NCBI RefSeq assembly: GCF_014137855.1
Contig: NZ_JACGWT010000002.1
Location: forward strand, 372,001-436,000
DNA length: 64,000 bases
DNA from: Microlunatus kandeliicorticis
GTDB taxonomy: Bacteria > Actinomycetota > Actinomycetes > Propionibacteriales > Propionibacteriaceae
Direction: 5' to 3'
In this document: positions 1 to 64,000 of the stretch, one piece after another
How the letters are laid out: each line of letters opens with the position of its first letter
Numbering within the stretch: position 1 is the first letter of the stretch
Position numbers and translations under genes: made by a program
The notes under the pieces: model-generated
The model's input: only the letters and a program-made list of their open reading frames with translations
Databases searched by the model: none
What the model was told of the DNA's origin: nothing

Positions 1-930
1 AACGGCGACCTCGACTTCTACACCGGCGAGATCCCCAACCCGATCAAGACCTTCGTCGACCCGAACCCGCAGCTCAACCACGTCTGGTACGCCCCCAACG
101 GCAGCACCGTGCTGGCACCGAACCTGACCCGCAAGCCGTTCAGCGACGTCCGCTTCCGGGAGGCGATGGCCTACGGCGTGAACAAGCAGCAGGCCTCGCT
201 CAAGGCGACCTACGGCCTGATGCAGGTGGCCAGCCAGTCCGGGCTCACCCTGCCGGCCAAGAAGGATCTGCTGCCTCCGGGCTACGCACTCAACGGCGGG
301 GCGTCGACGATCCTGGCCTACGACCCGGCCAAGGCGAACCAGCTGCTCGACGCGGCCGGCTACACCAAGGGCCCGGACGGCTTCCGCCGCAACCCGGACG
401 GCTCCCCGATCAAGCTGACCTTCGCCGTCCAGGCCGGGTTCATCGACTACCAGGCGGTGGCCGACGAGGTGGTGAGCAACCTGCGGGCGCTCGGGATCGA
501 CATCTCGGTGGTCGCCTCGCAGCCCGACTCGGTCGACGCGCTGAAGAAGACCGGCGACTTCGACATCATGATCAACTACATGGCGGCCGGCTGCGACTAC
601 GTCAACGGGGTCGGTGCCACCCTGGCCACCGCGCAGATCCCGACGAAGACCACCATCCTCGGCAACGTGGAGCGGTACTCGAACCCGACCGTCGACCAGG
701 CGCTCAAGAACCTCAACGGCGAGACCGACCAGGCCAAGGTCAAGGACGAGGTCGGCGTGCTGGTCAACACCATGATGACCCAGTACCCGGTGGTCCCGCT
801 GTTCTACGCCCCGGCCCGGGCGATCTACCGGACCGACAAGGCGGCGGGCTGGCCGAGCGCGGAGGACCCGTACTGCAACCCGCAGGACAACGCCCGGATC
901 TGGATGACCCGGCTGAGCGCGGCGAAGTGA
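1..930 (+). CDS. ABC peptide importer substrate-binding protein, 3' part
   Basis: The reading frame is open from the first base, so the N-terminus, including any lipoprotein signal, lies outside the window; about 309 residues remain. It looks like the C-terminal half of a family 5 (DppA/OppA/NikA-like) extracellular binding protein: stretches such as FSDVRFREAMAYGVNK and YDPAKANQLLDAAGY are typical of that family. It would capture oligopeptides or a related solute outside the membrane and deliver it to the permeases encoded next. The stop is followed after 28 bp by the first permease, with a G-rich ribosome site between, so the genes form one operon. The ligand cannot be predicted from this fragment. 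Confidence 0.9.
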   Translation, partial: NGDLDFYTGEIPNPIKTFVDPNPQLNHVWYAPNGSTVLAPNLTRKPFSDVRFREAMAYGVNKQQASLKATYGLMQVASQSGLTLPAKKDLLPPGYALNGGASTILAYDPAKANQLLDAAGYTKGPDGFRRNPDGSPIKLTFAVQAGFIDYQAVADEVVSNLRALGIDISVVASQPDSVDALKKTGDFDIMINYMAAGCDYVNGVGATLATAQIPTKTTILGNVERYSNPTVDQALKNLNGETDQAKVKDEVGVLVNTMMTQYPVVPLFYAPARAIYRTDKAAGWPSAEDPYCNPQDNARIWMTRLSAAK

Positions 931-958
931 CCGGCGCGGCGAGAAAGGGGATCGAGAG

Positions 959-1948
959 GTGAAGTACTTCCTGCGCAAGGTGGGGTTCTTCGTGCTCACG
1001 CTGTGGGCCGTCGTCACCCTCAACTTCTTCATCCCGCGGCTCCAGCCGGGTGACCCGGCCGAGCTGATGGTGCAGAAGCTGGCCGGCAAGAACGCCCAGC
1101 TCAACCCGGCCCAGGTGGCGGCGATCCGCGACATGCTCGGCACCCCGACCGGGTCGCTGTGGAGCCAGTACTGGCAGTACCTCGGCCAGCTGGCGCACGG
1201 CAACTTCGGTGTCTCCTACACCTACTTCCCGTTCGGCGTGATGCAGGTGATCGGGCAGGCGTTCTGGTGGACGGTCATCCTGGTCACCATCGTCCAGGTG
1301 CTGTCGTTCGGGATCGGGGTGCTGCTCGGCGCGTTCGCGGCCTGGAAGCGCAACGGCCGGTTCGACACCGCGGTCACCCTGGTCTCGACCTTCGTCGGCA
1401 CCCTGCAGCCGTTCTGGATCGCGCTGCTGCTGATCTACGGCCTCGGCTACGGGCTGGGCTGGTTCGCCACCTCGGGCGGGTACGAGGACTCGACGCCCGG
1501 CTTCAACTGGGGCTTCGTCTACGACGCGATCAGCCACGGCTTCCTGCCCGCGCTGACCCTGATGATCGTCACGCCGGTCGGCTGGGTGCTCGGGATGCGC
1601 AACACGATGGTGCTCAACCTGGGCGAGGACTACGTCCGGCTGGCCAAGGCCAAGGGTCTGCCCGACAAGGTGGTCGCGCTGCGCTACGCCGCCCGGAACG
1701 CGCTGCTGCCCAGCGTGACCGGCTTCGCGCTCGCCCTCGGTGGCGTGCTCGGCGGCACGATCCTGGTCGAGACGGTCTTCGACTACCCCGGGCTCGGTCG
1801 GCTGATGGGCGAGGCCGTCGGCTACAAGGACTACCCGATGCTCCAGGCGCTGATGCTGCTCACCGCGGTGGCCACGCTGCTGGCCAACCTCGTCGCCGAC
1901 CTGCTCTACGGCGTGCTCGACCCGCGGGCCCGGAGGGCACAGGCATGA
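959..1948 (+). CDS. ABC peptide importer permease, DppB-like
   Basis: A 329-residue inner-membrane permease starting at GTG, with GAAAGGGG about 10 bp upstream. The N-terminal helix (roughly residues 8-28) is followed by an extracellular stretch containing PGDPAEL, then five more helices. The cytoplasmic coupling loop is visible as EDYVRLAKAKGLPDKVVALRYAARNALLP (about residues 224-252), matching the EAA motif of DppB/OppB proteins, which contacts the ATPase. Length and topology are normal for the family. It pairs with the second permease starting at 2010; the short gap between them is filled by an overlapping 22-codon frame. Confidence 0.93.
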   Translation: MKYFLRKVGFFVLTLWAVVTLNFFIPRLQPGDPAELMVQKLAGKNAQLNPAQVAAIRDMLGTPTGSLWSQYWQYLGQLAHGNFGVSYTYFPFGVMQVIGQAFWWTVILVTIVQVLSFGIGVLLGAFAAWKRNGRFDTAVTLVSTFVGTLQPFWIALLLIYGLGYGLGWFATSGGYEDSTPGFNWGFVYDAISHGFLPALTLMIVTPVGWVLGMRNTMVLNLGEDYVRLAKAKGLPDKVVALRYAARNALLPSVTGFALALGGVLGGTILVETVFDYPGLGRLMGEAVGYKDYPMLQALMLLTAVATLLANLVADLLYGVLDPRARRAQA

Positions 1949-2013
1949 GCGCGGCGCGGGAGCACACCGAGCCGACACAGGAAGCGACAGCTCGACGGGA
2001 GGGGGAACGATGA
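1945..2013 (+). CDS. Possible 22-aa linking peptide between permeases
   Basis: A 22-codon frame starts with an ATG that overlaps the stop of the upstream permease (ATGA) and ends with a TGA that overlaps the ATG of the downstream permease (again ATGA). The peptide is charged (MSAAREHTEP... ending RREGER) and has no hydrophobic segment. The double overlap would allow ribosomes to pass through all three frames by termination-reinitiation, so it may serve only for translational coupling. The downstream permease also has its own G-rich ribosome site at about 1997-2005. I know of no family for the peptide, and chance is a real alternative. Confidence 0.3.
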   Translation: MSAAREHTEPTQEATARREGER

Positions 2014-2936
2014 CGGTGGTGGGCGCCGACCCGATGGCCGAGAGCGCACCCGAGCAGACCGGGGTCGCCGACGGGGCGAAACGGGCCTCCGGCCCCGACC
2101 CCTGGTACAAGATCATCTGGAGCAGCAAGAAGGCCCGGGTGGGGCTGATCGTGCTGGCGATCTACATCCTGGTGGCGATCTTCGCCCCGCTGATCGCGCC
2201 CTACCCGCCGCAGCAGAACACCTTCACCCCGCTGCTCAACGCCTCCTGGTCGCACCCGCTGGGGACCAACACCGGAGGCCAGGACGTGTTCAGCCAGCTG
2301 GTCTACGGCTCCCGGGTCTCGCTGCTCGTCGGCGTGCTCGGCGGCACCCTGGCCACCGCGATCGCGCTGGTGATCGGGCTGATCTCCGGCTACACCGAGG
2401 GCACCATCGTCGACGACGTGCTCAGCTTCCTGACCAACGTCGCGCTGGTCATCCCGGTGCTGCCGTTGATCATCACCCTGGTCGCCTACTCCAACGTCCG
2501 CGGCATCGGGCTGATCGTCGGCGTCATCGCGATCACCTCCTGGGCCGGCGCGGCCCGGGCCAAGCGGGCCCAGATCATCACGCTGCGCAACCGGGACTTC
2601 GTCACCGCGGCGAAGTTCTCCGGCGAGGGTCCGTGGCGGATCGTCTTCTTCGAGATCATGCCCAACATGACCTCGCTGGTCGCCGCCGCCTTCGTCGGCG
2701 CGGCCACCGGGGCGATCGGCGCCGAGGCCGGGCTGGCCGTGCTCGGGCTGGGCAGCAACGACTCGGTCTCCTGGGGCACGATCCTCTACCAGGCCGACGC
2801 GGCCGGCGCGATCAGCCAGGGGCTGTTCGCCTGGGTGTTCGTCCCCGGTCTGGTGCTGGCGGTGCTGATCACCGCGATGTCGTTCATCAACTTCGGTGTG
2901 GACCTGCTGAGCAATCCGCACCTGCGGGAGGGCTGA
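2010..2936 (+). CDS. ABC peptide importer permease, DppC-like
   Basis: A 308-residue permease starting at ATG behind GGGAGGGGG. A hydrophilic N-terminus of about 45 residues precedes the first membrane helix, as is usual for DppC/OppC proteins (OppC_N region). The segment with HPLGTNTGGQDVFSQLVYGSRVSLLVG (about residues 85-110) is a family hallmark. The EAA-type loop reads NRDFVTAAKFSGEGPWRIVFFEIMPNM near residues 195-220; the usual invariant small residues differ slightly. It forms the channel together with the preceding permease. The ATPase gene begins three bases after the stop. Confidence 0.92.
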   Translation: MTVVGADPMAESAPEQTGVADGAKRASGPDPWYKIIWSSKKARVGLIVLAIYILVAIFAPLIAPYPPQQNTFTPLLNASWSHPLGTNTGGQDVFSQLVYGSRVSLLVGVLGGTLATAIALVIGLISGYTEGTIVDDVLSFLTNVALVIPVLPLIITLVAYSNVRGIGLIVGVIAITSWAGAARAKRAQIITLRNRDFVTAAKFSGEGPWRIVFFEIMPNMTSLVAAAFVGAATGAIGAEAGLAVLGLGSNDSVSWGTILYQADAAGAISQGLFAWVFVPGLVLAVLITAMSFINFGVDLLSNPHLREG

Positions 2937-2939
2937 TCC

Positions 2940-4862
2940 GTGACCGCGACCGTGACCACCACCGACCGGGCCGCCACCGGTGGCCCGCTGCTGAGCGTCG
3001 AGCGGCTGTCGGTCCGCTACGAACCCAAGCGGCACGCGCCGACCGAGGCGGTCAGCGACGTCAGCTTCGAGATCCGACCGGGCGAGTTCATCGGCCTGAT
3101 CGGGGAGTCCGGCTCGGGCAAGACCACCCTGGGCACCGCGCTGCTCCGGCTGCTCGAGCGACCGGGCCGGATCAGCGCCGGACGGATCGTCTTCGACGGC
3201 ACCGACATCACCGACCTCCCCGAGGACGACCTGCGTGGGATGCGGTGGACCGAGATCTCCACCGTCTTCCAGTCGAGCATGAACAGCCTCAACCCGGTGC
3301 TCCGCGTGGACGAGCAGTTCCGCGACGTGATCGAGTACCACACCAGGCGGCGCGGCCAGCAGGTCAGCGACCGGATCGACACGCTGTTCGACATGGTGCT
3401 GATCGACCGCCGGTTCCAGCGCTCCTATCCGCACGAGCTGTCCGGCGGGATGCGGCAGCGGATCAACCTGGCCCTCGCGCTGGCCATCGAGCCGCGGTTC
3501 GTGCTGCTCGACGAGCCGACCACCGGTCTCGACGTGGTGGTGCAGAAGTCGATTCTCGACAACATCCGCCGGCTGCAGGCCGAGCTCGGCTTCGCCGTGC
3601 TGTTCATCAGCCACGACATCGGCACGGTGCTCGACCTCTCCGACCGGATCCTGGTGATGTACGGCGGCCGGATCGTCGAGCAGCAGCGGGCGCGTGACCT
3701 GCTGGCCGACCCGCTGCACCCGTACACGAAGGGGCTGCTCGGGTCGTACGGCGATCCGCGGGCGGAGACGGTGACGATCACCTACGTCCCGGGGCGGCCG
3801 CCGGACCTCACCGCCGGCTACACCGGCTGCGCGTTCGCGCCGCGGTGCCCGGAGGCGATCGCCGGCTGCCGCAGCGTCGAGCCGCCGCTGCTGCGACTCG
3901 GTGAGCACGGCGGCGAGGCCGCTTGTCACGTGGCCGCGCTGCAGCGTGGTCAGGGCGAGCGGAGCGGGGTCGGCACCGAGGAGGTCGGCCCGGTGGTCCG
4001 CGGCTTCGCCGGACCGCAGTTCGTCAAGACCGCCGAGGACGAGCGGTCACTGCACGACCGCGAGGTGCTGCTCTCGGTCGACGCGGTGAGCAAGACCTAC
4101 CTGCGTCGTCGCGGGCTCGGCACGACCCGCACCGAGGCGGTCCGGGACGCGTCCTTCGTGCTGCGCAAAGGGGCGGTCACCGCGCTGGTCGGTCAGAGCG
4201 GCAGCGGCAAGTCGACGCTGGCGCGGATGATCACCGGCGTCGAGTCGCCGAGCACCGGCTCGGTCACCTTCCACGGCGAGCAGGGATCGTTCGCGGTCGG
4301 CAGCCGGCGCGGGCGGTCGCTGCGCGACTACCGCAGTCACGTCCAGATGGTGTTCCAGGACCCGTACAGCGCGCTCAACCCCACCAAGACCCTCGGGTAC
4401 ATCCTCAGCCGTCCGCTGGCCAACTACCGCGGGCTGCGGGGCGCCGAGGCCCGCCGGGCGGTGCTCGAGCTGCTCGAGACCGTGGCCCTGACGCCGGCCG
4501 AGCGCTACATCGACCGGTTCGGCTACGAGCTGTCCGGCGGTCAGCGGCAGCGGGTGGTGATCGCCCGGGCGCTCGCCGTCGAGCCCGAGCTGATCATCGC
4601 CGACGAACCGATCGCGAGCCTGGACGTCTCGATCCGGGCCGAGATCCTCGAACTGCTCAACAGCCTGGTCCGCGACCGCGGGGTGACGATCCTCTACATC
4701 ACCCACGACCTGCTCAGTGCCCGGATGATCGCCGACGACGTGGTGGTGCTCAACCAGGGCCGGGTGGTGGAGCAGGGGCCGGCGCTCGAGGTGATCCGGA
4801 ACCCGCAGGACGACTACACCCGGCTGCTGCTCGACGCGGTGCCCAACCCGACGGCCGGCTGA
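2940..4862 (+). CDS. Fused double ABC ATPase, DppD-DppF type
   Basis: A 640-residue protein carrying two complete nucleotide-binding domains. Domain 1 (about residues 17-270) has Walker A GESGSGKTT, signature LSGGM, Walker B FVLLDEPTTGLD, and the oligopeptide C-terminal extension with its cysteines (CAFAPRCPEAIAGC). Domain 2 (about 380-625) has Walker A GQSGSGKST, signature LSGGQ and Walker B LIIADEPIASLD. In many bacteria these are two genes; here a linker of about 50 residues joins them. The protein powers the importer encoded just upstream and starts at GTG three bases after the permease stop. Walker A, signature and Walker B are intact in both halves. Confidence 0.93.
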   Translation: MTATVTTTDRAATGGPLLSVERLSVRYEPKRHAPTEAVSDVSFEIRPGEFIGLIGESGSGKTTLGTALLRLLERPGRISAGRIVFDGTDITDLPEDDLRGMRWTEISTVFQSSMNSLNPVLRVDEQFRDVIEYHTRRRGQQVSDRIDTLFDMVLIDRRFQRSYPHELSGGMRQRINLALALAIEPRFVLLDEPTTGLDVVVQKSILDNIRRLQAELGFAVLFISHDIGTVLDLSDRILVMYGGRIVEQQRARDLLADPLHPYTKGLLGSYGDPRAETVTITYVPGRPPDLTAGYTGCAFAPRCPEAIAGCRSVEPPLLRLGEHGGEAACHVAALQRGQGERSGVGTEEVGPVVRGFAGPQFVKTAEDERSLHDREVLLSVDAVSKTYLRRRGLGTTRTEAVRDASFVLRKGAVTALVGQSGSGKSTLARMITGVESPSTGSVTFHGEQGSFAVGSRRGRSLRDYRSHVQMVFQDPYSALNPTKTLGYILSRPLANYRGLRGAEARRAVLELLETVALTPAERYIDRFGYELSGGQRQRVVIARALAVEPELIIADEPIASLDVSIRAEILELLNSLVRDRGVTILYITHDLLSARMIADDVVVLNQGRVVEQGPALEVIRNPQDDYTRLLLDAVPNPTAG

Positions 4863-4923
4863 CCCACCGGCCGACAGGGCCGCGCTGGCCTCCTGACCTC
4901 GCGTTCCGACGCGTGGCCCCGGG

Positions 4924-4957
4924 GCCGCCCGACCGGCTCAGCGGACGGTCGGGCGGC
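4924..4957 (+). terminator. Hairpin after ABC importer operon
   Basis: A perfect 12-bp inverted repeat, GCCGCCCGACCG and its complement, with a 10-nt loop, lies 62 bp after the last ATPase codon. There is no T-run, which is usual in such G+C-rich DNA. It probably ends the importer transcript. Confidence 0.6.
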
Positions 4958-5000
4958 TCGACGGGTGGTCCCTGCCGGTGCGCTTGCGGGCGGCCGGTGC

Positions 5001-5048
5001 CGGGGACGCGATCTCCCCCTGCGGCCCCGGCCCGCGATCGCGTCCCCG
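5001..5048. repeat. Inverted repeat in the 4863-5290 intergenic stretch
   Basis: A 13-bp perfect inverted repeat (CGGGGACGCGATC / GATCGCGTCCCCG) with a 22-nt loop. The whole stretch 4863-5290 holds no convincing gene: plus-strand frames run through it but resemble nothing and merely extend the aldo/keto reductase frame upstream. Besides the two hairpins I see no promoter I would defend. Confidence 0.5.
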
Positions 5049-5290
5049 ACCGACGGTCCGGCCCCGGAGCGGTGGGCCCGGACGGTCGTTGGCGACGTCC
5101 TCATTCCACTCCGCAGCCGGCTCTGCGGCGTCGGACCGGCGGGCGAACCGCGTCGGCGCGGTTCAGCCGAACGGGTGAGTATCAGCAGGCGGCGTCGGCG
5201 ATCGTTGCGGCGATTCATCGGCGCGACTGGTCAATCCGAGCACGATTCCCTGTTGGATTTCGATCGGTCGGCGCGCCAGGGTTGGAAGCT

Positions 5291-6274
5291 ATGGAGTACA
5301 CGCATCTCGGCCGTACCGGCCTGTCCGTCTCCCGGCTGTGCCTGGGCACGATGAACTTCGGTCCGCACACCGACGAGCCGACCAGCCACGGCATCATGGA
5401 CACCGCCCACGACCAGGGCATCAACTTCTTCGACACCGCCAACGTCTACGGCCGCCAGGTGAGCACCGGCCGGACCGAGGAGATCATCGGCAACTGGTTC
5501 GCGACCGGCGGGGGCCGCCGCGAGAAGACCGTGATCGCCACCAAGGTCTACGGCGATCTCCCGGGCGAGGGCCACGACGAGAAGTGGCCGAACAGCGGCA
5601 AGCTCTCCGCGCTGAACATCCGCCGCGCGCTCGACAAGAGCCTGCAGCGCCTGCAGACCGACTACATCGACCTGTACCAGTTCCACCACGTCGACCGGGC
5701 CACCCCCTGGGACGAGATCTGGCAGGCCATGGAGACCGCGGTCGCGCAGGGCAAGGTGCTCTACGTCGGCTCGTCGAACTTCGCCGGCTGGCACATCGCG
5801 CAGGCGCAGGCCGCCGCGGAGAAGCGCAACTTCCTCGGTCTGGTCAGCGAGCAGTCGATCTACAACCTGCTCAAGCGCGAGGTCGAGTCCGACCTGATCC
5901 CGGCCGCCGAGTTTTACGGCCTGGGCATCATCCCGTGGAGCCCGCTGCAGGGCGGTCTGCTCGGTGGCGTCCTCAAGAAGGAGGCCGAGGGGTTGCGGCG
6001 CAACGACCGCAGCGAGGAGCTCGAGCGCAACCGTGCCGCCATCGAGGGCTACGAGCAGCTCGCCGACGACCTCGGGGTCGGTGCCGGCACCCTGGGCCTG
6101 GCCTGGCTGCTGCACCAGCGTTCGGTGACCGCGCCGATCATCGGCCCGCGGACCCCCGACCAGCTGGACACCGCGCTGGCCGCGGTCGACCTCAAGCTCG
6201 AGCAGAGCACCCTCGACAAGCTCGACGAGCTGTTCCCGGGCCGCAAGCCGTCGCCGGAGGACTACGCATGGTGA
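5291..6274 (+). CDS. Aldo/keto reductase
   Basis: A 327-residue NAD(P)H-dependent oxidoreductase of the AKR superfamily. The frame is open far upstream, but homology begins at MEYTHLGRTGLSVSRLCLGTM, so I place the start at this ATG. The catalytic tetrad is visible: Asp and Tyr in FFDTANVYG, Lys in VIATKVYG and His in YQFHHVD. The C-terminal cofactor region (IIPWSPLQGGLLGG, IIGPRTPDQL) is intact. It probably reduces sugar-derived or xenobiotic carbonyls; the substrate is not readable. The stop overlaps the start of a second AKR gene, so the two are coupled. Confidence 0.92.
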   Translation: MEYTHLGRTGLSVSRLCLGTMNFGPHTDEPTSHGIMDTAHDQGINFFDTANVYGRQVSTGRTEEIIGNWFATGGGRREKTVIATKVYGDLPGEGHDEKWPNSGKLSALNIRRALDKSLQRLQTDYIDLYQFHHVDRATPWDEIWQAMETAVAQGKVLYVGSSNFAGWHIAQAQAAAEKRNFLGLVSEQSIYNLLKREVESDLIPAAEFYGLGIIPWSPLQGGLLGGVLKKEAEGLRRNDRSEELERNRAAIEGYEQLADDLGVGAGTLGLAWLLHQRSVTAPIIGPRTPDQLDTALAAVDLKLEQSTLDKLDELFPGRKPSPEDYAW

Positions 6275-7137
6275 GCGCGACCCGCACCCTCGGCGACCGC
6301 CAGGTCAGCCCGATCGGTCTCGGCGGGATGCCGATGTCGATCGAGGGCCGGCCGGACCGTGAGCGCTCGATCGCCACGATCCACGCCGCACTCGACGCCG
6401 GTGTCACCCTGATCGACACCGCCGACGCCTACCACTGGCACGCCGACGAGGTCGGGCACAACGAGACGCTGATCGCCGAGGCGCTGGGCAGCTGGGGTGG
6501 CGACGCCTCGAGCGTCCTGGTGGCCACCAAGGGCGGGCACCTGCGTCCGGGCGACGGCAGCTGGACCCAGAACGGCCACCCGGACCACCTCAAGCAGGCG
6601 GCGCGCGAGTCGGCCCGCCGGCTCGGGGTCGACGCGGTCGGTCTCTACCAGTTCCACCGGCCTGACCCGGACGTCCCGTACGCCGAGTCGGTCGGGGCGC
6701 TCGCCGAGCTGCTCGACGAGGGCGTGATCCAGCTGGCCGGCATCTCGAACGCCGACCCGGACCAGATCCGCGAGGCCCAGCAGGTGCTCGGCGGCCGGCT
6801 GGCCTCGGTGCAGAACCAGTTCAGCCCGGCGTTCCGGACCAGCGAGCCCGAGCTCGAGCTCTGCGCCGAGCTCGGCATCGCGTTCCTGCCGTGGAGCCCG
6901 CTCGGCGGGATCACCAACGCGGCCGGGCTGGGCGAGAAGTTCGCCCCGTTCGCCGAGGTGGCGCAGCAGCACGGCGTCACGCCGCAGGTCGTCTGCCTCG
7001 CCTGGCAGATGGCCCTCGCCGACGTGGTCATCCCGATCCCGGGTTCGTCCCGGCCGGAGACGATCCGCGACTCGGTGACCGCCGCCGACCTCGAGCTCTC
7101 CGCCGAGGAGCTGGCGACCCTGAGCCAGGCCGGCTGA
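6268..7137 (+). CDS. Aldo/keto reductase, second
   Basis: A 289-residue AKR, shorter than its upstream neighbour, starting at ATG 6268 (or GTG 6271) within the last codons of the previous gene. The tetrad residues are present: Asp in LIDTADAY, Tyr in the same segment, Lys in VATKGGH and His in YQFHRPD. NAD(P)-binding elements FLPWSPLGG and IPIPGSSRPETI follow near the C-terminus. The two proteins share only family-level similarity, so they are not a recent duplication. A strong hairpin follows after 24 bp, closing the two-gene operon. Confidence 0.92.
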   Translation: MVSATRTLGDRQVSPIGLGGMPMSIEGRPDRERSIATIHAALDAGVTLIDTADAYHWHADEVGHNETLIAEALGSWGGDASSVLVATKGGHLRPGDGSWTQNGHPDHLKQAARESARRLGVDAVGLYQFHRPDPDVPYAESVGALAELLDEGVIQLAGISNADPDQIREAQQVLGGRLASVQNQFSPAFRTSEPELELCAELGIAFLPWSPLGGITNAAGLGEKFAPFAEVAQQHGVTPQVVCLAWQMALADVVIPIPGSSRPETIRDSVTAADLELSAEELATLSQAG

Positions 7138-7160
7138 TCCCGGCCTGAGCACGACGTCGA

Positions 7161-7190
7161 GACCGGGCCGGTCATCACCGGCCCGGTCTT
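7161..7190 (+). terminator. Terminator of the aldo/keto reductase operon
   Basis: A perfect 12-bp stem (GACCGGGCCGGT / ACCGGCCCGGTC) with the tetraloop CATC, followed by TT. It is placed just after the second reductase and before the promoter of the next gene. Confidence 0.8.
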
Positions 7191-7226
7191 GCCGTCCTCC
7201 CAGCCGGACGGGCTTAGCGTCCGGTC

Positions 7227-7856
7227 GTGACCGCGAGAACACGTCTGCTGATCGCCGTGGCCGTCGGCCTCGTCGCCGGGGTGCTGGTGGCGACCCTGGT
7301 CGACGCCCCGCTCGGGGTGCTGGTCGGCATCGCCGCGGTCGAGGGCACCTTCACCGTGCTGGGCTGGGTGAAGCTCTGGCCGCTGGACTCCGACGAGACC
7401 TGGCGCTGGGTGACCCGCGAGGACTTCCGCCCGCGGGTCGGCGAGCTGCTGGTGGTGATCTGCGCGCTGGCCGGCCTGCTCGGGATCGCGGTGCTGATCG
7501 GTCTCGGGCACTCCTCGACCAAGTCGGTCGCCGCGGCGGTCGCCCTGATCGGTGTGTTCCTCGGCTGGGCCGCGCTGCACCAGATGTACGCGGCCCGCTA
7601 TGCCCACCTCTACTACGCGGGCGAGGAGGGCGGGATCGACTTCAACGCGAAACCGGAGCACAGCTTCCACCCGTGCTTCCGCGACTTCTTCTACTTCAGC
7701 TACAACCTCGGGATGACCTACCAGGTCTCCGACACCGGGGTCTCGAGCCCGGCCATCCGGGCCGTGGTTCTGCGGCACTGCCTGCTCAGCTACCTGTTCG
7801 GGACGGTGGTGCTCGCGTCCACGATCAACCTGGTGGCCGGGCTGGTCACCAACTGA
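7227..7856 (+). CDS. DUF1345 integral membrane protein
   Basis: A 209-residue membrane protein with about five helices. It fits DUF1345: the segment [53 protein letters not shown] is that family's signature region. The function of the family is unknown. The GTG start is supported by a -10-like TAGCGT exactly six bases before it and no Shine-Dalgarno sequence, so the mRNA is probably leaderless. The gene is monocistronic, with a terminator before it and a palindrome between it and the convergent hydrolase gene. Confidence 0.85.
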
Positions 7857-7866
7857 GCGGCAGGCG

Positions 7867-7942
7867 CCGGTAAATCGTGCGGCTCGACGGCGGGTCACCC
7901 GCGTTGCCGGGGCGCCCGCCGCATCGAGCCGCAGCACTCACC
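7867..7942. repeat. REP-like palindrome, copy 1
   Basis: An imperfect palindrome with outer arms around GCGGCTCGA and TCGAGCCGC, sitting between two convergent genes and reaching the last codons of the hydrolase. Its left end (CCGGTAAATCGTGCGGCTCGA) matches the left end of the palindrome at 8758 (CCGGTAGATCACGCGGCTCGA) at most positions. It may act as a bidirectional terminator. Confidence 0.6.
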
Positions 7943-8687
7943 GCGATCCGCCGCGCAGCGTCCGGCCGAACAACGCCTCGAGCTCGCGGAAGTGCCGCTC
8001 GGCAGCCTCCTCGTGGTAGCTCGAGGTGTCGGCCATCGAATAGCCGTGCGGCGCGCCGGGGAAGATCTCGTTGGTGTGCGGGCGGCCGGCGTCGCGCAGT
8101 GCCTGGCCGAGCGCCTCGACCGCCTCGGGCGGCATCGACCGGTCCTGGTCGGCGTGGCCGAAGGCGAAGGCGGCGTTGCTCGCCGCCACCGCCAGGTGCG
8201 GGCTGTCGGATTCGTCGGTGACCAGGCCGCCGCCGTGCCACCCGCCGACCGCGGCGACCCAGTCCGGGTACCAGCCCGCGGTGCGGACGGCCAGCCGGGC
8301 GCCCATGCAGTAGCCGGTGGTGCCGATCGCGCCGTCGCCCGCGTGCTCGGAGAGGGTGCGCACCCACGCCTCGGCGTCCGGCTGGGCCTTGTCGGGGGTC
8401 AGCCCGCCAACCCGGCCCATCACCCCGGAGGCGAAGAACGCCTCGCGGCCGCCCTCCTCGCGCAGGTCGCCCTTCGGGGCCAGCTCGTCGGCCGACCCGT
8501 CGCGGTAGAAGACGTGCGGGGCCAGCACCACGTACCCCCAGCCGGCGATCCGGTCGGCCATGGTCTCGATCTGCGGCCGCAGCCCGATCGCGTCGACGTA
8601 GAAGAGGACACCGGGGGCGCCCGCCTGCCCGGTCACATACGCCTCGGCGGTGCCGTCGGCGGTCTCGATCTGAATCCGTTCACCCAT
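7938..8687 (-). CDS. Dienelactone hydrolase family protein
   Basis: A 249-residue alpha/beta hydrolase with the nucleophile elbow GYCMG (Cys127), Asp180 in FGHADQD and His214 in APHGYS, the Cys-Asp-His triad of dienelactone hydrolases. These enzymes open lactone rings in chlorocatechol breakdown, but many actinobacterial members are general esterases. I chose ATG 8687 because a -10-like TACAGT lies seven bases before it, fitting leaderless expression; a GTG at 8705 is possible. The gene stands alone between two related palindromes, with no catechol-pathway gene beside it. Confidence 0.88.
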   Translation of the reverse strand: MGERIQIETADGTAEAYVTGQAGAPGVLFYVDAIGLRPQIETMADRIAGWGYVVLAPHVFYRDGSADELAPKGDLREEGGREAFFASGVMGRVGGLTPDKAQPDAEAWVRTLSEHAGDGAIGTTGYCMGARLAVRTAGWYPDWVAAVGGWHGGGLVTDESDSPHLAVAASNAAFAFGHADQDRSMPPEAVEALGQALRDAGRPHTNEIFPGAPHGYSMADTSSYHEEAAERHFRELEALFGRTLRGGSR

Positions 8688-8757
8688 GCCGCGGACTGTA
8701 CGCACGACGCCTGGCAGTCTGCTGCGAGGGGCAGGGGCCTCGGCTCGGCCCCGGATC

Positions 8758-8835
8758 CCGGTAGATCACGCGGCTCGACGGCCGGGAACGCGCGCCGCTC
8801 GGCTCCTGCGGGTCTCGAGCCGCAGGATCTACCGG
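8758..8835. repeat. REP-like palindrome, copy 2
   Basis: An inverted repeat with 21-bp arms, only two mismatches apart, centred near 8796: the left arm begins CCGGTAGATC and the right arm ends GATCTACCGG. It lies 25 bp downstream of the LysR gene and 70 bp upstream of the hydrolase gene, both on the minus strand, so it probably ends the LysR transcript. It is related to the palindrome at 7867. Confidence 0.65.
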
Positions 8836-8859
8836 GGACTCAGACGACCGCGGTGTGGC

Positions 8860-9759
8860 TCACGCGGCGACGGGCGTCCGGTCCGGGCGTGAGGTGGCCA
8901 TCTGGGTGAGCAGCGCCGTGGCGGCCGGGCTGGCCTCGGCCGGGACGGCGACGGTGACCGACCAGACCAGGGCAGCGGCTGGGTCGAGCGGCACCGCGCA
9001 GAGCCGGTCCGGGCGCTTCTCGGCGAAGTGGGCCGGGACCAGCGCGACACCCAGTCCGTGGCCGACCAGGTCGAGCAGGGTGCCGACGTCGTTGACCTCC
9101 ATGCCCACGGTCGGACGGAGTCCGGCGGCGGCGAAAGCCTGCTCGGCGAGCATCCGGGCCGCCCACTCCGGGGAGAAGCCGACCAGCTGTTCGCGGCCGA
9201 CCAGCTCGAGATCGACCACCGGCAGCCCGGCCAGCGGGTGGTCCGGCCGGCAGAGCAGCACGAACCCCTCCTCGAACAGCGTCCGGAGCCGGACCCCGCG
9301 CGGCGTCGGCCCGCACCGGGCCACCAGTGCGAGGTCGAGCCGGCCGGCCCCGAGCCGTTCGATCAGATCCGCCGACCCGGCGAACCCGAGCCGGACGTCG
9401 ACCTGCGAGTGCTCGCGTCGGAACGCGGCCAGCTCGGCCGGCAGGTCGATCACCCCGAGGCACTGCTCGGTGCCGACGCTCAGCGTGCCGCCGAGCACCC
9501 CGCGGACCGCGGCCACCGCGTTCTTGGCGGCCGTGGCGGCGGCGACGGTGCGGACCGCCTCGGCCAGGAACGCCTGCCCGGCCGGGGTCAGCTCGACCCG
9601 GCGGGTGCTGCGGGTGAACAACGGCGTCCCGAGCTCGGTCTCGAGCGCTCGGACCGACGCGGACAGCCCGGACTGGCTGATCTGCAACCGGTCCGCGGCG
9701 CGGGTGAAGTGCTGGTGCTCGGCGACGGCGACGAAGTGCTCCAGCTGACGCAGTTCCAC
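8860..9759 (-). CDS. LysR-family transcriptional regulator
   Basis: A 299-residue LysR protein. The N-terminal winged helix reads ELRQLEHFVAVAEHQHFTRAADRLQISQSGLSASVRALE (residues 2-40), followed by the linker helix and a two-lobed effector domain. The frame is open far upstream into the kinase region, but the GTG start is fixed by homology and by TACGCT six bases before it (leaderless pattern). LysR proteins often control a divergent neighbour; here none is divergent, since the next upstream gene is the kinase on the same strand. The effector is unknown. Confidence 0.92.
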   Translation of the reverse strand: MELRQLEHFVAVAEHQHFTRAADRLQISQSGLSASVRALETELGTPLFTRSTRRVELTPAGQAFLAEAVRTVAAATAAKNAVAAVRGVLGGTLSVGTEQCLGVIDLPAELAAFRREHSQVDVRLGFAGSADLIERLGAGRLDLALVARCGPTPRGVRLRTLFEEGFVLLCRPDHPLAGLPVVDLELVGREQLVGFSPEWAARMLAEQAFAAAGLRPTVGMEVNDVGTLLDLVGHGLGVALVPAHFAEKRPDRLCAVPLDPAAALVWSVTVAVPAEASPAATALLTQMATSRPDRTPVAA

Positions 9760-9821
9760 CCGGTCAGCGTAGTGGCGCAGTGACGTGCCGCGGACGGCCG
9801 CGGGCGCCGTGCGGACCGGGC

Positions 9822-11291
9822 TCAGACGGCCGGCAGGGTGAGCAGGAAGGTCGCTCCGCTCCCCGTCGGCTTCGGCACGCACACCAGGTCGCCGCCGTGG
9901 GCGCGGGCGATGCCCCGGGCGATCGGGAGCCCGAGGCCGAAGCCCTTGTCCGGGCCGGTCGCCTCGGTGCGGCTCCGCGCGGCGTCGAGCCGCACGAGCC
10001 GGTCGAACACCCGGGCGGCGTCTGCGGCCGGGATGCCGGGTCCGTCGTCGATGACCTCGAGCTCGGCCCACCCGTCGCGGATCCGGGTGGTCAGCCGGAC
10101 GCCGGTGGTCGGCCCGCCCGCCCGGAGCGCGTTGTCGAGCAGGTTGGTGACGATCTGGACGATCCGGTCCGGCTCCACCCGGACCGGGACCGGGTCGCCG
10201 TCCACGCGCAACCGGGCGTCGGGCGCGCTCAGGGTCCGGATCGCCACGGCACGTTCGGCGAGAGCGGTCAGGTCGGCCTCGGTCGGCCGGAGCTCGAGCC
10301 CCTGGTCGATCCGCGCCATGGTGAGCATGTCGTCGACCAGCCGGGCCGCGCGGTCGTTCTCGCGGATCGCGGTCACCAGCCGACGCTCGCGCTCCTCGCG
10401 CGGCAGGTCGCTCCGGAGCACCTGCTCGGTGGCCGCCCGGGCCCCGGCCAGCGGCGTCCGCAGCTCGTGCGCGGCGTCGGAGAGGAACGTCCGCAGCCGG
10501 TCCTCGGCGCTCCGGGCCTGGGTCTCCGCGCCCTCGACCGCGTCGAGCATGGCGTCGAAGGCCACCGCGGTCCGGCCCAGCTCGGTCTCCGGCCGGGTCG
10601 GCCGCAACCGCCGGCCGCGGTCGCCCGCGGTGATCGAACGGGCGGTCTCGGTCATCTCGGCCAGTGGCCGCAGCGCGCGCCCGACCAGCGGGCCGAGGAC
10701 GGCGGCGGCGGCGAGCAGCACCAACAGCCCGCCGACCACCAGCACCACCTCGACCTGGGCGATCGTCCGCCGGACGTCCGCGGCCGAGGCGATCAGGGTG
10801 AGCCGGGCGCCGTCGGAGAGCCGGGTGTCGATCCGGTAGAGGTCGCCCTGGACGACCACCGGGTCCGCGGGGCCGGGGGCGGCGGCCGGTCCCCTCGGGC
10901 CGGGCGGCTGGGCCGTCGCGGTCCGGGTGCCGGTGCTCGCGCCGGCCAGCGGACCCTTGGAGTACTGCGCACCGCTCGCGGTGACCAGCACCACGGACAC
11001 GCCGTCGCCCTCGATCTGGTCGACGAGCTCGCGATCGGACACCTGACCGACGAGGGCCGCGCCGATCTCCGCGCGGTCCTGCAGTCGTTGCCGGAGCTGG
11101 GTGTCGAGCCGGGCGCTCAGGGCGATCGCGGTGGCCAGCGCCAGCACCGCGACCATGATCGCCAGCAGCAGCCAGACCGCCACGGTGACCCGGCGTCGGA
11201 GCGAGGCGGTCCTGAGACGACCGCCCCGGCGACCCGGCGACGGGACCGGCGCCGGCACGGTGGATCGGTCGGGCGCGATGGGGTTGCTCAT
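9822..11291 (-). CDS. Sensor histidine kinase of two-component system 1
   Basis: A 489-residue membrane kinase: helix near residues 32-52, an extracytoplasmic domain to about 170, a second helix near 175-200, HAMP, the HisKA box LSDAAHELRTPLAG with phospho-acceptor His275, and an ATPase domain with an N box (NLLDNALRAGG), DDGPGIP and GFGLGLPIARGI. All catalytic motifs are intact. It starts 9 bp after the response-regulator stop. The divergently transcribed Pro-rich envelope genes with a shared promoter element are the likely targets of the pair. The signal is unknown. Confidence 0.93.
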   Translation of the reverse strand: MSNPIAPDRSTVPAPVPSPGRRGGRLRTASLRRRVTVAVWLLLAIMVAVLALATAIALSARLDTQLRQRLQDRAEIGAALVGQVSDRELVDQIEGDGVSVVLVTASGAQYSKGPLAGASTGTRTATAQPPGPRGPAAAPGPADPVVVQGDLYRIDTRLSDGARLTLIASAADVRRTIAQVEVVLVVGGLLVLLAAAAVLGPLVGRALRPLAEMTETARSITAGDRGRRLRPTRPETELGRTAVAFDAMLDAVEGAETQARSAEDRLRTFLSDAAHELRTPLAGARAATEQVLRSDLPREERERRLVTAIRENDRAARLVDDMLTMARIDQGLELRPTEADLTALAERAVAIRTLSAPDARLRVDGDPVPVRVEPDRIVQIVTNLLDNALRAGGPTTGVRLTTRIRDGWAELEVIDDGPGIPAADAARVFDRLVRLDAARSRTEATGPDKGFGLGLPIARGIARAHGGDLVCVPKPTGSGATFLLTLPAV

Positions 11292-11300
11292 CGCGGGTGA

Positions 11301-11987
11301 TCAGCTCTGCTCGGCCGGCACCGCGGCCCGGAGCACGTACCCGGTGCCCCAGACCGTATGCAGCAGCCGCGGGCCGTGCGCCTCGAGCTTGCGCCGCAGC
11401 GAGCTGATGTGCACCTGGACGAGGTTGTCGGCGTACTCGCCGTACCCCCACACCTGGGTGAGGATCTGGGTGGGGGAGAGCACCCGGTCGCGGTTCTCGG
11501 CCAGGTACTGGAGCAGCCGCCGCTCGGTGGCGGTCAGCTCCACCGGGTGCCCCGCACGGGTGATCACCCCGGCGTCGGCGTCGATCAGCAGGTCGCCGAT
11601 CTCGATCACGCTCGCCAGCGCGCCGGTCCGCCGCAGCACCGCGGACAGCCGGGCGATCAGCTCGGCCATGGCGAAGGGCTTGGTGAGGTAGTCGTCCACC
11701 CCGGCGTCGAAGCCGCGGAGCCGTTCGTCGACGGTGTCCTTGGCGGTGACCATGATCACCGCGGCGCTGCTGTGGGCCCGGACGAGCCGGGCCAGCGTCG
11801 GCCCGTCCCGTCCCGGCAGCATCCAGTCGAGCAGGACGGCGTCGGGGCGGAACTCGGCGATCGCGGCCTCGAGGTGCGCGCCGTCGACCAGCAACCGGCT
11901 GCGGAAGCCGGCGTCGGTGAGGGCGTCGACGACCGAGCCGCCGATGGCGGCGTCATCCTCGACGATGATCACGCGGGGTTCGGGCAC
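11301..11987 (-). CDS. OmpR-family response regulator 1
   Basis: A 228-residue regulator: receiver domain with acidic pair EDD at residues 10-12, phospho-acceptor Asp54 in LLDWMLPG, a conserved TAKD and Lys in TKPFAM, then a winged-helix DNA-binding domain ending with TVWGTGYVLR. GTG 11987 is chosen because homology begins with PRVIIVEDD and a CACACT hexamer lies six bases upstream; an in-frame start at 12077 would run through the promoter. It forms an operon with the downstream kinase. Confidence 0.92.
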   Translation of the reverse strand: MPEPRVIIVEDDAAIGGSVVDALTDAGFRSRLLVDGAHLEAAIAEFRPDAVLLDWMLPGRDGPTLARLVRAHSSAAVIMVTAKDTVDERLRGFDAGVDDYLTKPFAMAELIARLSAVLRRTGALASVIEIGDLLIDADAGVITRAGHPVELTATERRLLQYLAENRDRVLSPTQILTQVWGYGEYADNLVQVHISSLRRKLEAHGPRLLHTVWGTGYVLRAAVPAEQS

Positions 11988-12008
11988 CGCCCCAGTGTGG
12001 CCGACGAG

Positions 12009-12026
12009 GTTCAAGAACCTCTGAAG
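12009..12026 (-). promoter_or_regulatory. Direct-repeat box upstream of response regulator 1
   Basis: Read on the minus strand, CTTCAG and CTTGAA start 11 bp apart, the spacing at which OmpR-type regulators bind direct repeats. A similarly spaced CTTGAAG/CTTCAGC pair lies at 12048-12065 facing the other way. This suggests autoregulation plus control of the divergent gene. Confidence 0.5.
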
Positions 12027-12049
12027 GATCGGGCGGGCGGGGCCGCTCT

Positions 12050-12085
12050 TGAAGGCCGCTTCAGCAATGCCCGGCACGGTGGACG
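12050..12085 (+). promoter_or_regulatory. Shared 36-bp promoter element, copy 1
   Basis: The pattern TGAA-N6-TTCAGC-N2-TGCC-N-GGCAC-N-GTGGACG lies 58 bp before the ATG of the Pro/Ala-rich protein. A copy with identical spacing and 28 of 36 identical bases lies at 12861-12896. It probably combines a regulator box with core promoter elements. Confidence 0.6.
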
Positions 12086-12142
12086 ACGTCAGCCGCTCGG
12101 TGCACGTCGCCGGCGGATTCCCATCACAGCGAAGGATCGTTG

Positions 12143-12784
12143 ATGTCCGAGCAACCGTTCACCCCGAAGCGCAAGACCCACCGCACGCGACTGGTCCTGG
12201 GGGGCGTGGCCGCTCTGCTGGTGGCCGGTGGTGCCTACGCCGTGCCCGCGCTGGCGGACAGCGGGACCCCCTCCGCGCAGCCCAGTGCGCCGGCCAGCGC
12301 GCCCGCAGCGCCGTCCGGTGCGCCGAGCGCCCCCACCGCGCCGGCTCAGGGCAAGGACGCCGCCAAGCCGCCGGCTCCGCCGACCCCGGGCCAGAACGCC
12401 CCGAAGCCGCCCACCCCGCCGGCCGCCGGCAAGGACGCGAAGGGAGGCAAGCGGGCCGAGGGCACCAAGGACGCCCCCAAGCCGCCCGCGCCGGGTGGGA
12501 ACTGCGCTCCGGCCGCCGGCCCCGCCGCGGGTGGTCCCGCCGGTGGTCCGCCTGCCCCGCCCGCGCCGCCGACGCCGCCGAAGACCAACGGCAGCGCGGC
12601 ACCCTCGGCTCCGGCTGCCCCGTCGGGTGCTCCGTCCGCGCCGGCCGCTCCGTCGGGTGCTCCGTCGGCGCCGGCTGCTCCGTCGGGTGCTCCGTCGGCT
12701 CCGGCTGCTCCGTCGGGTGCTCCGTCGGCTCCGGCCGCTCCGTCGGGTGCTCCGTCCGCGCCGGCGTCGTCCGGCAACCGCTGA
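12143..12784 (+). CDS. Pro/Ala-rich exported or membrane-anchored protein
   Basis: A 213-residue protein. A basic N-terminus (KRKTHRTR) and a hydrophobic stretch LVLGGVAALLVAGGAYAVPALA (about residues 16-38) form a signal peptide or anchor with a possible cleavage site after ALA. The rest is low-complexity Pro, Ala, Gly, Ser and Lys, ending in about five copies of the 10-residue unit APSGAPSAPA. There is one cysteine and no catalytic motif. The start is ATG 12143, with GAAGGA 6 bp upstream. The extended repeats suggest a spacer crossing the cell wall. I do not recognise a family; the gene is probably controlled by two-component system 1. Confidence 0.7.
   Translation: MSEQPFTPKRKTHRTRLVLGGVAALLVAGGAYAVPALADSGTPSAQPSAPASAPAAPSGAPSAPTAPAQGKDAAKPPAPPTPGQNAPKPPTPPAAGKDAKGGKRAEGTKDAPKPPAPGGNCAPAAGPAAGGPAGGPPAPPAPPTPPKTNGSAAPSAPAAPSGAPSAPAAPSGAPSAPAAPSGAPSAPAAPSGAPSAPAAPSGAPSAPASSGNR
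12614..12767 (+). repeat. Tandem 30-bp coding repeats
   Basis: About five tandem copies of a 30-bp unit containing GCTCCGTCGGGTGCTCCGTC encode APAAPSGAPS units at the C-terminus of the Pro/Ala-rich protein. Copies differ only at a few synonymous positions, so they expanded recently and copy number may vary between strains. Confidence 0.85.
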
Positions 12785-12796
12785 CCCGGCTCGTGG

Positions 12797-12834
12797 GGAG
12801 CGGGCGGACCCGGTGACCGGGTCCGTCCCGCTCC
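12797..12834 (+). terminator. Terminator after the Pro/Ala-rich gene
   Basis: GGAGCGGG-CGGACCCGG pairs with its complement around a TGA loop, giving a stem of about 17 bp with one bulge, starting 13 bp after the stop. It separates this gene from the next unit, which has its own copy of the promoter element. Confidence 0.8.
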
Positions 12835-12860
12835 TCGCCCACCCACCGAGGAGTCGATCG

Positions 12861-12896
12861 TGAAACTCTCTTCAGCTCTGCCTGGCACCGTGGACG
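12861..12896 (+). promoter_or_regulatory. Shared 36-bp promoter element, copy 2
   Basis: It matches the element at 12050-12085 in 28 of 36 positions with no gaps. It ends three bases before the ATG at 12899 and overlaps the frame that a GTG start at 12860 would give. If it is a promoter, the ATG must be the start and the mRNA nearly leaderless. Confidence 0.6.
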
Positions 12897-12898
12897 TC

Positions 12899-13273
12899 AT
12901 GACGCTGCTGCTCCCGTCCCTCGGCACCGCCCTCGACGACGTCGCCGCTCGGCTCGCCGGGTTGCACGTCGGCTCGCTCGGACTGGTCGACCTGGTCATC
13001 GGGTTGATCGTCGTCGGCTCGGTGATCGGCGCGCTGCGGCGGCGGTCCGGCCTGCTCGGCGCGATCGGCTCCGGTCTCGGCGCCGCGGTGTTCTGCTGGC
13101 TGGCCGTGACGGCGATCGTGACCTGGGCGCCCGCGGCGGTGCACGACCCGGTCAGCGCGAGCGCGTTCGCCCGCACGGTCCCGCTGCCCACGCACGCCGC
13201 CCACCAGGCGGGTGCCTGGCTCCAGAGCCTGGTCGGCTCGGTCGACCAGCCCGACGCCGGACCGCGGCGGTGA
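12899..13273 (+). CDS. Small membrane protein of the Pro-rich module
   Basis: A 124-residue protein with two hydrophobic segments, LVDLVIGLIVVGSVIGAL (about 29-46) and LLGAIGSGLGAAVFCWLAVTAIVTW (about 52-76), separated by a basic turn (RRRSG). The topology and the Gly-rich first helix resemble CvpA-like or small holin-like proteins, but I would not assign a family. A GTG at 12860 would add 13 residues encoded by the promoter element, so I prefer ATG 12899. The stop overlaps the GTG of the next gene (GTGA), so the two are translationally coupled. Confidence 0.65.
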   Translation: MTLLLPSLGTALDDVAARLAGLHVGSLGLVDLVIGLIVVGSVIGALRRRSGLLGAIGSGLGAAVFCWLAVTAIVTWAPAAVHDPVSASAFARTVPLPTHAAHQAGAWLQSLVGSVDQPDAGPRR

Positions 13274-13944
13274 GCGAACCGCACAGCCCGCGGACCCCCG
13301 CCGATCCGACCGGCGCGACCGACCCGAGCGATCCCACGCTCCAGCTCCATCAGGTCCGGTCCCGGCACGCTCGCGAGCTGCTCGACAGCGACCGGTACGC
13401 CCGGCCGAGTGAACGGCGTGGGCGGCACGCAGGCACCGGGTCGGACCGGCCGGCGGGTGCGACGTCGTGGACGGCTCACGGCCCGGGCACTCCGTCGCGG
13501 CCGTCCCGGGCACGTCGTCGGCACCGGCGCTGGCCCGGGATCGTGGTCGCCGCGGTGGTGGTGCTGGGCGGGATCGCCGTCGGGCCCAGCCTCGCGTCGG
13601 CGTTCCGGGCGGCGACCGCCGAGCAGCCGACCGCAGGGACGACGTCGTCGGCTCCGGCCGGCGGATCCTCGATCGAGCCCAGCGGAGCGCCGTCGGACCA
13701 GCCGTCCGGCCAGCCCTCGGAGCAGCCGTCGGCCCCGGCGGGAGCGTCGTCGACCGGACCGGAGGCGGGGGCACCGAGCGCGCCGGCGGCTCCGGACGGT
13801 CAGCACCCCGGCGGCCCCGGCGGTGCGCCCGGAGGTGGCGGTCCGGCCGCCGGTCCCGCTGGTCCTGACGGTGGTGCTGCGGGCGGTCCTGGCGGTGGTC
13901 CCGGCGGTGGTCCCGGAGGGGGCCCGGCCGGCCCCGGCCGCTGA
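13270..13944 (+). CDS. Single-pass membrane protein with Gly/Pro-rich tail
   Basis: A 224-residue protein: a basic, Ser/Arg-rich cytoplasmic N-terminus of about 88 residues, one membrane helix (WPGIVVAAVVVLGGIAVGPSLA, about 88-109), then an extracytoplasmic tail of Ser, Pro, Gly and Gln that ends in GGPGGGP repeats. There is no catalytic motif. It is coupled to the preceding membrane protein by a GTGA overlap. Like the protein at 12143, it looks like an envelope spacer, so the module encodes two low-complexity surface proteins and one small membrane protein. Function unknown. Confidence 0.6.
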   Translation: MSEPHSPRTPADPTGATDPSDPTLQLHQVRSRHARELLDSDRYARPSERRGRHAGTGSDRPAGATSWTAHGPGTPSRPSRARRRHRRWPGIVVAAVVVLGGIAVGPSLASAFRAATAEQPTAGTTSSAPAGGSSIEPSGAPSDQPSGQPSEQPSAPAGASSTGPEAGAPSAPAAPDGQHPGGPGGAPGGGGPAAGPAGPDGGAAGGPGGGPGGGPGGGPAGPGR

Positions 13945-13966
13945 CGGGGCCGACCTGTTCCGGGGC

Positions 13967-14215
13967 TCAGGGGCGCGGGACGTCCGCCGGATCCACCAGG
14001 TCGCCGCGGACAGCCATCCAGGCATCGGCGAGCTCGGGGCAGAACCGCCGGCTGAGGATCTGGTGGTGGCACCCGGCGCACCGGCAGGAGAAACGCACCT
14101 GGCCGAGCGCGGGGTGCTGGAGCACCAGCAGCTGCGCGTCGGTCCAGGGCGCCGGGTCGGGGACGTCGACGGAAGCGGCGGCGGTGACGTCGAGGGGGCG
14201 TACGTCGATGGACAT
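13967..14215 (-). CDS. Small Cys-containing hypothetical protein
   Basis: An 82-residue protein with a CxCxxCHH cluster (about residues 44-49) and a further Cys some 10 residues later, an arrangement that could bind a metal. Third codon positions are strongly G/C-biased, as in true genes here, and the frame fits the space between convergent units. There is no clear ribosome site. I do not recognise a family. It lies downstream of kdpD on the same strand, 95 bp away. Confidence 0.45.
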   Translation of the reverse strand: MSIDVRPLDVTAAASVDVPDPAPWTDAQLLVLQHPALGQVRFSCRCAGCHHQILSRRFCPELADAWMAVRGDLVDPADVPRP

Positions 14216-14310
14216 GCTTCATCGGACCGCGCCCGCCTCGGCGTGATACCAAGCGCGGCTTCCGCTCCGGTGAGGACTCGGTCAGGATCGCGACCGACCT
14301 CGGCGCCGGC

Positions 14311-16989
14311 TCAGGAAGCCCGCGTGATCTCCTCCACCCGGACCGACTGGTCGTCGGTCGGCCGGTCCTCGGCCGGCTGATCATCGGCCGAGGGCGCGGA
14401 GGGCAGGTCGAGCACCATGGTCAGCCCGCCGCCGGGGGTCTCCTCGGCGGTCAGCGTGCCCCCGGTGGCCTCCGCGAGACCCCGGGAGACCGCGAGCCCG
14501 AGCCCCAGCCCGTCGCCGTTGGGCACGTCGCCCAGACGCTGGAACGGCGCGAACAGCCGGTCGAAGCCGGCGGCCGGCACGCCCGGCCCGTGGTCGATCA
14601 CCCGCAGCGAGACCCAGTCGCGACCGTCGGCCCGGTACTGCGAGAGCCGCAGCTGGACCGGACGTCCGGGCGGGCTGTAGCGGACCGCGTTCTCCACCAC
14701 GTTGACGATCACCCGCTCGATCAGGCCCTGGTCGCCGCGCGCGCTGGGCAGCTCGTCCGGTGGTTCGCACCAGGTGACCCGCGGCGGCGTCCGGCCGTCC
14801 CCGGGCTCGGCCAGCCCGGCGGAGTCCAGGGCCCGGGCACACACCGCGGCCAGGTCGATGTCGGCGAGCAGCGGCCGGACGGCCCCGGTCTGCAGCCGGC
14901 TCATGTCGAGCAGGTTCTCCACCAGCGCGTCCAGCCGGTCGGCGGAGTCCTCGATGGTGGCCAGCAGCTCGGCCTCGTCGGCCGGCGACCAGGCCACCTC
15001 CGACGAGCGCAGGCTGGCCGCGGCCGCCTTGATCGCCGCGAGCGGGCTGCGCAGGTCGTGCGAGACCGCGCCGAGCAGGGCCGTCCGGGTCTTCTCGGTC
15101 GCCGCCAGCTCGCGGGCCCGCGCCGACTCGGCCCGCGACCGGCGGCGCTCGGTGATCACCGCGAGGTGCGCCGCGAACGCCTTGAGCAGCCGCTGCTCGC
15201 CGGCCGACACCGACGGGCCGTTGAACGCCAGCACGACGCCGTTGGTCACGGGGACGGCCAGGTCGGCCCCGGTCACCGAGCGGGGGGCCTCGCCGTAGCC
15301 GGCCCGCAGCCGGCCGTCGGCGAACACCGCGGCCCCGTCGAGCTGGAACATCCGGCACGCCTCGCGGAGCAGCGCCAGCTCCTCCTCGGTGGCACCCGGA
15401 TCGCTGGGCCCGGTGACCGACGCGACGCCGCCCTCCTCGGCCGCGGCGTTCTCGCTGCTGTGCAGCAACCCGTGGGCCAGCACGGCCAGCGCGTTGGACT
15501 CGGCCCGCGCCCGCCGGGCCAGCTCGGTCTGACGGGCGGCGCGGTCGACGACGGTCGCCACCGCGACGCCGGTGACCAGGAACACCCCGATGGCGAACGC
15601 GTTCTCGGGCTGAGCGATGGTCAGCGTCCCGATCGGCGGCACGAAGAGCAGGTTCAGGGCGAGGCTGCTGACCACGGCGGCCAGCACCGCGGGCCACAGC
15701 CCGCCGACCAGCGCGGTGGCCACCACCAGCGCCATCATCACCATGGTCTCGGTGGGCAGCCCGTGCCAGCCGGTGGTGAGCTCGAGCAGCCCGGACAGCG
15801 CCGCGGTGCCCAGCACGGCGAGCAGGTAGCCGGCGATCACCCGACGGCGGCTGACCGTGGCCCGGCGCCGTCGGGTCGCGTGCCCGCGGGCGTGGTCGTG
15901 GGTGACCACGTGGACGTCGATGTCGCCGGAGTCGGCGATCACCGTCTCGCCGATCCCCGGCCGCAGCAGGGCCGACAGCCGGCCGCGGCGGCTGGCCCCG
16001 ACCAGCACCTGGGTGGCGTTCTCGGCCCGGGCGAAGTCGAGCAGCCCCTCGGGGACGTCGACGGCGACCACGGCCCGGAAGCTGCCGCCGAGGTCGGCGG
16101 CCTGCCGGCGCAGCTCCTCCAGCCGGTCCGGGGTGACCCCGCTGAGCCCGTCGCGGCGGGTGACGTAGACCGCGACCCACTCCCCACCGGTGGTCCGCGA
16201 CGCGATCCGCGCAGCCCGGCGCATCAGGGCCAGCGACTCCGACCCACCCGACAGCCCGACCACCAGCCGCTCGCGGGTGGCCCAGGTCTGGCCGATCCCG
16301 TGGCTGTCGCGGTAGCGGTCGAGGCCCTCCTCGACCCGGTCGGCCAGCCAGAGCAGCGCCAGCTCGCGGAGTGCGGCCAGGTTGCCCTCGCGGAAATAGC
16401 GCGAGAGCGCGGTGTCGACCTTCTCGGCCGGATAGATGTTGCCGTGCGCCATCCGGCGACGCAGCGACTGCGGGCTCATGTCGACCAGCTCGACCGCGTC
16501 GGCGGCCCGGACCACCGCGTCCGGCACCGTCTCGGCCTGCCGGACGCCGGTGATCGAGGCGACCACGTCGTTGAGCGACTCGAGGTGCTGGACGTTGAGC
16601 GTGGTGATCACGTCGATGCCGTGGTCGAGCAGCAGCTCGACGTCCTGCCAGCGCTTGGTGTGCCCGGTGTCGCGCCCGTCGTTCGGGTCGCGCACGATGG
16701 TGTGGGCCAGCTCGTCGACCAGCGCGACCTCGGGGGCCCTGGCCAGCACCGCCTCGACGTCGAGCTCGGTGGTGGTCAGCCCGTGGTAGGTGACCTCGCG
16801 GCGGGGGACCACCTCGAGGTCACCGATCTCGGCCTCGGTCCGGGCCCGTCCGTGGGTCTCGACCAGTCCGATGACCACGTCGGTGCCGCGCTCGGCGCGC
16901 CGGTGCCCCTCGTCGAGCATGGCGAAGGTCTTGCCCACTCCGGGGGCCGCCCCCAGATAGACCCGCAGCCGTCCGCGCTCACCGCCCAT
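14311..16989 (-). CDS. kdpD: Osmosensitive K+ channel histidine kinase KdpD
   Basis: An 892-residue KdpD. Order: KdpD sensor domain with P-loop GAAPGVGKT (residues 12-20) and EHGRAR-like VETHGRARTEAEIG; a universal-stress-protein-like domain (about 245-370); four membrane helices (DUF4118, about 390-490); a GAF-like region; HisKA with GAVSHDLRSPLAAIK, His644; and the ATPase domain (ENAVRYSP, DHGPGVP, GLGLGLAVSRGL). ATG 16989 is preferred over GTG 16998 because GAGGGG lies 8 bp upstream of it. It is last in kdpFABCD, 28 bp after kdpC. KdpD normally phosphorylates KdpE, but no kdpE follows. Confidence 0.95.
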   Translation of the reverse strand: MGGERGRLRVYLGAAPGVGKTFAMLDEGHRRAERGTDVVIGLVETHGRARTEAEIGDLEVVPRREVTYHGLTTTELDVEAVLARAPEVALVDELAHTIVRDPNDGRDTGHTKRWQDVELLLDHGIDVITTLNVQHLESLNDVVASITGVRQAETVPDAVVRAADAVELVDMSPQSLRRRMAHGNIYPAEKVDTALSRYFREGNLAALRELALLWLADRVEEGLDRYRDSHGIGQTWATRERLVVGLSGGSESLALMRRAARIASRTTGGEWVAVYVTRRDGLSGVTPDRLEELRRQAADLGGSFRAVVAVDVPEGLLDFARAENATQVLVGASRRGRLSALLRPGIGETVIADSGDIDVHVVTHDHARGHATRRRRATVSRRRVIAGYLLAVLGTAALSGLLELTTGWHGLPTETMVMMALVVATALVGGLWPAVLAAVVSSLALNLLFVPPIGTLTIAQPENAFAIGVFLVTGVAVATVVDRAARQTELARRARAESNALAVLAHGLLHSSENAAAEEGGVASVTGPSDPGATEEELALLREACRMFQLDGAAVFADGRLRAGYGEAPRSVTGADLAVPVTNGVVLAFNGPSVSAGEQRLLKAFAAHLAVITERRRSRAESARARELAATEKTRTALLGAVSHDLRSPLAAIKAAAASLRSSEVAWSPADEAELLATIEDSADRLDALVENLLDMSRLQTGAVRPLLADIDLAAVCARALDSAGLAEPGDGRTPPRVTWCEPPDELPSARGDQGLIERVIVNVVENAVRYSPPGRPVQLRLSQYRADGRDWVSLRVIDHGPGVPAAGFDRLFAPFQRLGDVPNGDGLGLGLAVSRGLAEATGGTLTAEETPGGGLTMVLDLPSAPSADDQPAEDRPTDDQSVRVEEITRAS

Positions 16990-17017
16990 CGTCGTCACCC
17001 CTCAGCGCCGTCCGCTC

Positions 17018-17587
17018 TCAGATCCTCGACAGGGCCAGGTTCAGCTGTAGCACGTCGACCCGCGGCTCGCCGAGTAAGCCGAGTGTCCGGCCCTGGGTGT
17101 GGGCGGCGACCAGGGCCCGCACCTGCTGCTCGCTGAGCCCCCGGGCCCGGGCCACCCGCGGGACCTGCAGCGCGGCGTACTCCGGGGAGATGTCCGGGTC
17201 GAGACCCGAGCCGGACGCGGTCACCGCGTCGGCCGGGACCTGGTCGGCCGGGACGCCCTCGGCCTTGGCCACGGCGGCCCGCCGCTCGGCGATCTCGGTG
17301 ATCAGCTTCGGGTTCGACGGGCCCAGGTTGCTGGCACCGCTGGCCAGCCCGTTGTTGTCGTTGGCGGACGGCCGGCCGTGGAACCAGCGGTCGCCCTCGA
17401 CCTGCTGGCCGATCAGCGAGGAGCCGACCAGTCGGCCCTGGACGGTGACCGGGGAGCCGGCGGCCTGGTCGGCGAAGGCGACCCGGCCGATGCCCCAGAC
17501 CACGACGGGGTAGGCGATGCCGAGCAGGGCGGTGAGGACGAGCAGGGCACGCAGCCCGGTCCAGCTCTGGCGGAGGAAGTCGATCAT
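17018..17587 (-). CDS. kdpC: Potassium-transporting ATPase subunit KdpC
   Basis: A 189-residue KdpC with one N-terminal membrane helix (LLVLTALLGIAYPVVVWGIG) and the family motifs VGSSLIGQ, FHGRPSANDN..ASGASNLGPSN, VPADAVTASGSGLDPDISPEYA and LNLALS. It stabilises the KdpFABC complex and raises the K+ affinity of the pump. It lies 37 bp after kdpB. Length and motifs are normal. Confidence 0.96.
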   Translation of the reverse strand: MIDFLRQSWTGLRALLVLTALLGIAYPVVVWGIGRVAFADQAAGSPVTVQGRLVGSSLIGQQVEGDRWFHGRPSANDNNGLASGASNLGPSNPKLITEIAERRAAVAKAEGVPADQVPADAVTASGSGLDPDISPEYAALQVPRVARARGLSEQQVRALVAAHTQGRTLGLLGEPRVDVLQLNLALSRI

Positions 17588-17624
17588 GGGCGAGACATCA
17601 GCTTTCGTGGGTGGTGGCGAGGGG

Positions 17625-19808
17625 TCAGGACAGGCCGGGGATCAGGCTGACGACCAGGTCGATGACCTTGATCCCCAGGAAGGGCAGCAGGATCCCGCCC
17701 ACGCCGTAGACGAAGATGTTGCGACGGAGCAGCGCGACGGCCGAGGACGGCTTGTAGCGCACGCCGCGCAGGGCCAGTGGGATCAGCGCGACGATGATCA
17801 GCGCGTTGAAGATCACCGCCGAGGTGATCGCGGTCGTCGGGCTGTGCAGCTTCATGATGTTGAGCGTGGCCAGCCCGGGGTAGACCCCGGCGAACATGGC
17901 CGGGATGATCGCGAAGAACTTGGCCACGTCGTTGGCGATCGAGAAGGTGGTCAGCGCCCCGCGGGTGATCAGCAGCTGCTTGCCGATGCCGACGATGTCG
18001 ATCAGCTTGGTCGGGTCGGAGTCGAGGTCGACCATGTTGCCGGCCTCCTTGGCCGCCGACGTCCCGGTGTTCATCGCCACCCCGACGTCCGCCGCAGCGA
18101 GCGCCGGGGCGTCGTTGGTGCCGTCACCGGTCATCGCGACCATCCGGCCGCCGGCCTGCTCGGACTTGATCAGCGCCAGCTTGTCCTCGGGGGTCGCCTC
18201 GGCCAGGAAGTCGTCCACGCCGGCCTCGGCCGCGATGGCCGCCGCGGTGCGCGGGTTGTCGCCGGTGATCATCACCGTCCGGATGCCCATCGCCCGCAGC
18301 TGGTCGAACCGCTCGCTCATGCCCGGCTTGACCACGTCCTTGAGGTGGATGACGCCGAGCAGCCGGTCACCGTCGGGGCCGCCCCGCTCGGCCACGGCCA
18401 GCGGGGTGCCGCCGCCGGCGGAGATCTCGTCGACCACGGCGGCCAGCTGGCTGCTGTCGGTGCCGATCCAGGCGGTCACGGCGGCCGCGGCCCCCTTGCG
18501 GATCTCGCGCAGCGGCGCCGTCCCCTCGCCCGCCACGTCGATGCCCGACATCCGGGTCTGGGCGGTGAACTCGACGAACGTCGCGCCGGTCGGCAGGTCC
18601 TCGTCGCGGGCGCCCTGCTCGAGGGCGAGCGTGACCACCGACCGGCCCTCGGGGGTCTGGTCGGCCAGGCTCGACCAGCGGGCGGCGTCGCGGAGCTCCG
18701 ACTCGCTGACCCCCTCGAGCGGGACGAACCGGGTCGCGTACCGGTTGCCGAAGGTGATGGTGCCGGTCTTGTCGAGCAGCAGCGTGCTGACGTCGCCGGC
18801 GGCCTCGACCGCGCGGCCGGACATGGCCAGCACGTTGCGCCGGACCAGCCGGTCCATGCCGGCGATGCCGATCGCGCTGAGCAGCGCACCGATGGTGGTG
18901 GGGATCAGGCAGACCAGCAGGGCGGTCAGCACCACCACCGACTGCTTGCCCCCGGAGTAGGCGGCCATCGGCTGCAGGGTGGCGACGGCCAGCACGAAGA
19001 TGATCGTCAGGCTGGAGAGCAGGATCGACAGCGCGACCTCGTTCGGCGTCTTGCGCCGGCTGGCGCCCTCGACGAGGGCGATCATGGTGTCCAGGAAGGA
19101 CTCGCCCGGTGCGGCGGTGATCATCACCACGATCTCGTCGCTGAGCACCCGGGTGCCGCCGGTCACCGCGGAGCGGTCGCCGCCGGCCTCGCGGATCACC
19201 GGCGCGGACTCGCCGGTGATCGCCGACTCGTCGACGCTGGCCACGCCCTCGACGACGTCGCCGTCGCCCGGGATCACCTCGCCGGCGCTGACCCGCACCC
19301 GGTCGCCGACCCGCAGCTCGGTGCCGGCCACCTGGGTCTCGGAGCCGTCGGCCTCGATCCGGCGGGCCGGGGTGTCGGTGCGGGCCGCCCGCAGGCTGGC
19401 CGCCTGCGCCTTGCCGCGGCTCTCGGCGACCGCCTCGGCCAGGTTGCCGAAGATCACCGTGAGCCACAGCCAGACCGCGACCCCGATGGTGAAGACGCTC
19501 GGGCGGGCCACCCCGGCCACGGTGGTGATCACCGAGCCGATGGCCACCACGAACATCACCGGCGAGCGCCAGAGGTGCTGCGGGGCGAGCTTGCGGAGCG
19601 CCTCGGGCAGTGCGGCGAGGAGCTGACGGGCCAGGCCGCCGCGATCGCCGCTGCGGTCGGTCTCGCGGCGTCCGCCCTCGGGGGCGGCGGGCTCGGTGGC
19701 GTGGTCGGGGTCGGTCGCGCGGGCGGGGTCGGTGACGGCGTGCTGGGTGGACATCGGATCGGCTTTCGTGAGGACGTCGGTGGGCGCGGACTCGTCGGCG
19801 GGGCTCAC
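17625..19808 (-). CDS. kdpB: Potassium-transporting P-type ATPase subunit KdpB
   Basis: A 727-residue P-type ATPase, the energy-coupling subunit of KdpFABC. It has TGESAPV of the actuator domain, phosphorylation motif DKTGT with Asp346, the nucleotide-binding domain, [25 protein letters not shown], and the helices that follow. It starts at GTG overlapping the kdpA stop (GTGA). The first roughly 55 residues are an extra Ala/Asp-rich hydrophilic extension; an internal ATG at 19754 (MSTQHAV) is an alternative start that would shorten it. Confidence 0.97.
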
Positions 19809-21466
19809 GAGAGCGCCTCGGCGATCGGGCCGAGCGCCAGTCCGGGGAAGAAGGTCAGCCCGGTGACCAGCAGCACCACGCCGACCACCAGCCCGATGAA
19901 CAGCGGGGTGTGGGTGGGCAGCGTGCCCGCGGTCCGCGGCACCCGTCCCGCCTCGGCCACGCTGCCGGCCAGCGCCAGCACCAGGACGATGGGCAGGAAC
20001 CGGCCGAGGAACATCGCCGCGGCCAGGGTCAGCTGGAAGAAGGTCGAGGTGACGGTGATCCCGCCGAACGCGCTGCCGTTGTTGTTCGAGGCGGACGCGT
20101 AGGCGTAGAGGACTTCCGACAGGCCGTGCGCGCCCGGGTTGCCCAGGGCGTTGCCGGTGCTGGGCAACCCGATGGCCACACCGGTGCCGATCAGCACCAG
20201 CGCCGGGGTGGTCAGCACGTAGAGCGCGACGTAGGTCATCTCGCGCGAGCCGATCCGCTTGCCCAGCAGCTCGGGGGTGCGACCGACCATCAGCCCGGCG
20301 ACGAAGACGGCCAGGATGGCCACGATCAGCAGTCCGTACAGCCCGCTGCCGACGCCGCCGGGCGAGACCTCGCCGAGCAGCATGTTGATCAGGGTGATGG
20401 CGCCGGCGGCCGGGGTCAGCGAGTCGTGCATGCCGTTGACCGCGCCGGTCGAGGTGCCGGTGGTGCTGACCGCGAAGAGGATCGTCGACCAGATGCCGAA
20501 CCGGGTCTCCTTGCCCTCCATCGCACCGCCGGCGGCCTGGGCGGCCGCGCCGTGCGCGCCGACCTCGGCCCAGGTGGCGATGGCCAGCGCGACACCCCAG
20601 AGGACGGTGACTGCGGCGAGCAGCGCGCGACCCTGCTTGCGGTCCCCGAGCATGGTGCCGACGGTCCGGGTCAGGCAGACCGGGATGACCATCAGCAGGA
20701 GGATCTCGATGATGTTGCTCAGCGGGTTCGGGTTCTCGAACGGGTGGGCGGAGTTGGCGTTGAAGAAGCCGCCGCCGTTGGTGCCGAGCTCCTTGATCGC
20801 CTCCTGGCTGGCCACCGGGCCGCCGGGGATCTGCTGAGTGCCGCCGGTGATCGCGTGGGCGACGGCGGTCGGGGCGAAGTTCTGGATCACCCCGGTGGCG
20901 ACCAGCACCACCGCCGCGACCAGCGACAGCGGCAGCAGCAGCCGGACGCAGATCCGGATCAGGTCGACCCAGAAGTTGCCGAGCTCGCCGTTGCGGTCCG
21001 CCGTGAAGGCGCGGACCAGCGCGGCGGCGACGGCCAGACCGACGGCCGCGGAGGCGAAGTTCTGCACGGTCAGGCCGGCCATCTGGGCGGTGTAGCCGAG
21101 CGCCTGCTCACCGGAGTAGGACTGCCAGTTGGTGTTGGTGACGAACGAGACGGCGGTGTTGAGGGCCATCGCCCAGCCCATCCCGCTCATGCCCTCGCTG
21201 AAGGGCAGGTGCTTCTGGCCGACCAGGATCGCGAACAGGCCGATCACGGAGACCACCGAGAAGCCCAGCACCGCGAGCGCGTAGCTGCGGGCGTGCTGGG
21301 TGCCGTCGGGGTCCACCCCGAGCACCCGGTAGGCGGCCCGCTCGACCCGCAGGTGCTTGGTCGGGGTCAGCACGCGGGCCATGTAGTCGCCCAGCGGGAC
21401 GTAGCAGACGGCGATCATGACCACCAGCAGCCCGATGGTCAGCAGCCCGGAGACGGTGTCGCTCAT
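19805..21466 (-). CDS. kdpA: Potassium-transporting ATPase channel subunit KdpA
   Basis: A 553-residue membrane protein with about ten helices. Selectivity-filter-like Gly-containing loops are visible: [48 protein letters not shown] and [12 protein letters not shown], all hallmarks of KdpA. It forms the K+ entry path of the complex. Its ATG overlaps the kdpF stop (ATGA) and its stop overlaps the kdpB start, so the three are tightly coupled. Confidence 0.97.
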
Positions 21467-21564
21467 CAGAAGCGCTCCGGTTTGATCAAGGTCACCAGCA
21501 GGTACACGACGAGGGCGGCGACCAGCACGAGCAGCGCCGCGGACACGAGACTCACGACGTCCAT
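21466..21564 (-). CDS. kdpF: Small KdpF subunit
   Basis: A 32-residue single-helix peptide starting MDVVSLVSAALLVL and ending TLIKPERF. The C-terminal KPERF is the KdpF signature. It sits in the membrane as the stabilising fourth subunit of the Kdp complex. The stop overlaps the kdpA start by ATGA. The phased operator lies 33 bp upstream of its ATG, with a GGCGGT/ACCGCC inverted repeat in between (21575-21593). Confidence 0.93.
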   Translation of the reverse strand: MDVVSLVSAALLVLVAALVVYLLVTLIKPERF

Positions 21565-21596
21565 CTCACTGACCGGCGGTCTGGACCACCGCCTCC

Positions 21597-21635
21597 CTTG
21601 ACGGGTTCTTGACGGCCCTTGACGGGTTCTTGACG
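21597..21635 (-). promoter_or_regulatory. Four phased heptamers upstream of kdpF
   Basis: CTTGACG (CGTCAAG in the kdp direction) occurs four times on the plus strand, starting at 21597, 21608, 21618 and 21629, i.e. spaced 11, 10 and 11 bp, about one helical turn. Phased direct repeats suit an OmpR-type regulator such as KdpE binding as two dimers. The array is probably the kdp operator, perhaps overlapping the promoter. Confidence 0.7.
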
Positions 21636-21663
21636 CCCGCCGGGCGCCGGGGTCGGCCGGAGG

Positions 21664-22518
21664 TCAGCGGGGGTCGGCGACGGGCGTCGCGGACTCGCCG
21701 ATCTCGCCGTGCCGGGACAGCGTGAGCGCCCCGCCGACGGCGAGCGCGAAGCCGATCAGGGCGACCACCGTCCACCCCGGACGGGGGTGGTCACCGAGCA
21801 GCGCGACCCCGACGATCGCGGGAGCGACGGTCTCGAGCACCACCAGTGGTGCGGTGGCCTGGGTGACCGAGCCGCGCTGCAGCGCGGTGGAGTAGGTGAG
21901 CAGCGCGACCGCGCCGCCGACCAGGAGCGCGTACGTCGCGGGGTCGGTGAGCACGCCGTGGACGGTCAGCGGTGACTGGATCATCCGCGAGGCGACGGCG
22001 ACCACGCCGTAGCCGAGTCCGGCGACCGCGCCGAGCGAGGCCGCCCCGCGGACCCCGCGGAGCCGGGCCAGCGGGACGGCCAGCGCCGCGAGCAGCACCG
22101 ACACCACCAGCAGTCCCCAGTGCTCGGCCGACGTCCCGGCGCCGGGGGCCTCCTCGGCCGCCGACGAGCCGACCATCACCAGCCCGAGCACCACGACGGC
22201 CACGCCGATCTTGTCGATCCGGCCGAGCTTCATGTGCAGGAAGATCGCGCCGAGGACGGCGGTGACCGCGAGGAAGCTGCAGACGATGGCCTGGACCGCG
22301 AACAGCGGCAGGCTGCGCAGCGCCGCCACCGAGAACAGGAACGCGAGCCCGTCGAGCGCCAGTCCGAGCAGGTAACGCCAGGACCGGGCCAGCCGGAGCA
22401 TCAGGCGGGGGTCGAGCCCCTCGGTGGTCGCGGTCTGCCGGGCGGCGAGGGCCTGGAGCACCGAGGCGACCCCGTAGCAGAGCGACGCGGCGAACGCCCC
22501 GAGCAGACCGACCAGCAC
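21664..22518 (-). CDS. DMT-family (EamA-like) transporter
   Basis: A membrane protein of about 284 residues with nine to ten hydrophobic segments and the two-fold repeat expected of drug/metabolite transporters; it resembles EamA-type or DUF-class multidrug efflux proteins. The substrate cannot be told. GTG 22518 is preferred because TACGCT lies seven bases upstream, giving a leaderless mRNA; the longer frame from GTG 22551 would add 11 residues that span that hexamer. It lies downstream of nothing on its strand and is divergent from the coiled-coil gene. Confidence 0.8.
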   Translation of the reverse strand: MLVGLLGAFAASLCYGVASVLQALAARQTATTEGLDPRLMLRLARSWRYLLGLALDGLAFLFSVAALRSLPLFAVQAIVCSFLAVTAVLGAIFLHMKLGRIDKIGVAVVVLGLVMVGSSAAEEAPGAGTSAEHWGLLVVSVLLAALAVPLARLRGVRGAASLGAVAGLGYGVVAVASRMIQSPLTVHGVLTDPATYALLVGGAVALLTYSTALQRGSVTQATAPLVVLETVAPAIVGVALLGDHPRPGWTVVALIGFALAVGGALTLSRHGEIGESATPVADPR

Positions 22519-22633
22519 GCGCGCCAGCGTAGGGGAGCGCGGGCCACCCACCGCTGAGCGCGGGCCGGCCGTTCCTCTTCTCTCAGCGTCGGGCGATTCG
22601 GGCCCGCTGGTGCGGCACGCGATGATGGAACCG

Positions 22634-24922
22634 ATGGCTCAGACGACGGCACGCACGAAGCAGCCCCAGGACCCCTACGCCCGGCAGGCCAAGACTCTGT
22701 CGGCGCAGGTGCAACGGCTGCGCGGGTGGCTGGGCTCCGACCCGTCCAGACTGGCCGACCTGACCGACGCGCTGCTCGCGCTCGACGAGCACCGGCTGCT
22801 CGGCCACCAGTACCGGGCCGCGGGACCCGACGCCCAGGAGGCGGTCAAGCGGAGCGCCGAGCTGCTGCTCGCCGACGGTCCGGTCGGGCCCTACACCACG
22901 GCGCCGGACGCGGTCCGCTGCGGCGTCGCGTTCCTCCAGCTGGCTGCGGTGCAGGTGGGGCTCGGGGTCCCGGGCGGCGCCGGCCGCACCCTCGCCTCCT
23001 GGCAGCAGCTGCACGCGCAGCTGGTGCCGCACCGGCTCGACCTCCGGCTGCCCGCGGTGGCGGCGTTCCGCGGCCTGCACGCGGGCGCCCGGGCCGCGCT
23101 GGCCGACGGGGATCCGGCGCGGGCCAACGGCTGGGCCGACCGGGCGGCCGCGGCGCTGCCCTCGGTCCCGGCAGAGGCGCGGGCCGACGGTTTCCTCGAG
23201 CTCGACCTCGACCTGCTGCTCGCCGACGTCCGCTGGGCAGCCGGGCGCGGCGAGGAGTCGCTGACCCTGCTGCACCGGGCGCGCGACCGGTACGAGGAGA
23301 TGGTCGGTGGCCGGTTCGACCAGCCCGGCCGCCACCCGGTTCCGCTCCTGCAGCGGCTGGCCGAGCCCTTGTTCGGCCTGCACCGCGACCTCGCCGACCG
23401 ACTCCGGCGCTCGGCCGAGATCGAACTGGCCCTGGTCACCCGGCGACGTCTGGTCGAGCTGCTGGCTGGGCTCGCCCCGCGGCTGGAGGACCCGGTCCCC
23501 GCCCAGCTGACCGCCTCGCTCACCGACCTCGCCGACGACCTGCTCGTCGCCGGGCGGGTCGACGAGGCGGTCCCGGTCGCCGGTGAGGCCGTCGGCCGGG
23601 CCGAGGAGCGGGCGGCGGCCGGGGCGCCCCGGTTGCTCGCCGGTGCGGTCTGGGCCCGGGTGCTCGCCGCGTCCGGTGAACCGGACGAGGCCGCGGACCT
23701 GCTCGGTGGGTTGCGTCGGGCCGAGGCCGCGGCCGCCGGGCCGGAGATCGTGGCCTACGCCGACGCGGTGCAGCAGGAGCTGACCGGTGCGGAGCCGGGT
23801 GCCGACCTCGACGCGCTGCGGGACGCGGCGCGTGGGGTGCTGCCGCTCGGACCGCGGATCGACTGGCCGGTCGCCGACCCCGGCCCCGCGTACGCGTTCG
23901 TCGCACTGGCCGCGGCGCCCGAGCCGGTCGTCCGGCCGGCCGACGAGGACTGGATCCGGGCCGAGCGCGACCGTGCCCACCGGGTCGAGGAGGAACGGCT
24001 GGTCGCCGCCCGGCGCGAGGGCGACGAGCGTCGCCGGGCCGAGGAGCAGGCCGCCCGCGCGGCGGCCGAGCGCGAGGCGGCGCAGGCGGCTGCGGCGGCC
24101 GAGGAGGCGCGTCGCGTCCGGGCGCAGCAGGAAGCCGCCGCCGAAGCCGACCGGGTGGAGCGGCAGCGCCGTCGCGAGGAACGTCTGCGCGAGCACCAGG
24201 CCGAGCTCGACCGCCGCGCCGCCGAGGAGCGTGCGGCCCGGCGGGCGGAGCTCCAGACCCGGATCGCCGCCCTCTCCGCCGACGCCGTCGGCGCCGAGTC
24301 CTCCGAGCTGGAACGGCTCCGGCTCGAGCTGGCCTCGCTCGCGGAGCCCACCCGCGTCGAGCCCAAGCCTCCGCGCGCTGAGCCCGAACCCCCGCGCGCT
24401 GAGCCCGCGCCCGCTGAGCCCGAAGCCGCGCGCGCTGAGCCCGAGCCCCCGCGCGCTGAGCCCGAACCCACGCGCGCTGAGCCTGTCGAAGCGCAGAAGC
24501 GGGAAGAGTTGGGGGCTTCGACAGGCTCAGCCCACGCTCCCGCGGAGCCGCGCACCGAGTTCGAGCCCACGCGCGCTGAGCCTGTCGAAGCGCAGGAACG
24601 GGAAGAGCCGGTGGCTTCGACAGGCTCAGCCGACGTTCCCGCGGAGCCGCGCACCGAGCCGGTGGACGAGGTCGAGGCGACCCGGGCCCGCTGGCAGGAG
24701 CTGCGCGCGGCCGGGGAACGCAAGGCGGCTCGGGCCGAGCTCGAGCGGTTGGTCGAGCTGCTGCGGGCGCGGATGGAGCAGGACTTCACCGCGTGGGCGT
24801 TGCCGTTGCAGACCGCGCTGGACGACCTGGCGAGCGCGCGGCTGCGCGGCGGTGACCTGTTCGGGTCGCGCGCGGCGGCGCGCGAGTCGAAGGCGATCAG
24901 CCGCCGGATCGGGATCGGCTGA
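22634..24922 (+). CDS. Large TPR-like/coiled-coil protein of unknown function
   Basis: A 762-residue soluble protein (770 if GTG 22610 is used). Residues about 1-420 are Ala/Leu-rich helical repeats resembling a TPR-type solenoid. About 440-570 is a highly charged coiled coil rich in Arg, Glu and Ala (REGDERRRAEEQAARAAAEREA). About 575-690 is low-complexity PRAEPEP repeats and two 33-residue tandem units starting TRAEPVEAQ. The last 80 residues return to a helical domain ending ESKAISRRIGIG. There is no signal peptide and no enzyme motif. I do not recognise the family. It is convergent with a MarR gene, 12 bp apart. Confidence 0.75.
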   Translation: MAQTTARTKQPQDPYARQAKTLSAQVQRLRGWLGSDPSRLADLTDALLALDEHRLLGHQYRAAGPDAQEAVKRSAELLLADGPVGPYTTAPDAVRCGVAFLQLAAVQVGLGVPGGAGRTLASWQQLHAQLVPHRLDLRLPAVAAFRGLHAGARAALADGDPARANGWADRAAAALPSVPAEARADGFLELDLDLLLADVRWAAGRGEESLTLLHRARDRYEEMVGGRFDQPGRHPVPLLQRLAEPLFGLHRDLADRLRRSAEIELALVTRRRLVELLAGLAPRLEDPVPAQLTASLTDLADDLLVAGRVDEAVPVAGEAVGRAEERAAAGAPRLLAGAVWARVLAASGEPDEAADLLGGLRRAEAAAAGPEIVAYADAVQQELTGAEPGADLDALRDAARGVLPLGPRIDWPVADPGPAYAFVALAAAPEPVVRPADEDWIRAERDRAHRVEEERLVAARREGDERRRAEEQAARAAAEREAAQAAAAAEEARRVRAQQEAAAEADRVERQRRREERLREHQAELDRRAAEERAARRAELQTRIAALSADAVGAESSELERLRLELASLAEPTRVEPKPPRAEPEPPRAEPAPAEPEAARAEPEPPRAEPEPTRAEPVEAQKREELGASTGSAHAPAEPRTEFEPTRAEPVEAQEREEPVASTGSADVPAEPRTEPVDEVEATRARWQELRAAGERKAARAELERLVELLRARMEQDFTAWALPLQTALDDLASARLRGGDLFGSRAAARESKAISRRIGIG
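24471..24668 (+). repeat. REP-like inverted pairs in a 99-bp coding duplication
   Basis: GCTGAGCCTGTCGAAGC (24476) and its complement GCTTCGACAGGCTCAGC (24515) form one inverted pair; a second pair lies at 24575 and 24614. Both sit in two tandem copies of a 99-bp unit that keep the frame and give two 33-residue repeats. The GCGCGCTGAGCCC stretches just upstream are related. Confidence 0.85.
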
Positions 24923-24934
24923 TCGCGGAGGATC

Positions 24935-25378
24935 TCAGGCGGCGGCGAGCAGCCGGCCCGTCATCTCGTTGAGGGCCTTGGTCAGCCGCTGCTCGGCGGT
25001 CCGGCTCAGGCCGGTGGCGGCCTGCACCTGGGCCGGCACCGACTTCGCGCGGCGCTTGAGCCGGCGGCCGGTCTCGGTCAGGGAGATGATGACCTCGCGC
25101 TCGTCGGTCTCGCTGCGCCGCCGGTCGACCAGAGCCTGCGTCTCGAGCCGCTGGAGCAGCGGGGACAACGTGCTCGACTCGAGCCCGAGCCGCCGGCCGA
25201 TCCCGGCCACCGAGGTCGGGCCGTCCTGCCAGAGCAGCGACATCACCATGTACTGGGTGTAGGTCAGCCCCAGCGGGGCCAGGACCTGGCGGTAGGTGGC
25301 GGTGACCGCGTGCGAAGCCCGATAGATCGCGAGGCACAGCCTCTCGTCCACCGGGTCGGTCAGTTGCGCCTGAGTCAT
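24935..25378 (-). CDS. MarR-family transcriptional regulator
   Basis: A 147-residue MarR protein: dimerisation helices at both ends and a winged helix with TSVAGIGRRLGLESSTLSPLLQRLETQALVDRRRSETDEREVIISLTETGRRLKRRA (about 55-110). Some features (LESSTLSPLL, DEREV) recall the OhrR/organic-hydroperoxide or MhqR branch, but the reactive N-terminal Cys of OhrR is present only as CLAIYRASHAVTATYR, Cys15, which is the expected position, so redox sensing is possible. ATG 25378 has TACGAT six bases upstream (leaderless). No ohr gene lies nearby. Confidence 0.88.
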   Translation of the reverse strand: MTQAQLTDPVDERLCLAIYRASHAVTATYRQVLAPLGLTYTQYMVMSLLWQDGPTSVAGIGRRLGLESSTLSPLLQRLETQALVDRRRSETDEREVIISLTETGRRLKRRAKSVPAQVQAATGLSRTAEQRLTKALNEMTGRLLAAA

Positions 25379-25540
25379 TTTCCGATCGTACGCCTGCGCG
25401 ACCCGGCTTTTCCGGTTGCGTCGTGCGCGATGGAGTCGGTGGAACGAGCAGAATCTTCGATTCCGACAGAATCGCGGGCGGATTTGTCGTTCGGATCGAA
25501 ACTCCTGGTCAGGACGTGGTCCGGACCGGACGATCGCGGG

Positions 25541-26656
25541 TCAGCGCAGCGGCGGGCAACCGCCCAGGTCGTCGGTCTGCAGCATCAACCGGCCGAGCGC
25601 GACCCAGGCCGCGCCGTAGTAGGTCGGGGTGGTCGCCTGCACCTGATCAGCGACGTCGAGCGCGTCCCGCGCGGCCTGGCGGTCGCCCGCGGCAGCCTCG
25701 GCCGCCGCCCGGCCGACCGCGGCCACCGGTGACCGGTTGGCGGTCACTGGACGGCCGTCCCGGTCCAGCGCGGCGGTCCCGGTCGGAGGGCTCGCGAGGC
25801 GGTCGGTCAGAGCCGCGGCGAGCCGTCGGTCGGCGGGTTCGCACGCCTCGGCGTACCGGATCGGCAGCCGGGCCGCGTCGTAGCTGTACCGGACGCCGTC
25901 GGATCCGCGCCCGGCCGGGCCGGCGGTCGCGGTGACCGCGCCGTCGCTGCCGATCACCGCCCAGTCGGCGGGCAGCCCGCCGACGGTGGCCGCGGCGGTG
26001 GCCGCCCGACTGCCGGTGAGCAGCGCCTCCCACCGCTGGTCGCCCGAGGCCGTGGCCAGGACCGCGTAGGCGGCCGGTGAGGCATAGCTCGGGTTGTAGG
26101 CGTACCGGTCGTCGTCCGGGGTGGTGGCCCAGTTGCCGGCGACCAGCACCAGCCCGGCCCGGGTCGACACCGTCTCGGTGTCGAGCACCGCCCGGCCCAG
26201 GGCGACCCCGGCGGCGGTCAGCGAGGCGTCGCCGAACCGGTGCCCGGCGAGCACCAGCGCGCGGGCGGCGTCGAGGTCGGCGTCGGCGGCCGAGGACCGG
26301 TCGACGACCTGGCCGTCGTCCCACCGCCAGCTCAGCGTGCCGTCGCGGCGGAGCAGGTGGCTGCGGGTCCACGACCAGACGCGCGCGAAGGTGTCGCGGT
26401 CGTCGAGCCCGGCGGCCACCAGCATCGCGTACGCCTGGCCCTCGCTGACCGTGTCGCCGCCCTGGTCCCGTCGGACGACACGGCCGTCCGGGTCCACCCA
26501 GCCGGTGAGGAAGGCCTGCCCGGCGCGGACGGGGTCACCGCTCCCGGTGCTGCCCGAGCTTGCGCTGGGAGTCGGCGTCGCGGTCCGGTCACCGGTCCTG
26601 CGCCCGAGGACCAGCACGCCGGCGACGACCAGCACCACGACCAGCAGGCCGGTCAC
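25541..26656 (-). CDS. Glycoside hydrolase family 8-like protein
   Basis: A 371-residue protein: membrane anchor at the very N-terminus (LLVVVLVVAGVLVLG), a Ser/Thr/Pro linker, then an (alpha/alpha)6-barrel domain resembling GH8 endoglucanases and BcsZ. TVSEGQAYAMLVA carries the likely acid Glu, and ADADLDAARAL the conserved Asp region. It probably cleaves an extracellular or wall beta-glucan. GTG 26656 is the only start codon in this frame; yet the frame stays open and gene-like for about 40 further codons upstream (TAAIPRHPSSPFDLPEP...) without any start, so the true start is uncertain. Confidence 0.8.
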   Translation of the reverse strand: MTGLLVVVLVVAGVLVLGRRTGDRTATPTPSASSGSTGSGDPVRAGQAFLTGWVDPDGRVVRRDQGGDTVSEGQAYAMLVAAGLDDRDTFARVWSWTRSHLLRRDGTLSWRWDDGQVVDRSSAADADLDAARALVLAGHRFGDASLTAAGVALGRAVLDTETVSTRAGLVLVAGNWATTPDDDRYAYNPSYASPAAYAVLATASGDQRWEALLTGSRAATAAATVGGLPADWAVIGSDGAVTATAGPAGRGSDGVRYSYDAARLPIRYAEACEPADRRLAAALTDRLASPPTGTAALDRDGRPVTANRSPVAAVGRAAAEAAAGDRQAARDALDVADQVQATTPTYYGAAWVALGRLMLQTDDLGGCPPLR

Positions 26657-26837
26657 GGCGACCAGTTGCGCGGTGCGGCGGGGCGACCGCGGCGGCCGGG
26701 GCTCGGGCAGGTCGAAGGGGGAGCTGGGGTGGCGGGGGATGGCGGCGGTCCGCTCGTCAGGGGGTGGGGGTCAGGCCAGGATACGGGTGGGTCCTCGGCC
26801 CGGGACCGGTGATCAGCGCCGGTGGCCAGGTCGGTGA

Positions 26838-27146
26838 TCAGGACCGGACGAGCCGGGCGATCGCCGCCGACGCCTCGGCCAGCTTGTCCTCGCCCAGGCT
26901 CCCGCCGGACGCCGCCGCGTCGGCGACGCAGTGCCGCAGGTGGTCGTCGAGCAGCGCGAGCGCGACCCCTTCGAGCGACCGGGTCAGCGCGGAGATCTGG
27001 GTCAGGACGTCGATGCAGTACTGCTCGTCGTCGATCATCCGGGCGATCCCGCGGGCCTGCCCCTCGATCCGCTTGAGTCGCGCCAGGTACCGCGCCTTGT
27101 CGCTGATGTAGCCGTGCTGGTGGTCGGCGGCCGCCTCGGTGTCCAC
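26838..27146 (-). CDS. csoR: CsoR-family copper-sensing repressor
   Basis: A 102-residue all-helical repressor. The Cu(I) ligands are present with canonical spacing: Cys44 (EQYCID), His69 and Cys73 (DHLRHC). Cu(I) binding releases it from DNA. The start is GTG 27146, preceded by AAAGGA and also by TACAAA six bases away. A CsoR-type operator lies at 27157-27171, right over the promoter, so it represses itself. No copper ATPase or chaperone gene is adjacent: upstream is a sugar oxidoreductase, downstream a glycoside hydrolase. Confidence 0.92.
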   Translation of the reverse strand: MDTEAAADHQHGYISDKARYLARLKRIEGQARGIARMIDDEQYCIDVLTQISALTRSLEGVALALLDDHLRHCVADAAASGGSLGEDKLAEASAAIARLVRS

Positions 27147-27156
27147 GCGTCCTTTG

Positions 27157-27171
27157 TACCCCCATGGGGTA
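27157..27171. promoter_or_regulatory. CsoR operator
   Basis: TACCCC-CAT-GGGGTA, a perfect inverted repeat of the type bound by CsoR repressors, lies 11 bp upstream of the csoR start. It also lies 37 bp downstream of the oxidoreductase stop, so it most likely controls csoR only. Confidence 0.85.
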
Positions 27172-27207
27172 TGCAGGGCAACACCGGAGCGGCCGCCGAC
27201 CGCCGGG

Positions 27208-28269
27208 TCAGTCCAGAGCGATCTCGCGGCCGGCGTCGGCCGAGGCGTAGATCCCGTCGAGGATCTTCTGCACCTCGACACCGTGCCAGGCCGGCGCGAT
27301 GTTCTCGCGCTCGCCGCGGCAGGCGGCCACGAACCAGTTGATCTCGGTGTCGAACCCGTCGACCCCGTCGAACGTGCCCGACCGGATCTGCGGCGTCATG
27401 TTGACCACCGTGTCGAGCACCTCGGTGGCGATCTGCAGCTCCGGTTCGAGCTGTGCGCCACCACGGTCGCCGTAGACCGAGACGTTGAGACCCTCGCTCG
27501 GGGTGTGCAGCGAGTAGGAGACGTCGACCATCAGCGAGGCGCCGTTCTCGAACCGGACCACCGCGTTGGCCATGTCCTCGACGTCGTTCTTGGCCGGGTC
27601 GTAGTCGGCCACCTTCCAGCGCGGCAGGCTGGTGATGTTCGACCGGTTGCCGAGCCGCTCGTAGGTGTTGCCGCTGACCGCGACCGCGCGCGGGCTGCCC
27701 ATCAGGTACCAGCACAGGTCGATCACGTGCACGCCGACGTCGATCAGCGGACCGCCACCGGAGATCGACTTGTCGGCGAACCAGCCGCCGGGGTTGCCGA
27801 CCCGGCGGATCGCGGAGGCCTTGGCGTAGTAGATGTCACCGAGTCGTCCCTCGTCGATGAAGGACTTGAGCACCCGGCAGTTGGTGGAGAACCGTCGGAC
27901 GAAGCCGACCGAGACCACTCGGTCGCTCTTCTCCGCCGCCTCCTGGACGGTGCGGGCCTCGGCGTAGGTGCGGGCCAGCGGCTTCTCGACCAGGACGTGC
28001 TTGCCGGCCTCGACCGCGGCGACCGCGAGCTCGGCGTGGGTGTTGTTCCAGGTGCAGATGCTCACCGCGTCGATGTCGGCGTCGGCGAGCAGCTCGGCCG
28101 GGCTGCCGTAGGAGCGGCTGGCGCCCCACTGCGCGGCCACGGTGGCCGCCCGGTCGGCGTTGACGTCGGCGATCGCGGCGATCTCGACGTCCGGGTTCTT
28201 GGCGTACGACGTGAGGTGGAGGTTGGCGATCGCGCCACCGCCGATTACGCCGATCCTCAGTGCGGACAT
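27208..28269 (-). CDS. Gfo/Idh/MocA-family sugar oxidoreductase
   Basis: A 353-residue NAD(P)-dependent dehydrogenase. The Rossmann motif GVIGGGAIANLH is at residues 7-18, the signature EKPLA with its conserved Lys near residue 95, and a downstream DVGVHVIDLCWYLMG with the catalytic-type Asp and His. Members oxidise inositols, sugars or amino-sugars. It is the third gene of an operon with a ROK regulator and a TIM-barrel isomerase, 64 bp after the latter, which together suggest catabolism of a cyclitol or keto-sugar. Confidence 0.92.
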   Translation of the reverse strand: MSALRIGVIGGGAIANLHLTSYAKNPDVEIAAIADVNADRAATVAAQWGASRSYGSPAELLADADIDAVSICTWNNTHAELAVAAVEAGKHVLVEKPLARTYAEARTVQEAAEKSDRVVSVGFVRRFSTNCRVLKSFIDEGRLGDIYYAKASAIRRVGNPGGWFADKSISGGGPLIDVGVHVIDLCWYLMGSPRAVAVSGNTYERLGNRSNITSLPRWKVADYDPAKNDVEDMANAVVRFENGASLMVDVSYSLHTPSEGLNVSVYGDRGGAQLEPELQIATEVLDTVVNMTPQIRSGTFDGVDGFDTEINWFVAACRGERENIAPAWHGVEVQKILDGIYASADAGREIALD

Positions 28270-28333
28270 GGGTGTGGGTTACTCCGTTGCTCTCGGGTGT
28301 CTCTGGTGGGGAAGGTGTTGGGGGTCTGCGGCG

Positions 28334-29218
28334 TCAGGCGGCGAGCAGCCGGCGGGCGTTGGCCAGCCCGCGGGTGGCCCCGACGAAGCAGTCCTCGTGG
28401 CCCTCGAACTCGATCGACACGTACTCGTCGTAGCCCGACTGCTTGATCGCGGCGATCACGCCCGGGAGGTCGATGTCGCCCTCGCCGACGATCGCGCCGC
28501 GGAGCGCCTTGCCGCCCCGGCTGGAGAACCAGCCGTCGGGTGCGGAGAAGCCGGCCGGCCGGATGTAGAAGTCCTTGAGGTGGACGATCATCGCGTAGGG
28601 CAGGTTGGCCGGCACCGCGCTGGTCGGGTCCTCGTCGACGCAGACGAAGTTGCCGATGTCCAGCGTGGTCTTGAAGTTGTCCCGGTCGACCGCGTGCACG
28701 ATCCGGCGGACCCGGTCGCTGCTCTGCACGAAGAAGCCGTGGTTCTCCAGGCTGGTGGTGATGCCCTTGGTCGCGGCGTACTCGGCGATCTGGCGGCAGG
28801 CGTCGACGATGATCGGGAACTTCTGCTCGAAGACCACGCTGTCGTCGCCCGGCACCACGCCGTGCGGGACGACGTCGTGCCGCATGGTCCGGATGCCGAG
28901 GGCCTCGGCCAGGTCGACGAGCTTCTTGACCCGCTCGATCTCGGCGGTCTTCTCCGCGGCGTCCTCGTGGGACAGGTCCGCGCCGACGGCCAGGTTGGAG
29001 AGCGGGACGCCGCGCTTCTCGGCGTGCGACCGGACGGTCTCGACGAAGGACGGATCGCTCTCCTCGTTGGGGATCGGGGCGTCCGCACCGCGGTAGATCG
29101 CCGCCAGCTCGAGGTGCTCGCCCTCGCTGTCGGCCACCCAGTCGATGACGTCGGTCAGGCTCATCTCGCCGGTCGCGACGCGCTGGTGGAAGGTATAGGA
29201 GCTGAAACCGAGTTTCAT
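28334..29218 (-). CDS. Sugar phosphate isomerase/epimerase (TIM barrel)
   Basis: A 294-residue protein of the xylose-isomerase-like TIM-barrel family (AP endonuclease 2 fold). Metal-ligand-like positions are visible: ITTSLENHGF (Glu), TTLDIGNF (Asp), IVHLKDFY (His, Asp) and YVSIEFEGHED (Glu). Such enzymes act on inosose, keto-sugars or hydroxypyruvate. The ATG overlaps the ROK stop (ATGA), so it is coupled to the regulator. The frame continues upstream into the ROK gene, but homology starts at MKLGFSSYTFHQ. Confidence 0.9.
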   Translation of the reverse strand: MKLGFSSYTFHQRVATGEMSLTDVIDWVADSEGEHLELAAIYRGADAPIPNEESDPSFVETVRSHAEKRGVPLSNLAVGADLSHEDAAEKTAEIERVKKLVDLAEALGIRTMRHDVVPHGVVPGDDSVVFEQKFPIIVDACRQIAEYAATKGITTSLENHGFFVQSSDRVRRIVHAVDRDNFKTTLDIGNFVCVDEDPTSAVPANLPYAMIVHLKDFYIRPAGFSAPDGWFSSRGGKALRGAIVGEGDIDLPGVIAAIKQSGYDEYVSIEFEGHEDCFVGATRGLANARRLLAA

Positions 29219-30423
29219 GGTGCGCTCTTTCCGGTTCGGTCGGCGGTCTCCGCGGCCCGCCAGGTGGTCCAGGTCGACCAGGGCGCGGAGACCCCGGGAA
29301 TCGAGGTGATCGGGGTGGACGCCGCCTCGAAGGCGAGTCCGAGGGTGCCGAGCACGGTGGCGTCGGCGCCCAGCCGCGAGCCGACCACCTCGGGTCGGTC
29401 CGCGGTGGTCAGCAGCCCGTGCACCGCGCGGCGCAGCGGGTCGAGCAGGGTGGCTCCGGCGCGGGACAGGCCACCGCCCACCACCAGCAGCTCGGGGTCG
29501 ACCGCGAGCAGCACGGTGGCCACCGTCGGGGCGATCTCGGCGCAGAAGGCCTCGATCTCCTCGGCCGCGTCGCGCCGGCCCGCGGCCGCGGCGACGAACA
29601 CCTCGCGGCCGGTCCGGCCGGTCCGCCAGCGCAGCTGACCGCGGCGGCTGGTGCTGGTCCAGCGCATCCCGCGCAGGGTGCCCAGTTCGCCGGCGACCCG
29701 GTGGTGGCCCTGCCGAATCCGGCCGTCGATCACGAGCGCCAGCGAGATCCGGTGCCCGAGCTGGAGATAGGCGATGTCGGTGGTCGGCGCGGTCGTGATC
29801 CCGGCCCGCTGCTCGGCCAGCGCCGCCGCCTTGATGTCGTTCTCGAGCGCGACCGGGCACCGCCAGCCGCGGGCCAGGGTCTGGCCGGGGCGGTCGCCCG
29901 ACCAGTCGGGCACGGCGAGGCTGTGGGTGATCCGCTCGTCGGGGCCGATCACGCCGGGGACGGCGAGCGCGGCGCCGCGCAGCTCGCGCAGGGTGTGTCC
30001 GGTGGCGCGGACGGCCTCGCCGACCACGGTCCGCACCAGGGCGATCCGGGCGCCGGGGGCCGGTTCGCCGGCGGGCAGCCGGTCGGTGCGCTCGGCCAGC
30101 ACCCGGCCGGCCAGGTCGGTCACCACCGCCCGGACCCGGGAGGCGCCGACGTCGATCCCCGCGACGCAGCCGGCGTCGGCGGCCAGCTCGACCGTCCGGG
30201 CCGGCCGGCCACCGCGGGCCCCGGTCGGGGTGGCCTCCGTGAGCCGGACCACGCCGGCGGTCACCAGGTCGCCCACCACCGCGTCGACGGTCGGGCGCGA
30301 CAGGCCCGTCCGGGTGGCCAGCACCGCCACGGTCGACCCGGTCGGCTCCGGGCGCAACGCCTCGACCACCGCGGCGGTGTTCCGGCGGCGGACCGCGGCA
30401 CCCCCGGGCTCGAGGTAACGCAA
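29215..30423 (-). CDS. ROK-family transcriptional regulator
   Basis: A regulator of about 402 residues: N-terminal winged helix (STVAVLATRTGLSRPTVDAVVGDLVTAGVVRL) and a ROK sugar-kinase-like domain with GIDVGASRVRAVVTDLAG and ENDIKAAALAEQ. The usual ROK zinc motif (CxCGxxGC) is missing; the region reads GELGTLRGMRWTSTSRRGQLRW, with no Cys. Start codon is uncertain: TTG 30423 is the nearest usual start, while an ATT at 30438 has CATACT six bases upstream, the leaderless pattern seen elsewhere here. It probably represses its own operon in response to a sugar. Confidence 0.85.
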   Translation of the reverse strand: MRYLEPGGAAVRRRNTAAVVEALRPEPTGSTVAVLATRTGLSRPTVDAVVGDLVTAGVVRLTEATPTGARGGRPARTVELAADAGCVAGIDVGASRVRAVVTDLAGRVLAERTDRLPAGEPAPGARIALVRTVVGEAVRATGHTLRELRGAALAVPGVIGPDERITHSLAVPDWSGDRPGQTLARGWRCPVALENDIKAAALAEQRAGITTAPTTDIAYLQLGHRISLALVIDGRIRQGHHRVAGELGTLRGMRWTSTSRRGQLRWRTGRTGREVFVAAAAGRRDAAEEIEAFCAEIAPTVATVLLAVDPELLVVGGGLSRAGATLLDPLRRAVHGLLTTADRPEVVGSRLGADATVLGTLGLAFEAASTPITSIPGVSAPWSTWTTWRAAETADRTGKSAP

Positions 30424-30491
30424 GGTGGTTTCGTTAATGGGTTGAGTATGTCCTACCGGTCCCGGACCTCCCGCACCCACCCCCGGCCGGG

Positions 30492-30824
30492 TCAGTCGAT
30501 CTGCATCTCGCCCATCTTCGACCAGCCCTCGACGCCCTCGAGCGACTGGCTGACGATGTCCGGGGTCTTGGCCAGGTACTGCGGGAGCCCGTGCTCGGGG
30601 TCGGTGGCGTCCTTGAAGTGCTGGCTGTTGACGTGGTCGCCGGCCGCTCCGTCCCGGAAGGCCTCGACCAGCACGTAGACGCCCTCCTCCTCGAGGCTCT
30701 TCGACCACTCGAACCAGAGGTTGCCCGGCTCGGCCCGGGTGGCCTCGGTGAAGGCCCGGACCTTCTCCGGGAAGGTGTCGGCGTACTCGGGCTTGGCGGT
30801 GAACTTGACGACGATGAAGATCAT
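30492..30824 (-). CDS. Antibiotic biosynthesis monooxygenase-domain protein
   Basis: A 110-residue ABM-fold protein (ferredoxin-like, dimeric), starting MIFIVVKFTAKPEYADTF. Conserved parts include RAEPGNLWFEWSKS and YVLVEAFRDGAAGDHVNSQHF. Members include quinol monooxygenases (YgiN) and small-molecule scavengers. Its ATG is 57 bp downstream of a GTCTCA-N3-TGAGAC palindrome identical in its arms to the one before the amidohydrolase operon, so it is probably co-regulated with that operon. Confidence 0.87.
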   Translation of the reverse strand: MIFIVVKFTAKPEYADTFPEKVRAFTEATRAEPGNLWFEWSKSLEEEGVYVLVEAFRDGAAGDHVNSQHFKDATDPEHGLPQYLAKTPDIVSQSLEGVEGWSKMGEMQID

Positions 30825-30880
30825 GGCGGCATCCTGCTGCCTCGTCCTGACGGCGTCCATGCCCGGGGTGGGGTCGGTGC

Positions 30881-30895
30881 GTCTCAGTCTGAGAC
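30881..30895. promoter_or_regulatory. Palindromic operator GTCTCA-N3-TGAGAC, site 1
   Basis: A perfect inverted repeat with spacer GTC, overlapping the last four codons of the GAF-Fis regulator gene and preceding the ABM gene by 57 bp. The same arms occur at 31790-31804. It is a likely binding site of the regulator. Confidence 0.7.
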
Positions 30896-31699
30896 GGGGT
30901 GCAGCCCGACCCGGATCCGGTACCGCCGGATCCGGCGGTAGACCGTCGCCCGGGAGATGCCGAGCTCGGCGGCCGCCTCGGCAGGCCCTCCGCAGCGGCT
31001 CAGCGCCTCGACGATGGCCTCCCGCTCCAGCCGCTCGAGCGCGCTGAGCCGGGGCCCGCGACGCTCGGTGATCGCCTCCAGGAAGTCGTCCTTCTGCTCG
31101 GCCGTGGACGACGCGACCCGGGTCAGCTGGGCCTCGATGTTCATCGCGGTCTGCGCGGCCAGCGCCATCAGCAGGTCGGGGCGCCTTTCCGACCAAGTGG
31201 TCAGGCTCAGCGCCCCGGCCACCGTGCCGGTGACGGGGTCGTGCACAGGGGACCCTGCACAGGTGAAGCCCGCCAGGTCGGCGCTGTAGTGCTCGACGCC
31301 GGCGACCAGCGACGGCCGGTCGTCGGTGAGTGCGATCCCGAACCCGTTGGTCCCCACGGCGTCCTCGGAGTACGTCGACCCGGGGGCCAGCGAGACCGCG
31401 TCGAGCGCGCGGAGGATGTCGCGGTCGTGGCAGAGCCGAATGGCCACCAGCCCGTCCCGGTCGCTGAGCATGATGCTCAGCGGTTCGTCCGGCAGGCTGG
31501 CCTGCAGCACGCGGAGCACTGGGAGCGCGGCGTGGGCGAGAGAGGTGTCGTCGTCGAAATCGGCGGTGTGGGGGACCTCGAGTCCGGCCGGGGGCAGCCC
31601 CCGCCGTTCGCAACGCTCCCAGGAGGCGAGGATCTGCGGTCGCTGGGCGAGCGGCAACGCGGTCTCAGCTCGCGCCGTCGCGGCCAGGTCGGCGTCCAT
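30884..31699 (-). CDS. GAF-Fis regulator, MimR/AcoR-like without AAA+ domain
   Basis: A 271-residue regulator. The N-terminus (LPLAQRPQILASWERCERRGLPP) and the GAF domain (about 65-205, with EDAVGTNGFGIAL, HYSADLAGFTCAGSPVHDP and GALSLT) match AcoR/MimR-type activators. The central sigma-54-interacting AAA+ domain is absent; a Fis-type HTH follows directly (LEREAIVEALSRCGGPAEAAAELGISRATVYRRIRRYRI). ATG 31699 lies behind GGGGGTGAGC; a GTG six bases upstream is possible. Palindromes flank the gene on both sides, in front of the ABM gene and the amidohydrolase operon. In mycobacterial mim loci a related protein senses acetone or similar compounds. Confidence 0.85.
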   Translation of the reverse strand: MDADLAATARAETALPLAQRPQILASWERCERRGLPPAGLEVPHTADFDDDTSLAHAALPVLRVLQASLPDEPLSIMLSDRDGLVAIRLCHDRDILRALDAVSLAPGSTYSEDAVGTNGFGIALTDDRPSLVAGVEHYSADLAGFTCAGSPVHDPVTGTVAGALSLTTWSERRPDLLMALAAQTAMNIEAQLTRVASSTAEQKDDFLEAITERRGPRLSALERLEREAIVEALSRCGGPAEAAAELGISRATVYRRIRRYRIRVGLHPVSD

Positions 31700-31789
31700 G
31701 CTCACCCCCGTCAGGTCCCGAATCTAGCGGTTGGCGGGGCGGGGGTGAAGAGGCCGTGCTCGGGAGCGGGATCGGGTTCCGGGTCGGGC

Positions 31790-31804
31790 GTCTCACTTTG
31801 AGAC
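31790..31804. promoter_or_regulatory. Palindromic operator GTCTCA-N3-TGAGAC, site 2
   Basis: A perfect inverted repeat with spacer CTT, about 88 bp upstream of the amidohydrolase start and 91 bp from the divergent regulator start. Placement fits activation of the operon and control of the regulator. It is the second copy after 30881-30895. Confidence 0.75.
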
Positions 31805-31891
31805 ACCCCGAACCCTTGGCAGCGACCGGTCGCGAACGCTCCAATACTGGGGTCGGCCAGAGGTCGGACCCAGCGGCAAAGGAGCCCGGAC

Positions 31892-32938
31892 GTGTACAGC
31901 AAGGACGGCGAGAACTACTTCATCGTGGACGCCCACATCGCGTTGTGGGACGCCCGCCCGGAGAACCAGCGCAACATCCACGGCAAGCAGTTCATCGACT
32001 GCTTCTACGACTACCACCGCAACCTCAGCCCGGCCTCCGAGCTGTGGACCTACGAGGAGTACCTCTACCAGGGCGGCGAGCGCCTGATGCGGGACATCTT
32101 CGAGAACGGTCCGGTCGACCACGCGATCTTCCAGCCGGCCAAGCTCGGCGAGTTCTACAACCACGACTTCGGCCAGACCGAGGAGGCCTGGGCGCTGGTC
32201 CAGAACAACCCGGGCAAGCTCACCTACAACCACTGGTGGGACCCGCGCGACGGCGAGGCCGGGCTGGCCCAGCTGCGACGCGACGCCGAGCGGTTCGGAC
32301 TCAAGGGCGTCAAGCTCTACACCGCCGCCTGGTACGGCGACTCACGCGGCTGGAAGCTCAGCGACCCGTGGTCGCGCCGCTACCTCGACGCCTGCGTCGA
32401 ACTCGGGATCAAGAACATCCACATCCACAAGGGTCCGACCATCCGCCCGCTCGACCGCGACGCCTTCGACGTCGCCGACGTGGACGCCGTGGCCAGCGAC
32501 TACACCGACCTGAACTTCGTGGTCGAGCACGTGGGTCTGCCGCGGCTGGAGGATTTCTGCTGGATCGCCACCCAGGAGCCGAACGTCTACGGCGGCCTCG
32601 CGGTGGCCATCCCGTTCATGCACACCCGCCCGCGCTACTTCGCCCAGATCATCGGTGAGCTGCTCTACTGGATCGGCGAGGACCGCATCCTGTTCAGCAG
32701 CGACTACGCGCTCTGGACGCCGAAGTGGCTGGTCGAGACCTTCGTGGACTTCCAGATCCCCGAGGACATGCAGCCGGAGTACTCCGCCATCACCACCCAG
32801 CAGCGCAAGAAGATCCTCGGTCTCAACGCCGCCGCGCTCTACGACATCCCGGTGCCCGCGGAGCTCCGGATCACGGCGGAGCCGACCGAGGAGCCGGTGG
32901 CGTCGCCGGCCCCCGAGCACGCGGTCCCGGTGGCCTGA
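31892..32938 (+). CDS. Amidohydrolase-2 family protein of a mim/prm-like cluster
   Basis: A 348-residue TIM-barrel hydrolase of the amidohydrolase-related family. Seen: FIVDAHIALWD, IKNIHIHKG, LNFVVEHVGLP and ILFSSDYALW, i.e. His and Asp positions of a metal centre. The first motif is HIA rather than the usual HxH, so one metal ligand looks lost (Ala17). As I recall them, its closest known relatives are encoded in propane/phenol binuclear-iron monooxygenase loci, upstream of a DUF59 gene and an alcohol dehydrogenase gene, exactly the order here. A ribosome site (AAAGGAG) precedes GTG 31892. Confidence 0.87.
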   Translation: MYSKDGENYFIVDAHIALWDARPENQRNIHGKQFIDCFYDYHRNLSPASELWTYEEYLYQGGERLMRDIFENGPVDHAIFQPAKLGEFYNHDFGQTEEAWALVQNNPGKLTYNHWWDPRDGEAGLAQLRRDAERFGLKGVKLYTAAWYGDSRGWKLSDPWSRRYLDACVELGIKNIHIHKGPTIRPLDRDAFDVADVDAVASDYTDLNFVVEHVGLPRLEDFCWIATQEPNVYGGLAVAIPFMHTRPRYFAQIIGELLYWIGEDRILFSSDYALWTPKWLVETFVDFQIPEDMQPEYSAITTQQRKKILGLNAAALYDIPVPAELRITAEPTEEPVASPAPEHAVPVA

Positions 32939-33717
32939 TGACGGCGGTCCTCAGCGAGCAGCGGACCGACCTGCGCGAGCGGGTCTGGGACGCGTTGCAC
33001 ACCGTCATCGATCCCGAGCTCGACGAGCCCGTCACCGACCTCGGCTTCGTCACCGAGTGCACGGTGACCGTGACCGGCGCGACCCGGATCCGACTGCGTC
33101 TGCCCACCGCGTTCTGCTCGCCCAACTTCGCCTACCTGATGGTCTCCGACGCCCACGACGCCGTGCTCGCGCTGCCCGGCGTCACCGCGCTGACCCTGAC
33201 GCTCGGCGACCACTCCGACTCGGACAAGATCAACGCCGGGATCGCCGCACACCTCGGCTTCGCCGACGCCTTCCCCGCCGAGACCACCACCGAGCTGCAC
33301 GAGCTGAGGGCGGTGTTCCGCCGCAAGGCCCACCAGGCCTTCGTCGAGCGCGTCTGCACGGCCCTGGTCCGCGAGCACGGCCGGAGCGCCGACGATTTGC
33401 CGGCCCTGCGCCTGGAGGACCTGCCGCCCGGCCGGTTGCGGGACGGACTCCTGCGGCGGCGTACCGACCTCGGGCTGAGTGTCGACCCGTCCGACCCGGT
33501 CTGCGTCGATGAGCAGGGTGTCCGGTGGCCGCCCGAGGAGCTGCCCCGGCGGCTGCGGTTCGCCCGTGCGGTGCGGGTCTCAATCGACGGCAACGCCCAC
33601 TTCTGTCGAGGCCTCCTCGCCACCCGCTACCCGGGGGCCGAGACCGTGCAGGCCGAACGGCACCACGAGCTGCTCTCGCTCACCCCGATCCCCGATCACG
33701 ACAGGAGTGCGTCATGA
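32938..33717 (+). CDS. DUF59/MIP18-family Fe-S assembly-like protein
   Basis: A 259-residue protein with an N-terminal DUF59 domain (residues about 8-105: WDALHTVIDPELDEPVTDLGFVTE and the Cys-containing LPTAFCSPNFAYLM), related to PaaD/SufT factors for Fe-S or metal-centre assembly. The remaining 150 residues are specific to this cluster type and include C-terminal Cys residues (DPVCVDEQ, AHFCRGLL). The ATG overlaps the amidohydrolase stop and the stop overlaps the dehydrogenase start, both by ATGA. In complete loci it would help mature the iron monooxygenase. Confidence 0.87.
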   Translation: MTAVLSEQRTDLRERVWDALHTVIDPELDEPVTDLGFVTECTVTVTGATRIRLRLPTAFCSPNFAYLMVSDAHDAVLALPGVTALTLTLGDHSDSDKINAGIAAHLGFADAFPAETTTELHELRAVFRRKAHQAFVERVCTALVREHGRSADDLPALRLEDLPPGRLRDGLLRRRTDLGLSVDPSDPVCVDEQGVRWPPEELPRRLRFARAVRVSIDGNAHFCRGLLATRYPGAETVQAERHHELLSLTPIPDHDRSAS

Positions 33718-34745
33718 AGGTCGTCCGCGTCGTCGGCTACCACCAGGACCTGCAGCTCGACGAGGCGCCCGAGCCGGAGATCACCTCGGCGATGGACGTG
33801 ATCGTCAAGATCGGCGCGGCCGGCGTGTGCCGTACCGACCTGCACATCCTGGAGGGCCAGTGGGCCGAGAAGTCGCAGGTGCAGCTGCCCTACACGATCG
33901 GCCACGAGAACGCGGGCTGGGTGCATGCGGTCGGTGACGGCGTGACCCACGTCGCCGTCGGGGACAAGGTGATCATGCACCCGCTGATCACCTGCGGGCT
34001 CTGCCCGGCCTGCCGGTTCGGGGACGACGTGCACTGCGAGAACAACGAGTTCCCCGGGATCGACACCGACGGCGGGTACGCCGAGTACCTGAAGACGGGC
34101 GCGCGCAGCGTGATCAAACTCGACGACTCGCTCGAGCCGGTCGACGTCGCCGCGCTGGCCGACGCCGGGCTGACCGCCTACCACGCGGTGGCCAAGGCGG
34201 CCCGCGTGCTGCGTCCGGGCAACGTCGTCGTCATGATCGGCGCCGGCGGGTTGGGGCACATCGGTATCCAGGTGATGAAGGCGATCAGCGGCGCCACCCT
34301 GTTGGTCACTGACCGCAACCCGGCGGCGCTCGCGTTGGCCGAGGAGCTCGGTGCCGACCACACGGTCCAGTCCGACGAGCAGGGCAGTCACATCGCCCGG
34401 ATCCTCGAGTTGACCGGCGGCAAGGGTGCCGAGGCGGTGATCGACTTCGTCGCCGAGGGCGGCTCGACCGCTCAGGGCGTCCAGTTCCTCCGCCGGAGCG
34501 GGAACTACTACGTGGTCGGCTACGGCGAGAACCTCGACATCCCGACCATCGACATCATCAGCTCCGAGATCAACTTCATCGGCAACCTGGTTGGCTCGTA
34601 CAACGACCTCGCCGAGCTGATGGTGCTGGCAGCTCAGGGCAAGGTGAAGCTGCACACCACCGTCTACAAGCTGGACGAGTTCCAGCAGGCCATCGACGAC
34701 CTGTCGGCCGGCCAGGTGCGCGGCCGGGCGATCCTGGTCCCCTGA
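33714..34745 (+). CDS. Zinc-dependent alcohol dehydrogenase
   Basis: A 343-residue medium-chain dehydrogenase. Catalytic zinc ligands Cys39 (AGVCRTDLH) and His64-Glu65 (GHENAGWV) are present; the structural zinc loop ITCGLCPACRFGDDVHC has the four cysteines in sequence. The NAD(P) site reads GAGGLGHIG near 178. It would oxidise the alcohol made by an upstream oxygenase, such as a secondary alcohol from propane or a related substrate. ACAGGAG precedes the ATG, which overlaps the DUF59 stop. A terminator follows, so the operon ends without groEL. Confidence 0.93.
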   Translation: MKVVRVVGYHQDLQLDEAPEPEITSAMDVIVKIGAAGVCRTDLHILEGQWAEKSQVQLPYTIGHENAGWVHAVGDGVTHVAVGDKVIMHPLITCGLCPACRFGDDVHCENNEFPGIDTDGGYAEYLKTGARSVIKLDDSLEPVDVAALADAGLTAYHAVAKAARVLRPGNVVVMIGAGGLGHIGIQVMKAISGATLLVTDRNPAALALAEELGADHTVQSDEQGSHIARILELTGGKGAEAVIDFVAEGGSTAQGVQFLRRSGNYYVVGYGENLDIPTIDIISSEINFIGNLVGSYNDLAELMVLAAQGKVKLHTTVYKLDEFQQAIDDLSAGQVRGRAILVP

Positions 34746-34751
34746 ACGCGC

Positions 34752-34783
34752 GGGGCGCGTCTCCAGCACCGGGGACGCGCCCC
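34752..34783 (+). terminator. Terminator of the amidohydrolase operon
   Basis: GGGGCGCGTCTCC pairs with GGGGACGCGCCCC with one mismatch around a 6-nt loop, 7 bp after the dehydrogenase stop. It marks the end of the three-gene operon. Confidence 0.8.
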
Positions 34784-34836
34784 GAGCCCTTCGGTGCCCG
34801 GGTGCGCATGGTCTTGGGTCTGCGGCCGGATCCCGC

Positions 34837-36228
34837 TCAGGACGCGGTGCCGGCCAGCTCGGTCGCGGTGATCACCACGGCCGCCGCCGACCAACCGAGC
34901 GGGGCGACCGAGGCGGGCTGCCCGTTCCACAGCACCTTCTCCGGGATCGCGCCCTGTGCGGTGCGGTGGGCGTCGATCCAGCGGAGCAGCCGGACCGCCT
35001 CGGCCCGGTCGCCGAGCGCGGCCGCGGTCATCGCCTCGGTGGCGGTGGTGGGCGTCCAGCTGATCCCGTCGGACTTCCAGCCGCCGCCGGGGGCCAGCCC
35101 GCCGGACGGCCGGGCCATCGTGGCCAGAGAGGTGCGCCAGGCCGGGAGGACCGGCCCGGGCCCCGCCGTCGCCGGGGCGAAAGGGGGGAGCAGGAAGGCC
35201 AGACCCAGGTCGGCGGTGCCGGCCGGGTCACCGAGGTGGCGTCCGAACCCGGGCGTCGCGGTGCCGACCAGCCGGGCACGGAAGGCCACCGCCCGTGCGG
35301 TCAGCCGAGCAGCGGTGGCGTGGTCACCGAGCCGGTTCCAGCAGGCGGCGGCGGAGGTCAGCCCGGCCAGCAGCACCGCGGAGGTGGCCAGCGTCGGCCG
35401 GTGCTCGTCCACCTCCCAGTAGTCGGACGACACCGGGAAGCCCGGGCCGGCCGTCCGGGCCAGCAACAGCGACGTCGACCGGGTCAGCAGGGCGCGGCGC
35501 TGGTCGAGCAACGCACGGGCCGCCGGCCCCGGCAGGGTGGTCGCGGTCTGGTCGAGCGCCCAGGCCGCCCAGCCGGTGCCGTCGAGCTGGGCCCGCCGCG
35601 CGTCCGGGGTGGTCGAGCGGTCGGGCAAGTAGCGGGCCTGGAACGACCCGTCGGAGCCCTGGACGTGCTCGAGGTAGGCGAGGGTGCTCAGCGCCTCGGC
35701 GGGGTGGCCGGTCCGGGCCAGCGCCACCGCCACGAACGCGGAGTCGCGCGGCCAGACGTAGGCCCACGGTCCGTCCCACCCGGCGGTGGCCGCCCGGTGA
35801 CCGGCGCTCAGCAGGTCGAGGTCGAGCAGCGCGTCGCTGATCATGGTGCTGGCCCCGAGCTCGGGCACCCGCGGCACCGTCCCGGTCGCCAGCCAGGCCC
35901 GCTGCGCGGCGACCAGCGCGGGAGCGTCGGGGGCGTCGGCCAGCACCCGGGTGCCCGGGACCAGCCGGTCGTTCTCGCTGACCGGCTGCACCCGCCCACC
36001 GGCACCGACGGCGATCCCCTGCTGGAGCAGCGGGACGACCGCCCGCCCGGCTCCCGGTCGGGCGGCGACGCCGACCAGCACCAGCAGCACCAGCCCGATC
36101 ACCGCCAGCAGCCGCGCCTCGCAGGCCACGGCGTGCCGACGACCGTGCCCGGGCAGCACCGCCACCGCACCACCGAGGGCGGCGGGCGGTGCGTCGGCGA
36201 CAGGGATCGCCGGGGCCAGCACGGTCAC
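34837..36228 (-). CDS. Membrane-anchored GH15-like (alpha/alpha)6-barrel hydrolase
   Basis: A 463-residue protein. One membrane helix near 38-58 (ARLLAVIGLVLLVLVGVAA) is followed by an extracellular domain resembling GH15 glucoamylases: GPWAYVWPRDSAFVAVALARTGHPAEA with the WPRD motif, GSDGSFQARYLPD, TGWAAWALDQ, SSDYWEVDEHRPTLATSA and GAIPEKVLWNGQPASVAPLGWSAAAVV. It probably trims an exported alpha-glucan. GTG 36228 lies behind GAGAGTGAG. It is monocistronic, convergent with the alcohol dehydrogenase operon. Confidence 0.75.
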   Translation of the reverse strand: MTVLAPAIPVADAPPAALGGAVAVLPGHGRRHAVACEARLLAVIGLVLLVLVGVAARPGAGRAVVPLLQQGIAVGAGGRVQPVSENDRLVPGTRVLADAPDAPALVAAQRAWLATGTVPRVPELGASTMISDALLDLDLLSAGHRAATAGWDGPWAYVWPRDSAFVAVALARTGHPAEALSTLAYLEHVQGSDGSFQARYLPDRSTTPDARRAQLDGTGWAAWALDQTATTLPGPAARALLDQRRALLTRSTSLLLARTAGPGFPVSSDYWEVDEHRPTLATSAVLLAGLTSAAACWNRLGDHATAARLTARAVAFRARLVGTATPGFGRHLGDPAGTADLGLAFLLPPFAPATAGPGPVLPAWRTSLATMARPSGGLAPGGGWKSDGISWTPTTATEAMTAAALGDRAEAVRLLRWIDAHRTAQGAIPEKVLWNGQPASVAPLGWSAAAVVITATELAGTAS

Positions 36229-36289
36229 GGGCTCACTCTCCCGACCGCAGGGTCAGGGTGCAAGCCCCGACGGGACCGCGGGCGGGCCC

Positions 36290-38788
36290 TCACTCGTCGG
36301 CGAGCGCCTCCACCGGGGTGGCCCGGGCCGCGCGGCGGGCCGGGAGCGCCGAGGCGAGCGCGCCGGCCAGCACCGCGACCGCGACCACGGTGAGCGTCCG
36401 GGTGGCCGACATCGCGAACTCGGCTGAGCCCAGGCCGGACTGCCGGGTGATCGCCAGGGTCCCCAGCCAGCCGAACCCGGTGCCGACCGCGACCCCGACC
36501 AGCGCGGCCACCAGGGCGAGCAGGACGGCCTCGACCACCAGCATGGCCCGGAGCTGACGACGGTGCAGCCCGAGTGCCCGGAGCAGGGCCGACTCCCGGG
36601 TCCGTTCGAGCACGGACAGCCCGAGCGTGTTGCCCACCCCGATCAGGGCGATCAGCACCGCCACCCCGAGCAGCGCGGTGGCGATCGAGACCAGCACCCC
36701 GAGCAGCGTGGTGTACGAGGCCGTCTCGGCGAGCGACCCGCCCGCCGACAGTCCGGTGCCGGCCGCGGTCAGCCCGCGGACCGCCGCGGCCACGCCGGGG
36801 CTGGCGTCGATGTCCGGCACCGACGCCCAGACCGCAGCGGTGCCCGACCGGGTGGCCAGCGCCGGATCGAGCCGGAGCAGCGTCGCCCGGGTCACCACCA
36901 GGGTGTTGTCGTCACCCAGGTTGCTCGAGCGCACCGGCAGGGTGGTCGAGCGGTCGCCGATGCGGACGGTGATCCGGTCGCCCACGTCCCAGCCGTTGGC
37001 GCGGAGGGTGAAACGGGTGGCCAACACCGCGCTGTCGCTCAGGTCACCCAGACCCGAGCGGGTGGCCGGCGCGGCGTCCGCGCCGGGTCCCTCGACCAGC
37101 ATGGTGGTCCGCTCGGACTTCGGCGCGCCCGCTCGGCCGACGGTGGCCGGGGCGGCGGCCACCGGGACCGCGACCCGGACGCCGGGCACGGCCCGCAGTG
37201 CGGCCAGCGTCCGGTCCGGCACCACCGCGCCCGGTTCGAGCGCGGTCACGGTGAGGTCGACCGGATAGCGGGCGTTGAGCTGGGCGATCACCGTCTGCCG
37301 GACGCTGCTCGACCCCACCTGGAGGGTGACGATCATGCCGACGGCCAGCATCAGCGCGGTGCAGGTGACCGCGGCCCGACCCGGATTGCGGAGGGCGTTG
37401 GCGGTGGCCAACCGGCCCACCGGTCCGAGCAGTCCGGCGACCTGGCCGACCAGCCGGATCAGTGGCGGCAGCAGCGTCCGGGCGAGCAGCAGGACGGCGA
37501 CGGCGAGCAGCAGTGATCCGCCGACGGCCAGCAGCAGCGACTGCCCGTCGGTGGTGAGGCCGAGGGTGACCAGCCCGGCCCCGACCACGGCCAGGGCGGT
37601 GGCGAGCGCCACCCGCACCCGCCCGCTGCGGGCCACGGCGGCTTCGTCGGCCACCGGACGGAGCGCTTCGAGCGGACTGACCGCGAGCGCGGCGCGGGTC
37701 GGCACCGCGGCCGCCAGCACGGTGACCACCAGACCGCCCGCGGCGCAGCCGAGCACCGTCGGCCACGGGACCGCCAGACCGGCGGACAGCGAGCCGGTGA
37801 TCGCGGTGGCCGCGGCTCCGGCGGCCAGCGACAGGCCGACGCCGAGCAACGCGCCGACGGCGCCCACCACCGTCGCCTCGACCAGCAGGCTGCGGCGCAC
37901 CGTGCCCGCGTCGGCGCCGACCACCCGGAGCAGACCGATCTGACGACGCCGTTGCACCACCAGGATGGCGAAGGTGTTGACGATGATCATCGCCCCGACC
38001 AGCAGGGCGATCGCCCCGAAGACGAGCGCGATGATCCGGAACACGTCGACCCCGTGCCCGAGGCTGCGGACGGTGTCGGCCCGGACGGCGGCCGCGGTCT
38101 GCACCTCGACGTCGGACCCGAGCGTGCGCTGGACCGTGGCGGCGACCGTGGCGGGGTCGGTCCCGCCCCGTGCGGCCACCAGGTAGGAGAAGGCCGGGTC
38201 GCCGGCGAACAGCGCGGGCGCCGCGAACCCGCTGTCGCGCAGCCCGCCGAGCAGCGAGCGGCCGGCGTCGACGGTGCCGACAACGGTGACGTCGCGGGTC
38301 CGTGCGCCGCCGCCGATCCCGGACAGGGTGAGGCTGCTGCCCAGCCCGAGCCGGGTCCGGGAGGCGGTGTCCACGGCGAGCGCGACCTCGTCCGGCCCGG
38401 TCGGCCAGCGCCCGCTGACCAGCCGTCCGGGGGCGAAGCGCGGGTCGTCCGCGGCCGAGGTCAGGTCGAGCGAGCCGGACGGCGCGGTGGTGCCGGTCCC
38501 GATCCGGAAGTCGGCCGACGCGCGGTACCGCGGCGCGACCGCGTCCACGCCCGGGGTGCTGCGCAGGGTGGCCAGCACCTGGGCGGTGGGCCGGATCTCG
38601 CCGTTCGGCTGGACGACCACGTCGGCCTGTCCGAGCGCGGCGGTCGCGGCCCGGCCGAGGGCCTGGCTCTCGGTGGCCAGGAAGACGCTCGAGCCGCCGA
38701 GGAACCCGACGCTGATCATCACCGCGAGCAGCACGGCGACGACCCGGCCCGGGTGCCGGCGGAGCTCGGCCAGCGCGAGCCTGATCAT
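36290..38788 (-). CDS. FtsX-like ABC exporter permease (MacB type, two-domain)
   Basis: An 832-residue permease made of two FtsX-like units. An N-terminal helix (VVAVLLAVMISVGFLGG) precedes a periplasmic-type domain of about 220 residues, then three helices with the FtsX motif VVQRRRQIGLLRVVGADAG; the second unit ends with SVLERTRESALLRALGLHRRQ and ARRAARATPVEALADE. Such proteins move lipoproteins or peptides out of the membrane. The ATG overlaps the ATPase stop (ATGA). The frame stays open upstream through the ATPase gene, but homology fixes this start. Confidence 0.92.
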   Translation of the reverse strand: MIRLALAELRRHPGRVVAVLLAVMISVGFLGGSSVFLATESQALGRAATAALGQADVVVQPNGEIRPTAQVLATLRSTPGVDAVAPRYRASADFRIGTGTTAPSGSLDLTSAADDPRFAPGRLVSGRWPTGPDEVALAVDTASRTRLGLGSSLTLSGIGGGARTRDVTVVGTVDAGRSLLGGLRDSGFAAPALFAGDPAFSYLVAARGGTDPATVAATVQRTLGSDVEVQTAAAVRADTVRSLGHGVDVFRIIALVFGAIALLVGAMIIVNTFAILVVQRRRQIGLLRVVGADAGTVRRSLLVEATVVGAVGALLGVGLSLAAGAAATAITGSLSAGLAVPWPTVLGCAAGGLVVTVLAAAVPTRAALAVSPLEALRPVADEAAVARSGRVRVALATALAVVGAGLVTLGLTTDGQSLLLAVGGSLLLAVAVLLLARTLLPPLIRLVGQVAGLLGPVGRLATANALRNPGRAAVTCTALMLAVGMIVTLQVGSSSVRQTVIAQLNARYPVDLTVTALEPGAVVPDRTLAALRAVPGVRVAVPVAAAPATVGRAGAPKSERTTMLVEGPGADAAPATRSGLGDLSDSAVLATRFTLRANGWDVGDRITVRIGDRSTTLPVRSSNLGDDNTLVVTRATLLRLDPALATRSGTAAVWASVPDIDASPGVAAAVRGLTAAGTGLSAGGSLAETASYTTLLGVLVSIATALLGVAVLIALIGVGNTLGLSVLERTRESALLRALGLHRRQLRAMLVVEAVLLALVAALVGVAVGTGFGWLGTLAITRQSGLGSAEFAMSATRTLTVVAVAVLAGALASALPARRAARATPVEALADE

Positions 38789-39537
38789 GCGGTCACCGGC
38801 TCGTGCTCGCGGAGCGCGTCCAGGACGTCGTCGGTGGTGGGTCGGTCGAGGTCGCGGACCACCGCGCCGTCGGCCAGCACCAGCACCCGGTCGGCGTAGC
38901 CGGCGGCGATCGGGTCGTGGGTCACCATCACCACGGTCTGCCCCGACTCCTGCGCGCAGGTGCGCAGGAACGAGAGCAGCTGGGCCGCGGTCCGCGAGTC
39001 GAGCGCACCGGTGGGCTCGTCGGCGAAGACGGCCTCGGGCCGTCCGATCAGCGCGCGGGCGATGGCCACCCGCTGCTGCTGCCCGCCGGACAGCTCGGAC
39101 GGCCGGTGTCGCAGTCGGTCGGTCAGTCCGAGCGAGGTCACCACGGCGTCGAACCAGTCGCGGTCGATCGTCCGTCCGGCCAGGTCGGCGGGGAGCGCGA
39201 TGTTCTCGCCGGCGGTCAGGGTGGGCAGCAGGTTGAACGACTGGAAGACGAAGCCGATCCGGTCCCGACGGATCCGGGTCAGCTCGCGGTCCGGACGCCC
39301 GGTCAGCTCCTCGTCGCCGAGGAACACCCGGCCCGAGGACGGCCGGTCCAACCCGGCCAGACAGTGCATCAGACTGGACTTCCCCGAGCCGGACGGCCCC
39401 ACGATCGCGGTGAAGCTGCCGGAGGCGAGGTCGAGGTCGACACCGCGCAACGCGGTCACCTCGGTCCGGCCGCTGCCGTAGGTCTTGATCAACTTCTCGG
39501 CCCGGACGGAGCTCCGGGCGGGGGTGTTCATGATCAC
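38785..39537 (-). CDS. MacB/LolD-type ABC ATPase
   Basis: A 250-residue nucleotide-binding protein: Walker A GPSGSGKSS, Q loop FVFQSFNLLPTLTAGENIALP, signature ELSGGQQQR, Walker B AVFADEPTGALD and H loop VTHDPIA. The FNLLPTL and DEPTGALD wording is typical of the LolD/MacB clade. GTG 39537 has TAACGT eight bases upstream; ATG 39531 is the alternative. It is first of a two-gene operon with the FtsX-like permease. Confidence 0.93.
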   Translation of the reverse strand: MIMNTPARSSVRAEKLIKTYGSGRTEVTALRGVDLDLASGSFTAIVGPSGSGKSSLMHCLAGLDRPSSGRVFLGDEELTGRPDRELTRIRRDRIGFVFQSFNLLPTLTAGENIALPADLAGRTIDRDWFDAVVTSLGLTDRLRHRPSELSGGQQQRVAIARALIGRPEAVFADEPTGALDSRTAAQLLSFLRTCAQESGQTVVMVTHDPIAAGYADRVLVLADGAVVRDLDRPTTDDVLDALREHEPVTA

Positions 39538-39633
39538 GGACGACGACGTTAGGCGGCCGGCCGCGCCCCGGCATCCGCTCGCCGGCCACGCCCGGCTACG
39601 ACCGCGGTCCGATCTTCGCCCACCGGCAGCCCG

Positions 39634-39770
39634 TCGACAGGCTCAGGCCCCGTGATCAGCGTGCCGCATCAGGGCGCCGTGGTGATCATCGTGCGCAGAG
39701 CCCACCCACGGTGCCCGAGCCCCCCACCGTGCCCTGAGCCCCCCACGGTGCCCTGAGCCTGTCGAAGGGC
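39634..39770. repeat. REP-like repeats and 19-bp tandem repeats
   Basis: The gap 39538-39782 holds TCGACAGGCTCAGG at 39634, the full palindromic-core element CCCTGAGCCTGTCGAAGGGC at 39751, and between them three near copies of a 19-bp unit (core CCCACGGTGCCCTGAGCC) at about 39704-39758. The unit's end matches the start of the REP-like element. No gene is seen here. Confidence 0.8.
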
Positions 39771-39782
39771 AGAGGGCCGTGG

Positions 39783-40442
39783 TCAGCGGGGGACGAGCCC
39801 CGTCTCGTAGGCGAACAGCACCAGGCTGACCCGGTCGCGGCACTGCAGCTTGGCCAGCAGCCGGCCGATGTGGGTCTTGACCGTGCCCTCGGCCATGTAG
39901 AGCGTGGCGGCGATCTCGGAGTTGGTCGCGCCGGCCGCGATCTCCTTGAGCACGTCGAGCTCGCGCGGGGTGAGCTGCTCGAGCCGGCGGTCGCGTTCGT
40001 GCTGCTCCTCGCCCGGGAGCGTGGGCAGCACCCGCTGGAGGAGCCGCTTGGTGGCACTCGGCGCGACCACCGCGTCGCCGGCGGCGACGCTGCGGATGGC
40101 CGCGAGCAGGTCGCCGGGGCGGGCGTCCTTGAGCAGGAAGCCGCTGGCTCCCGCCCGGAGCGCAGCGTAGACGTACTCGTCGAGGTCGAAGGTGGTGAGG
40201 ATCAGCACCCGGGTGGGGTTGCCGGCGGCGGTCAGCTGGGCCGTCGCCTCCACCCCGTCGAGGTTCGGCATCCGGATGTCCATCAGCACGACGTCGGCCG
40301 GCTCGCGCTGGAGCTGGCGCACCGCGTCCGCCCCGTCGATCGCCTCGCCGACGACCTCGAGGTCGTCCTCGGCCTCGATCAGCATCCGGAAGCCGCCACG
40401 GACCAGCCCCTGGTCGTCGGCCAGGAACACCCGGATCGTCAT
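39783..40442 (-). CDS. NarL/LuxR-type response regulator
   Basis: A 219-residue regulator: receiver with acidic pair at Asp9-Asp10, phospho-acceptor Asp55 (VVLMDIRMPN), and a LuxR-type HTH (LTPRELDVLKEIAAGATNSEIAATLYMAEGTVKTHIGRLLAKLQ). A 20-residue linker region LPTLPGEEQHERDRR is longer than usual. The ATG overlaps the kinase stop (ATGA). Targets are unknown; the adjacent ABC exporter is a candidate, since NarL-type pairs next to MacB-like exporters are common. Confidence 0.92.
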   Translation of the reverse strand: MTIRVFLADDQGLVRGGFRMLIEAEDDLEVVGEAIDGADAVRQLQREPADVVLMDIRMPNLDGVEATAQLTAAGNPTRVLILTTFDLDEYVYAALRAGASGFLLKDARPGDLLAAIRSVAAGDAVVAPSATKRLLQRVLPTLPGEEQHERDRRLEQLTPRELDVLKEIAAGATNSEIAATLYMAEGTVKTHIGRLLAKLQCRDRVSLVLFAYETGLVPR

Positions 40443-41719
40443 GCCACACGTCCTCTCTGCGGGATCGGAACGGGCTGCTGCCCGGTCCGGAGCGGGACCG
40501 AGGCCCGCACCAGGAAACCTCCGCCGGGAGCGGGCCCGGCCTGCACCGTGCCGCCGTGCAGCCCGGCGCGCTCGCGCATCCCCTGGACGCCGTGGCCCTG
40601 GCCGTCGCTCGGGGCGGCGGCGCCGCGCCCGTCGTCACGGACCTCGACCACCAGCCGGTCCGGCAGGGCGGTCAGGGTCACCGTGGCGTGGGCTTGCGGC
40701 CCGGCGTGCTTGAGCACGTTGGTCAACGACTCCTGGACGATCCGGTAGACCGTCAGCCCGACCGCGGTCGGCAGCGGCGGGACCGTGCCGCGCACCTCGT
40801 ACCGCGCGCGGTCGGTGGTCTTGCGGACCAGCTCGGGCAGGTCCCCGACGCCGGGGGCGGGCCGGTAGTCCTCGGCGGCGGCGCCGTCGACCGTCCGGCC
40901 GACCGGGTCGAGCATCTCGCCGCGGCGCAGCAGCCCGACCATCTGCCGCATCTCGGCCAGCGCCTCCCGGCTGGTCTCGGCGATGGTCTCGAGCACCTCG
41001 GGGGCGCGCTCGGGCTTGCGGGCGGCGATCGCCTTGCCGCCCTCGGCCTGCACCACGATCACCGAGAGCGAGTGGGCGACGATGTCGTGCAGCTCGCGGG
41101 CGATCCGGTTGCGCTCGTCGACGGTCGCCGCGCGCGAGCGCTGGATCTGTTCGGCGGCCAGCAGGCGCTGCTGCTCGGCCTGTGCCTCGCGCCGGTAGGC
41201 CAGCTGCTGCAGGCTCTCCTGGCGGCGGCGTCCGACCAGGTAGGGACCACCGACCAGACCGAGACAGGCGAGGCCGGTGACGGAGCCGATCAGCCAGGCG
41301 TGCGGGCCGGCGTCGTAGGTGTTCCAGTACCAGCGGATCGGGGCGATCACCGAGCCGACCACGGCGGCGGCCAGCCCCCAGCGGGCCAGCCGTTGACCCG
41401 ACCAGCGGGCCAGCGAGTAGACCATCACCGGGACCAGCAGGATCGCGGTGAACGGCTGGTCGGTGACCAGCACCAGCCCGAGCGCGGAGGCCACCGCGAG
41501 GACGAGCGCGACCGCGGGCAGCCGGCGGCGGAGGGCCACCGCCCCGCACAGGCCGAGGCTGCCGGCCATCACCCAGGGGTTGCTGGAGGTGTAGGGGGCC
41601 GCGCAGATCAGCGCGGCCAGGAACGCCAGGCCGGCGTCGACCAGGGCCCGGCGGTCGCGGATCTCGAACCACGAGCGGCGCCGGTGCGCCGCCGGCGCCT
41701 CGGGCAGCACTCTGGACAT
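40439..41719 (-). CDS. NarL-partner sensor histidine kinase
   Basis: A 426-residue HisKA_3-type kinase. Four to five membrane helices fill residues about 28-170, then a coiled coil, the dimerisation box ERNRIARELHDIVAHSLS with His211, and an ATPase domain with ESLTNVLKHAG and GQGHGVQGMRERAGLHGG. There is no separate extracellular sensor domain, so it may sense membrane state. ATG 41719 has TAGATT eight bases before it. It forms an operon with the response regulator that overlaps it. Confidence 0.92.
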   Translation of the reverse strand: MSRVLPEAPAAHRRRSWFEIRDRRALVDAGLAFLAALICAAPYTSSNPWVMAGSLGLCGAVALRRRLPAVALVLAVASALGLVLVTDQPFTAILLVPVMVYSLARWSGQRLARWGLAAAVVGSVIAPIRWYWNTYDAGPHAWLIGSVTGLACLGLVGGPYLVGRRRQESLQQLAYRREAQAEQQRLLAAEQIQRSRAATVDERNRIARELHDIVAHSLSVIVVQAEGGKAIAARKPERAPEVLETIAETSREALAEMRQMVGLLRRGEMLDPVGRTVDGAAAEDYRPAPGVGDLPELVRKTTDRARYEVRGTVPPLPTAVGLTVYRIVQESLTNVLKHAGPQAHATVTLTALPDRLVVEVRDDGRGAAAPSDGQGHGVQGMRERAGLHGGTVQAGPAPGGGFLVRASVPLRTGQQPVPIPQRGRVA

Positions 41720-41841
41720 CGCTCGCCAATCTAACCGGCGGGACGCCGTCGACCATCCGGCCACGGTCTCGGCCGGGTTGCGACCACGGTCGTGCTTGCG
41801 GCGTCGGGCCGGCTGCCCGGACCCGCGGCTAGGCTGCCGGG

Positions 41842-41988
41842 ATGAACAAGGTGCGGGTCCTGCTGCTGGCTGCGGTGATCGGCGGGAGTGCTGCGGTGTG
41901 GTTCCGCCGGCGGCAGCAGCGCGCCGCCGCCGAGGCCGACCTGTGGGCCGAGGCCACCGACTACGTCACCCCCACCCGGGACGCCTGA
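41842..41988 (+). CDS. DLW-39 family small protein
   Basis: A 48-residue peptide: hydrophobic N-terminal helix (VRVLLLAAVIGGSAAVWF), a basic stretch (RRRQQR) and the acidic end AEADLWAEATDYVTPTRDA. The DLWAEATD motif is the signature of the actinobacterial DLW-39 family, whose function is unknown. It has a perfect leaderless start: TAGGCT, six bases, ATG. It is divergent from the kinase gene and convergent with the CHAP gene, with a terminator in between. Confidence 0.88.
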   Translation: MNKVRVLLLAAVIGGSAAVWFRRRQQRAAAEADLWAEATDYVTPTRDA

Positions 41989-42023
41989 ACCCCGTCCTGA
42001 GGGGCGCGCCCGGCGCAGCGACG

Positions 42024-42058
42024 CGGCACCGCCCGCGCGGGTCGCGCGGACGGTGCCG
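42024..42058. terminator. Hairpin between DLW-39 and CHAP genes
   Basis: CGGCACCG and CGGTGCCG form an 8-bp stem around a G/C-rich loop that can pair further inside. It lies between two convergent genes and probably works in both directions. Confidence 0.6.
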
Positions 42059-42082
42059 AGGTGTGTCGGTCGGGCGGTTCGC

Positions 42083-43609
42083 TCAGGCGGCGTCCTTGAT
42101 GTGCAGGAAGCGGGCCGAGGTGAAGGCCGACGATGTGCTGGCGATGAACCGGTACGAGGCGTGGCCGCTCCAGCTGTCCTCGCTGATCCAGACGCCAGTG
42201 CTGGTCACCTGCTCGACGTAGACCACGTGGCCGCTCGAGCCGCCGCCCGGGGTGTTCCGGCCCCACTGCATGACCGCGCCGACGGCGGGGGTGGTGTTGA
42301 CCGCGAAGCCCTTCTTCTTGGCGCCGGCCCGCCACTGCCAGGCCGAACCGCCGGGGTAGCCCCACGGCGGGTTCTTCACGCCGGCCAGGGTCAGTCGGTA
42401 GGCGACGTAGTTGGTGCAGTTGTGGCCGGCGTACATCCGCCAGTAGCTGATCGCCGGGTTGTAGCCGGTGTAGCTGATGCAGTCGAAGCTGGTCGACCAG
42501 CAGGCCGCCGGACGGACCGAGCCGCCGAGCCCGAGGGTCGAGCTCCAGCGCGAGGCGCCCAGCGAGAACAGCACCAGGCTGCCGTCGTTCTGCATCACCA
42601 GCCGCGGCACGGCGCCGGTCGACCCCGACTGCCACAGCACGCCGGTGCTGCCGCGGAGGACGACGTTGCCGGTGCTGGTGAGCGCCAGCGAGGGTGCGCT
42701 GCCGGTGGTGTTGCTGTGCCACAGGACGTTGCCCGCGGTGTCGGTCACGGCGAGGTCGCCGTTGCTGCCGACGGTGGCGCTGTAGAGGCCGTTCGGTGAG
42801 GTGAGCACCCGGCCCGCGCCGAGGGTCTGACCCGGGTAGAGCGTCGCGGTGACCGCGACCCCGACGGTGCGCCGCGCGCTGGTGGCGCGGGTGATCGCCG
42901 CGGTGGCGATGCTCCGGGTGCGCAGCGTGAGGCTGGCGGACGAGCGGACCTTGAGCTTGGCCGCGTAGCTGCCGGTGGCGCTGACCTTCGCGGTCGCCGC
43001 GGTGGTCCAGACGCCGTTGCGCAGCCGCTGGACGGTGACGGTGGTGCCGCGGAGGGCGTTCGAGGTGACCCCGGAGACGGTGAGCTTCTGGCCGATCGCC
43101 GGTCGTTTCGGGCTGAGCTTGCTGATGCTGACCGCCTGGGTCGCGGTGACCCGCCCGATCGGGCTCGACGCCGCGGTGACCCCGGAGGTGCCGGCGTACC
43201 GGGCCTGCACCTCGCTGTTGGTCTGCAGCTTGAGGGTGGTCGACCATGCGCCCTTGGTCGTGGTGGTGACGGTCCGGCTCGACCAGCGGGTGGTGCCGAC
43301 GGTGCGCCAGCGCAGGGTGACCGGTGCGGTCGGGACCGCGGTGGTCGGCCCGGTGGTGGGCAGCGCGACCAGGGTGCCGCGGACCGTCGAGCTCTTCCCG
43401 GCCGCGACGGTGGTCGGCAGCTTGAGGGTCACCGAGCCGGTCAGCGGGGTGACCGGGGCCGGGGTGCCGGGCTGGCTGGGGGCGGGCGGGGTGGCGGCGG
43501 GCGGGGTGGTGTCGGCGAAGGCGGGCACTGCGGCGAGCGTGCCGAAGGCCACCGTCGCGGTCAGCGCGGTGGCGAGGGTGGTCGGGAGCAGACGGGACAG
43601 CGGCGGCAC
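42083..43609 (-). CDS. Secreted lectin-CHAP domain cell-wall hydrolase
   Basis: A 508-residue exported protein. Signal peptide about 1-32 (LATALTATVAFGTLAAVPAFA), a Thr/Pro linker, two Ig-like repeats (about 55-245), a bulb-type lectin domain (about 250-365: LYSATVGSNGDLAVTD, VLWHSNTTGSAPSLALTSTGNVVL), and a C-terminal CHAP domain with catalytic Cys in GHNCTNYVAYRL and His in SSGHVVYVEQV. CHAP enzymes cleave peptidoglycan peptides; the lectin part may bind wall sugars. GAACTCC near the ATG (minus: GGAGTTC) is a ribosome site. Confidence 0.9.
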   Translation of the reverse strand: MPPLSRLLPTTLATALTATVAFGTLAAVPAFADTTPPAATPPAPSQPGTPAPVTPLTGSVTLKLPTTVAAGKSSTVRGTLVALPTTGPTTAVPTAPVTLRWRTVGTTRWSSRTVTTTTKGAWSTTLKLQTNSEVQARYAGTSGVTAASSPIGRVTATQAVSISKLSPKRPAIGQKLTVSGVTSNALRGTTVTVQRLRNGVWTTAATAKVSATGSYAAKLKVRSSASLTLRTRSIATAAITRATSARRTVGVAVTATLYPGQTLGAGRVLTSPNGLYSATVGSNGDLAVTDTAGNVLWHSNTTGSAPSLALTSTGNVVLRGSTGVLWQSGSTGAVPRLVMQNDGSLVLFSLGASRWSSTLGLGGSVRPAACWSTSFDCISYTGYNPAISYWRMYAGHNCTNYVAYRLTLAGVKNPPWGYPGGSAWQWRAGAKKKGFAVNTTPAVGAVMQWGRNTPGGGSSGHVVYVEQVTSTGVWISEDSWSGHASYRFIASTSSAFTSARFLHIKDAA

Positions 43610-43663
43610 GGAGAACTCCTGGTCCGGGGTCGGTGATCACATGGCCCACCCCCCGGCGTGCCG

Positions 43664-43680
43664 CACGGGTCGAACCCGTG
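43664..43680 (-). other. Hairpin in the leader of the CHAP gene
   Basis: CACGGG/CCCGTG with a 5-nt loop lies 55 bp before the CHAP start, in a 244-bp divergent gap (43610-43853) rich in GATCA motifs. The leader is long for this genome and may be structured. I could not match it to the ydaO-type c-di-AMP riboswitch found before many actinobacterial wall hydrolases. Confidence 0.35.
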
Positions 43681-43853
43681 ACTGGGCGTCAATCTGCCTG
43701 ACCAGCCGGCTCTCTGTCCAGTGATGATCATGAGAATCTGCCGAGGATTCGCCGAGTGGCCGGCGTGTCGCATGATCACCGGGCTGTCCGTGGTCCTCAT
43801 CCCGATCACGTGGGATCTCGCAGAAACCCGTCGCGTACGCCTAAGATTGTTTC

Positions 43854-45134
43854 GTGTCGAACTTTGCGGTCGATGCGGTCCCCCCGACGACCGTCGAGAC
43901 AGACGCCCTGGTGGCCGCGGCCCGCGCGGTCAGTGGCAGCCACGACCTGGAGGCGGTCAGCCGCCCCTTCCTCGACCTGCTGCACCGGTGTGCCGCGTTC
44001 GACACCTTCTATCTGACCTCGGTCGACCCGCTCCGGCACGAGCAGCAGGTGTTGTTCGTCGACGACCGCAGCGGGCACCCGACGGTGCTCGAGGGCGCGC
44101 AGATCGACTGGGAGCAGACGGTCTGCCGACAGGCTCTCGAGAGCGGGGTCTGCGCCACCACCGACGCAGCCGCCGAGTGGCCCGAGCAGACCCTCAGCGT
44201 CCGGCTCGGCATCCGCTCGTACGTCGGGGTGCCGGTCCGCGACGGCGAGGACCGGCTGCTCGGCACCCTGTGCGGGGCGAGCCGGCGGACGGTGCCGGCC
44301 GACGCCGAGCTGATCGAGGTGATGGCCATGCTCGCCGGTCTGCTCGCCGACCGCTGGCAGCAGACCCGGGACGACGAGGCCCGGCGCGCCGAGCAGGCGG
44401 CCTCGAGGCTGCGCGACTCGGCCCTGGTGCTCACCGAGGCCGAGGAGGAGCTCGGGGCACCGCTGCTGGCCATCCAGGGACTCGCGGACCAGCTGATGAC
44501 CTCGTGGTCGTCGATGCCGGACGAGCGCCGGGTCGCCGCGCTGCACGGTCTCCGGACCGCTGCCCAGGACGCACATCGGCGGATGCAACAGCTGCTCGGC
44601 GAGGCCCGCGAGGACGCGATGAGCCGCGAGCTCGAGCTCCAGCCGGTCGAGGTCGGGCAGGTCATCCACGACGTCGTCGGGGCGGTGCGGCAGGAACGCC
44701 CGCACCGCACGGTCCGGCACCCGGTCGGTGAGGCGGCCCGGGTGCGCGCCGACCGCGTCGGGATCCAGCGGGCCATCCGTCACCTGGTCGAGTACGCCGT
44801 CGAGCACTCCGGCGACGAAGCGGTGCTCGACGTCTCCCTCCGCCGCAACGGCGACACGGTGGTGGTCTCGGTCGAGGGGCAGGGCATCCGGCTGCCGGCC
44901 GCGGGCGAGGAGTTCGTCCCGTTCGCCCGCCGCGAGGCGGCGACCGTCACCCCCATCCACCGGGCAGCGGTCCGCGACGTCGACCCCGTCGCCGAGCCCG
45001 CCGCGGTCGCGCCCGCCGGGCCCGGCCTCGGTCTCTACGTGGCCCGCAACCTGGTGCTGGCGATGGGCGGTGACGTCCGGGTGAGCCGCTCGGGTGCGGC
45101 CGCCGCCTTCGCGGTCAGCCTGCCGGCTGCCTGA
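43854..45134 (+). CDS. GAF-domain histidine-kinase-like protein lacking the His
   Basis: A 426-residue cytoplasmic protein: GAF domain (about 20-170, DWEQTVCRQALESGVCATTDA, SYVGVPVRDGEDRLLGTLCG), a dimerisation-like segment (EAEEELGAPLLAIQGLADQLM) and a kinase ATPase-like domain (about 270-425). In the H box the expected SHELRTPL reads EEELGAPL, so the phospho-acceptor His is Glu198. The N box (RAIRHLVEYAVEHSG) lacks its Asn, while the end GPGLGLYVARNLVLAMGG is well kept. It is likely a non-phosphorylating relative. GTG 43854 has TAAGAT six bases before it (leaderless). Confidence 0.85.
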   Translation: MSNFAVDAVPPTTVETDALVAAARAVSGSHDLEAVSRPFLDLLHRCAAFDTFYLTSVDPLRHEQQVLFVDDRSGHPTVLEGAQIDWEQTVCRQALESGVCATTDAAAEWPEQTLSVRLGIRSYVGVPVRDGEDRLLGTLCGASRRTVPADAELIEVMAMLAGLLADRWQQTRDDEARRAEQAASRLRDSALVLTEAEEELGAPLLAIQGLADQLMTSWSSMPDERRVAALHGLRTAAQDAHRRMQQLLGEAREDAMSRELELQPVEVGQVIHDVVGAVRQERPHRTVRHPVGEAARVRADRVGIQRAIRHLVEYAVEHSGDEAVLDVSLRRNGDTVVVSVEGQGIRLPAAGEEFVPFARREAATVTPIHRAAVRDVDPVAEPAAVAPAGPGLGLYVARNLVLAMGGDVRVSRSGAAAAFAVSLPAA

Positions 45135-45174
45135 ACCCGATCGCCCGCCCGACCGTCCCCCGGGGACCTCGAAC

Positions 45175-45199
45175 GGCCGCCACCCTGGGGGTGGCGGCC
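45175..45199. terminator. Hairpin between convergent genes
   Basis: GGCCGCCACCC and GGTGGCGGCC pair around TGGG, giving a strong stem between the GAF protein gene and the convergent lipoprotein gene. Confidence 0.75.
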
Positions 45200-45297
45200 G
45201 GAGACGGCGGTCGTGATCTTGCGGCCGGTGCCCGACATGGCTCACCGACAAAGAGCCCGTCCTGGGGAAACGGCCGGGCACCGGCCACGTGTGGGAG

Positions 45298-46020
45298 TCA
45301 GCCCGAGGTGCCGACCGGGGACACCTGGAGCTGCTTGACGTCCGTCCGCTGGCAGGCCTGCGTCTTGTAGGGGACGTAGGCCGCGGTGGTCGAGGCCGGC
45401 GGGTAGACGCGGAAGCCGTCCGAGGTGGTGGGGGCGCACGACTTGGCGTCGAAGTTGCCCGCGTTGGCGATCTGGAGCAGCGCGGTCGTGGCCTCGCCCG
45501 AAGCAAGCTTCACCACGCCGGCCTTGCCGTTCTCCGCACGGGTGGCCGCCGAGCCGAGCTGCGTCCCGTTCTTGTCGCCGACGAAGGCGACGCCCGGGTA
45601 GCCGTAGAGGTTGCAGCTGCTCGCGCTGGTGTTGGTGAAGGTCAGCAGCACGTAGACGCTGCCGGCCGCGCCGCCGCCGTCGGCGGTCTTGACCCCGAGG
45701 TCGAGGTCGCCGAGCGTGCAGGTGGGCGTGCCCGCAGGGGTGCTGCTCGGGCTGCTGCTGGTGCTCTCCGAGCTGCTGGAGGGCGTGCTCGTCGCGGTGC
45801 TCGAGCCGGAGCCCGAGGACGAGCTGGTGGTCGAGTCGTCGGGAGTCGGGCTGGTGCTCGAGGTCGGGCTCACGGAGCTCTGGCTCGGAGCCGGTACGGC
45901 CGACCCGGCGGCGGTGGTCTGCACCCCGTTGCCGCAACCGGCGGCCAGCACGAGCAGCGCACCGGCACCGAGGACCGCTGAAGCCCGCCGGAGCACCGCC
46001 GGGCGCGTCATCGTGTTCAT
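45298..46020 (-). CDS. DUF4232 lipoprotein
   Basis: A 240-residue lipoprotein with lipobox LAAGC at about residues 21-25 behind a basic n-region and hydrophobic helix. A Ser/Thr-rich linker of about 65 residues leads to a DUF4232 domain (CTLGDLDLGVKTADGGGAAGSVYVLLTFTNTSASSCNLYGYPGVAFV) with four cysteines. Family function is unknown; it sits on the outer face of the membrane. ATG 46020 has TACCGT seven bases upstream. A phased CGTCACAG array 45-70 bp before the start matches the box before the response regulator at 48096, so it is a likely target of that system. Confidence 0.87.
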   Translation of the reverse strand: MNTMTRPAVLRRASAVLGAGALLVLAAGCGNGVQTTAAGSAVPAPSQSSVSPTSSTSPTPDDSTTSSSSGSGSSTATSTPSSSSESTSSSPSSTPAGTPTCTLGDLDLGVKTADGGGAAGSVYVLLTFTNTSASSCNLYGYPGVAFVGDKNGTQLGSAATRAENGKAGVVKLASGEATTALLQIANAGNFDAKSCAPTTSDGFRVYPPASTTAAYVPYKTQACQRTDVKQLQVSPVGTSG

Positions 46021-46064
46021 GTCCTCGACGGTAGGCCGCCTTCGTCCCAGCCCCGGCACCGCGA

Positions 46065-46090
46065 CGTCACAGCCTCGTCACAGTCCGTCA
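46065..46090 (-). promoter_or_regulatory. Direct-repeat regulator box before the lipoprotein gene
   Basis: On the plus strand, CGTCACAG at 46065 and 46076 and CGTCA at 46086 are spaced 11 and 10 bp, the pattern of OmpR-type sites. Related repeats precede the response regulator gene at 48118-48136. Confidence 0.6.
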
Positions 46091-46130
46091 TCACCGCTCG
46101 TGATCACCGGGTCCCCGGCGGGACCGGTGC

Positions 46131-47378
46131 TCAGGCGTCCGACCGTGGCGCCGACCCGGGCAGGTCGATGATCACCCGGGCGCCGCCCTCGGGAGCGTTC
46201 TGGAAGCTCAGCCGGGCCCCCAGCACGCCGGCCTGACCCGTGGCGATGATCAGACCCAGCCCGTGCCCGTCGCGGTGCGTGCTGTCCTGCCGGAACCGCT
46301 GCGGACCCGCAGCCAGGAACTCGGGGCTGAAGCCCGGCCCGTGGTCGGTGATCATGATCCGGTGGGCCTGGGTGTCGATCTCCACCGGGGCCCGCCCGTG
46401 CCGGAGCGCGTTGCGGACCAGGTTGCTGATCACCCGGTCGAGCCGGCGCGGGTCGGTCAGGATCATCACCTGGTCGCCGCCGCCGTAGACCTCGACCGCG
46501 CCGGCCGGGTACTCGCCGGTGGCGATCCCGCGGTCGACCGAGCGGCGGACCAGCTCGGGCAGCACCACGTGCTCGAGCTCGGCGGTCTCCACCCCGGTGT
46601 CGAGCCGCGCCACCTCGAGCAGGTCCTGCACCAGGCTGGTCAGCGCCGCCACCCGGTCGCGCACCAGCTGGGCGGGCCGCGAGTCGTCGAGCAGCGAGGC
46701 CGCCGCGGCCAGCCCGGTGACCGGCGTCCGCAGGTCGTGCGCGACGTCGGCGGTCACCCGCTGCTCCGAGCGCAGCTGTTCGGCCAGCCGTTCGGCCATC
46801 GCGTCGACGGCGTCGGCGAGCGCGCCGACCTCGTCGTGTCCGGGGCCGACCGCGGCCCGCAGCGAGGTGTCCTCACCGCGGCTGACCGCTCGCGCCGCCC
46901 CGGCCGCCAGCCGCAGCCGACGGGACAGACCGGTGGCCAGCCCGGCACCGATCAGACTGGCCAGCACCACGGTCGCCACGCCGGCGACCAGCAGCGACTG
47001 GTCGACCGCACGGACGCCCGGGTCGACGGCCGCGAAGGTGCTGCGGATGCTCAGCACCGTCGACCCGGACCGCCCGGCCGCCCACAGCTCGCGGGTGCTC
47101 CCGCCGGTGACCAGGGTGGCCCGTGCGCCGTCGGCGCGGACGGCGTCGCGGAGCCGGCTCGGCAGCGCGGGGTCGTTCACCTGCGCGCCGAAGCTGAGCA
47201 GGTCGGTGGCCTGGTAGATCTCGATGGCGGCACGGATCTGGGCGTCGGCGTTGCTGCGCTGCGCGTCGATCCGGTTCTGGATCACCAGCAGGTGCACGGC
47301 GACGGCCAACCCGGCCACCGCGACCAGCACCACCGCGGCGATCGACGCGGTGATCCGGAGCCGCAGCCCGGTGCGCAT
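46131..47378 (-). CDS. Sensor histidine kinase of two-component system 3
   Basis: A 415-residue kinase: helix about 8-30, short extracytoplasmic domain to about 125, second helix 127-150, HAMP, the H box VTADVAHDLRTPVTG with His214, ATPase domain with NLVRNALRHGR, DHGPGFSPEF and GHGLGLIIATGQAGV. It starts 19 bp after the response regulator stop. It is followed by the DUF4232 lipoprotein, which may feed back on the sensor or be its output. Confidence 0.92.
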   Translation of the reverse strand: MRTGLRLRITASIAAVVLVAVAGLAVAVHLLVIQNRIDAQRSNADAQIRAAIEIYQATDLLSFGAQVNDPALPSRLRDAVRADGARATLVTGGSTRELWAAGRSGSTVLSIRSTFAAVDPGVRAVDQSLLVAGVATVVLASLIGAGLATGLSRRLRLAAGAARAVSRGEDTSLRAAVGPGHDEVGALADAVDAMAERLAEQLRSEQRVTADVAHDLRTPVTGLAAAASLLDDSRPAQLVRDRVAALTSLVQDLLEVARLDTGVETAELEHVVLPELVRRSVDRGIATGEYPAGAVEVYGGGDQVMILTDPRRLDRVISNLVRNALRHGRAPVEIDTQAHRIMITDHGPGFSPEFLAAGPQRFRQDSTHRDGHGLGLIIATGQAGVLGARLSFQNAPEGGARVIIDLPGSAPRSDA

Positions 47379-47397
47379 CAGCGCGTCCCGGCCGGGC

Positions 47398-48096
47398 TCA
47401 TCGGCGCAGCTTGTAGCCGAACCCGCGGACGGTCTCGATCCGGTCGTTGCCGATCTTGGCCCGCAGCCGCTGGATGTGGACGTTGACCAGGTGCGCGTCG
47501 TCGGCCCAGTCGGGGTAGTCCCAGACCCGCGTCAGCAGCGTGTTCCGCGACAGCACCACGCCGGTGTTGTCGGCGAGCTCGAGGAAGAGCCGCATCTCGG
47601 TCGGGGTCAGCGGCACCGGTTCGCCGTCGCGGCGGAGCTCGAGCGCCTGCCGGTCGAGGGTGAGGTCGCCGTAGGTCTCGAGCTCGGTCGCGGCTCCGGA
47701 CTCGGCCCTGCCGGTGGGCAACGAACGCCGGGCGACGCTCCGCAGCCGGGCCAGCAGCACCTGGACGTCGAAGGGCTTGGTCACGTAGTCGTCGGCGCCC
47801 GCCTCGAGCCCGGTGACCACGTCGATCGAGTCGCCGCGCGCCGACACCAGCAGGAACGGGGTGTCCCCGACGCCGCGGACCCGTCGGCAGAGGCTGATCC
47901 CGTCGAGACCGGGCAGCATGATGTCGCTCAGCACCACGTCGAAGGCGGCGTCGTCGCCCCGGTGCTGCTCGAAGATCTGCCAGGCGCGCAGGCCGTCGGT
48001 GGCCCACTCCACCTCGTAGTCGTAGCGCTCGAGGTTGAGCTGGGTCGCTTCACCGATGACCGGGTCGTCCTCCACCCACAACAGTCGCGGCCGCAC
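47398..48096 (-). CDS. OmpR-family response regulator 3
   Basis: A 232-residue regulator: receiver with acidic pair near Glu9-Asp10-Asp11, phospho-acceptor Asp58 (VVLSDIMLPG), Ser in LLVSARG and Lys in TKPFDVQ, then a winged helix ending VRGFGYKLRR. It starts at GTG. A direct-repeat box (CCTCACG at 48118, CGTCACA at 48129) lies just upstream, indicating autoregulation. Confidence 0.93.
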   Translation of the reverse strand: MRPRLLWVEDDPVIGEATQLNLERYDYEVEWATDGLRAWQIFEQHRGDDAAFDVVLSDIMLPGLDGISLCRRVRGVGDTPFLLVSARGDSIDVVTGLEAGADDYVTKPFDVQVLLARLRSVARRSLPTGRAESGAATELETYGDLTLDRQALELRRDGEPVPLTPTEMRLFLELADNTGVVLSRNTLLTRVWDYPDWADDAHLVNVHIQRLRAKIGNDRIETVRGFGYKLRR

Positions 48097-48117
48097 CCCG
48101 CAAGCTCACCACGACGA

Positions 48118-48136
48118 CCTCACGATCGCGTCACAG
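48118..48136 (-). promoter_or_regulatory. Direct-repeat box before response regulator 3
   Basis: CCTCACG and CGTCACAG on the plus strand start 11 bp apart, 22 bp before the start codon. They resemble the CGTCACAG pair before the DUF4232 lipoprotein gene, supporting shared control. Confidence 0.5.
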
Positions 48137-48195
48137 CAGCGGCGGCCGTGTCGCGGACGGCGACGGCCCCGCGTCAGGTGCGGGTCGGGTGCGGG

Positions 48196-49575
48196 TCAGG
48201 GTGCGGAGAAGGACGGCTCGGCGTGCAGCGCCTCGAGGGTCTCGTCGCGCCAGGCCGGCCCGTCGGGATAGGTGAACTCGGCGATGCTGTCGAGCTTCAT
48301 CTCCGCGCCACCGCCGGGCACCCGCGGAGCCACGTAGCGACCGTTCTCGATCACCACCGGCTCGACGAAGTGCTCGTGCAGGTGGTCGACGTACTCGAGG
48401 TAGTGGTCGTCCCAGCTACCGGCGACCGCGACGTAGTCGAACATCGCGAAGTGCTGCACCAGCTCGCACAGCCCGACGCCGCCGGCGTGCGGGCAGACCG
48501 GCACGCCGAACTTGGCGGCCAACAGGATGATCGCGACCAGCTCGTTGACCCCGCCGACCCGGCAGGCGTCGAGCTGGACGGCGTCGATCGCGTCCGCCTG
48601 CAGCAGCTGCTTGAACATGATCACGTTCTGGCACTGCTCGCCGGTGACGACCTTGATCGGGCTGACCGCCTTGCGCACCGCGGCGTGGCCGAGGATGTCG
48701 TCCGGCGAGGTCGGCTCCTCGATCCAGTAGGGATCGAACTCGCCGAGCCTGCCGACCCACTCGATCGCCTCGGCGACGCCCCACACCTGGTTGGCGTCGA
48801 TGCCGATCGGCACGTCCGACCCGACGGCCGCGCGGGCCAGGCCGAGCCGGCGGACGTCCTCGGCCGGGTCGGCCCCGACCTTGAGCTTGATCATCCCGAA
48901 GCCGTCGGCGACGGCCTCCTTGCACAGCCGCTGGAGCTTGTCGTCGTCGTAGCCGAGCCAGCCCGGGGTGGTGGTGTAGGCCGGGTGGCCCTCGGCCAGC
49001 AGCCGGGCAGTGCGCTCGGCCTTGCCGGGCTCGGCGGCCCGGAGCAGCGCCAGCGCCTCGTCCTCGGTGAGTGCGTCGCGGAGGTAGCGGAAGTCGACCA
49101 GCCCGACCAGCTGCTCGGGGCTCAGCTCGCTGAGCAGCTGCCAGAGCGGCTTGCCGGCCCGGCGGGCGGCCAGGTCCCAGACCGCGTTGACCACGGCGCC
49201 GGCGGCCATGTGGATGGCGCCCTTCTGCGGGCCGAGCCAGCGCAGCTGGCCGTCGTTGGTGACGCGGGCGGAGAGCTCGGCGGTGTCGGCGATGGCCGCG
49301 TCGATGCTGGTGCCGCAGACCAGCGGCTCGAGCTCCTTGATGGCCGCGGCCTGCAGCCCGTTGCCGCGGCCGGAGGTGAAGACCAGGCCGTAACCCTTCT
49401 CGCCCGAGGAGGTGTGCAGCACCAGGTAGGCGGCGGAGTAGTCCGGGAACGGGTTCATCGCGTCCGAGCCGTCGCGGTGCCGCGAGGTGGGGAAGCGGAC
49501 GTCGTGCACCTCGAGTTCGGTGATGACGTTGTGCGGGTCCGAGGGGTCAGGGCTGACGGTCATCTCTTCCACCAT
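48196..49575 (-). CDS. L-fuconate dehydratase-like enolase superfamily enzyme
   Basis: A 459-residue protein of the mandelate-racemase/enolase superfamily. Seen are the KxK catalytic motif (MIKLKVG), metal ligands Asp, Glu, Glu in [16 protein letters not shown] and TGEQCQN, and the C-terminal [14 protein letters not shown] that is typical of L-fuconate dehydratase, which turns L-fuconate into 2-keto-3-deoxy-fuconate. ATG 49563 (MTVSP) is an alternative start. No other fucose gene lies nearby, so the pathway role is inferred. Confidence 0.87.
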
Positions 49576-49812
49576 CTTTCGTTGTCGCTCGCCGGCGGGT
49601 GCTCCGGTGCAGCCGAGGACTGCCGCGGCGAGCGGCCAGGCTATCGCGACCGACGGGGTCTCGGTGAATCCCCGCGGGAACGAGTCCTCCTACCTTTGGC
49701 TCATTCTCCGCACCGCTGAACCCGCGTGCAAGCCGTTTGGACGACCGACATGGCGGGTACTCACGAGCCTGACATCGACGGCTGGCGCCATGACATCGGA
49801 TGATTCGGGTGT

Positions 49813-49831
49813 GCGCGCGCTCAGCGCGCGC
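49813..49831 (-). terminator. Terminator of the BLUF gene
   Basis: GCGCGCGC-TCA-GCGCGCGC, a perfect 8-bp stem with a 3-nt loop, starts 6 bp after the BLUF stop codon in the direction of transcription. The rest of the gap 49576-49812 shows no gene. Confidence 0.75.
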
Positions 49832-49836
49832 CGGGC

Positions 49837-50274
49837 TCAGAGCGAGCTGGAGGCGGCCAGGGTGCGGCGGAAGCTCATCAGCAGCCGCTGGCAGACCGAC
49901 GGGCTCGGGCCGAAGTCCTGGTTGTCGGTCCGCCGGGTGTTGAGGAACTCGCTGTAACCGCTGAGCTTGTCGTCGTCGAGGTCGAGATTGCGGTAGGCCA
50001 TCGTCCAGGACGGGAACTGCCGCTCGGGGCGGTCGCCCTCCCAGATGGTGATCAGGCCGTGGTGGCGGGGGTCGACCGCGATCCGGGTGTAGAGGTCGCG
50101 GACGGTCTGCTCCTCGCCCTCGAGCACCTGCATGATGTTGCCGTCGATGTAGAGCAGGGCTCCGGTCACGCCGAGCTCGCCGTTGTGACGGTGCGCGGTG
50201 GCCAGGATGTCGTCTAGGTCGTCGTGGGTCAGCAACTGGGTTGCCGTGCTCACGTAGACGAGGGAGTAGACCAC
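49837..50274 (-). CDS. Stand-alone BLUF blue-light photoreceptor
   Basis: A 145-residue protein that is one BLUF domain plus a short helical tail. Flavin-site residues are in place: Tyr7 (SLVYVSTA), Asn31 (HRHNGELGVTG) and Gln49 (DGNIMQVLEG), with the 18-residue Asn-Gln spacing of AppA. Such short BLUF proteins bind FAD and pass a light signal to a partner protein. GTG 50274 has TAGGCT six bases before it (leaderless). It is divergent from an FAD-dependent oxidoreductase gene. Confidence 0.93.
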   Translation of the reverse strand: MVYSLVYVSTATQLLTHDDLDDILATAHRHNGELGVTGALLYIDGNIMQVLEGEEQTVRDLYTRIAVDPRHHGLITIWEGDRPERQFPSWTMAYRNLDLDDDKLSGYSEFLNTRRTDNQDFGPSPSVCQRLLMSFRRTLAASSSL

Positions 50275-50334
50275 GACGCCAGCCTAATACGGCACTGGGT
50301 GACCCGCGCTGAGCCGGACGAGAGCTGAAGCCGT

Positions 50335-50354
50335 GCGCTGAGCCCGTCGAAGCG
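50335..50354. repeat. Degenerate REP-like element
   Basis: GCGCTGAGCCCGTCGAAGCG matches the REP-like core TGAGCCTGTCGAAG with one change. It lies in the divergent gap between the BLUF and FAD oxidoreductase genes, about 45 bp before the latter. Confidence 0.7.
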
Positions 50355-50400
50355 GCGAGCACCACTCCCCAGGGGGCGCCCGAGGGAGGACACTGATCGC

Positions 50401-51747
50401 GTGGCGACGGCGGTGGTGATCGGAGCGAGCTTCGCGGGGCTCCTGTCGGCGAGCGCGCTGCGCCGCCGCGGGTACGACGTGACCGTGCTCGAGCGGGACG
50501 TGCTGGCCCCCGACACCGGTCCGCGCGACGGAGTGGCGCAGAGCCGGCAGCCGCACGTCCTGCTGCACCGCGGCCTGCTGGCCATCGAGTCGCTGCTGCC
50601 CGGGGTCGAGCAGGACCTGCTCGCCCGTGGAGGCGTGCCCTTCAACACCGGGCGGATGCCGTGGTTCGGCGAGCACGGCTGGTCGCCGGTGAACGACTGG
50701 TCTTTCGAGATCATCTCGATCAGCCGGCCGGTGCTCGAGGCGGTCGTGCGCGAGCACGTGCTGGCCCAACCGGGGCTGACGCTCGAGAGCGGGGCCCGGG
50801 TCGACGGGCTGGAGCGCGACGGCGACCGCTGGCGGGTGCGGCGGGCCGGGGCCGAGCCGCTGAGCGCGGAGCTGGTCGTCGACGCGACCGGGCGGAGCTC
50901 GCGGCTGCCGCACTGGCTGGCCGAGCTCGGCGTCCGGGTGCCCGAGCCGGACACGATCGACGCCAAGGTCGGGTACGCCTGCCGGGCCTACCGGGTGCCC
51001 GACGGTGCCCGCCTCGGGCTGCGGACGGGGATTTTGGTCGCCTCGACCCCGGAGCACCCCCGTGGCGGGCTGGCGCTGCCGATCGAGAACGGGCGCTGGC
51101 TGGTCTGCGCGGTCGGGTACGGCGACGACCGTCCGACCCGCGACAACGAGGCGTTCGAGCCGTTCTTCCGGAGCCTGCGCGACCCGGCGCTCTCCGACCT
51201 GATCGCCGGGCTGGAGCCGGACGGGGACGTGATCATCCACCGGCAGACCCAGAACCGGCGGCAGCGCTACGTCGACGCGTCCGACTGGCCGGGCGGGTTG
51301 CTGGCCGTCGGCGACGCGCTGTGCGCGTTCAACCCGGTCTACGGCCAGGGCATCACGGTGTCGGCCTGCCAGGCCGAGCTGCTGGCCAGCGAGCCGACGC
51401 TCAGGGCCGGACCGCTCGGCGGGGCGGCGACCCGTCGGCTGCAGCGGAGGGTGGGGGCGATCACCGAGCTGCCCTGGTCGGTGGCCACCAGTGAGGACCT
51501 GCGGATGCCGACCAGCGACGGCGAGCTGACCGCGGTGCAGCGGGCGAGCCTGGTCTGGACGACCCGGCTGATGCGGCTCAGTGCGGCCGGCGACGAGGCG
51601 TGCGTACGGACGTTCAACCGGGTCTACCACCTGATGGGGGACCCGAAGCTGCTGTTCAGCCCGCCCGTGGTGCGGTCCGTGCTGCGTTCGGTGGTGCGCG
51701 GGGTGCCGGAGCCGCTGCCCAAGCCGGAGATCGCGCTGTTCTCCTGA
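50401..51747 (+). CDS. FAD-dependent monooxygenase/oxidoreductase
   Basis: A 448-residue flavoprotein. The N-terminal Rossmann motif is AVVIGASFAGLLSASALRRRGYDVTVLER; the second FAD motif is GLLAVGDALCAFNPVYGQGITVSACQAELLA, typical of PHBH-like and tryptophan-halogenase-like proteins. Between them is a substrate domain with RQTQNRRQRYVD. The reaction and substrate are unknown. Its position head to head with a BLUF gene is notable but is not proof of a link. Confidence 0.88.
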   Translation: MATAVVIGASFAGLLSASALRRRGYDVTVLERDVLAPDTGPRDGVAQSRQPHVLLHRGLLAIESLLPGVEQDLLARGGVPFNTGRMPWFGEHGWSPVNDWSFEIISISRPVLEAVVREHVLAQPGLTLESGARVDGLERDGDRWRVRRAGAEPLSAELVVDATGRSSRLPHWLAELGVRVPEPDTIDAKVGYACRAYRVPDGARLGLRTGILVASTPEHPRGGLALPIENGRWLVCAVGYGDDRPTRDNEAFEPFFRSLRDPALSDLIAGLEPDGDVIIHRQTQNRRQRYVDASDWPGGLLAVGDALCAFNPVYGQGITVSACQAELLASEPTLRAGPLGGAATRRLQRRVGAITELPWSVATSEDLRMPTSDGELTAVQRASLVWTTRLMRLSAAGDEACVRTFNRVYHLMGDPKLLFSPPVVRSVLRSVVRGVPEPLPKPEIALFS

Positions 51748-51763
51748 TCGGCGGGGTGTCCGG

Positions 51764-52675
51764 TCAGCGCACCAGGGCCTGGACCTCGCCGACCGGGAGC
51801 TGGGTGGCGTTGTCGGTGTAGAGATTGATGACGCCGGACTGGCCGTTGATGGTCCAGGTGACGGCCCAGGTGGCGATGGCGACCACCGTGTAGTCGCCCA
51901 TCGGCAGTGACGGGGCGCTGTAGGTGTAGCCGCAGTCGGGCGACGGGGTGCCGGGTTGGACGGACTCGGTCCAGGGCGTGCCGCCGCCGGCGCAGGTGCG
52001 GGTGTGGCCGTCGCCCATCCGGTAGGTGACGCTGGCCAGCCGGGCGTCGAGCGCGACGCTCTGGGCGCCGACGGTCTCGGTGACGGGTCCGATGTGGGTG
52101 GTGGTGCCTGCGGACAGCCAGAGCGGATAGCCGACGGCGGCCATCTTCCACCGGTTGATCGACGGGGGCGGTCCGATCGCCGGCTTCGCGTCGGGGACCG
52201 TCAGCCGGGCCACCGCGATCTCGGCGATCTGCTGGGGAGACAGCGCGGCCGGCTGGTTGGGCTGGGTGAGCTCCCGGATGGCCTGGCCGTTGTCGGGCGG
52301 CGGGGTCGGCGCGGGGCCGGGCGAGCACGCGGACCCGCCGTTCAGGTTGTCCCCGCAGGTGGCGCCGGTGGCCCGGCGGCGCTGGTAGGCGGCGTAGTCC
52401 TGGAGGTACTTCGCCATGGCCGCCTTGTAGGCGGCTCCTGGATCAGGAGCTTTCGAGTTTGATCGCGAGGCTCGCGCGTGCGGCCGCTCGGGCGTGCGCC
52501 GGGGCGCTGATGGCGACTGTGATCCACCCGGATTGGTGTTCTGCCCTGAGGATTTGGCCGTTGTCGTATTGCCGGATTGAGAGATTCCTCCGGGGTCGTT
52601 TACGTCCGCTTCCGCGACTGCTGGGACGCATAGCAAGAGGAGCACGACGGCGGCACCAAACCCGCGCCTCAACAT
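51764..52675 (-). CDS. Secreted hypothetical protein
   Basis: A 303-residue exported protein with signal peptide MLRRGFGAAVVLLLLCVPAVAEA, a Ser/Asn/Thr-rich and Pro-rich region, a helical segment (AYKAAMAKYLQDYAAYQRRR), and a C-terminal beta-rich domain with paired Cys (TRTCAGGGTPW, PDCGYTYSAPS, GDYTVVAIATWAVTWTINGQ) that looks like an immunoglobulin-like module. ATG 52675 overlaps the end of the upstream lipoprotein gene by 7 bp. The 5' half has markedly lower G+C than its neighbours. I do not recognise a family. Confidence 0.72.
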   Translation of the reverse strand: MLRRGFGAAVVLLLLCVPAVAEADVNDPGGISQSGNTTTAKSSGQNTNPGGSQSPSAPRRTPERPHARASRSNSKAPDPGAAYKAAMAKYLQDYAAYQRRRATGATCGDNLNGGSACSPGPAPTPPPDNGQAIRELTQPNQPAALSPQQIAEIAVARLTVPDAKPAIGPPPSINRWKMAAVGYPLWLSAGTTTHIGPVTETVGAQSVALDARLASVTYRMGDGHTRTCAGGGTPWTESVQPGTPSPDCGYTYSAPSLPMGDYTVVAIATWAVTWTINGQSGVINLYTDNATQLPVGEVQALVR

Positions 52676-53262
52676 CTGCTGGCCTGTTGATCGTCGGACT
52701 CCCAGATCTTCCAATCGTTATCGATTTGCCTGAAGTACATGGTGCCTTTGATGAGCAGTCCGTGACCAACAACCTTGCCTGAGCCATCGATGATCCTGTT
52801 CTGCCGGCCATCGACGCAAAAGGTGAACGTCAGCTCAGTCGCAGGACTGTCAGACCGATGTAACCCGGGTTCGAACTTCGGCGTATCGACTTCGAAGTCC
52901 CCGGTATATCGAAGCTTTTGCTTATGAATCTGCGCGACATAACCGGCGAATGCCGAAAGGTAGGGACCTGCGGCGTAGCGCTTCATCGTAGGAGTGGGTT
53001 CGATAGCGCCGCCGGCTCGAGTAACTTTGATGTATTCCGCGTAGAACGCCTTGTAGGCATTCGTGGAGGCCGCGACGGCTGCCGCCTGCTCCTTCTCCTT
53101 CTGTGCCTTTTCCGGCGTGCACGGGTCAGTCACCGTCGAGGTGCTGCAGCTGAAGGTCGGGCTCGGCGTCGGCGAGGCGGTCGGCTGCGGATCGGGGGTG
53201 CACCCGGCCGCGAGCAACGCGGCAGCGGCGACGGCAGCCGCCAGCGACCTCGATCGGCGCAC
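52669..53262 (-). CDS. Lipoprotein, hypothetical
   Basis: A 197-residue lipoprotein: basic start VRRSRSLAAA, lipobox LLAAGC, a Pro/Ser/Thr spacer, a helix (EKAQKEKEQAAAVAASTNAYKAFYAEYIKV), and a domain ending VVGHGLLIKGTMYFRQIDNDWKIWESDDQQASRC that resembles NTF2-like or SnoaL-like folds. GTG 53262 lies behind AGGAGGGGGAAG. It is coupled to the downstream secreted protein by a 7-bp overlap, and both show a conserved-looking YKA..Y helix. Hand counts of 60-nt lines from 52561 to 52980 give 48-60 % G+C, far below the window norm. Confidence 0.78.
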   Translation of the reverse strand: MRRSRSLAAAVAAAALLAAGCTPDPQPTASPTPSPTFSCSTSTVTDPCTPEKAQKEKEQAAAVAASTNAYKAFYAEYIKVTRAGGAIEPTPTMKRYAAGPYLSAFAGYVAQIHKQKLRYTGDFEVDTPKFEPGLHRSDSPATELTFTFCVDGRQNRIIDGSGKVVGHGLLIKGTMYFRQIDNDWKIWESDDQQASRC

Positions 53263-53380
53263 CTTCCCCCTCCTGGGCTCGACAAGGCGTTCATCCTCAC
53301 CCGGCCCGGGGGCAGTCGCAACCGACCTCGGCGAAGTTGTGGACAACGCCGACACGCAGGATGCGCGCACCGGAGAGCGG

Positions 53381-53875
53381 TCAGGTCCCCGACGGCCGCA
53401 GGGCCGACGCCATCACCCGCTGCTCCGGGTCGAGCACGGCCAGCACCCGGTCGAGGACCTCCGACAGCTGCGCGATCTGCTCGGGCGTGAGCACGTCGAT
53501 GACCAGCGACCGCACCGTGCCGACGTGGCCCGGTGCGGCGTGCACCACCTTCTCCCAGCCGGCCTCGGTCAGCACCAGGTTGACCGCGCGCTTGTCCCCG
53601 GGACACGGCTCGCGTTGGACCCAGCCCTCGGCTTCGAGCCGGCTCATCACCCGCGACAGCCGCGGCAGGGTCGCGTTGGTCATCGCCGCCAGCGCGGTCA
53701 GCCGGAGCCTCCGCGCCGGCGCTTCGGACAGCATGGCCAGCGAGAAGTAGTCGAAGTGGCTGAGCTGCTCGTCCCGCTGCAGCTGCGCGTCGAGCTCACG
53801 CGGGAGCAGCTCCACCACCGCGGCCAGCCGGATCCAGGCGTGCCGCTCGTCCTCGCTCAGCCAGCGCGTGTCCAT
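53381..53875 (-). CDS. MarR-family regulator divergent from a glyoxalase gene
   Basis: A 164-residue MarR protein with helices LSEDERHAWIRLAAVVELLPRELDAQLQRDEQLSHFDYFSLAMLSEAP, a winged helix (LRLTALAAMTNATLPRLSRVMSRLEAEGWVQREPCPGDKRAVNLVLTEAG) and a C-terminal dimer helix. ATG 53875 is preceded by GAGGAGGG at good distance. Two overlapping palindromes and a third inverted repeat in the 80-bp divergent gap are likely its operators. It probably represses the VOC gene and itself. Confidence 0.9.
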   Translation of the reverse strand: MDTRWLSEDERHAWIRLAAVVELLPRELDAQLQRDEQLSHFDYFSLAMLSEAPARRLRLTALAAMTNATLPRLSRVMSRLEAEGWVQREPCPGDKRAVNLVLTEAGWEKVVHAAPGHVGTVRSLVIDVLTPEQIAQLSEVLDRVLAVLDPEQRVMASALRPSGT

Positions 53876-53889
53876 CACAGCCCTCCTCG

Positions 53890-53933
53890 GTTGAAATCTC
53901 AACGACCACTGCCTACGATACTTGTATCTACAA
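53890..53933. promoter_or_regulatory. Operators in the MarR/VOC divergent promoter
   Basis: Three inverted repeats: GTTGA-N4-TCAAC at 53890-53903, GATAC-TT-GTATC at 53917-53928, and TTGTA-TC-TACAA at 53922-53933 overlapping the second. The last resembles many MarR-type sites. The TACGAT within could be a -10 for the glyoxalase gene. Confidence 0.65.
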
Positions 53934-53955
53934 CAAACCAGCCGAAGGGCCCACC

Positions 53956-54825
53956 ATGGAGTCCACGCAAGACCTGCTCGCCGCCGACACCCGGATGGGG
54001 GCCGTGTCGCTGCGCGTCGCCGATCTCGACGCGATGACCGCCTACTACCGCGATGCGGTCACGCTCTCGGTGCTGCGGACCGAGGCCGGCCGGGTGGTGC
54101 TCGGCCGCGGCACCGAACCGGTCGTGATCCTTGAGCACGCGCCCGAGATGCGGCACGCCTCGCCGAGTTCGGCCGGGCTGTTCCACACGGCGATCCTGTT
54201 CGAGACCGAGGCCGACCTGGCCACCGCGGTCTGGTCGGTGGCCAGTCGCCACCCGGGCACCTTCACCGGCAGCGCCGACCACCTGGTCAGCCAGGCGTTC
54301 TATTTCACCGACCCCGAGCGCAACGGCGTCGAGCTCTACACCGACCGCGACCGGACGGCCTGGAGCTGGACCCACGGACAGGTCGAGATGGCCAGCCTGC
54401 AGCTCGACCCGAACCGGTTCCTGCGGGACCACCTCGACCAGACCGCGGTCGACGAGGCGGACCGACGACCGGCCACGGTCGGGCACGTGCACCTCTCGGT
54501 CGGCGACATCCCGAGCGCCCGCACCTTCTACGTCGAGCGGCTCGGCTTCGAGACCACGGCCGAGCTCGGCGGATCGGCGCTCTTCGTCAGCGCCGGCGGC
54601 TACCACCACCACATGGCGATGAACACCTGGAACAGCCGCGGCGCCGGCCGCCGGCAGCAGACGCTGGGCCTCGGGCTGGTCCGGATCGAGGTCCCGGGCC
54701 TCGACGACCTCGGCGCCCTGGGCGAGCGGCTCGACTTCTACGGCGTCCCGACCTCCGACGACGGCCGCACCGTTCGCTTCGAGGACCCGTGGGCCAACCG
54801 GATCGAGGTCAGCCCGGCCGCCTGA
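53956..54825 (+). CDS. Two-domain VOC/glyoxalase family protein
   Basis: A 289-residue protein with two vicinal-oxygen-chelate modules (about 14-130 and 165-285). Metal-type residues are visible: His in GLFHTAILF, Glu in NGVELYTDR, His in VGHVHLSVGD and Glu in NRIEVSP. This layout fits CatE-like catechol 2,3-dioxygenases and glyoxal-detoxifying proteins. A MarR gene is divergent, suggesting induction by a quinone, aldehyde or aromatic compound. The start at ATG follows GAAGGGCCCACC. Confidence 0.88.
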   Translation: MESTQDLLAADTRMGAVSLRVADLDAMTAYYRDAVTLSVLRTEAGRVVLGRGTEPVVILEHAPEMRHASPSSAGLFHTAILFETEADLATAVWSVASRHPGTFTGSADHLVSQAFYFTDPERNGVELYTDRDRTAWSWTHGQVEMASLQLDPNRFLRDHLDQTAVDEADRRPATVGHVHLSVGDIPSARTFYVERLGFETTAELGGSALFVSAGGYHHHMAMNTWNSRGAGRRQQTLGLGLVRIEVPGLDDLGALGERLDFYGVPTSDDGRTVRFEDPWANRIEVSPAA

Positions 54826-54839
54826 GGCCCCATCCGCGC

Positions 54840-54887
54840 ACAACGGGGGTGATCCGCACCGACATCGGTGTGGATCTCCCCCGTTGT
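54840..54887. terminator. Bidirectional terminator
   Basis: Long inverted repeat: ACAACGGGGG-TGATCC-GCACCGA pairs with its complement across a 2-nt loop, with small mismatches. It lies between the convergent VOC and dioxygenase genes. Confidence 0.85.
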
Positions 54888-54910
54888 CGTCGAGGACGGT
54901 GCGCGAGGCC

Positions 54911-55786
54911 TCAGATGTTCGCCTCGCGGCCCGACGGCGCCCCGGCGGGCAGCTCGGGCGCGCCTTGCTCGGCCGCTCCGCCGGACGGACAGTCGAGGCC
55001 GAGCGTGTAGGCGGTCATCGAGAGCGACCCGTAGGCGTACCCGTCGACGAGGACGTCGGCGCCCGTCCCGGAGGCACCGGCCAGCCCGGCCAGATAGAGC
55101 AGCGGGATGTAATGGTCGGGCGTCGGGACCGCGTGGCCGAAGTCGCGGTGACCGTCGAGGGCCGCGGTCTCGGTCGGCTGGTCGGCCATCACCTGCTTGA
55201 CCTGCTCGTCGAACCGCTGCGCCCAGTCGAACCCGCCGTCGGGCAGCGTCGGGCTCATCCCGCCGAGGTTGTGCACCACGTTGCCGCTGCCGACGATCAA
55301 CACGCCCTGCTCGCGCAGCGGAGCCAGCCGCGCGCCGAGATCGAGGTGGTAGTCGAAGCCCTGGTCGGCGTTGATGCTCAGCTGCATCACCGGCACGTCC
55401 GCGTCCGGGAACACGTGCATCAGCACCGACCAGGTGCCGTGGTCGATGCCCCAGCTGTCGACGTCCGCGCCCACCCAGGTCGGGTGCACGACGTCACTGA
55501 CCTCCTCGACGAAGCCGGGCAGCCCGGGTGCCGGGTACTGGACGTCGAACAGCTCCTGCGGGAAGCCGTAGAAGTCGTGGATGGTGCGGGGCCGCGGCAT
55601 CGCGGTGACCGCGGTCGCGTTGATGTACCAGTGCGCCGAGACGACGAGGATCGCCCGCGGTTTCGGCACCGCCGCGCCGAGCGCGTGCCAGGCCCGGGTG
55701 TAGCGGTTGTCGGCCAGGGCGTTCATCGGGTTGCCGTGGCCGATGAACGCGGCGGGCATCAGCGCGGGACTGCTCGGTGTGGACAC
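54911..55786 (-). CDS. DODA-type extradiol dioxygenase (LigB family)
   Basis: A 291-residue class III ring-cleaving dioxygenase. Metal-ligand His residues are seen in AAFIGHGNPMN, VVSAHWYINA and VGSGNVVHNLG, plus DHGTWSVLMHVFPDADVPVMQLSI; this wording matches 4,5-DOPA dioxygenases (YgiD). It would open catechol-like rings at an extradiol bond. The GTG start is at 55786; an internal ATG (MPAAFIGHG) is close to the homology start. The adjacent VOC protein is of another extradiol-like fold, but the two are convergent rather than an operon. Confidence 0.9.
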   Translation of the reverse strand: MSTPSSPALMPAAFIGHGNPMNALADNRYTRAWHALGAAVPKPRAILVVSAHWYINATAVTAMPRPRTIHDFYGFPQELFDVQYPAPGLPGFVEEVSDVVHPTWVGADVDSWGIDHGTWSVLMHVFPDADVPVMQLSINADQGFDYHLDLGARLAPLREQGVLIVGSGNVVHNLGGMSPTLPDGGFDWAQRFDEQVKQVMADQPTETAALDGHRDFGHAVPTPDHYIPLLYLAGLAGASGTGADVLVDGYAYGSLSMTAYTLGLDCPSGGAAEQGAPELPAGAPSGREANI

Positions 55787-55884
55787 GGCTCACCTCACGG
55801 ACGTCGACGGTCGGCTCATCCTCGCAGGCCGACGCGCCTGCCGGTCGGACGTTCGAGCGGCCGCTCGCCGGGTACGTCCCGACC

Positions 55885-57126
55885 ATGACGCCACCCGGAA
55901 CCCGATCCGACCAGACGCTCGCGCTCGCCCGGCAGGGCTATCGCTGGGCGGCCCGGTTGCGCGGCGGACGCGAGGCGGTGCCGTGTCGCCTGCTCGGGCG
56001 CCGCGCCGTGCTCGTCGGCGGACCGGCGGGCGTCCGACGCTTCTACGACGACCGGCTGCAGCGGCACGGCGCCTTCCCCGCGGCGATCCGGCTGGTGCTG
56101 TTCGGGCCCGGCGCGGTCCACGGACTCGACGACGAGGCCCACCACGCGCGCAAGGCGATCTTCGTCGGACTGCTCGACGCCCGCGCGGTGCAGCGGCTCC
56201 GCGCGGTCGCGGCGGAGGAGTGGCAGAACGCCCTCGACGCCTGGGCGCCGGGGGAACGGCGGACCGTCTGGCCGTTGGCGGTCGACGTGATCGGTCGCGC
56301 GGTGCTGAGCTGGGCCGGCGTCCGCTGCTCCCGGAGTGAGGTCGGACACCGCAGCCGCCAGCTCGCCGCGGTGGTCGACGGGTTCGCGCGGCCGGTCCGC
56401 CCCTACCTGCGGGCCGTCGCCGACCGGCGGGCGCTCGACCGGTGGGCGGCCGGGTTGGTCCGCGACGTCCGCGAGGGACGCTCGGCGGCACCCGAGGGGA
56501 GTCCACTGGTGGTGATCGCCCGGGCCACCGATCCCTCCAGTCGGTTGTTGCCGGCCCGGGTGGCGGGGGTCGAGTTCCTCAACGTGGTGCGCCCGACGGT
56601 GGCGTCGTCGTGGTTCGTGGCGTTCGCGGCGCTGATGCTGGCCGAGCGGCCGGACTGGCGGGCTCGGATGGACGACCCGCTGATGCGGTACGCGTTCGCG
56701 CAGGAGGTTCGTCGGCACTTCCCGTTCGTCCCGGCGCTGGTGGCCCGGACCCGGCGGGCCCAGGACGTCCTCGGCTCCCCGCTGCCCGCGGGCGGGCTGG
56801 TGGTGCTCGACGTCTACGGGACCAACCACGACCCGCAGGCTTGGGACGAGCCCGACCGGTTCCTGCCGGAGCGGTTCCTCGACCGGACGGTCCGGCCGGA
56901 CTCGCTGGTGCCGCAGGGTGGCGGTGCGCTGGCCACCGGGCACCGCTGTCCCGGCGAGGACGTGGTGCTGGCGATGATCGATGCCGCCTGCCAGGCGCTG
57001 GCCGAGCGGGCCTGGACGCTGCCGGAGCAGGACCTCGACTGGCCGGCCAGCCCGCTGCCGACCCGGCCGCGGAGCGGGGTGGTGCTGGTGCGCGAGCGCG
57101 AACCGGTGGAGGTCGGCCGCGGCTAG
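55885..57126 (+). CDS. Cytochrome P450, CYP152-like fatty-acid peroxygenase
   Basis: A 413-residue P450. The haem ligand is Cys355 in ATGHRCPGED, within VPQGGGALATGHRCPGE, as in CYP152 enzymes. Residues Arg236-Pro237 in FLNVVRPTVASSW correspond to the Arg-Pro pair that binds the fatty-acid carboxylate and activates H2O2, in place of the usual acid-alcohol pair. QEVRRHFPFVPALVARTRRAQD is also CYP152-like. It should hydroxylate or decarboxylate fatty acids with H2O2, needing no redox partner; none is encoded nearby. ATG 55885 gives a normal length. Confidence 0.88.
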   Translation: MTPPGTRSDQTLALARQGYRWAARLRGGREAVPCRLLGRRAVLVGGPAGVRRFYDDRLQRHGAFPAAIRLVLFGPGAVHGLDDEAHHARKAIFVGLLDARAVQRLRAVAAEEWQNALDAWAPGERRTVWPLAVDVIGRAVLSWAGVRCSRSEVGHRSRQLAAVVDGFARPVRPYLRAVADRRALDRWAAGLVRDVREGRSAAPEGSPLVVIARATDPSSRLLPARVAGVEFLNVVRPTVASSWFVAFAALMLAERPDWRARMDDPLMRYAFAQEVRRHFPFVPALVARTRRAQDVLGSPLPAGGLVVLDVYGTNHDPQAWDEPDRFLPERFLDRTVRPDSLVPQGGGALATGHRCPGEDVVLAMIDAACQALAERAWTLPEQDLDWPASPLPTRPRSGVVLVREREPVEVGRG

Positions 57127-57135
57127 CCTGCCGCC

Positions 57136-57288
57136 ATGCCGCGGCTGATCCACCTCAACGGTCCGCCCGGGATCGGCAAGTCGACCCTGGCGGCGCTGGG
57201 GGTGGAGCGACACCCGGGCACGCTCGACCTCGACGCCGACCAGCTGCACCCGCTGATCGGCGGCTGGCTCGACCTCGGCGAGAGCTGA
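57136..57288 (+). pseudogene. Truncated P-loop kinase-like gene
   Basis: A 50-residue frame begins as a typical small P-loop kinase (MPRLIHLNGPPGIGKSTLA, then LDLDADQLHPLIGGWLDLGES) and stops where homologs, usually about 170-180 residues, go on. No continuation is seen in other frames; an inverted repeat follows instead. The start keeps a perfect leaderless signal (TAGCCT, six bases, ATG), so it may still be expressed. It is most likely a gene remnant cut by a deletion or insertion. Confidence 0.7.
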
Positions 57289-57300
57289 GGTCCGGACACG

Positions 57301-57362
57301 ACAGCAGGACCGGCAATCGCGACTCCGGGGGAAGGGAGACGTGGTTGCCGGTCCTGTGCTGT
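57301..57362. repeat. Long inverted repeat after the truncated kinase
   Basis: ACAGCAGGACCGGCAA pairs with TTGCCGGTCCTGTGCTGT apart from a 2-nt bulge, around a 28-nt loop. It starts 12 bp after the premature stop. It could be a terminator or the end of a small mobile element that truncated the kinase gene. Confidence 0.65.
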
Positions 57363-57414
57363 GGTGCGTGTCGGGTTGTGGGTACTGCCGGGGCGTCGGC
57401 GGGTCGTTCGTCGC

Positions 57415-57571
57415 GGCGTCGGGGGCCACCGCCACGAAGTCACCTGGTGACGTCATGGTCGTGCGTGTCGGTTCCGGTGTGGATCTCGTGCCGGCGTCGG
57501 GGGCCGCCAGCCCGGAATCTGCTCCGGATCGTCAGGTCCGGTGGTGATCGTTCGCCTCGGCGTCGGGGGCC
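57415..57571. repeat. Three degenerate repeats with core GGCGTCGGGGGCC
   Basis: The 13-bp core occurs at 57415, 57493 and 57559 (spacings 78 and 66 bp), with partly similar flanks. The stretch 57289-57678 contains no recognisable gene; it holds these repeats and the inverted repeat before them and reads as insertion or deletion debris. Confidence 0.6.
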
Positions 57572-57678
57572 GCCTCGGGTCCGGATCGTTCGTTCCTGAC
57601 ACCCAGAACACTACGGACTTCGCGGAGCCTGTTCTCGGCGTCGCGTGCACACCTGCTCGGCAATCCGTGCAGTCCTGT

Positions 57679-57972
57679 TCAGATGCTGGTGGGCTCGTAG
57701 CGGGTCAGGGCGATCTGGCCGCCGGTCAGCTCCCCGAGCTCGCTCGCCCCCTCTGGCGTCGCGCGCCAGGCGCGGTAGGCGTCGTCGGCCTCGACCGACT
57801 CCCAGGTCTCGATCACCACCAGGTGGTGCGGGTCGGTGAGGTCGCGCACGACCTCGGCCGAGACGAATCCTGGTCGGGCGCGGGTGTCGGCCAGCACCGC
57901 GCTCAGCCGGGCTTCCGCATCAGCGGGAGCGTCAGGACGAAAACGGAGGTCGAGCAGCGAGGTGATCGGCAT
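57679..57972 (-). CDS. Antibiotic biosynthesis monooxygenase-domain protein, second
   Basis: A 97-residue ABM-fold protein: ITSLLDLRFRPDAPADAEARLSAVLADTRARPGFVSAEVVRDLTDPHHLVVIETWESVEADDAYRAWR. It belongs to the family of small dimeric monooxygenases and quinol oxidases but is clearly different from the copy at 30492. ATG 57972 has TAGCGT six bases before it (leaderless). Substrate unknown. Confidence 0.87.
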   Translation of the reverse strand: MPITSLLDLRFRPDAPADAEARLSAVLADTRARPGFVSAEVVRDLTDPHHLVVIETWESVEADDAYRAWRATPEGASELGELTGGQIALTRYEPTSI

Positions 57973-58010
57973 GGCACGACGCTAACGGGTGCGAGGCACG
58001 GTGCGAGGGG

Positions 58011-58083
58011 TGGAGCCAAGGGGACTCGAACCCCTAACCCCCTGCTTGCAAAGCAGGTGCGCTACCAATTGCGCCATGGCCCC
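58011..58083 (-). tRNA. tRNA-Ala (anticodon UGC)
   Basis: On the minus strand the sequence begins GGGGCCATGGCGCAATTGG, with anticodon stem-loop CTGCTTTGCAAGCAG (anticodon TGC), T arm GGGTTCGAGTCCC and acceptor end TGGCTCC plus A. All four arms pair, with a G-T wobble in the acceptor stem. The 3' CCA is not encoded (CCC follows). Confidence 0.97.
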
Positions 58084-58270
58084 GGGTGGGCCGGCCGGAG
58101 CCGGACCGACGGCTCAGATTAGAGCACCCGGCTCGGGCCGGACAAAGGAGAACTCGTCCGCCCGCGCGAGGGTGGGCCCCGACCCGCCGCTTCGCGCCGA
58201 CTAGCGCATCGCTGAGTAACCCTCGTGGAGACTCGCCCGGTCAAACGATCACCACGTACCCTGGGGTGCC

Positions 58271-58690
58271 ATGTGGTCCCAGCGCGAGGTCATCGACTAC
58301 GCGCTGCAGCGCCGGTCGACCCTCGAGGCGCTGCGGCGACCGTCGCGCACCCTCTCGCGCCCCGACGTCTGCGACGCGGACCCGATGCTGGTGCGCAGCG
58401 CCAAGTACCACGGCGAGCCTTCCGACAGCCCGTGCCCGGTCTGCCGCTCGGAGAAGCTGACGCTGCTCCACTACACCTTCGGCGACCAGCTCGGGCAGTA
58501 CTCCGGCCGGATCAAGCGCACCCCCGAGCTCGAGGAGATGGCGCACGAGTACGGCGAGTTCAAGGTGGTCGTCGTCGAGGTCTGCCTGGACTGCCGCTGG
58601 AACCACATGATCATGTCGTACCTGCTCGGCGACGGCGTCAAGCGCAAGCCGCCGCGGCGCCAGCAGACCGTCGAGGACATCTATGGCTGA
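58271..58690 (+). CDS. DUF5318 zinc-ribbon-like protein
   Basis: A 139-residue conserved actinobacterial protein. Two Cys pairs, CPVC (about 55-58) and CLDC (about 106-109), probably bind zinc. The start MWSQREVIDYALQRRSTLEAL and the end RRQQTVEDIYG are typical of DUF5318, whose function is unknown but which is regularly encoded just before ponA. ATG 58271 has TACCCT eight bases upstream. Its last 8 bp overlap the ponA start, so the two are coupled. Confidence 0.9.
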   Translation: MWSQREVIDYALQRRSTLEALRRPSRTLSRPDVCDADPMLVRSAKYHGEPSDSPCPVCRSEKLTLLHYTFGDQLGQYSGRIKRTPELEEMAHEYGEFKVVVVEVCLDCRWNHMIMSYLLGDGVKRKPPRRQQTVEDIYG

Positions 58691-60989
58691 ACCCACCACC
58701 GGCGGGAAGACCCCTCGCCGGGGTTCCGGCGCGCCCGCCTCCGGCTCCGCGAAGCCCGGGAAGCGGAAGCCGAAGCGCACCCGCGGCCAGAAGGTCGGCC
58801 GGTTCTTCGGGATCACCGCCCTGGTCGTCGCCATCTGCATGGTGCTCGGCTTCGGCGCCCTCGCGGTCGGCTATCTCCGCACCGAGGTGCCCGACCCCAA
58901 CAAGGCGTTCACCACCAACACCACCTTCGTCTACTACGACGACGGCAAGACCCAGCTCTCCAGCCTGGCCATCCAGAACCGGCAGTCGATCAGCTACGAC
59001 GAGATGCCGGCCAGCATCAAGGAAGCGATCGTCGCGGCCGAGAACCGGACCTTCTGGACCGACCCCGGCATCTCGATCAGCGGCATGGCCCGTGCGGCCC
59101 TCAACATCGCCCGCGGCGGCAGCCTGCAGGGCGGCTCGACGATCACCCAGCAGTACATCAAGGTGCTCTACCTCACCGAGAACCAGACGGTGTCGCGCAA
59201 GATCAAGGAGATCTTCCTCGCCGCCAAGCTCGGCCGCAGCGTCCCCAAGCAGGACATCCTGCGCGACTACCTCAACACCATCTACTTCGGCCACGGTGCC
59301 TACGGCATCCAGGCCGCCAGCAAGGCCTACTTCGGGATCGACGCCAAGAAGCTGTCGGTGCCGCAGGCCGCCGTGCTGGCCAGCGTGATCAACAATCCCT
59401 CCCTCTTCGACCCCGACGACCCGGACAACCGCCCGCGGCTGCTCGACCGCTACCGCTACGTCCTCGACGGCATGCGGCAGGCGGGCAACATCACGCCCGC
59501 GCAGGAGGCGCAGTACGCCAAGGCGCTGCCCAAGTTCCCGAAGATCAAGACCCCGGAGCGCTACGGCGGTCCGCAGGGCTTCCTGCTCAAGGCGGTCGAG
59601 GACGAGCTGGGCACCATCGGGCTCGACGAGAGCCAGGTGCAGGGCGGTGGCTACAAGATCGTCACCACCTTCGACAAGAAGAGCGAGGACGCCGCGGTCG
59701 AGGCGGCGCAGAAGTACACCAAGATCGCCGCCGGCAACGCCGGTCGGAAGACCTCGACCCTGCACGCCGCGGTCGCCTCGGTCGACGTCTCGACCGGTGC
59801 CGTCCGCGCGATGTACGGCGGCCCGAACTACATCGACAACTCCCGCAACTGGGCCACCACCCACCGGCCGACCGCCTCGACCTTCAAGGCGTTCACGCTG
59901 GCCGCCGGGCTCGAGAACGGCTTCAGCCTGCGCTCGACCTTCCACGGCAACACCTGGTACCTGCCGGGTGACCCGATCCCGGTGCGCAACGAGAACAACG
60001 ACCAGTACGGCTATGCGGTCAACCTGATCCGGGCCACCGCGCTGAGCATCAACACCGCCTTCGTCGACCTGATCACCCAGCTCAAGGACGGCAGGGCGGC
60101 GGTCGAGAAGGTGGCCGAGGACGCCGGCGCCCCGAAGACCACCGGCTGGGACGCGGCCGAGCGCAACGTCCCGATCGGCACCCCCGAGGTCAGCCCGCTC
60201 AACCTGGCCTCGGCCTACGCGACCTTCGCCAACGGGGGCGTGCACGTCCCGGTCCACGTGATCAAGGCGATCTACGACCACAACGGCAACCTCGTCTACA
60301 AGGCCGACCCGAAGACCAACCGGGCGGTCAGCAAGGACGTCGCCGCCGACACCACCTACGCACTGTCGAGCGTGGTCGACCAGGGCACCGGCCGGGTCGT
60401 CCAGGCCCTCGGCCGTCCGGTGGCCGGCAAGACCGGTACCAACGGGGTCGACACCCCCGGCCAGGGCAACATCGTCAACTCCTCCTGGTTCGTCGGCTAC
60501 ACCAGGCAGATCTCCACCGCGGTGATGTACGTCGCCGGCAACAGCGGCAGCGCGAGCCTCGATCCCTACCGCCAGCCCGGTGACACCACCTTCTACGGCG
60601 CCACCTACCCGGCCCGCACCTGGCTCGACTACATGCAGGTCGCCACCCAGGGCCAGAGCATCGAGAAGTTCCCCGACCCGGCCTGGGTCAACACCGACGG
60701 TCCGCCGCCGGCGACCAGCGCCCCGCCGACCAGCGCCACCCCGACGCCGTCGAAGACGCCGAGCTCCACCCCGACCCCCAGCGCCACCCCCTCGGAGACC
60801 CCGAGCGCGCCGGCCAGCTCGGCCAGCGCCCCGGAGTCGAGCCGCACGCCCGAACCCCCCGCCCCCAGCTCCAGCTCGAGCAGCAGCAGCGGTTCTCCCG
60901 AACCGCCCGGCCGCGGCCGCAACGGCGAGAACGCGACCGGCACCAGCAGCGCGGCCGGCCCGGCGGGCAGCACCTCGGGCAACGGCTGA
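58683..60989 (+). CDS. ponA: Class A penicillin-binding protein PonA
   Basis: A 768-residue bifunctional peptidoglycan synthase. A basic cytoplasmic tail (about 1-37) and one membrane helix (about 38-66) precede the GT51 glycosyltransferase domain (IVAAENRTFW with catalytic Glu; LQGGSTITQQYIK). The transpeptidase domain carries S399-T-F-K402, the SIN motif near 455 and KTGT near 583. The last 100 residues are a Pro/Ser/Thr tail, extracellular and disordered. It sits between DUF5318 and two glycosyltransferase genes with overlapping starts, so it is part of an envelope operon. Confidence 0.95.
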   Translation: MAEPTTGGKTPRRGSGAPASGSAKPGKRKPKRTRGQKVGRFFGITALVVAICMVLGFGALAVGYLRTEVPDPNKAFTTNTTFVYYDDGKTQLSSLAIQNRQSISYDEMPASIKEAIVAAENRTFWTDPGISISGMARAALNIARGGSLQGGSTITQQYIKVLYLTENQTVSRKIKEIFLAAKLGRSVPKQDILRDYLNTIYFGHGAYGIQAASKAYFGIDAKKLSVPQAAVLASVINNPSLFDPDDPDNRPRLLDRYRYVLDGMRQAGNITPAQEAQYAKALPKFPKIKTPERYGGPQGFLLKAVEDELGTIGLDESQVQGGGYKIVTTFDKKSEDAAVEAAQKYTKIAAGNAGRKTSTLHAAVASVDVSTGAVRAMYGGPNYIDNSRNWATTHRPTASTFKAFTLAAGLENGFSLRSTFHGNTWYLPGDPIPVRNENNDQYGYAVNLIRATALSINTAFVDLITQLKDGRAAVEKVAEDAGAPKTTGWDAAERNVPIGTPEVSPLNLASAYATFANGGVHVPVHVIKAIYDHNGNLVYKADPKTNRAVSKDVAADTTYALSSVVDQGTGRVVQALGRPVAGKTGTNGVDTPGQGNIVNSSWFVGYTRQISTAVMYVAGNSGSASLDPYRQPGDTTFYGATYPARTWLDYMQVATQGQSIEKFPDPAWVNTDGPPPATSAPPTSATPTPSKTPSSTPTPSATPSETPSAPASSASAPESSRTPEPPAPSSSSSSSSGSPEPPGRGRNGENATGTSSAAGPAGSTSGNG

Positions 60990-62464
60990 TGAGTCGACCC
61001 GGGGCGGTGATCGAGGCCCCGGCCGACACCGACGGGTTCGCCCGTCGGCTCAGCGCCCGGATCGGTGGTCCGCTCGGGCAGCACGCCTCGGCGGTCAAGA
61101 GCGCCCCGAACGCCGCCGTCGCGGTGATGGTCGTCGCCACTCTCACCTGGCTGGTCGGGATGGTGCAGCGACTCCCGTGCCGCACCACCGACGCCGCGCA
61201 CTACCCGGACGCCTTCAAGCTGATGTGCTATTCGGACATCGGCATCCTCTACCGCGACCGCGGTTTCGTGCTCGGCAACGTCCCCTACCTGCAGAGCGGC
61301 GACTACCCGATCCTCGAGTACCCGACGCTGACCGGCTGGTTCCTCCAGGTCGAGGCGGTGATCGCCCGGGTCTTCGGCGCCCAGGTCGGAGTCGGACTGA
61401 GCAGCCAGCAGCAGCTCGACTCCTCCAACGTCTTCTTCGACGTCAACCAGGTGCTGCTCTTCGCCTGCTTCGCGGTGGTGGTCGGCGCCCAGCTGCGCAC
61501 CGTCCGCGGCCGGCCGTGGGACGCGCTGATGGTCGCCGCGTCGCCCTGCGTCGCGGCCACCGGACTGATCAACTGGGACCTGTTCGCGGTCGCCCTGACG
61601 TCGGTCGCGCTGCTGCTCTGGTCGCGCCGCCGACCGACCGCCGCCGGGGTGCTGATCGGGCTGGCCACCGCGGCCAAGCTGTATCCGGTGCTGCTGCTCG
61701 GACCGCTGCTGCTGCTCTGTCTGCGCGGCAACCGGATGCCCGCCTTCGCCCGCGCCTTCGGCGGCGCGGCGATCGCCTGGTTGGTCGTCGACCTGCCGGT
61801 GATCATCGTCGCGCCCGACGCGTGGCTCTACTTCTGGCAGTTCAACAGCGACCGGCAGGGTGACCTCGGCTCGCTCTGGTACGTGTTCAGCCTGGCCGGG
61901 CACCCGGTGCCCTCGCTCAACGCGGTGAGCACCGGGCTGCTGCTGGTCGGCTGCCTGGCCATCGGGGTGCTGATCATGGTGTCGCCGCGCCGGCCGCGGT
62001 TCGGCCAGGTGGCCTTCCTGGTCGTCGTGGTCTTCCTGGTGACCAACAAGGTCTACTCCCCGCAGTACGTGCTCTGGCTGTTGCCGCTGCTGGTGCTGGC
62101 CCGGCCGCGCTGGCGCGACTGGCTGCTGTTCACCAGCGCCGAGCTCTTCTACTGGGGGGCGATCTGGTGGCACCTCGACGGCGTGCTCGGCCCGGGCAAC
62201 GGCGGGCCGGACCGGACCTACTGGCTGGCGGTCATCGTCCGGATCGTCGTCGAGCTGGTGATCGCCGGGTTCGTCGTCCGCGACATCCTGCGGCCCGAGC
62301 ACGACCCCGTGCGGACCCCGCGCGCGGTCGGACCGCCGCGTCGCGACGGCACTCATGCCCTGATCGACGACCCTGGCGGCGGCCTGCTCGACGGCGCCCC
62401 GGACGCCCGCTGGCTGACCGCGCTGCTGCGACCGGGCCGCGAGGCGGTCAGCGGTGACCGCTGA
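60989..62464 (+). CDS. GT87-like (DUF2029) membrane glycosyltransferase
   Basis: A 491-residue polytopic protein with about 10-11 helices and the GT-C layout: a first extracytoplasmic loop with CRTTDAAHYPDAFKLMCYSDIGILYRDRGF (acidic residues near the membrane), and later LINWDLFAVALTSVALL and TAAKLYPVLLLGPLLLL, a hallmark of the GT87/DUF2029 alpha-mannosyltransferase family. It probably transfers a sugar from a polyprenyl donor to a lipoglycan. The ATG shares one base with the ponA stop (TGATG). Confidence 0.88.
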   Translation: MSRPGAVIEAPADTDGFARRLSARIGGPLGQHASAVKSAPNAAVAVMVVATLTWLVGMVQRLPCRTTDAAHYPDAFKLMCYSDIGILYRDRGFVLGNVPYLQSGDYPILEYPTLTGWFLQVEAVIARVFGAQVGVGLSSQQQLDSSNVFFDVNQVLLFACFAVVVGAQLRTVRGRPWDALMVAASPCVAATGLINWDLFAVALTSVALLLWSRRRPTAAGVLIGLATAAKLYPVLLLGPLLLLCLRGNRMPAFARAFGGAAIAWLVVDLPVIIVAPDAWLYFWQFNSDRQGDLGSLWYVFSLAGHPVPSLNAVSTGLLLVGCLAIGVLIMVSPRRPRFGQVAFLVVVVFLVTNKVYSPQYVLWLLPLLVLARPRWRDWLLFTSAELFYWGAIWWHLDGVLGPGNGGPDRTYWLAVIVRIVVELVIAGFVVRDILRPEHDPVRTPRAVGPPRRDGTHALIDDPGGGLLDGAPDARWLTALLRPGREAVSGDR

Positions 62465-63704
62465 GGCCGGGCTGCGCGAACGCGGACCCAGCGTCCGCGC
62501 CGAGCGGGTGGCCGGTCTGCGGTCCCGGCTCCGCGCCCCGGCGGTCCGGACCGTCGCGCAGGCCTGGCTGGCCAGCCGCGGACTGATCGCGCTGGTCGCG
62601 TTGCTGCTCGCGCTGCAGGGCTACCGGCTCGGTGACCAGGTGAGCAACTGGGACGTCCAGCACTTCGTCGCGCTCGCCCGCGGCGGCTACCTGGCCGACC
62701 CGAGCGGCAAGCTGATGGCTTTCTTCCCCGGGCTGCCGCTGCTGCTCCGCGGCGGGCTGCTGCTCGGCGTCCCGGTGCAGGTCACCGGCATCGTGCTGGC
62801 GACCGCCGGGTCGATCGCCGCGGCGGCTGCGCTGGCCCGGCTCGGAGGACCGTGGGCGGCGGTGGCCTGGCTGTTCGCCCCCACCGCGGTCTTCACCACC
62901 GTGCCCTACACCGAGTCGCTGTTCTGCGCGGCCGCGTTCTGGGCCTGGGAACGTGCCCGCGCCGACCGCTGGGTGGCCGCGGCGGTGCTGGCCGGGCTGG
63001 CCTGCACGGTGCGGGTGTCCGGGCTGTTCCTGGTCGGGGCGCTGGTGGTCATGATCATCACCAGCCGCCGTGCGAGCGGATCAGGCCCTTCGACCAGCGC
63101 AGGCCCTTCGACAGGCTCAGGGAGCGGTTGGGGTCTCTCGACAGGCTCGAGGCACCAACGTTCAGGGGTGGGGCGGAAGCTGGCGCTGATGCTGCTGCCG
63201 ACGGCGGTGCTGGCCGGGTTCGCCACCTACCTGCACACGCTCACCGGGAGCTGGACGGCCTGGTACCACGCGCAGTCGACCGGGTGGGTGCGCAGCTTCA
63301 CCTGGCCCTGGCAGTCGTTCCTCAACACCATCCCGGCGATCGTGCCCGGCGCCTACGCCGACCACCCCTACTGGGCCTGGGTGTTCCGCGGCGAGATGGC
63401 CTCGATGGCGATCGGTGTCGGCGTCACGGTCTGGTGCCTGGTCCGCCGGCGGTGGGCCGAGGCCAGCTGGGTCGGGGTGCAGGTGCTGGCGTTCTCGCTG
63501 TCCTACTGGTTCTTCTCGGTCAACCGGGCCCTGCTGCTCTGGTTCCCGCTGTGGATCATGCTGGCTGAGTGGGGGCGGTGGCGCCCGCGCCGGCGCGTCC
63601 CACGGGTGCTGCACCGGACGGCGGTGGTCACGCTGTTCGTCGCCGGCGCCGTACTCATGCTGTGGTGGAGCTGGTTGTTCTTCACCGGGCACTGGGCGTC
63701 GTGA
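62454..63704 (+). CDS. PIG-V-like membrane mannosyltransferase
   Basis: A 416-residue polytopic protein starting at GTG 11 bp before the stop of the GT87-like gene. The first extracytoplasmic loop WDVQHFVALARGGY and FFPGLPLLLR match PIG-V family GT-C enzymes, as does VPYTESLFCAAAFWAWERAR. A loop at about residues 203-240 is unusually Ser/Gly-rich (SGSGPSTSAGPSTGSGSG...) and is encoded by three REP-like elements, probably inserted in a cytoplasmic loop. The neighbouring helices are intact, so the enzyme may still work. Confidence 0.85.
   Translation: MTAEAGLRERGPSVRAERVAGLRSRLRAPAVRTVAQAWLASRGLIALVALLLALQGYRLGDQVSNWDVQHFVALARGGYLADPSGKLMAFFPGLPLLLRGGLLLGVPVQVTGIVLATAGSIAAAAALARLGGPWAAVAWLFAPTAVFTTVPYTESLFCAAAFWAWERARADRWVAAAVLAGLACTVRVSGLFLVGALVVMIITSRRASGSGPSTSAGPSTGSGSGWGLSTGSRHQRSGVGRKLALMLLPTAVLAGFATYLHTLTGSWTAWYHAQSTGWVRSFTWPWQSFLNTIPAIVPGAYADHPYWAWVFRGEMASMAIGVGVTVWCLVRRRWAEASWVGVQVLAFSLSYWFFSVNRALLLWFPLWIMLAEWGRWRPRRRVPRVLHRTAVVTLFVAGAVLMLWWSWLFFTGHWAS
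63086..63152 (+). repeat. Three REP-like elements inside a coding sequence
   Basis: CCCTTCGACCAGCGCAGG at 63086, CCCTTCGACAGGCTCAGGG at 63104 and TCTCGACAGGCTCGAGG at 63135 are variants of one repeat. They stay in frame within the PIG-V-like gene and encode the Ser/Gly-rich loop. Confidence 0.85.
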
Positions 63705-63742
63705 CGCCGGGCGCGCGCACCCGCGGCCCCTATCCTGGCCGG

Positions 63743-64000
63743 GTGCGAGGCAGGGAGCGGACGGCGGACGACGAGGCGACGCCGCTGCTGCCGCGCAAGG
63801 CCCGGGGCATCCTGCTCGGCGTGATCGGGCTGATGCTCGCGGTCAGCTTCTTCCTGCCCAACGTCGCGATCCTGTCGCGCCCGCCCAGCTACCGCTGGCT
63901 GCCCGGCACGGCGGTCTCGTTCCTCGAGGTGACCTCGCGCTCGGTGCCCACCGCCGACCCGGACACCGTCGGGCTCGGCTTCACGGTGACCTTCCTCGGG
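63743..64000 (+). CDS. Membrane protein, 5' part, cut by the window end
   Basis: The first 86 residues of a protein that continues past the window. A charged N-terminus (RGRERTADDEATPLLPRKARG) is followed by one hydrophobic helix (ILLGVIGLMLAVSFFLPNVAIL) and an extracytoplasmic stretch with a PGTAVSFLEVTSR motif. GTG 63743 has TATCCT six bases upstream (leaderless), which fixes the start and shows a separate promoter after the glycosyltransferase operon. I cannot assign a family from this part. Confidence 0.7.
   Translation, partial: MRGRERTADDEATPLLPRKARGILLGVIGLMLAVSFFLPNVAILSRPPSYRWLPGTAVSFLEVTSRSVPTADPDTVGLGFTVTFLG

Follow-up and report, generated by a model that had tools for sequence, protein, structure and literature searches.

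The mimABCD and prmABCD loci of Mycobacterium, Rhodococcus and Gordonia TY-5, which encode group 5 soluble diiron monooxygenases, share an accessory gene order of amidohydrolase (AMH), DUF59 protein and alcohol dehydrogenase (ADH), referred to below as the trio. Published prm loci conserve a hydrolase, a DUF59 protein, an ADH and GroEL, and several strains also carry a Fis regulator and an ABM protein (PMC4428276). An actinobacterium that degrades 2-HIBA via acetone devoted 6.1% of its proteome to Adh1 and 3.2% to the amidohydrolase during growth on 2-HIBA, and its mim-type cluster was also induced on acetone (PMC7176365). In Mycobacterium sp. AT1 the trio lies away from the oxygenase on the chromosome (PMC6849523). 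We searched the literature for the trio standing alone and found no report; the arrangement looks unrecognised in its own right so far, having usually been described as an accessory of propane/acetone monooxygenase operons.

Gene content of the locus and absence of an oxygenase

The window analysed here, a 64,000-nucleotide stretch of Microlunatus kandeliicorticis DNA, contains the trio together with a GAF-Fis regulator gene and an ABM gene (Table 1). Pfam searches confirmed this gene set and order as given in a first-pass annotation, and the likeness to mim/prm loci that it had proposed is real, given the gene content of the published prm loci. A Fis-type GAF regulator and the operator GTCTCA-N3-TGAGAC are common to the window and the mim/prm loci, many of which also have an ABM gene; unlike them, the window has no monooxygenase subunits, reductase, coupling protein or MimG.

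Table 1 Features of the locus (window coordinates).
Feature	Position	Strand	Details
ABM-domain protein	30492..30824	-	110 aa; Pfam ABM E 3.9e-20
Operator copy 1, GTCTCAGTCTGAGAC	30881..30895	.	exact match; 57 bp upstream of ABM start
GAF-Fis (HTH_8) transcriptional regulator	30884..31705	-	273 aa; Pfam GAF + HTH_8
Operator copy 2, GTCTCACTTTGAGAC	31790..31804	.	divergent regulator-amidohydrolase promoter region; 87 bp before amidohydrolase start
Amidohydrolase-fold protein, PF04909	31892..32938	+	348 aa; GTG start; Pfam Amidohydro_2 E 2e-48
DUF59 (FeS_assembly_P) protein	32938..33717	+	259 aa; Pfam
Zn-dependent alcohol dehydrogenase (ADH)	33714..34745	+	343 aa; Pfam
GC-rich 14-bp hairpin, 3' end of operon	34751..34784	.	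perfect stem; -37 kcal/mol, z -3.6

ATGA overlaps had been described throughout the trio; the only such junction is that between the DUF59 and ADH genes (33714-33717), whereas the amidohydrolase and DUF59 genes meet at TGATG with a 1-base overlap. The proposed operon-closing terminator likewise holds in part, in that the hairpin at the 3' end has a perfect stem (-37 kcal/mol, z -3.6) but no T-tract; scans of the locus for sigma-70 promoters and T-tract terminators gave no match. The genes are intact, and codon positions 1 and 2 of the AMH and ADH genes vary less than position 3, as under purifying selection. Furthermore, the DUF59 gene adjoins the amidohydrolase gene in each of the 29 further loci inspected, as does the ADH gene in nearly all, a constancy indicating that the grouping is not due to chance.

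The oxygenase subunits and GroEL reported as missing at the locus proved to be missing from the whole genome. Pfam Phenol_Hydrox (PF02332) had no match across its 4.3 Mb (completeness 98.6%), while the same search, run as a positive control on 296 phylum genomes, had matches in 20 of them, and a MimA search returned no match even at E 10. The search for a second groEL yielded two copies in the genome, both of housekeeping types and outside the MimG clades, and no MimG-type GroEL was found in the locus or elsewhere in the genome. A GroEL gene adjoining some oxygenase-free loci in Rhodococcus and Kribbella was considered as a MimG candidate and rejected, as its product groups with the copies of the window's genome, apart from the MimG clades.

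Operator, regulator and distribution of the stand-alone class

Only two operator sites (at most 1 mismatch) were present in the 4.3 Mb genome, both at this locus, one preceding the trio and the other the ABM gene; the reversed motif, scanned as a control, had no site. For the assembled sequence, this refutes the earlier suggestion of an oxygenase elsewhere under the same operator, together with the lack of any MimA or PF02332 protein. Copy 1 overlaps the stop codon of the regulator gene, and copy 2 fits the position typical of the stand-alone class, about 70-120 bp before the amidohydrolase. Across genomes, the operator precedes the amidohydrolase in 79 of 87 stand-alone loci, as in the window, whereas in mim loci it precedes mimA (33 of 38). 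It was absent before every AMH lying behind mimCD (0/36) and before every AMH without a regulator (0/23). A literature search that extended to the mim regulator MimR turned up no description of the operator sequence. A paper on MimR was reportedly published by Furuya et al. in J Bacteriol in 2011, and the operator, whole or in part, may already be in print; otherwise it looks new in this analysis, alongside the split in AMH metal motif and the domain loss in the regulator described below.

We surveyed the 80 closest amidohydrolases among 84,980 species genomes, and 78 lay outside a mim operon (not behind mimD), mostly in the order of a divergent regulator followed by amidohydrolase, DUF59 and ADH genes. 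Sampling the class evenly (395 genomes), we found the DUF59 protein in 28, of which 16 were stand-alone (regulator and/or operator), 6 were mim and about 7 had neither. The stand-alone order is thus the commoner form, at 16 versus 6. Four genomes (L171, L125, L176 and G862) hold both forms. Haloarchaea, Thermomicrobium, Peribacillus and several genomes from one distant family of the phylum (f19) likewise carry the trio or the AMH-DUF59 pair without an oxygenase. An ABM homologue accompanies 36 of 85 stand-alone and 16 of 37 mim loci (counts not deduplicated), and one relative of the window's ABM protein carries the annotation 'putative quinol monooxygenase'. No other steady neighbour of the stand-alone loci emerged when conserved ones were sought. 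Sporadic neighbours, named from a look at their sequences, were aldehyde-dehydrogenase-like (9 loci), transketolase-like (6) and small membrane (6) proteins.

By gene order (divergent GAF-Fis regulator, trio, no oxygenase), the locus belongs to the stand-alone class. On AMH alone it falls in the stand-alone clade (SH-aLRT 94), and in the AMH+DUF59 tree it lies just outside a 56-row stand-alone clade with weak support (82/35); these trees have no secure root. Regulators of stand-alone and mim loci form two separate groups. The window's regulator joins the stand-alone group only weakly (SH-aLRT 90), on a long branch to which the usual long-branch warnings apply. It is divergent (best identity 46%), and in alignment consists of GAF and HTH domains without the AAA-like middle domain of its relatives; with both features, its activity might be lower or its response altered.

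Amidohydrolase, DUF59 protein and ADH

The AMH metal motif separates the two settings, being DxHxA in 90 of 90 stand-alone loci (D13-A-H15-I-A17 in the window) versus DxHxH in 32 of 36 mim loci. Amidohydrolases canonically carry HxH, so HxA probably arose from it. Outside this motif, H177, H179, H213, C223, E256 and D271 are invariant in an alignment of 158/158 AMHs, which suggests a working metal site. The closest relatives are 76-82% identical, and sequence searches of the PDB with the amidohydrolase found no relative. The window AMH is a predicted TIM barrel whose fold is matched best by decarboxylases and uncharacterised hydrolases. PF04909 members of this kind (LigW, 2,6- and 2,3-dihydroxybenzoate decarboxylase, ACMSD) match the model at Z about 19-21 and share its conserved His/Asp residues, but they are only 12-18% identical to it and differ from its DxHxA. 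AibH1H2 (8ful) and TruffO (8sm8), among others, also match the model.

In the DUF59 protein (model mean pLDDT 89), the FeS_assembly_P domain is followed by about 150 further residues forming a helical C-terminal domain, and C60, H92, D94, H221 and C223 are invariant in alignment. SufT, PaaD and CIAO2B share the N-terminal DUF59 fold with its invariant Cys; however, the window protein scores below the NCBIfam cut-offs of these families and differs from them in its extra conserved C-terminal domain with invariant H221 and C223. The ADH has complete structural-zinc cysteines and catalytic-zinc ligands, with C39, H64, D150 and C94/97/100/108 invariant in 152/152 sequences. NAD-dependent secondary ADHs (Gordonia TY-5 Adh1, R. 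ruber ADH-A) belong to the same Zn-ADH family, a likeness at family level; ADH-A is among the PDB matches, but the nearest solved relative is 1h2b instead.

Alternative readings and proposed role

The same gene set stands alone under the same type of operator in many actinobacteria, and so looks like a module of its own rather than a broken operon. On balance, we favour reading the locus as a catabolic module that is complete, stands alone and regulates itself, a sister of the mim/prm accessory set and not its recent remnant. The first-pass annotation had allowed for an independent trio, perhaps acting with the ABM protein, which is supported by the stand-alone form being the commoner one and by the ABM gene having its own operator copy; its other suggestion, loss of the oxygenase from a hollowed-out locus, finds no support as a recent event here, with 78 of the 80 closest AMHs outside a mim operon. 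An ancient loss may still have occurred, either in the common ancestor of the stand-alone class or within the Microlunatus/Friedmanniella lineage. That at least this lineage, if not the whole class, descends from a mim operon which shed mimABCD and mimG and kept regulator, operator, trio and ABM gene is a reading we take seriously while judging it rather improbable. It would account for the near-equal spacing of the operator to mimA and to the stand-alone AMH, for stand-alone and mycobacterial mim AMHs being tree neighbours, for the probable derivation of HxA from HxH, and for the Fis regulator and ABM gene of published prm loci (PMC4428276). A Friedmanniella MAG (L114), the one member of the window's genus group with the window's AMH lineage, bearing HxA, inside a mim locus, also favours it and counts against a stand-alone module. 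However, oxygenase-free trios and pairs in haloarchaea, Thermomicrobium, Peribacillus and f19 indicate that the trio does not depend on mim, the stand-alone regulators form their own group, the four genomes with both loci fit duplication as well, and the trees have no secure root. We give hardly any credence to an oxygenase kept elsewhere in the genome with the trio serving in trans: AT1 is a published case (PMC6849523), and in another genome (G494) a mim locus without AMH and ADH coexists with a stand-alone trio on a different contig, the operator being at both, but the window's nearly complete genome has neither a third operator nor any of the oxygenase or MimG matches sought.

Two further readings concern the proteins themselves. 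Dinuclear oxygenases occur within PF04909 (PMC10811679, PMC10401708), and the AMH could be an O2-activating metal enzyme like AibH2, PtmU3 or SfbO, matured by the DUF59 protein, so that the module would have an oxygenase after all. The matches to 8ful and 8sm8 and the metal-assembly type gene always adjoining the AMH gene agree with this, yet decarboxylases and uncharacterised hydrolases match better (Z a few units above the oxygenases), and stand-alone AMHs have lost a metal-binding His rather than gained one, where a dinuclear site of this oxygenase type would call for three His plus three carboxylate ligands. A small Rieske protein is encoded next to about 90% of AibH2-like genes (PMC10401708), whereas the Pfam-scanned neighbours here include no Rieske or reductase gene; we consider this reading very unlikely. 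The AMH and DUF59 proteins may instead be maturation or scaffold proteins, for the ADH in stand-alone loci and for the diiron enzyme in mim loci, with HxA marking a pseudo-enzyme. DUF59 proteins elsewhere (PaaD, SufT, CIAO2) help metal centres, and a metal ligand is gone from every stand-alone AMH even though the closest relatives are so similar. Against this, Zn-ADHs of this family do not usually need helpers for activity, and six further AMH residues are invariant. The amidohydrolase can also be about as abundant as enzymes in a proteome (PMC7176365), and we regard a non-catalytic role as unlikely.

For the favoured stand-alone module, we infer the signal, the substrate and every catalytic step from family membership and conservation. 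The GAF domain of the regulator would sense a small metabolite and its Fis-type HTH would bind the conserved operator, one site governing the amidohydrolase-DUF59-ADH operon and the other the ABM gene. The ADH would use NAD(P)+ to oxidise a short-chain alcohol, probably a secondary one, to the carbonyl compound. The DUF59 protein, judging by its family and invariant Cys/His residues, would handle a metal ion or cluster, most simply by loading the amidohydrolase, whose metal site, minus one HxH histidine, may act on that carbonyl compound or on a metabolite related to it. Most likely, the module would be inducible and oxidise a secondary alcohol or ketone of short chain length; likely substrates are 2-propanol, acetone, acetol or similar compounds, since the mim loci that share this operator function in propane and acetone metabolism. 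More tentatively, the AMH-DUF59 pair could be a new metal-dependent enzyme system acting on the ADH product, equipped with a dedicated metal-loading protein and an altered (HxA) metal site: an ancient core of mim/prm to which the monooxygenase was added later, and which runs alone in many actinobacteria and some archaea and bacilli.

In the literature surveyed, authors have for years remarked on the amidohydrolase and DUF59 genes in propane/acetone monooxygenase operons without assigning them a function. The stand-alone loci amount to a natural experiment, in which many organisms keep the regulator, operator and trio without an adjoining oxygenase, and some without any in the genome, which suggests that the trio acts on the alcohol/ketone side. 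Its function becomes testable in oxygenase-free hosts, e.g., Rhodococcus fascians or Arthrobacter. Furthermore, the operator sequence gives a handle for finding the regulon in other genomes, and the switch from HxH to HxA a single-residue handle on the role of the amidohydrolase in each setting.

Gene order and operator at the locus

All five genes named by the first-pass annotation were found where it had placed them (table below). Its ATGA links hold for the DUF59 protein and ADH genes, which overlap by 4 bases, but the amidohydrolase (AMH) and DUF59 genes meet at TGATG, a 1-base overlap; similarly, its closing terminator is present as a 14-bp hairpin after the ADH gene, but has no T-tract. 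On one side (27208-30450, minus strand), genes for a ROK repressor, a Gfo/Idh/MocA oxidoreductase and a xylose-isomerase-like TIM barrel form a sugar or inositol-type cluster that is apparently unrelated to the module; the GH15-like protein flanking the opposite side likewise looks unrelated.

Genes of the module, in window coordinates
Gene	Position	Strand	Product length
ABM (small ABM-domain protein)	30492-30824	-	
GAF-Fis regulator	30884-31705	-	273 aa
AMH	31892-32938	+	
DUF59 protein	32938-33717	+	
Zn-ADH	33714-34745	+	

Within the window, GTCTCA-N3-TGAGAC matches exactly at two places, 30881-30895 and 31790-31804, and these are the only sites in the whole genome with ≤1 mismatch; the reversed control pattern gave 0 sites in this genome. 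Across loci (duplicates removed; ≤1 mismatch; ≤200 bp upstream of a gene), the operator preceded AMH in 79/87 loci with a regulator in the locus and AMH not behind mim genes, usually 70-120 bp from the start codon, and preceded mimA in 33/38 mim loci (propane/acetone diiron monooxygenase loci). It was found before none of the 36 AMHs behind mimCD, none of the 23 AMHs lacking a regulator, and no ADH or DUF59 gene of this locus set. Of 144 operator sites in 2.85 Mb, 123 sit in these AMH/mimA promoters, whereas the reversed control yielded 3 sites in about the same amount of sequence. One operator type is therefore common to mim loci and to stand-alone modules, which lack oxygenase genes. In the window, the copy at 30881-30895 would place ABM under the control that governs the AMH-DUF59-ADH trio; this placement was seen in the window only (1/36 ABM genes in regulator loci), ABM genes elsewhere usually following ADH or GroEL. 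In Amycolatopsis suaedae, a second operator copy (L118:8378-8392) lies beyond the regulator 3' end with an SDR-like gene on its far side, and the regulon there may include this further gene.

Distribution of the stand-alone form

The trio is a unit: among 296 phylum genomes, 30 contain the DUF59 protein, and AMH adjoins the DUF59 gene in 29/29 other loci, nearly all with ADH too. Several loci of the distant family f19 have the trio without an adjoining oxygenase. Among the best 80 of 511 confirmed AMH relatives (one-per-species genomes, some loci cut by contig ends), only two matched AMHs lie behind mimD, in L114 (a Friedmanniella MAG) and L177; the remainder mostly show the order regulator<|>AMH>DUF59>ADH and come from Nocardioides, Pseudonocardia, Amycolatopsis, Geodermatophilus, Modestobacter, Arthrobacter, Streptomyces, Rhodococcus, Kribbella and others. 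This stand-alone form is common. An even sample of the class (395 genomes, DUF59 protein in 28) held 16 stand-alone loci with regulator and/or operator versus 6 mim loci, and about 7 without regulator or operator, mostly ordered ADH-AMH-DUF59. Both forms occur kilobases apart in single genomes (L171, L125, L176, G862), and among 201 Mycobacteriaceae-type genomes (family of G038), the 43 with AMH include all 28 with MimA, leaving 15 without it.

Proteobacterial plasmids carry mim loci containing AMH-DUF59, and plasmids of Thermomicrobium, Peribacillus and two haloarchaea carry AMH-DUF59(-ADH) without oxygenase. The haloarchaeal plasmids (L325, L326) combine AMH-DUF59 with a divergent ADH, no oxygenase being annotated nearby; the module on Peribacillus sp. 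R9-11 plasmid pA (L321) comprises a sigma-54-type Fis regulator, a DxHxA AMH, a DUF59 protein and a DJ-1/PfpI protein, with neither oxygenase nor ADH annotated adjoining it. Some stand-alone modules of Kribbella and Rhodococcus (L141, L161, L157, L160, L174, L188) are followed at short distance by a convergent groEL of housekeeping type, which probably became a neighbour by chance in each genus.

Oxygenase searches and origin of the module

The first-pass annotation had offered a mim/prm locus that lost its oxygenase, an oxygenase elsewhere in the genome, or an independent module. The relatives of the genome, among them L114, point to the Microlunatus/Friedmanniella group of Propionibacteriales. 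In its 4.30 Mb (98.6% complete), PF02332 (diiron hydroxylase subunits) had 0 matches, the same search being positive in 20/296 phylum genomes, and MimA had no match even at E 10. Two groELs were found, one grouping with Kribbella and the other with Rhodococcus copies (83-84% identity); both fall outside the clades of MimG, the special GroEL of mim loci, and no MimG-type copy or second AMH was found in the genome. Oxygenase subunits and special GroEL are thus missing from locus and genome alike, as had been claimed for the locus. These empty searches, with the only two operator sites of the genome both lying here, refute an oxygenase elsewhere under the same operator, as far as the assembled sequence goes. 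A true split locus is G494, where the mim locus keeps a DUF59-like gene and lacks AMH and ADH, while the sole AMH belongs to a stand-alone module located on a different contig. A parallel has been published for Mycobacterium sp. AT1 (PMC6849523).

Recent local loss of the oxygenase is unlikely at the window's locus, although L114, with the window's AMH lineage inside a mim locus, counts for it. In the AMH-only tree, the window falls within the stand-alone clade, which has SH-aLRT 94 and comprises 55 stand-alone rows and 2 mim rows; the AMH+DUF59 tree, with weak support, places it with a genus relative just beside the stand-alone clade and the mycobacterial mim clade. The class itself may have arisen from mim, through an ancient loss or a duplication, or may be older than mim. 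The independent-module reading is supported, the stand-alone form being the commoner one and the ABM gene having its own operator copy. The locus is real, and the evidence is good that it is a conserved module which stands alone under an operator type shared with mim loci.

Protein features and proposed role

In the AMH motif D13-x-H15-x-17, position 17 is Ala in 90/90 regulator-linked stand-alone loci, and His in 32/36 AMHs behind mimD and 19/23 regulator-free AMHs reaching that position. HxA also occurs in the Peribacillus AMH (Fis regulator, no oxygenase), and HxH in AMHs of Thermomicrobium, haloarchaea and proteobacterial mim loci. H177, H179, H213, C223, E256 and D271 are invariant. The predicted AMH structure is a TIM barrel (mean pLDDT 79) nearest to uncharacterised amidohydrolases and aromatic-acid decarboxylases; dinuclear oxygenases, which belong to the same superfamily (PMC10811679), rank slightly lower. 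In the model of the DUF59 protein, the N-terminal part has the DUF59 fold and is joined to a helical domain; C60, H92, D94, H221 and C223 are invariant. ADH zinc ligands are invariant across 152 aligned sequences; its best solved relative is 1h2b, and the secondary alcohol dehydrogenase ADH-A of R. ruber ranks lower among the matches. In Geodermatophilus-type loci (L111, L119, L126, L127, L133, L136, L139 and others), the ADH is only 59-60% identical to the window's versus 76-80% for the neighbouring AMH, which suggests ADH replacement inside an otherwise conserved operon.

Adh1 accounted for 6.1% and the amidohydrolase-like protein for 3.2% of the proteome in a mim strain growing on 2-HIBA, a compound broken down through acetone; the cluster was also induced on acetone itself (PMC7176365). 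Based on these data and the features of the three proteins, we infer that the module would serve, when induced, the metabolism of a secondary alcohol or ketone with a short chain; we found no description in the literature of the AMH reaction for any family member. The module parts are ordinary; the stand-alone class and its HxA switch are apparently new, not previously described.

Regulators separate, with few exceptions, into a stand-alone group (mostly 460-540 aa) versus a mim group (mostly 560-640 aa); an AAA-like domain is present in both groups. In three Streptomyces stand-alone modules (L123, L165, L178), the regulator is a different one, of the length seen in mim loci, and no operator could be recognised; the regulator was perhaps replaced. 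The window's regulator lacks the entire AAA-like middle domain kept by its relatives, with GAF and HTH in a single intact frame, and is a natural test of whether the AAA-like domain matters.
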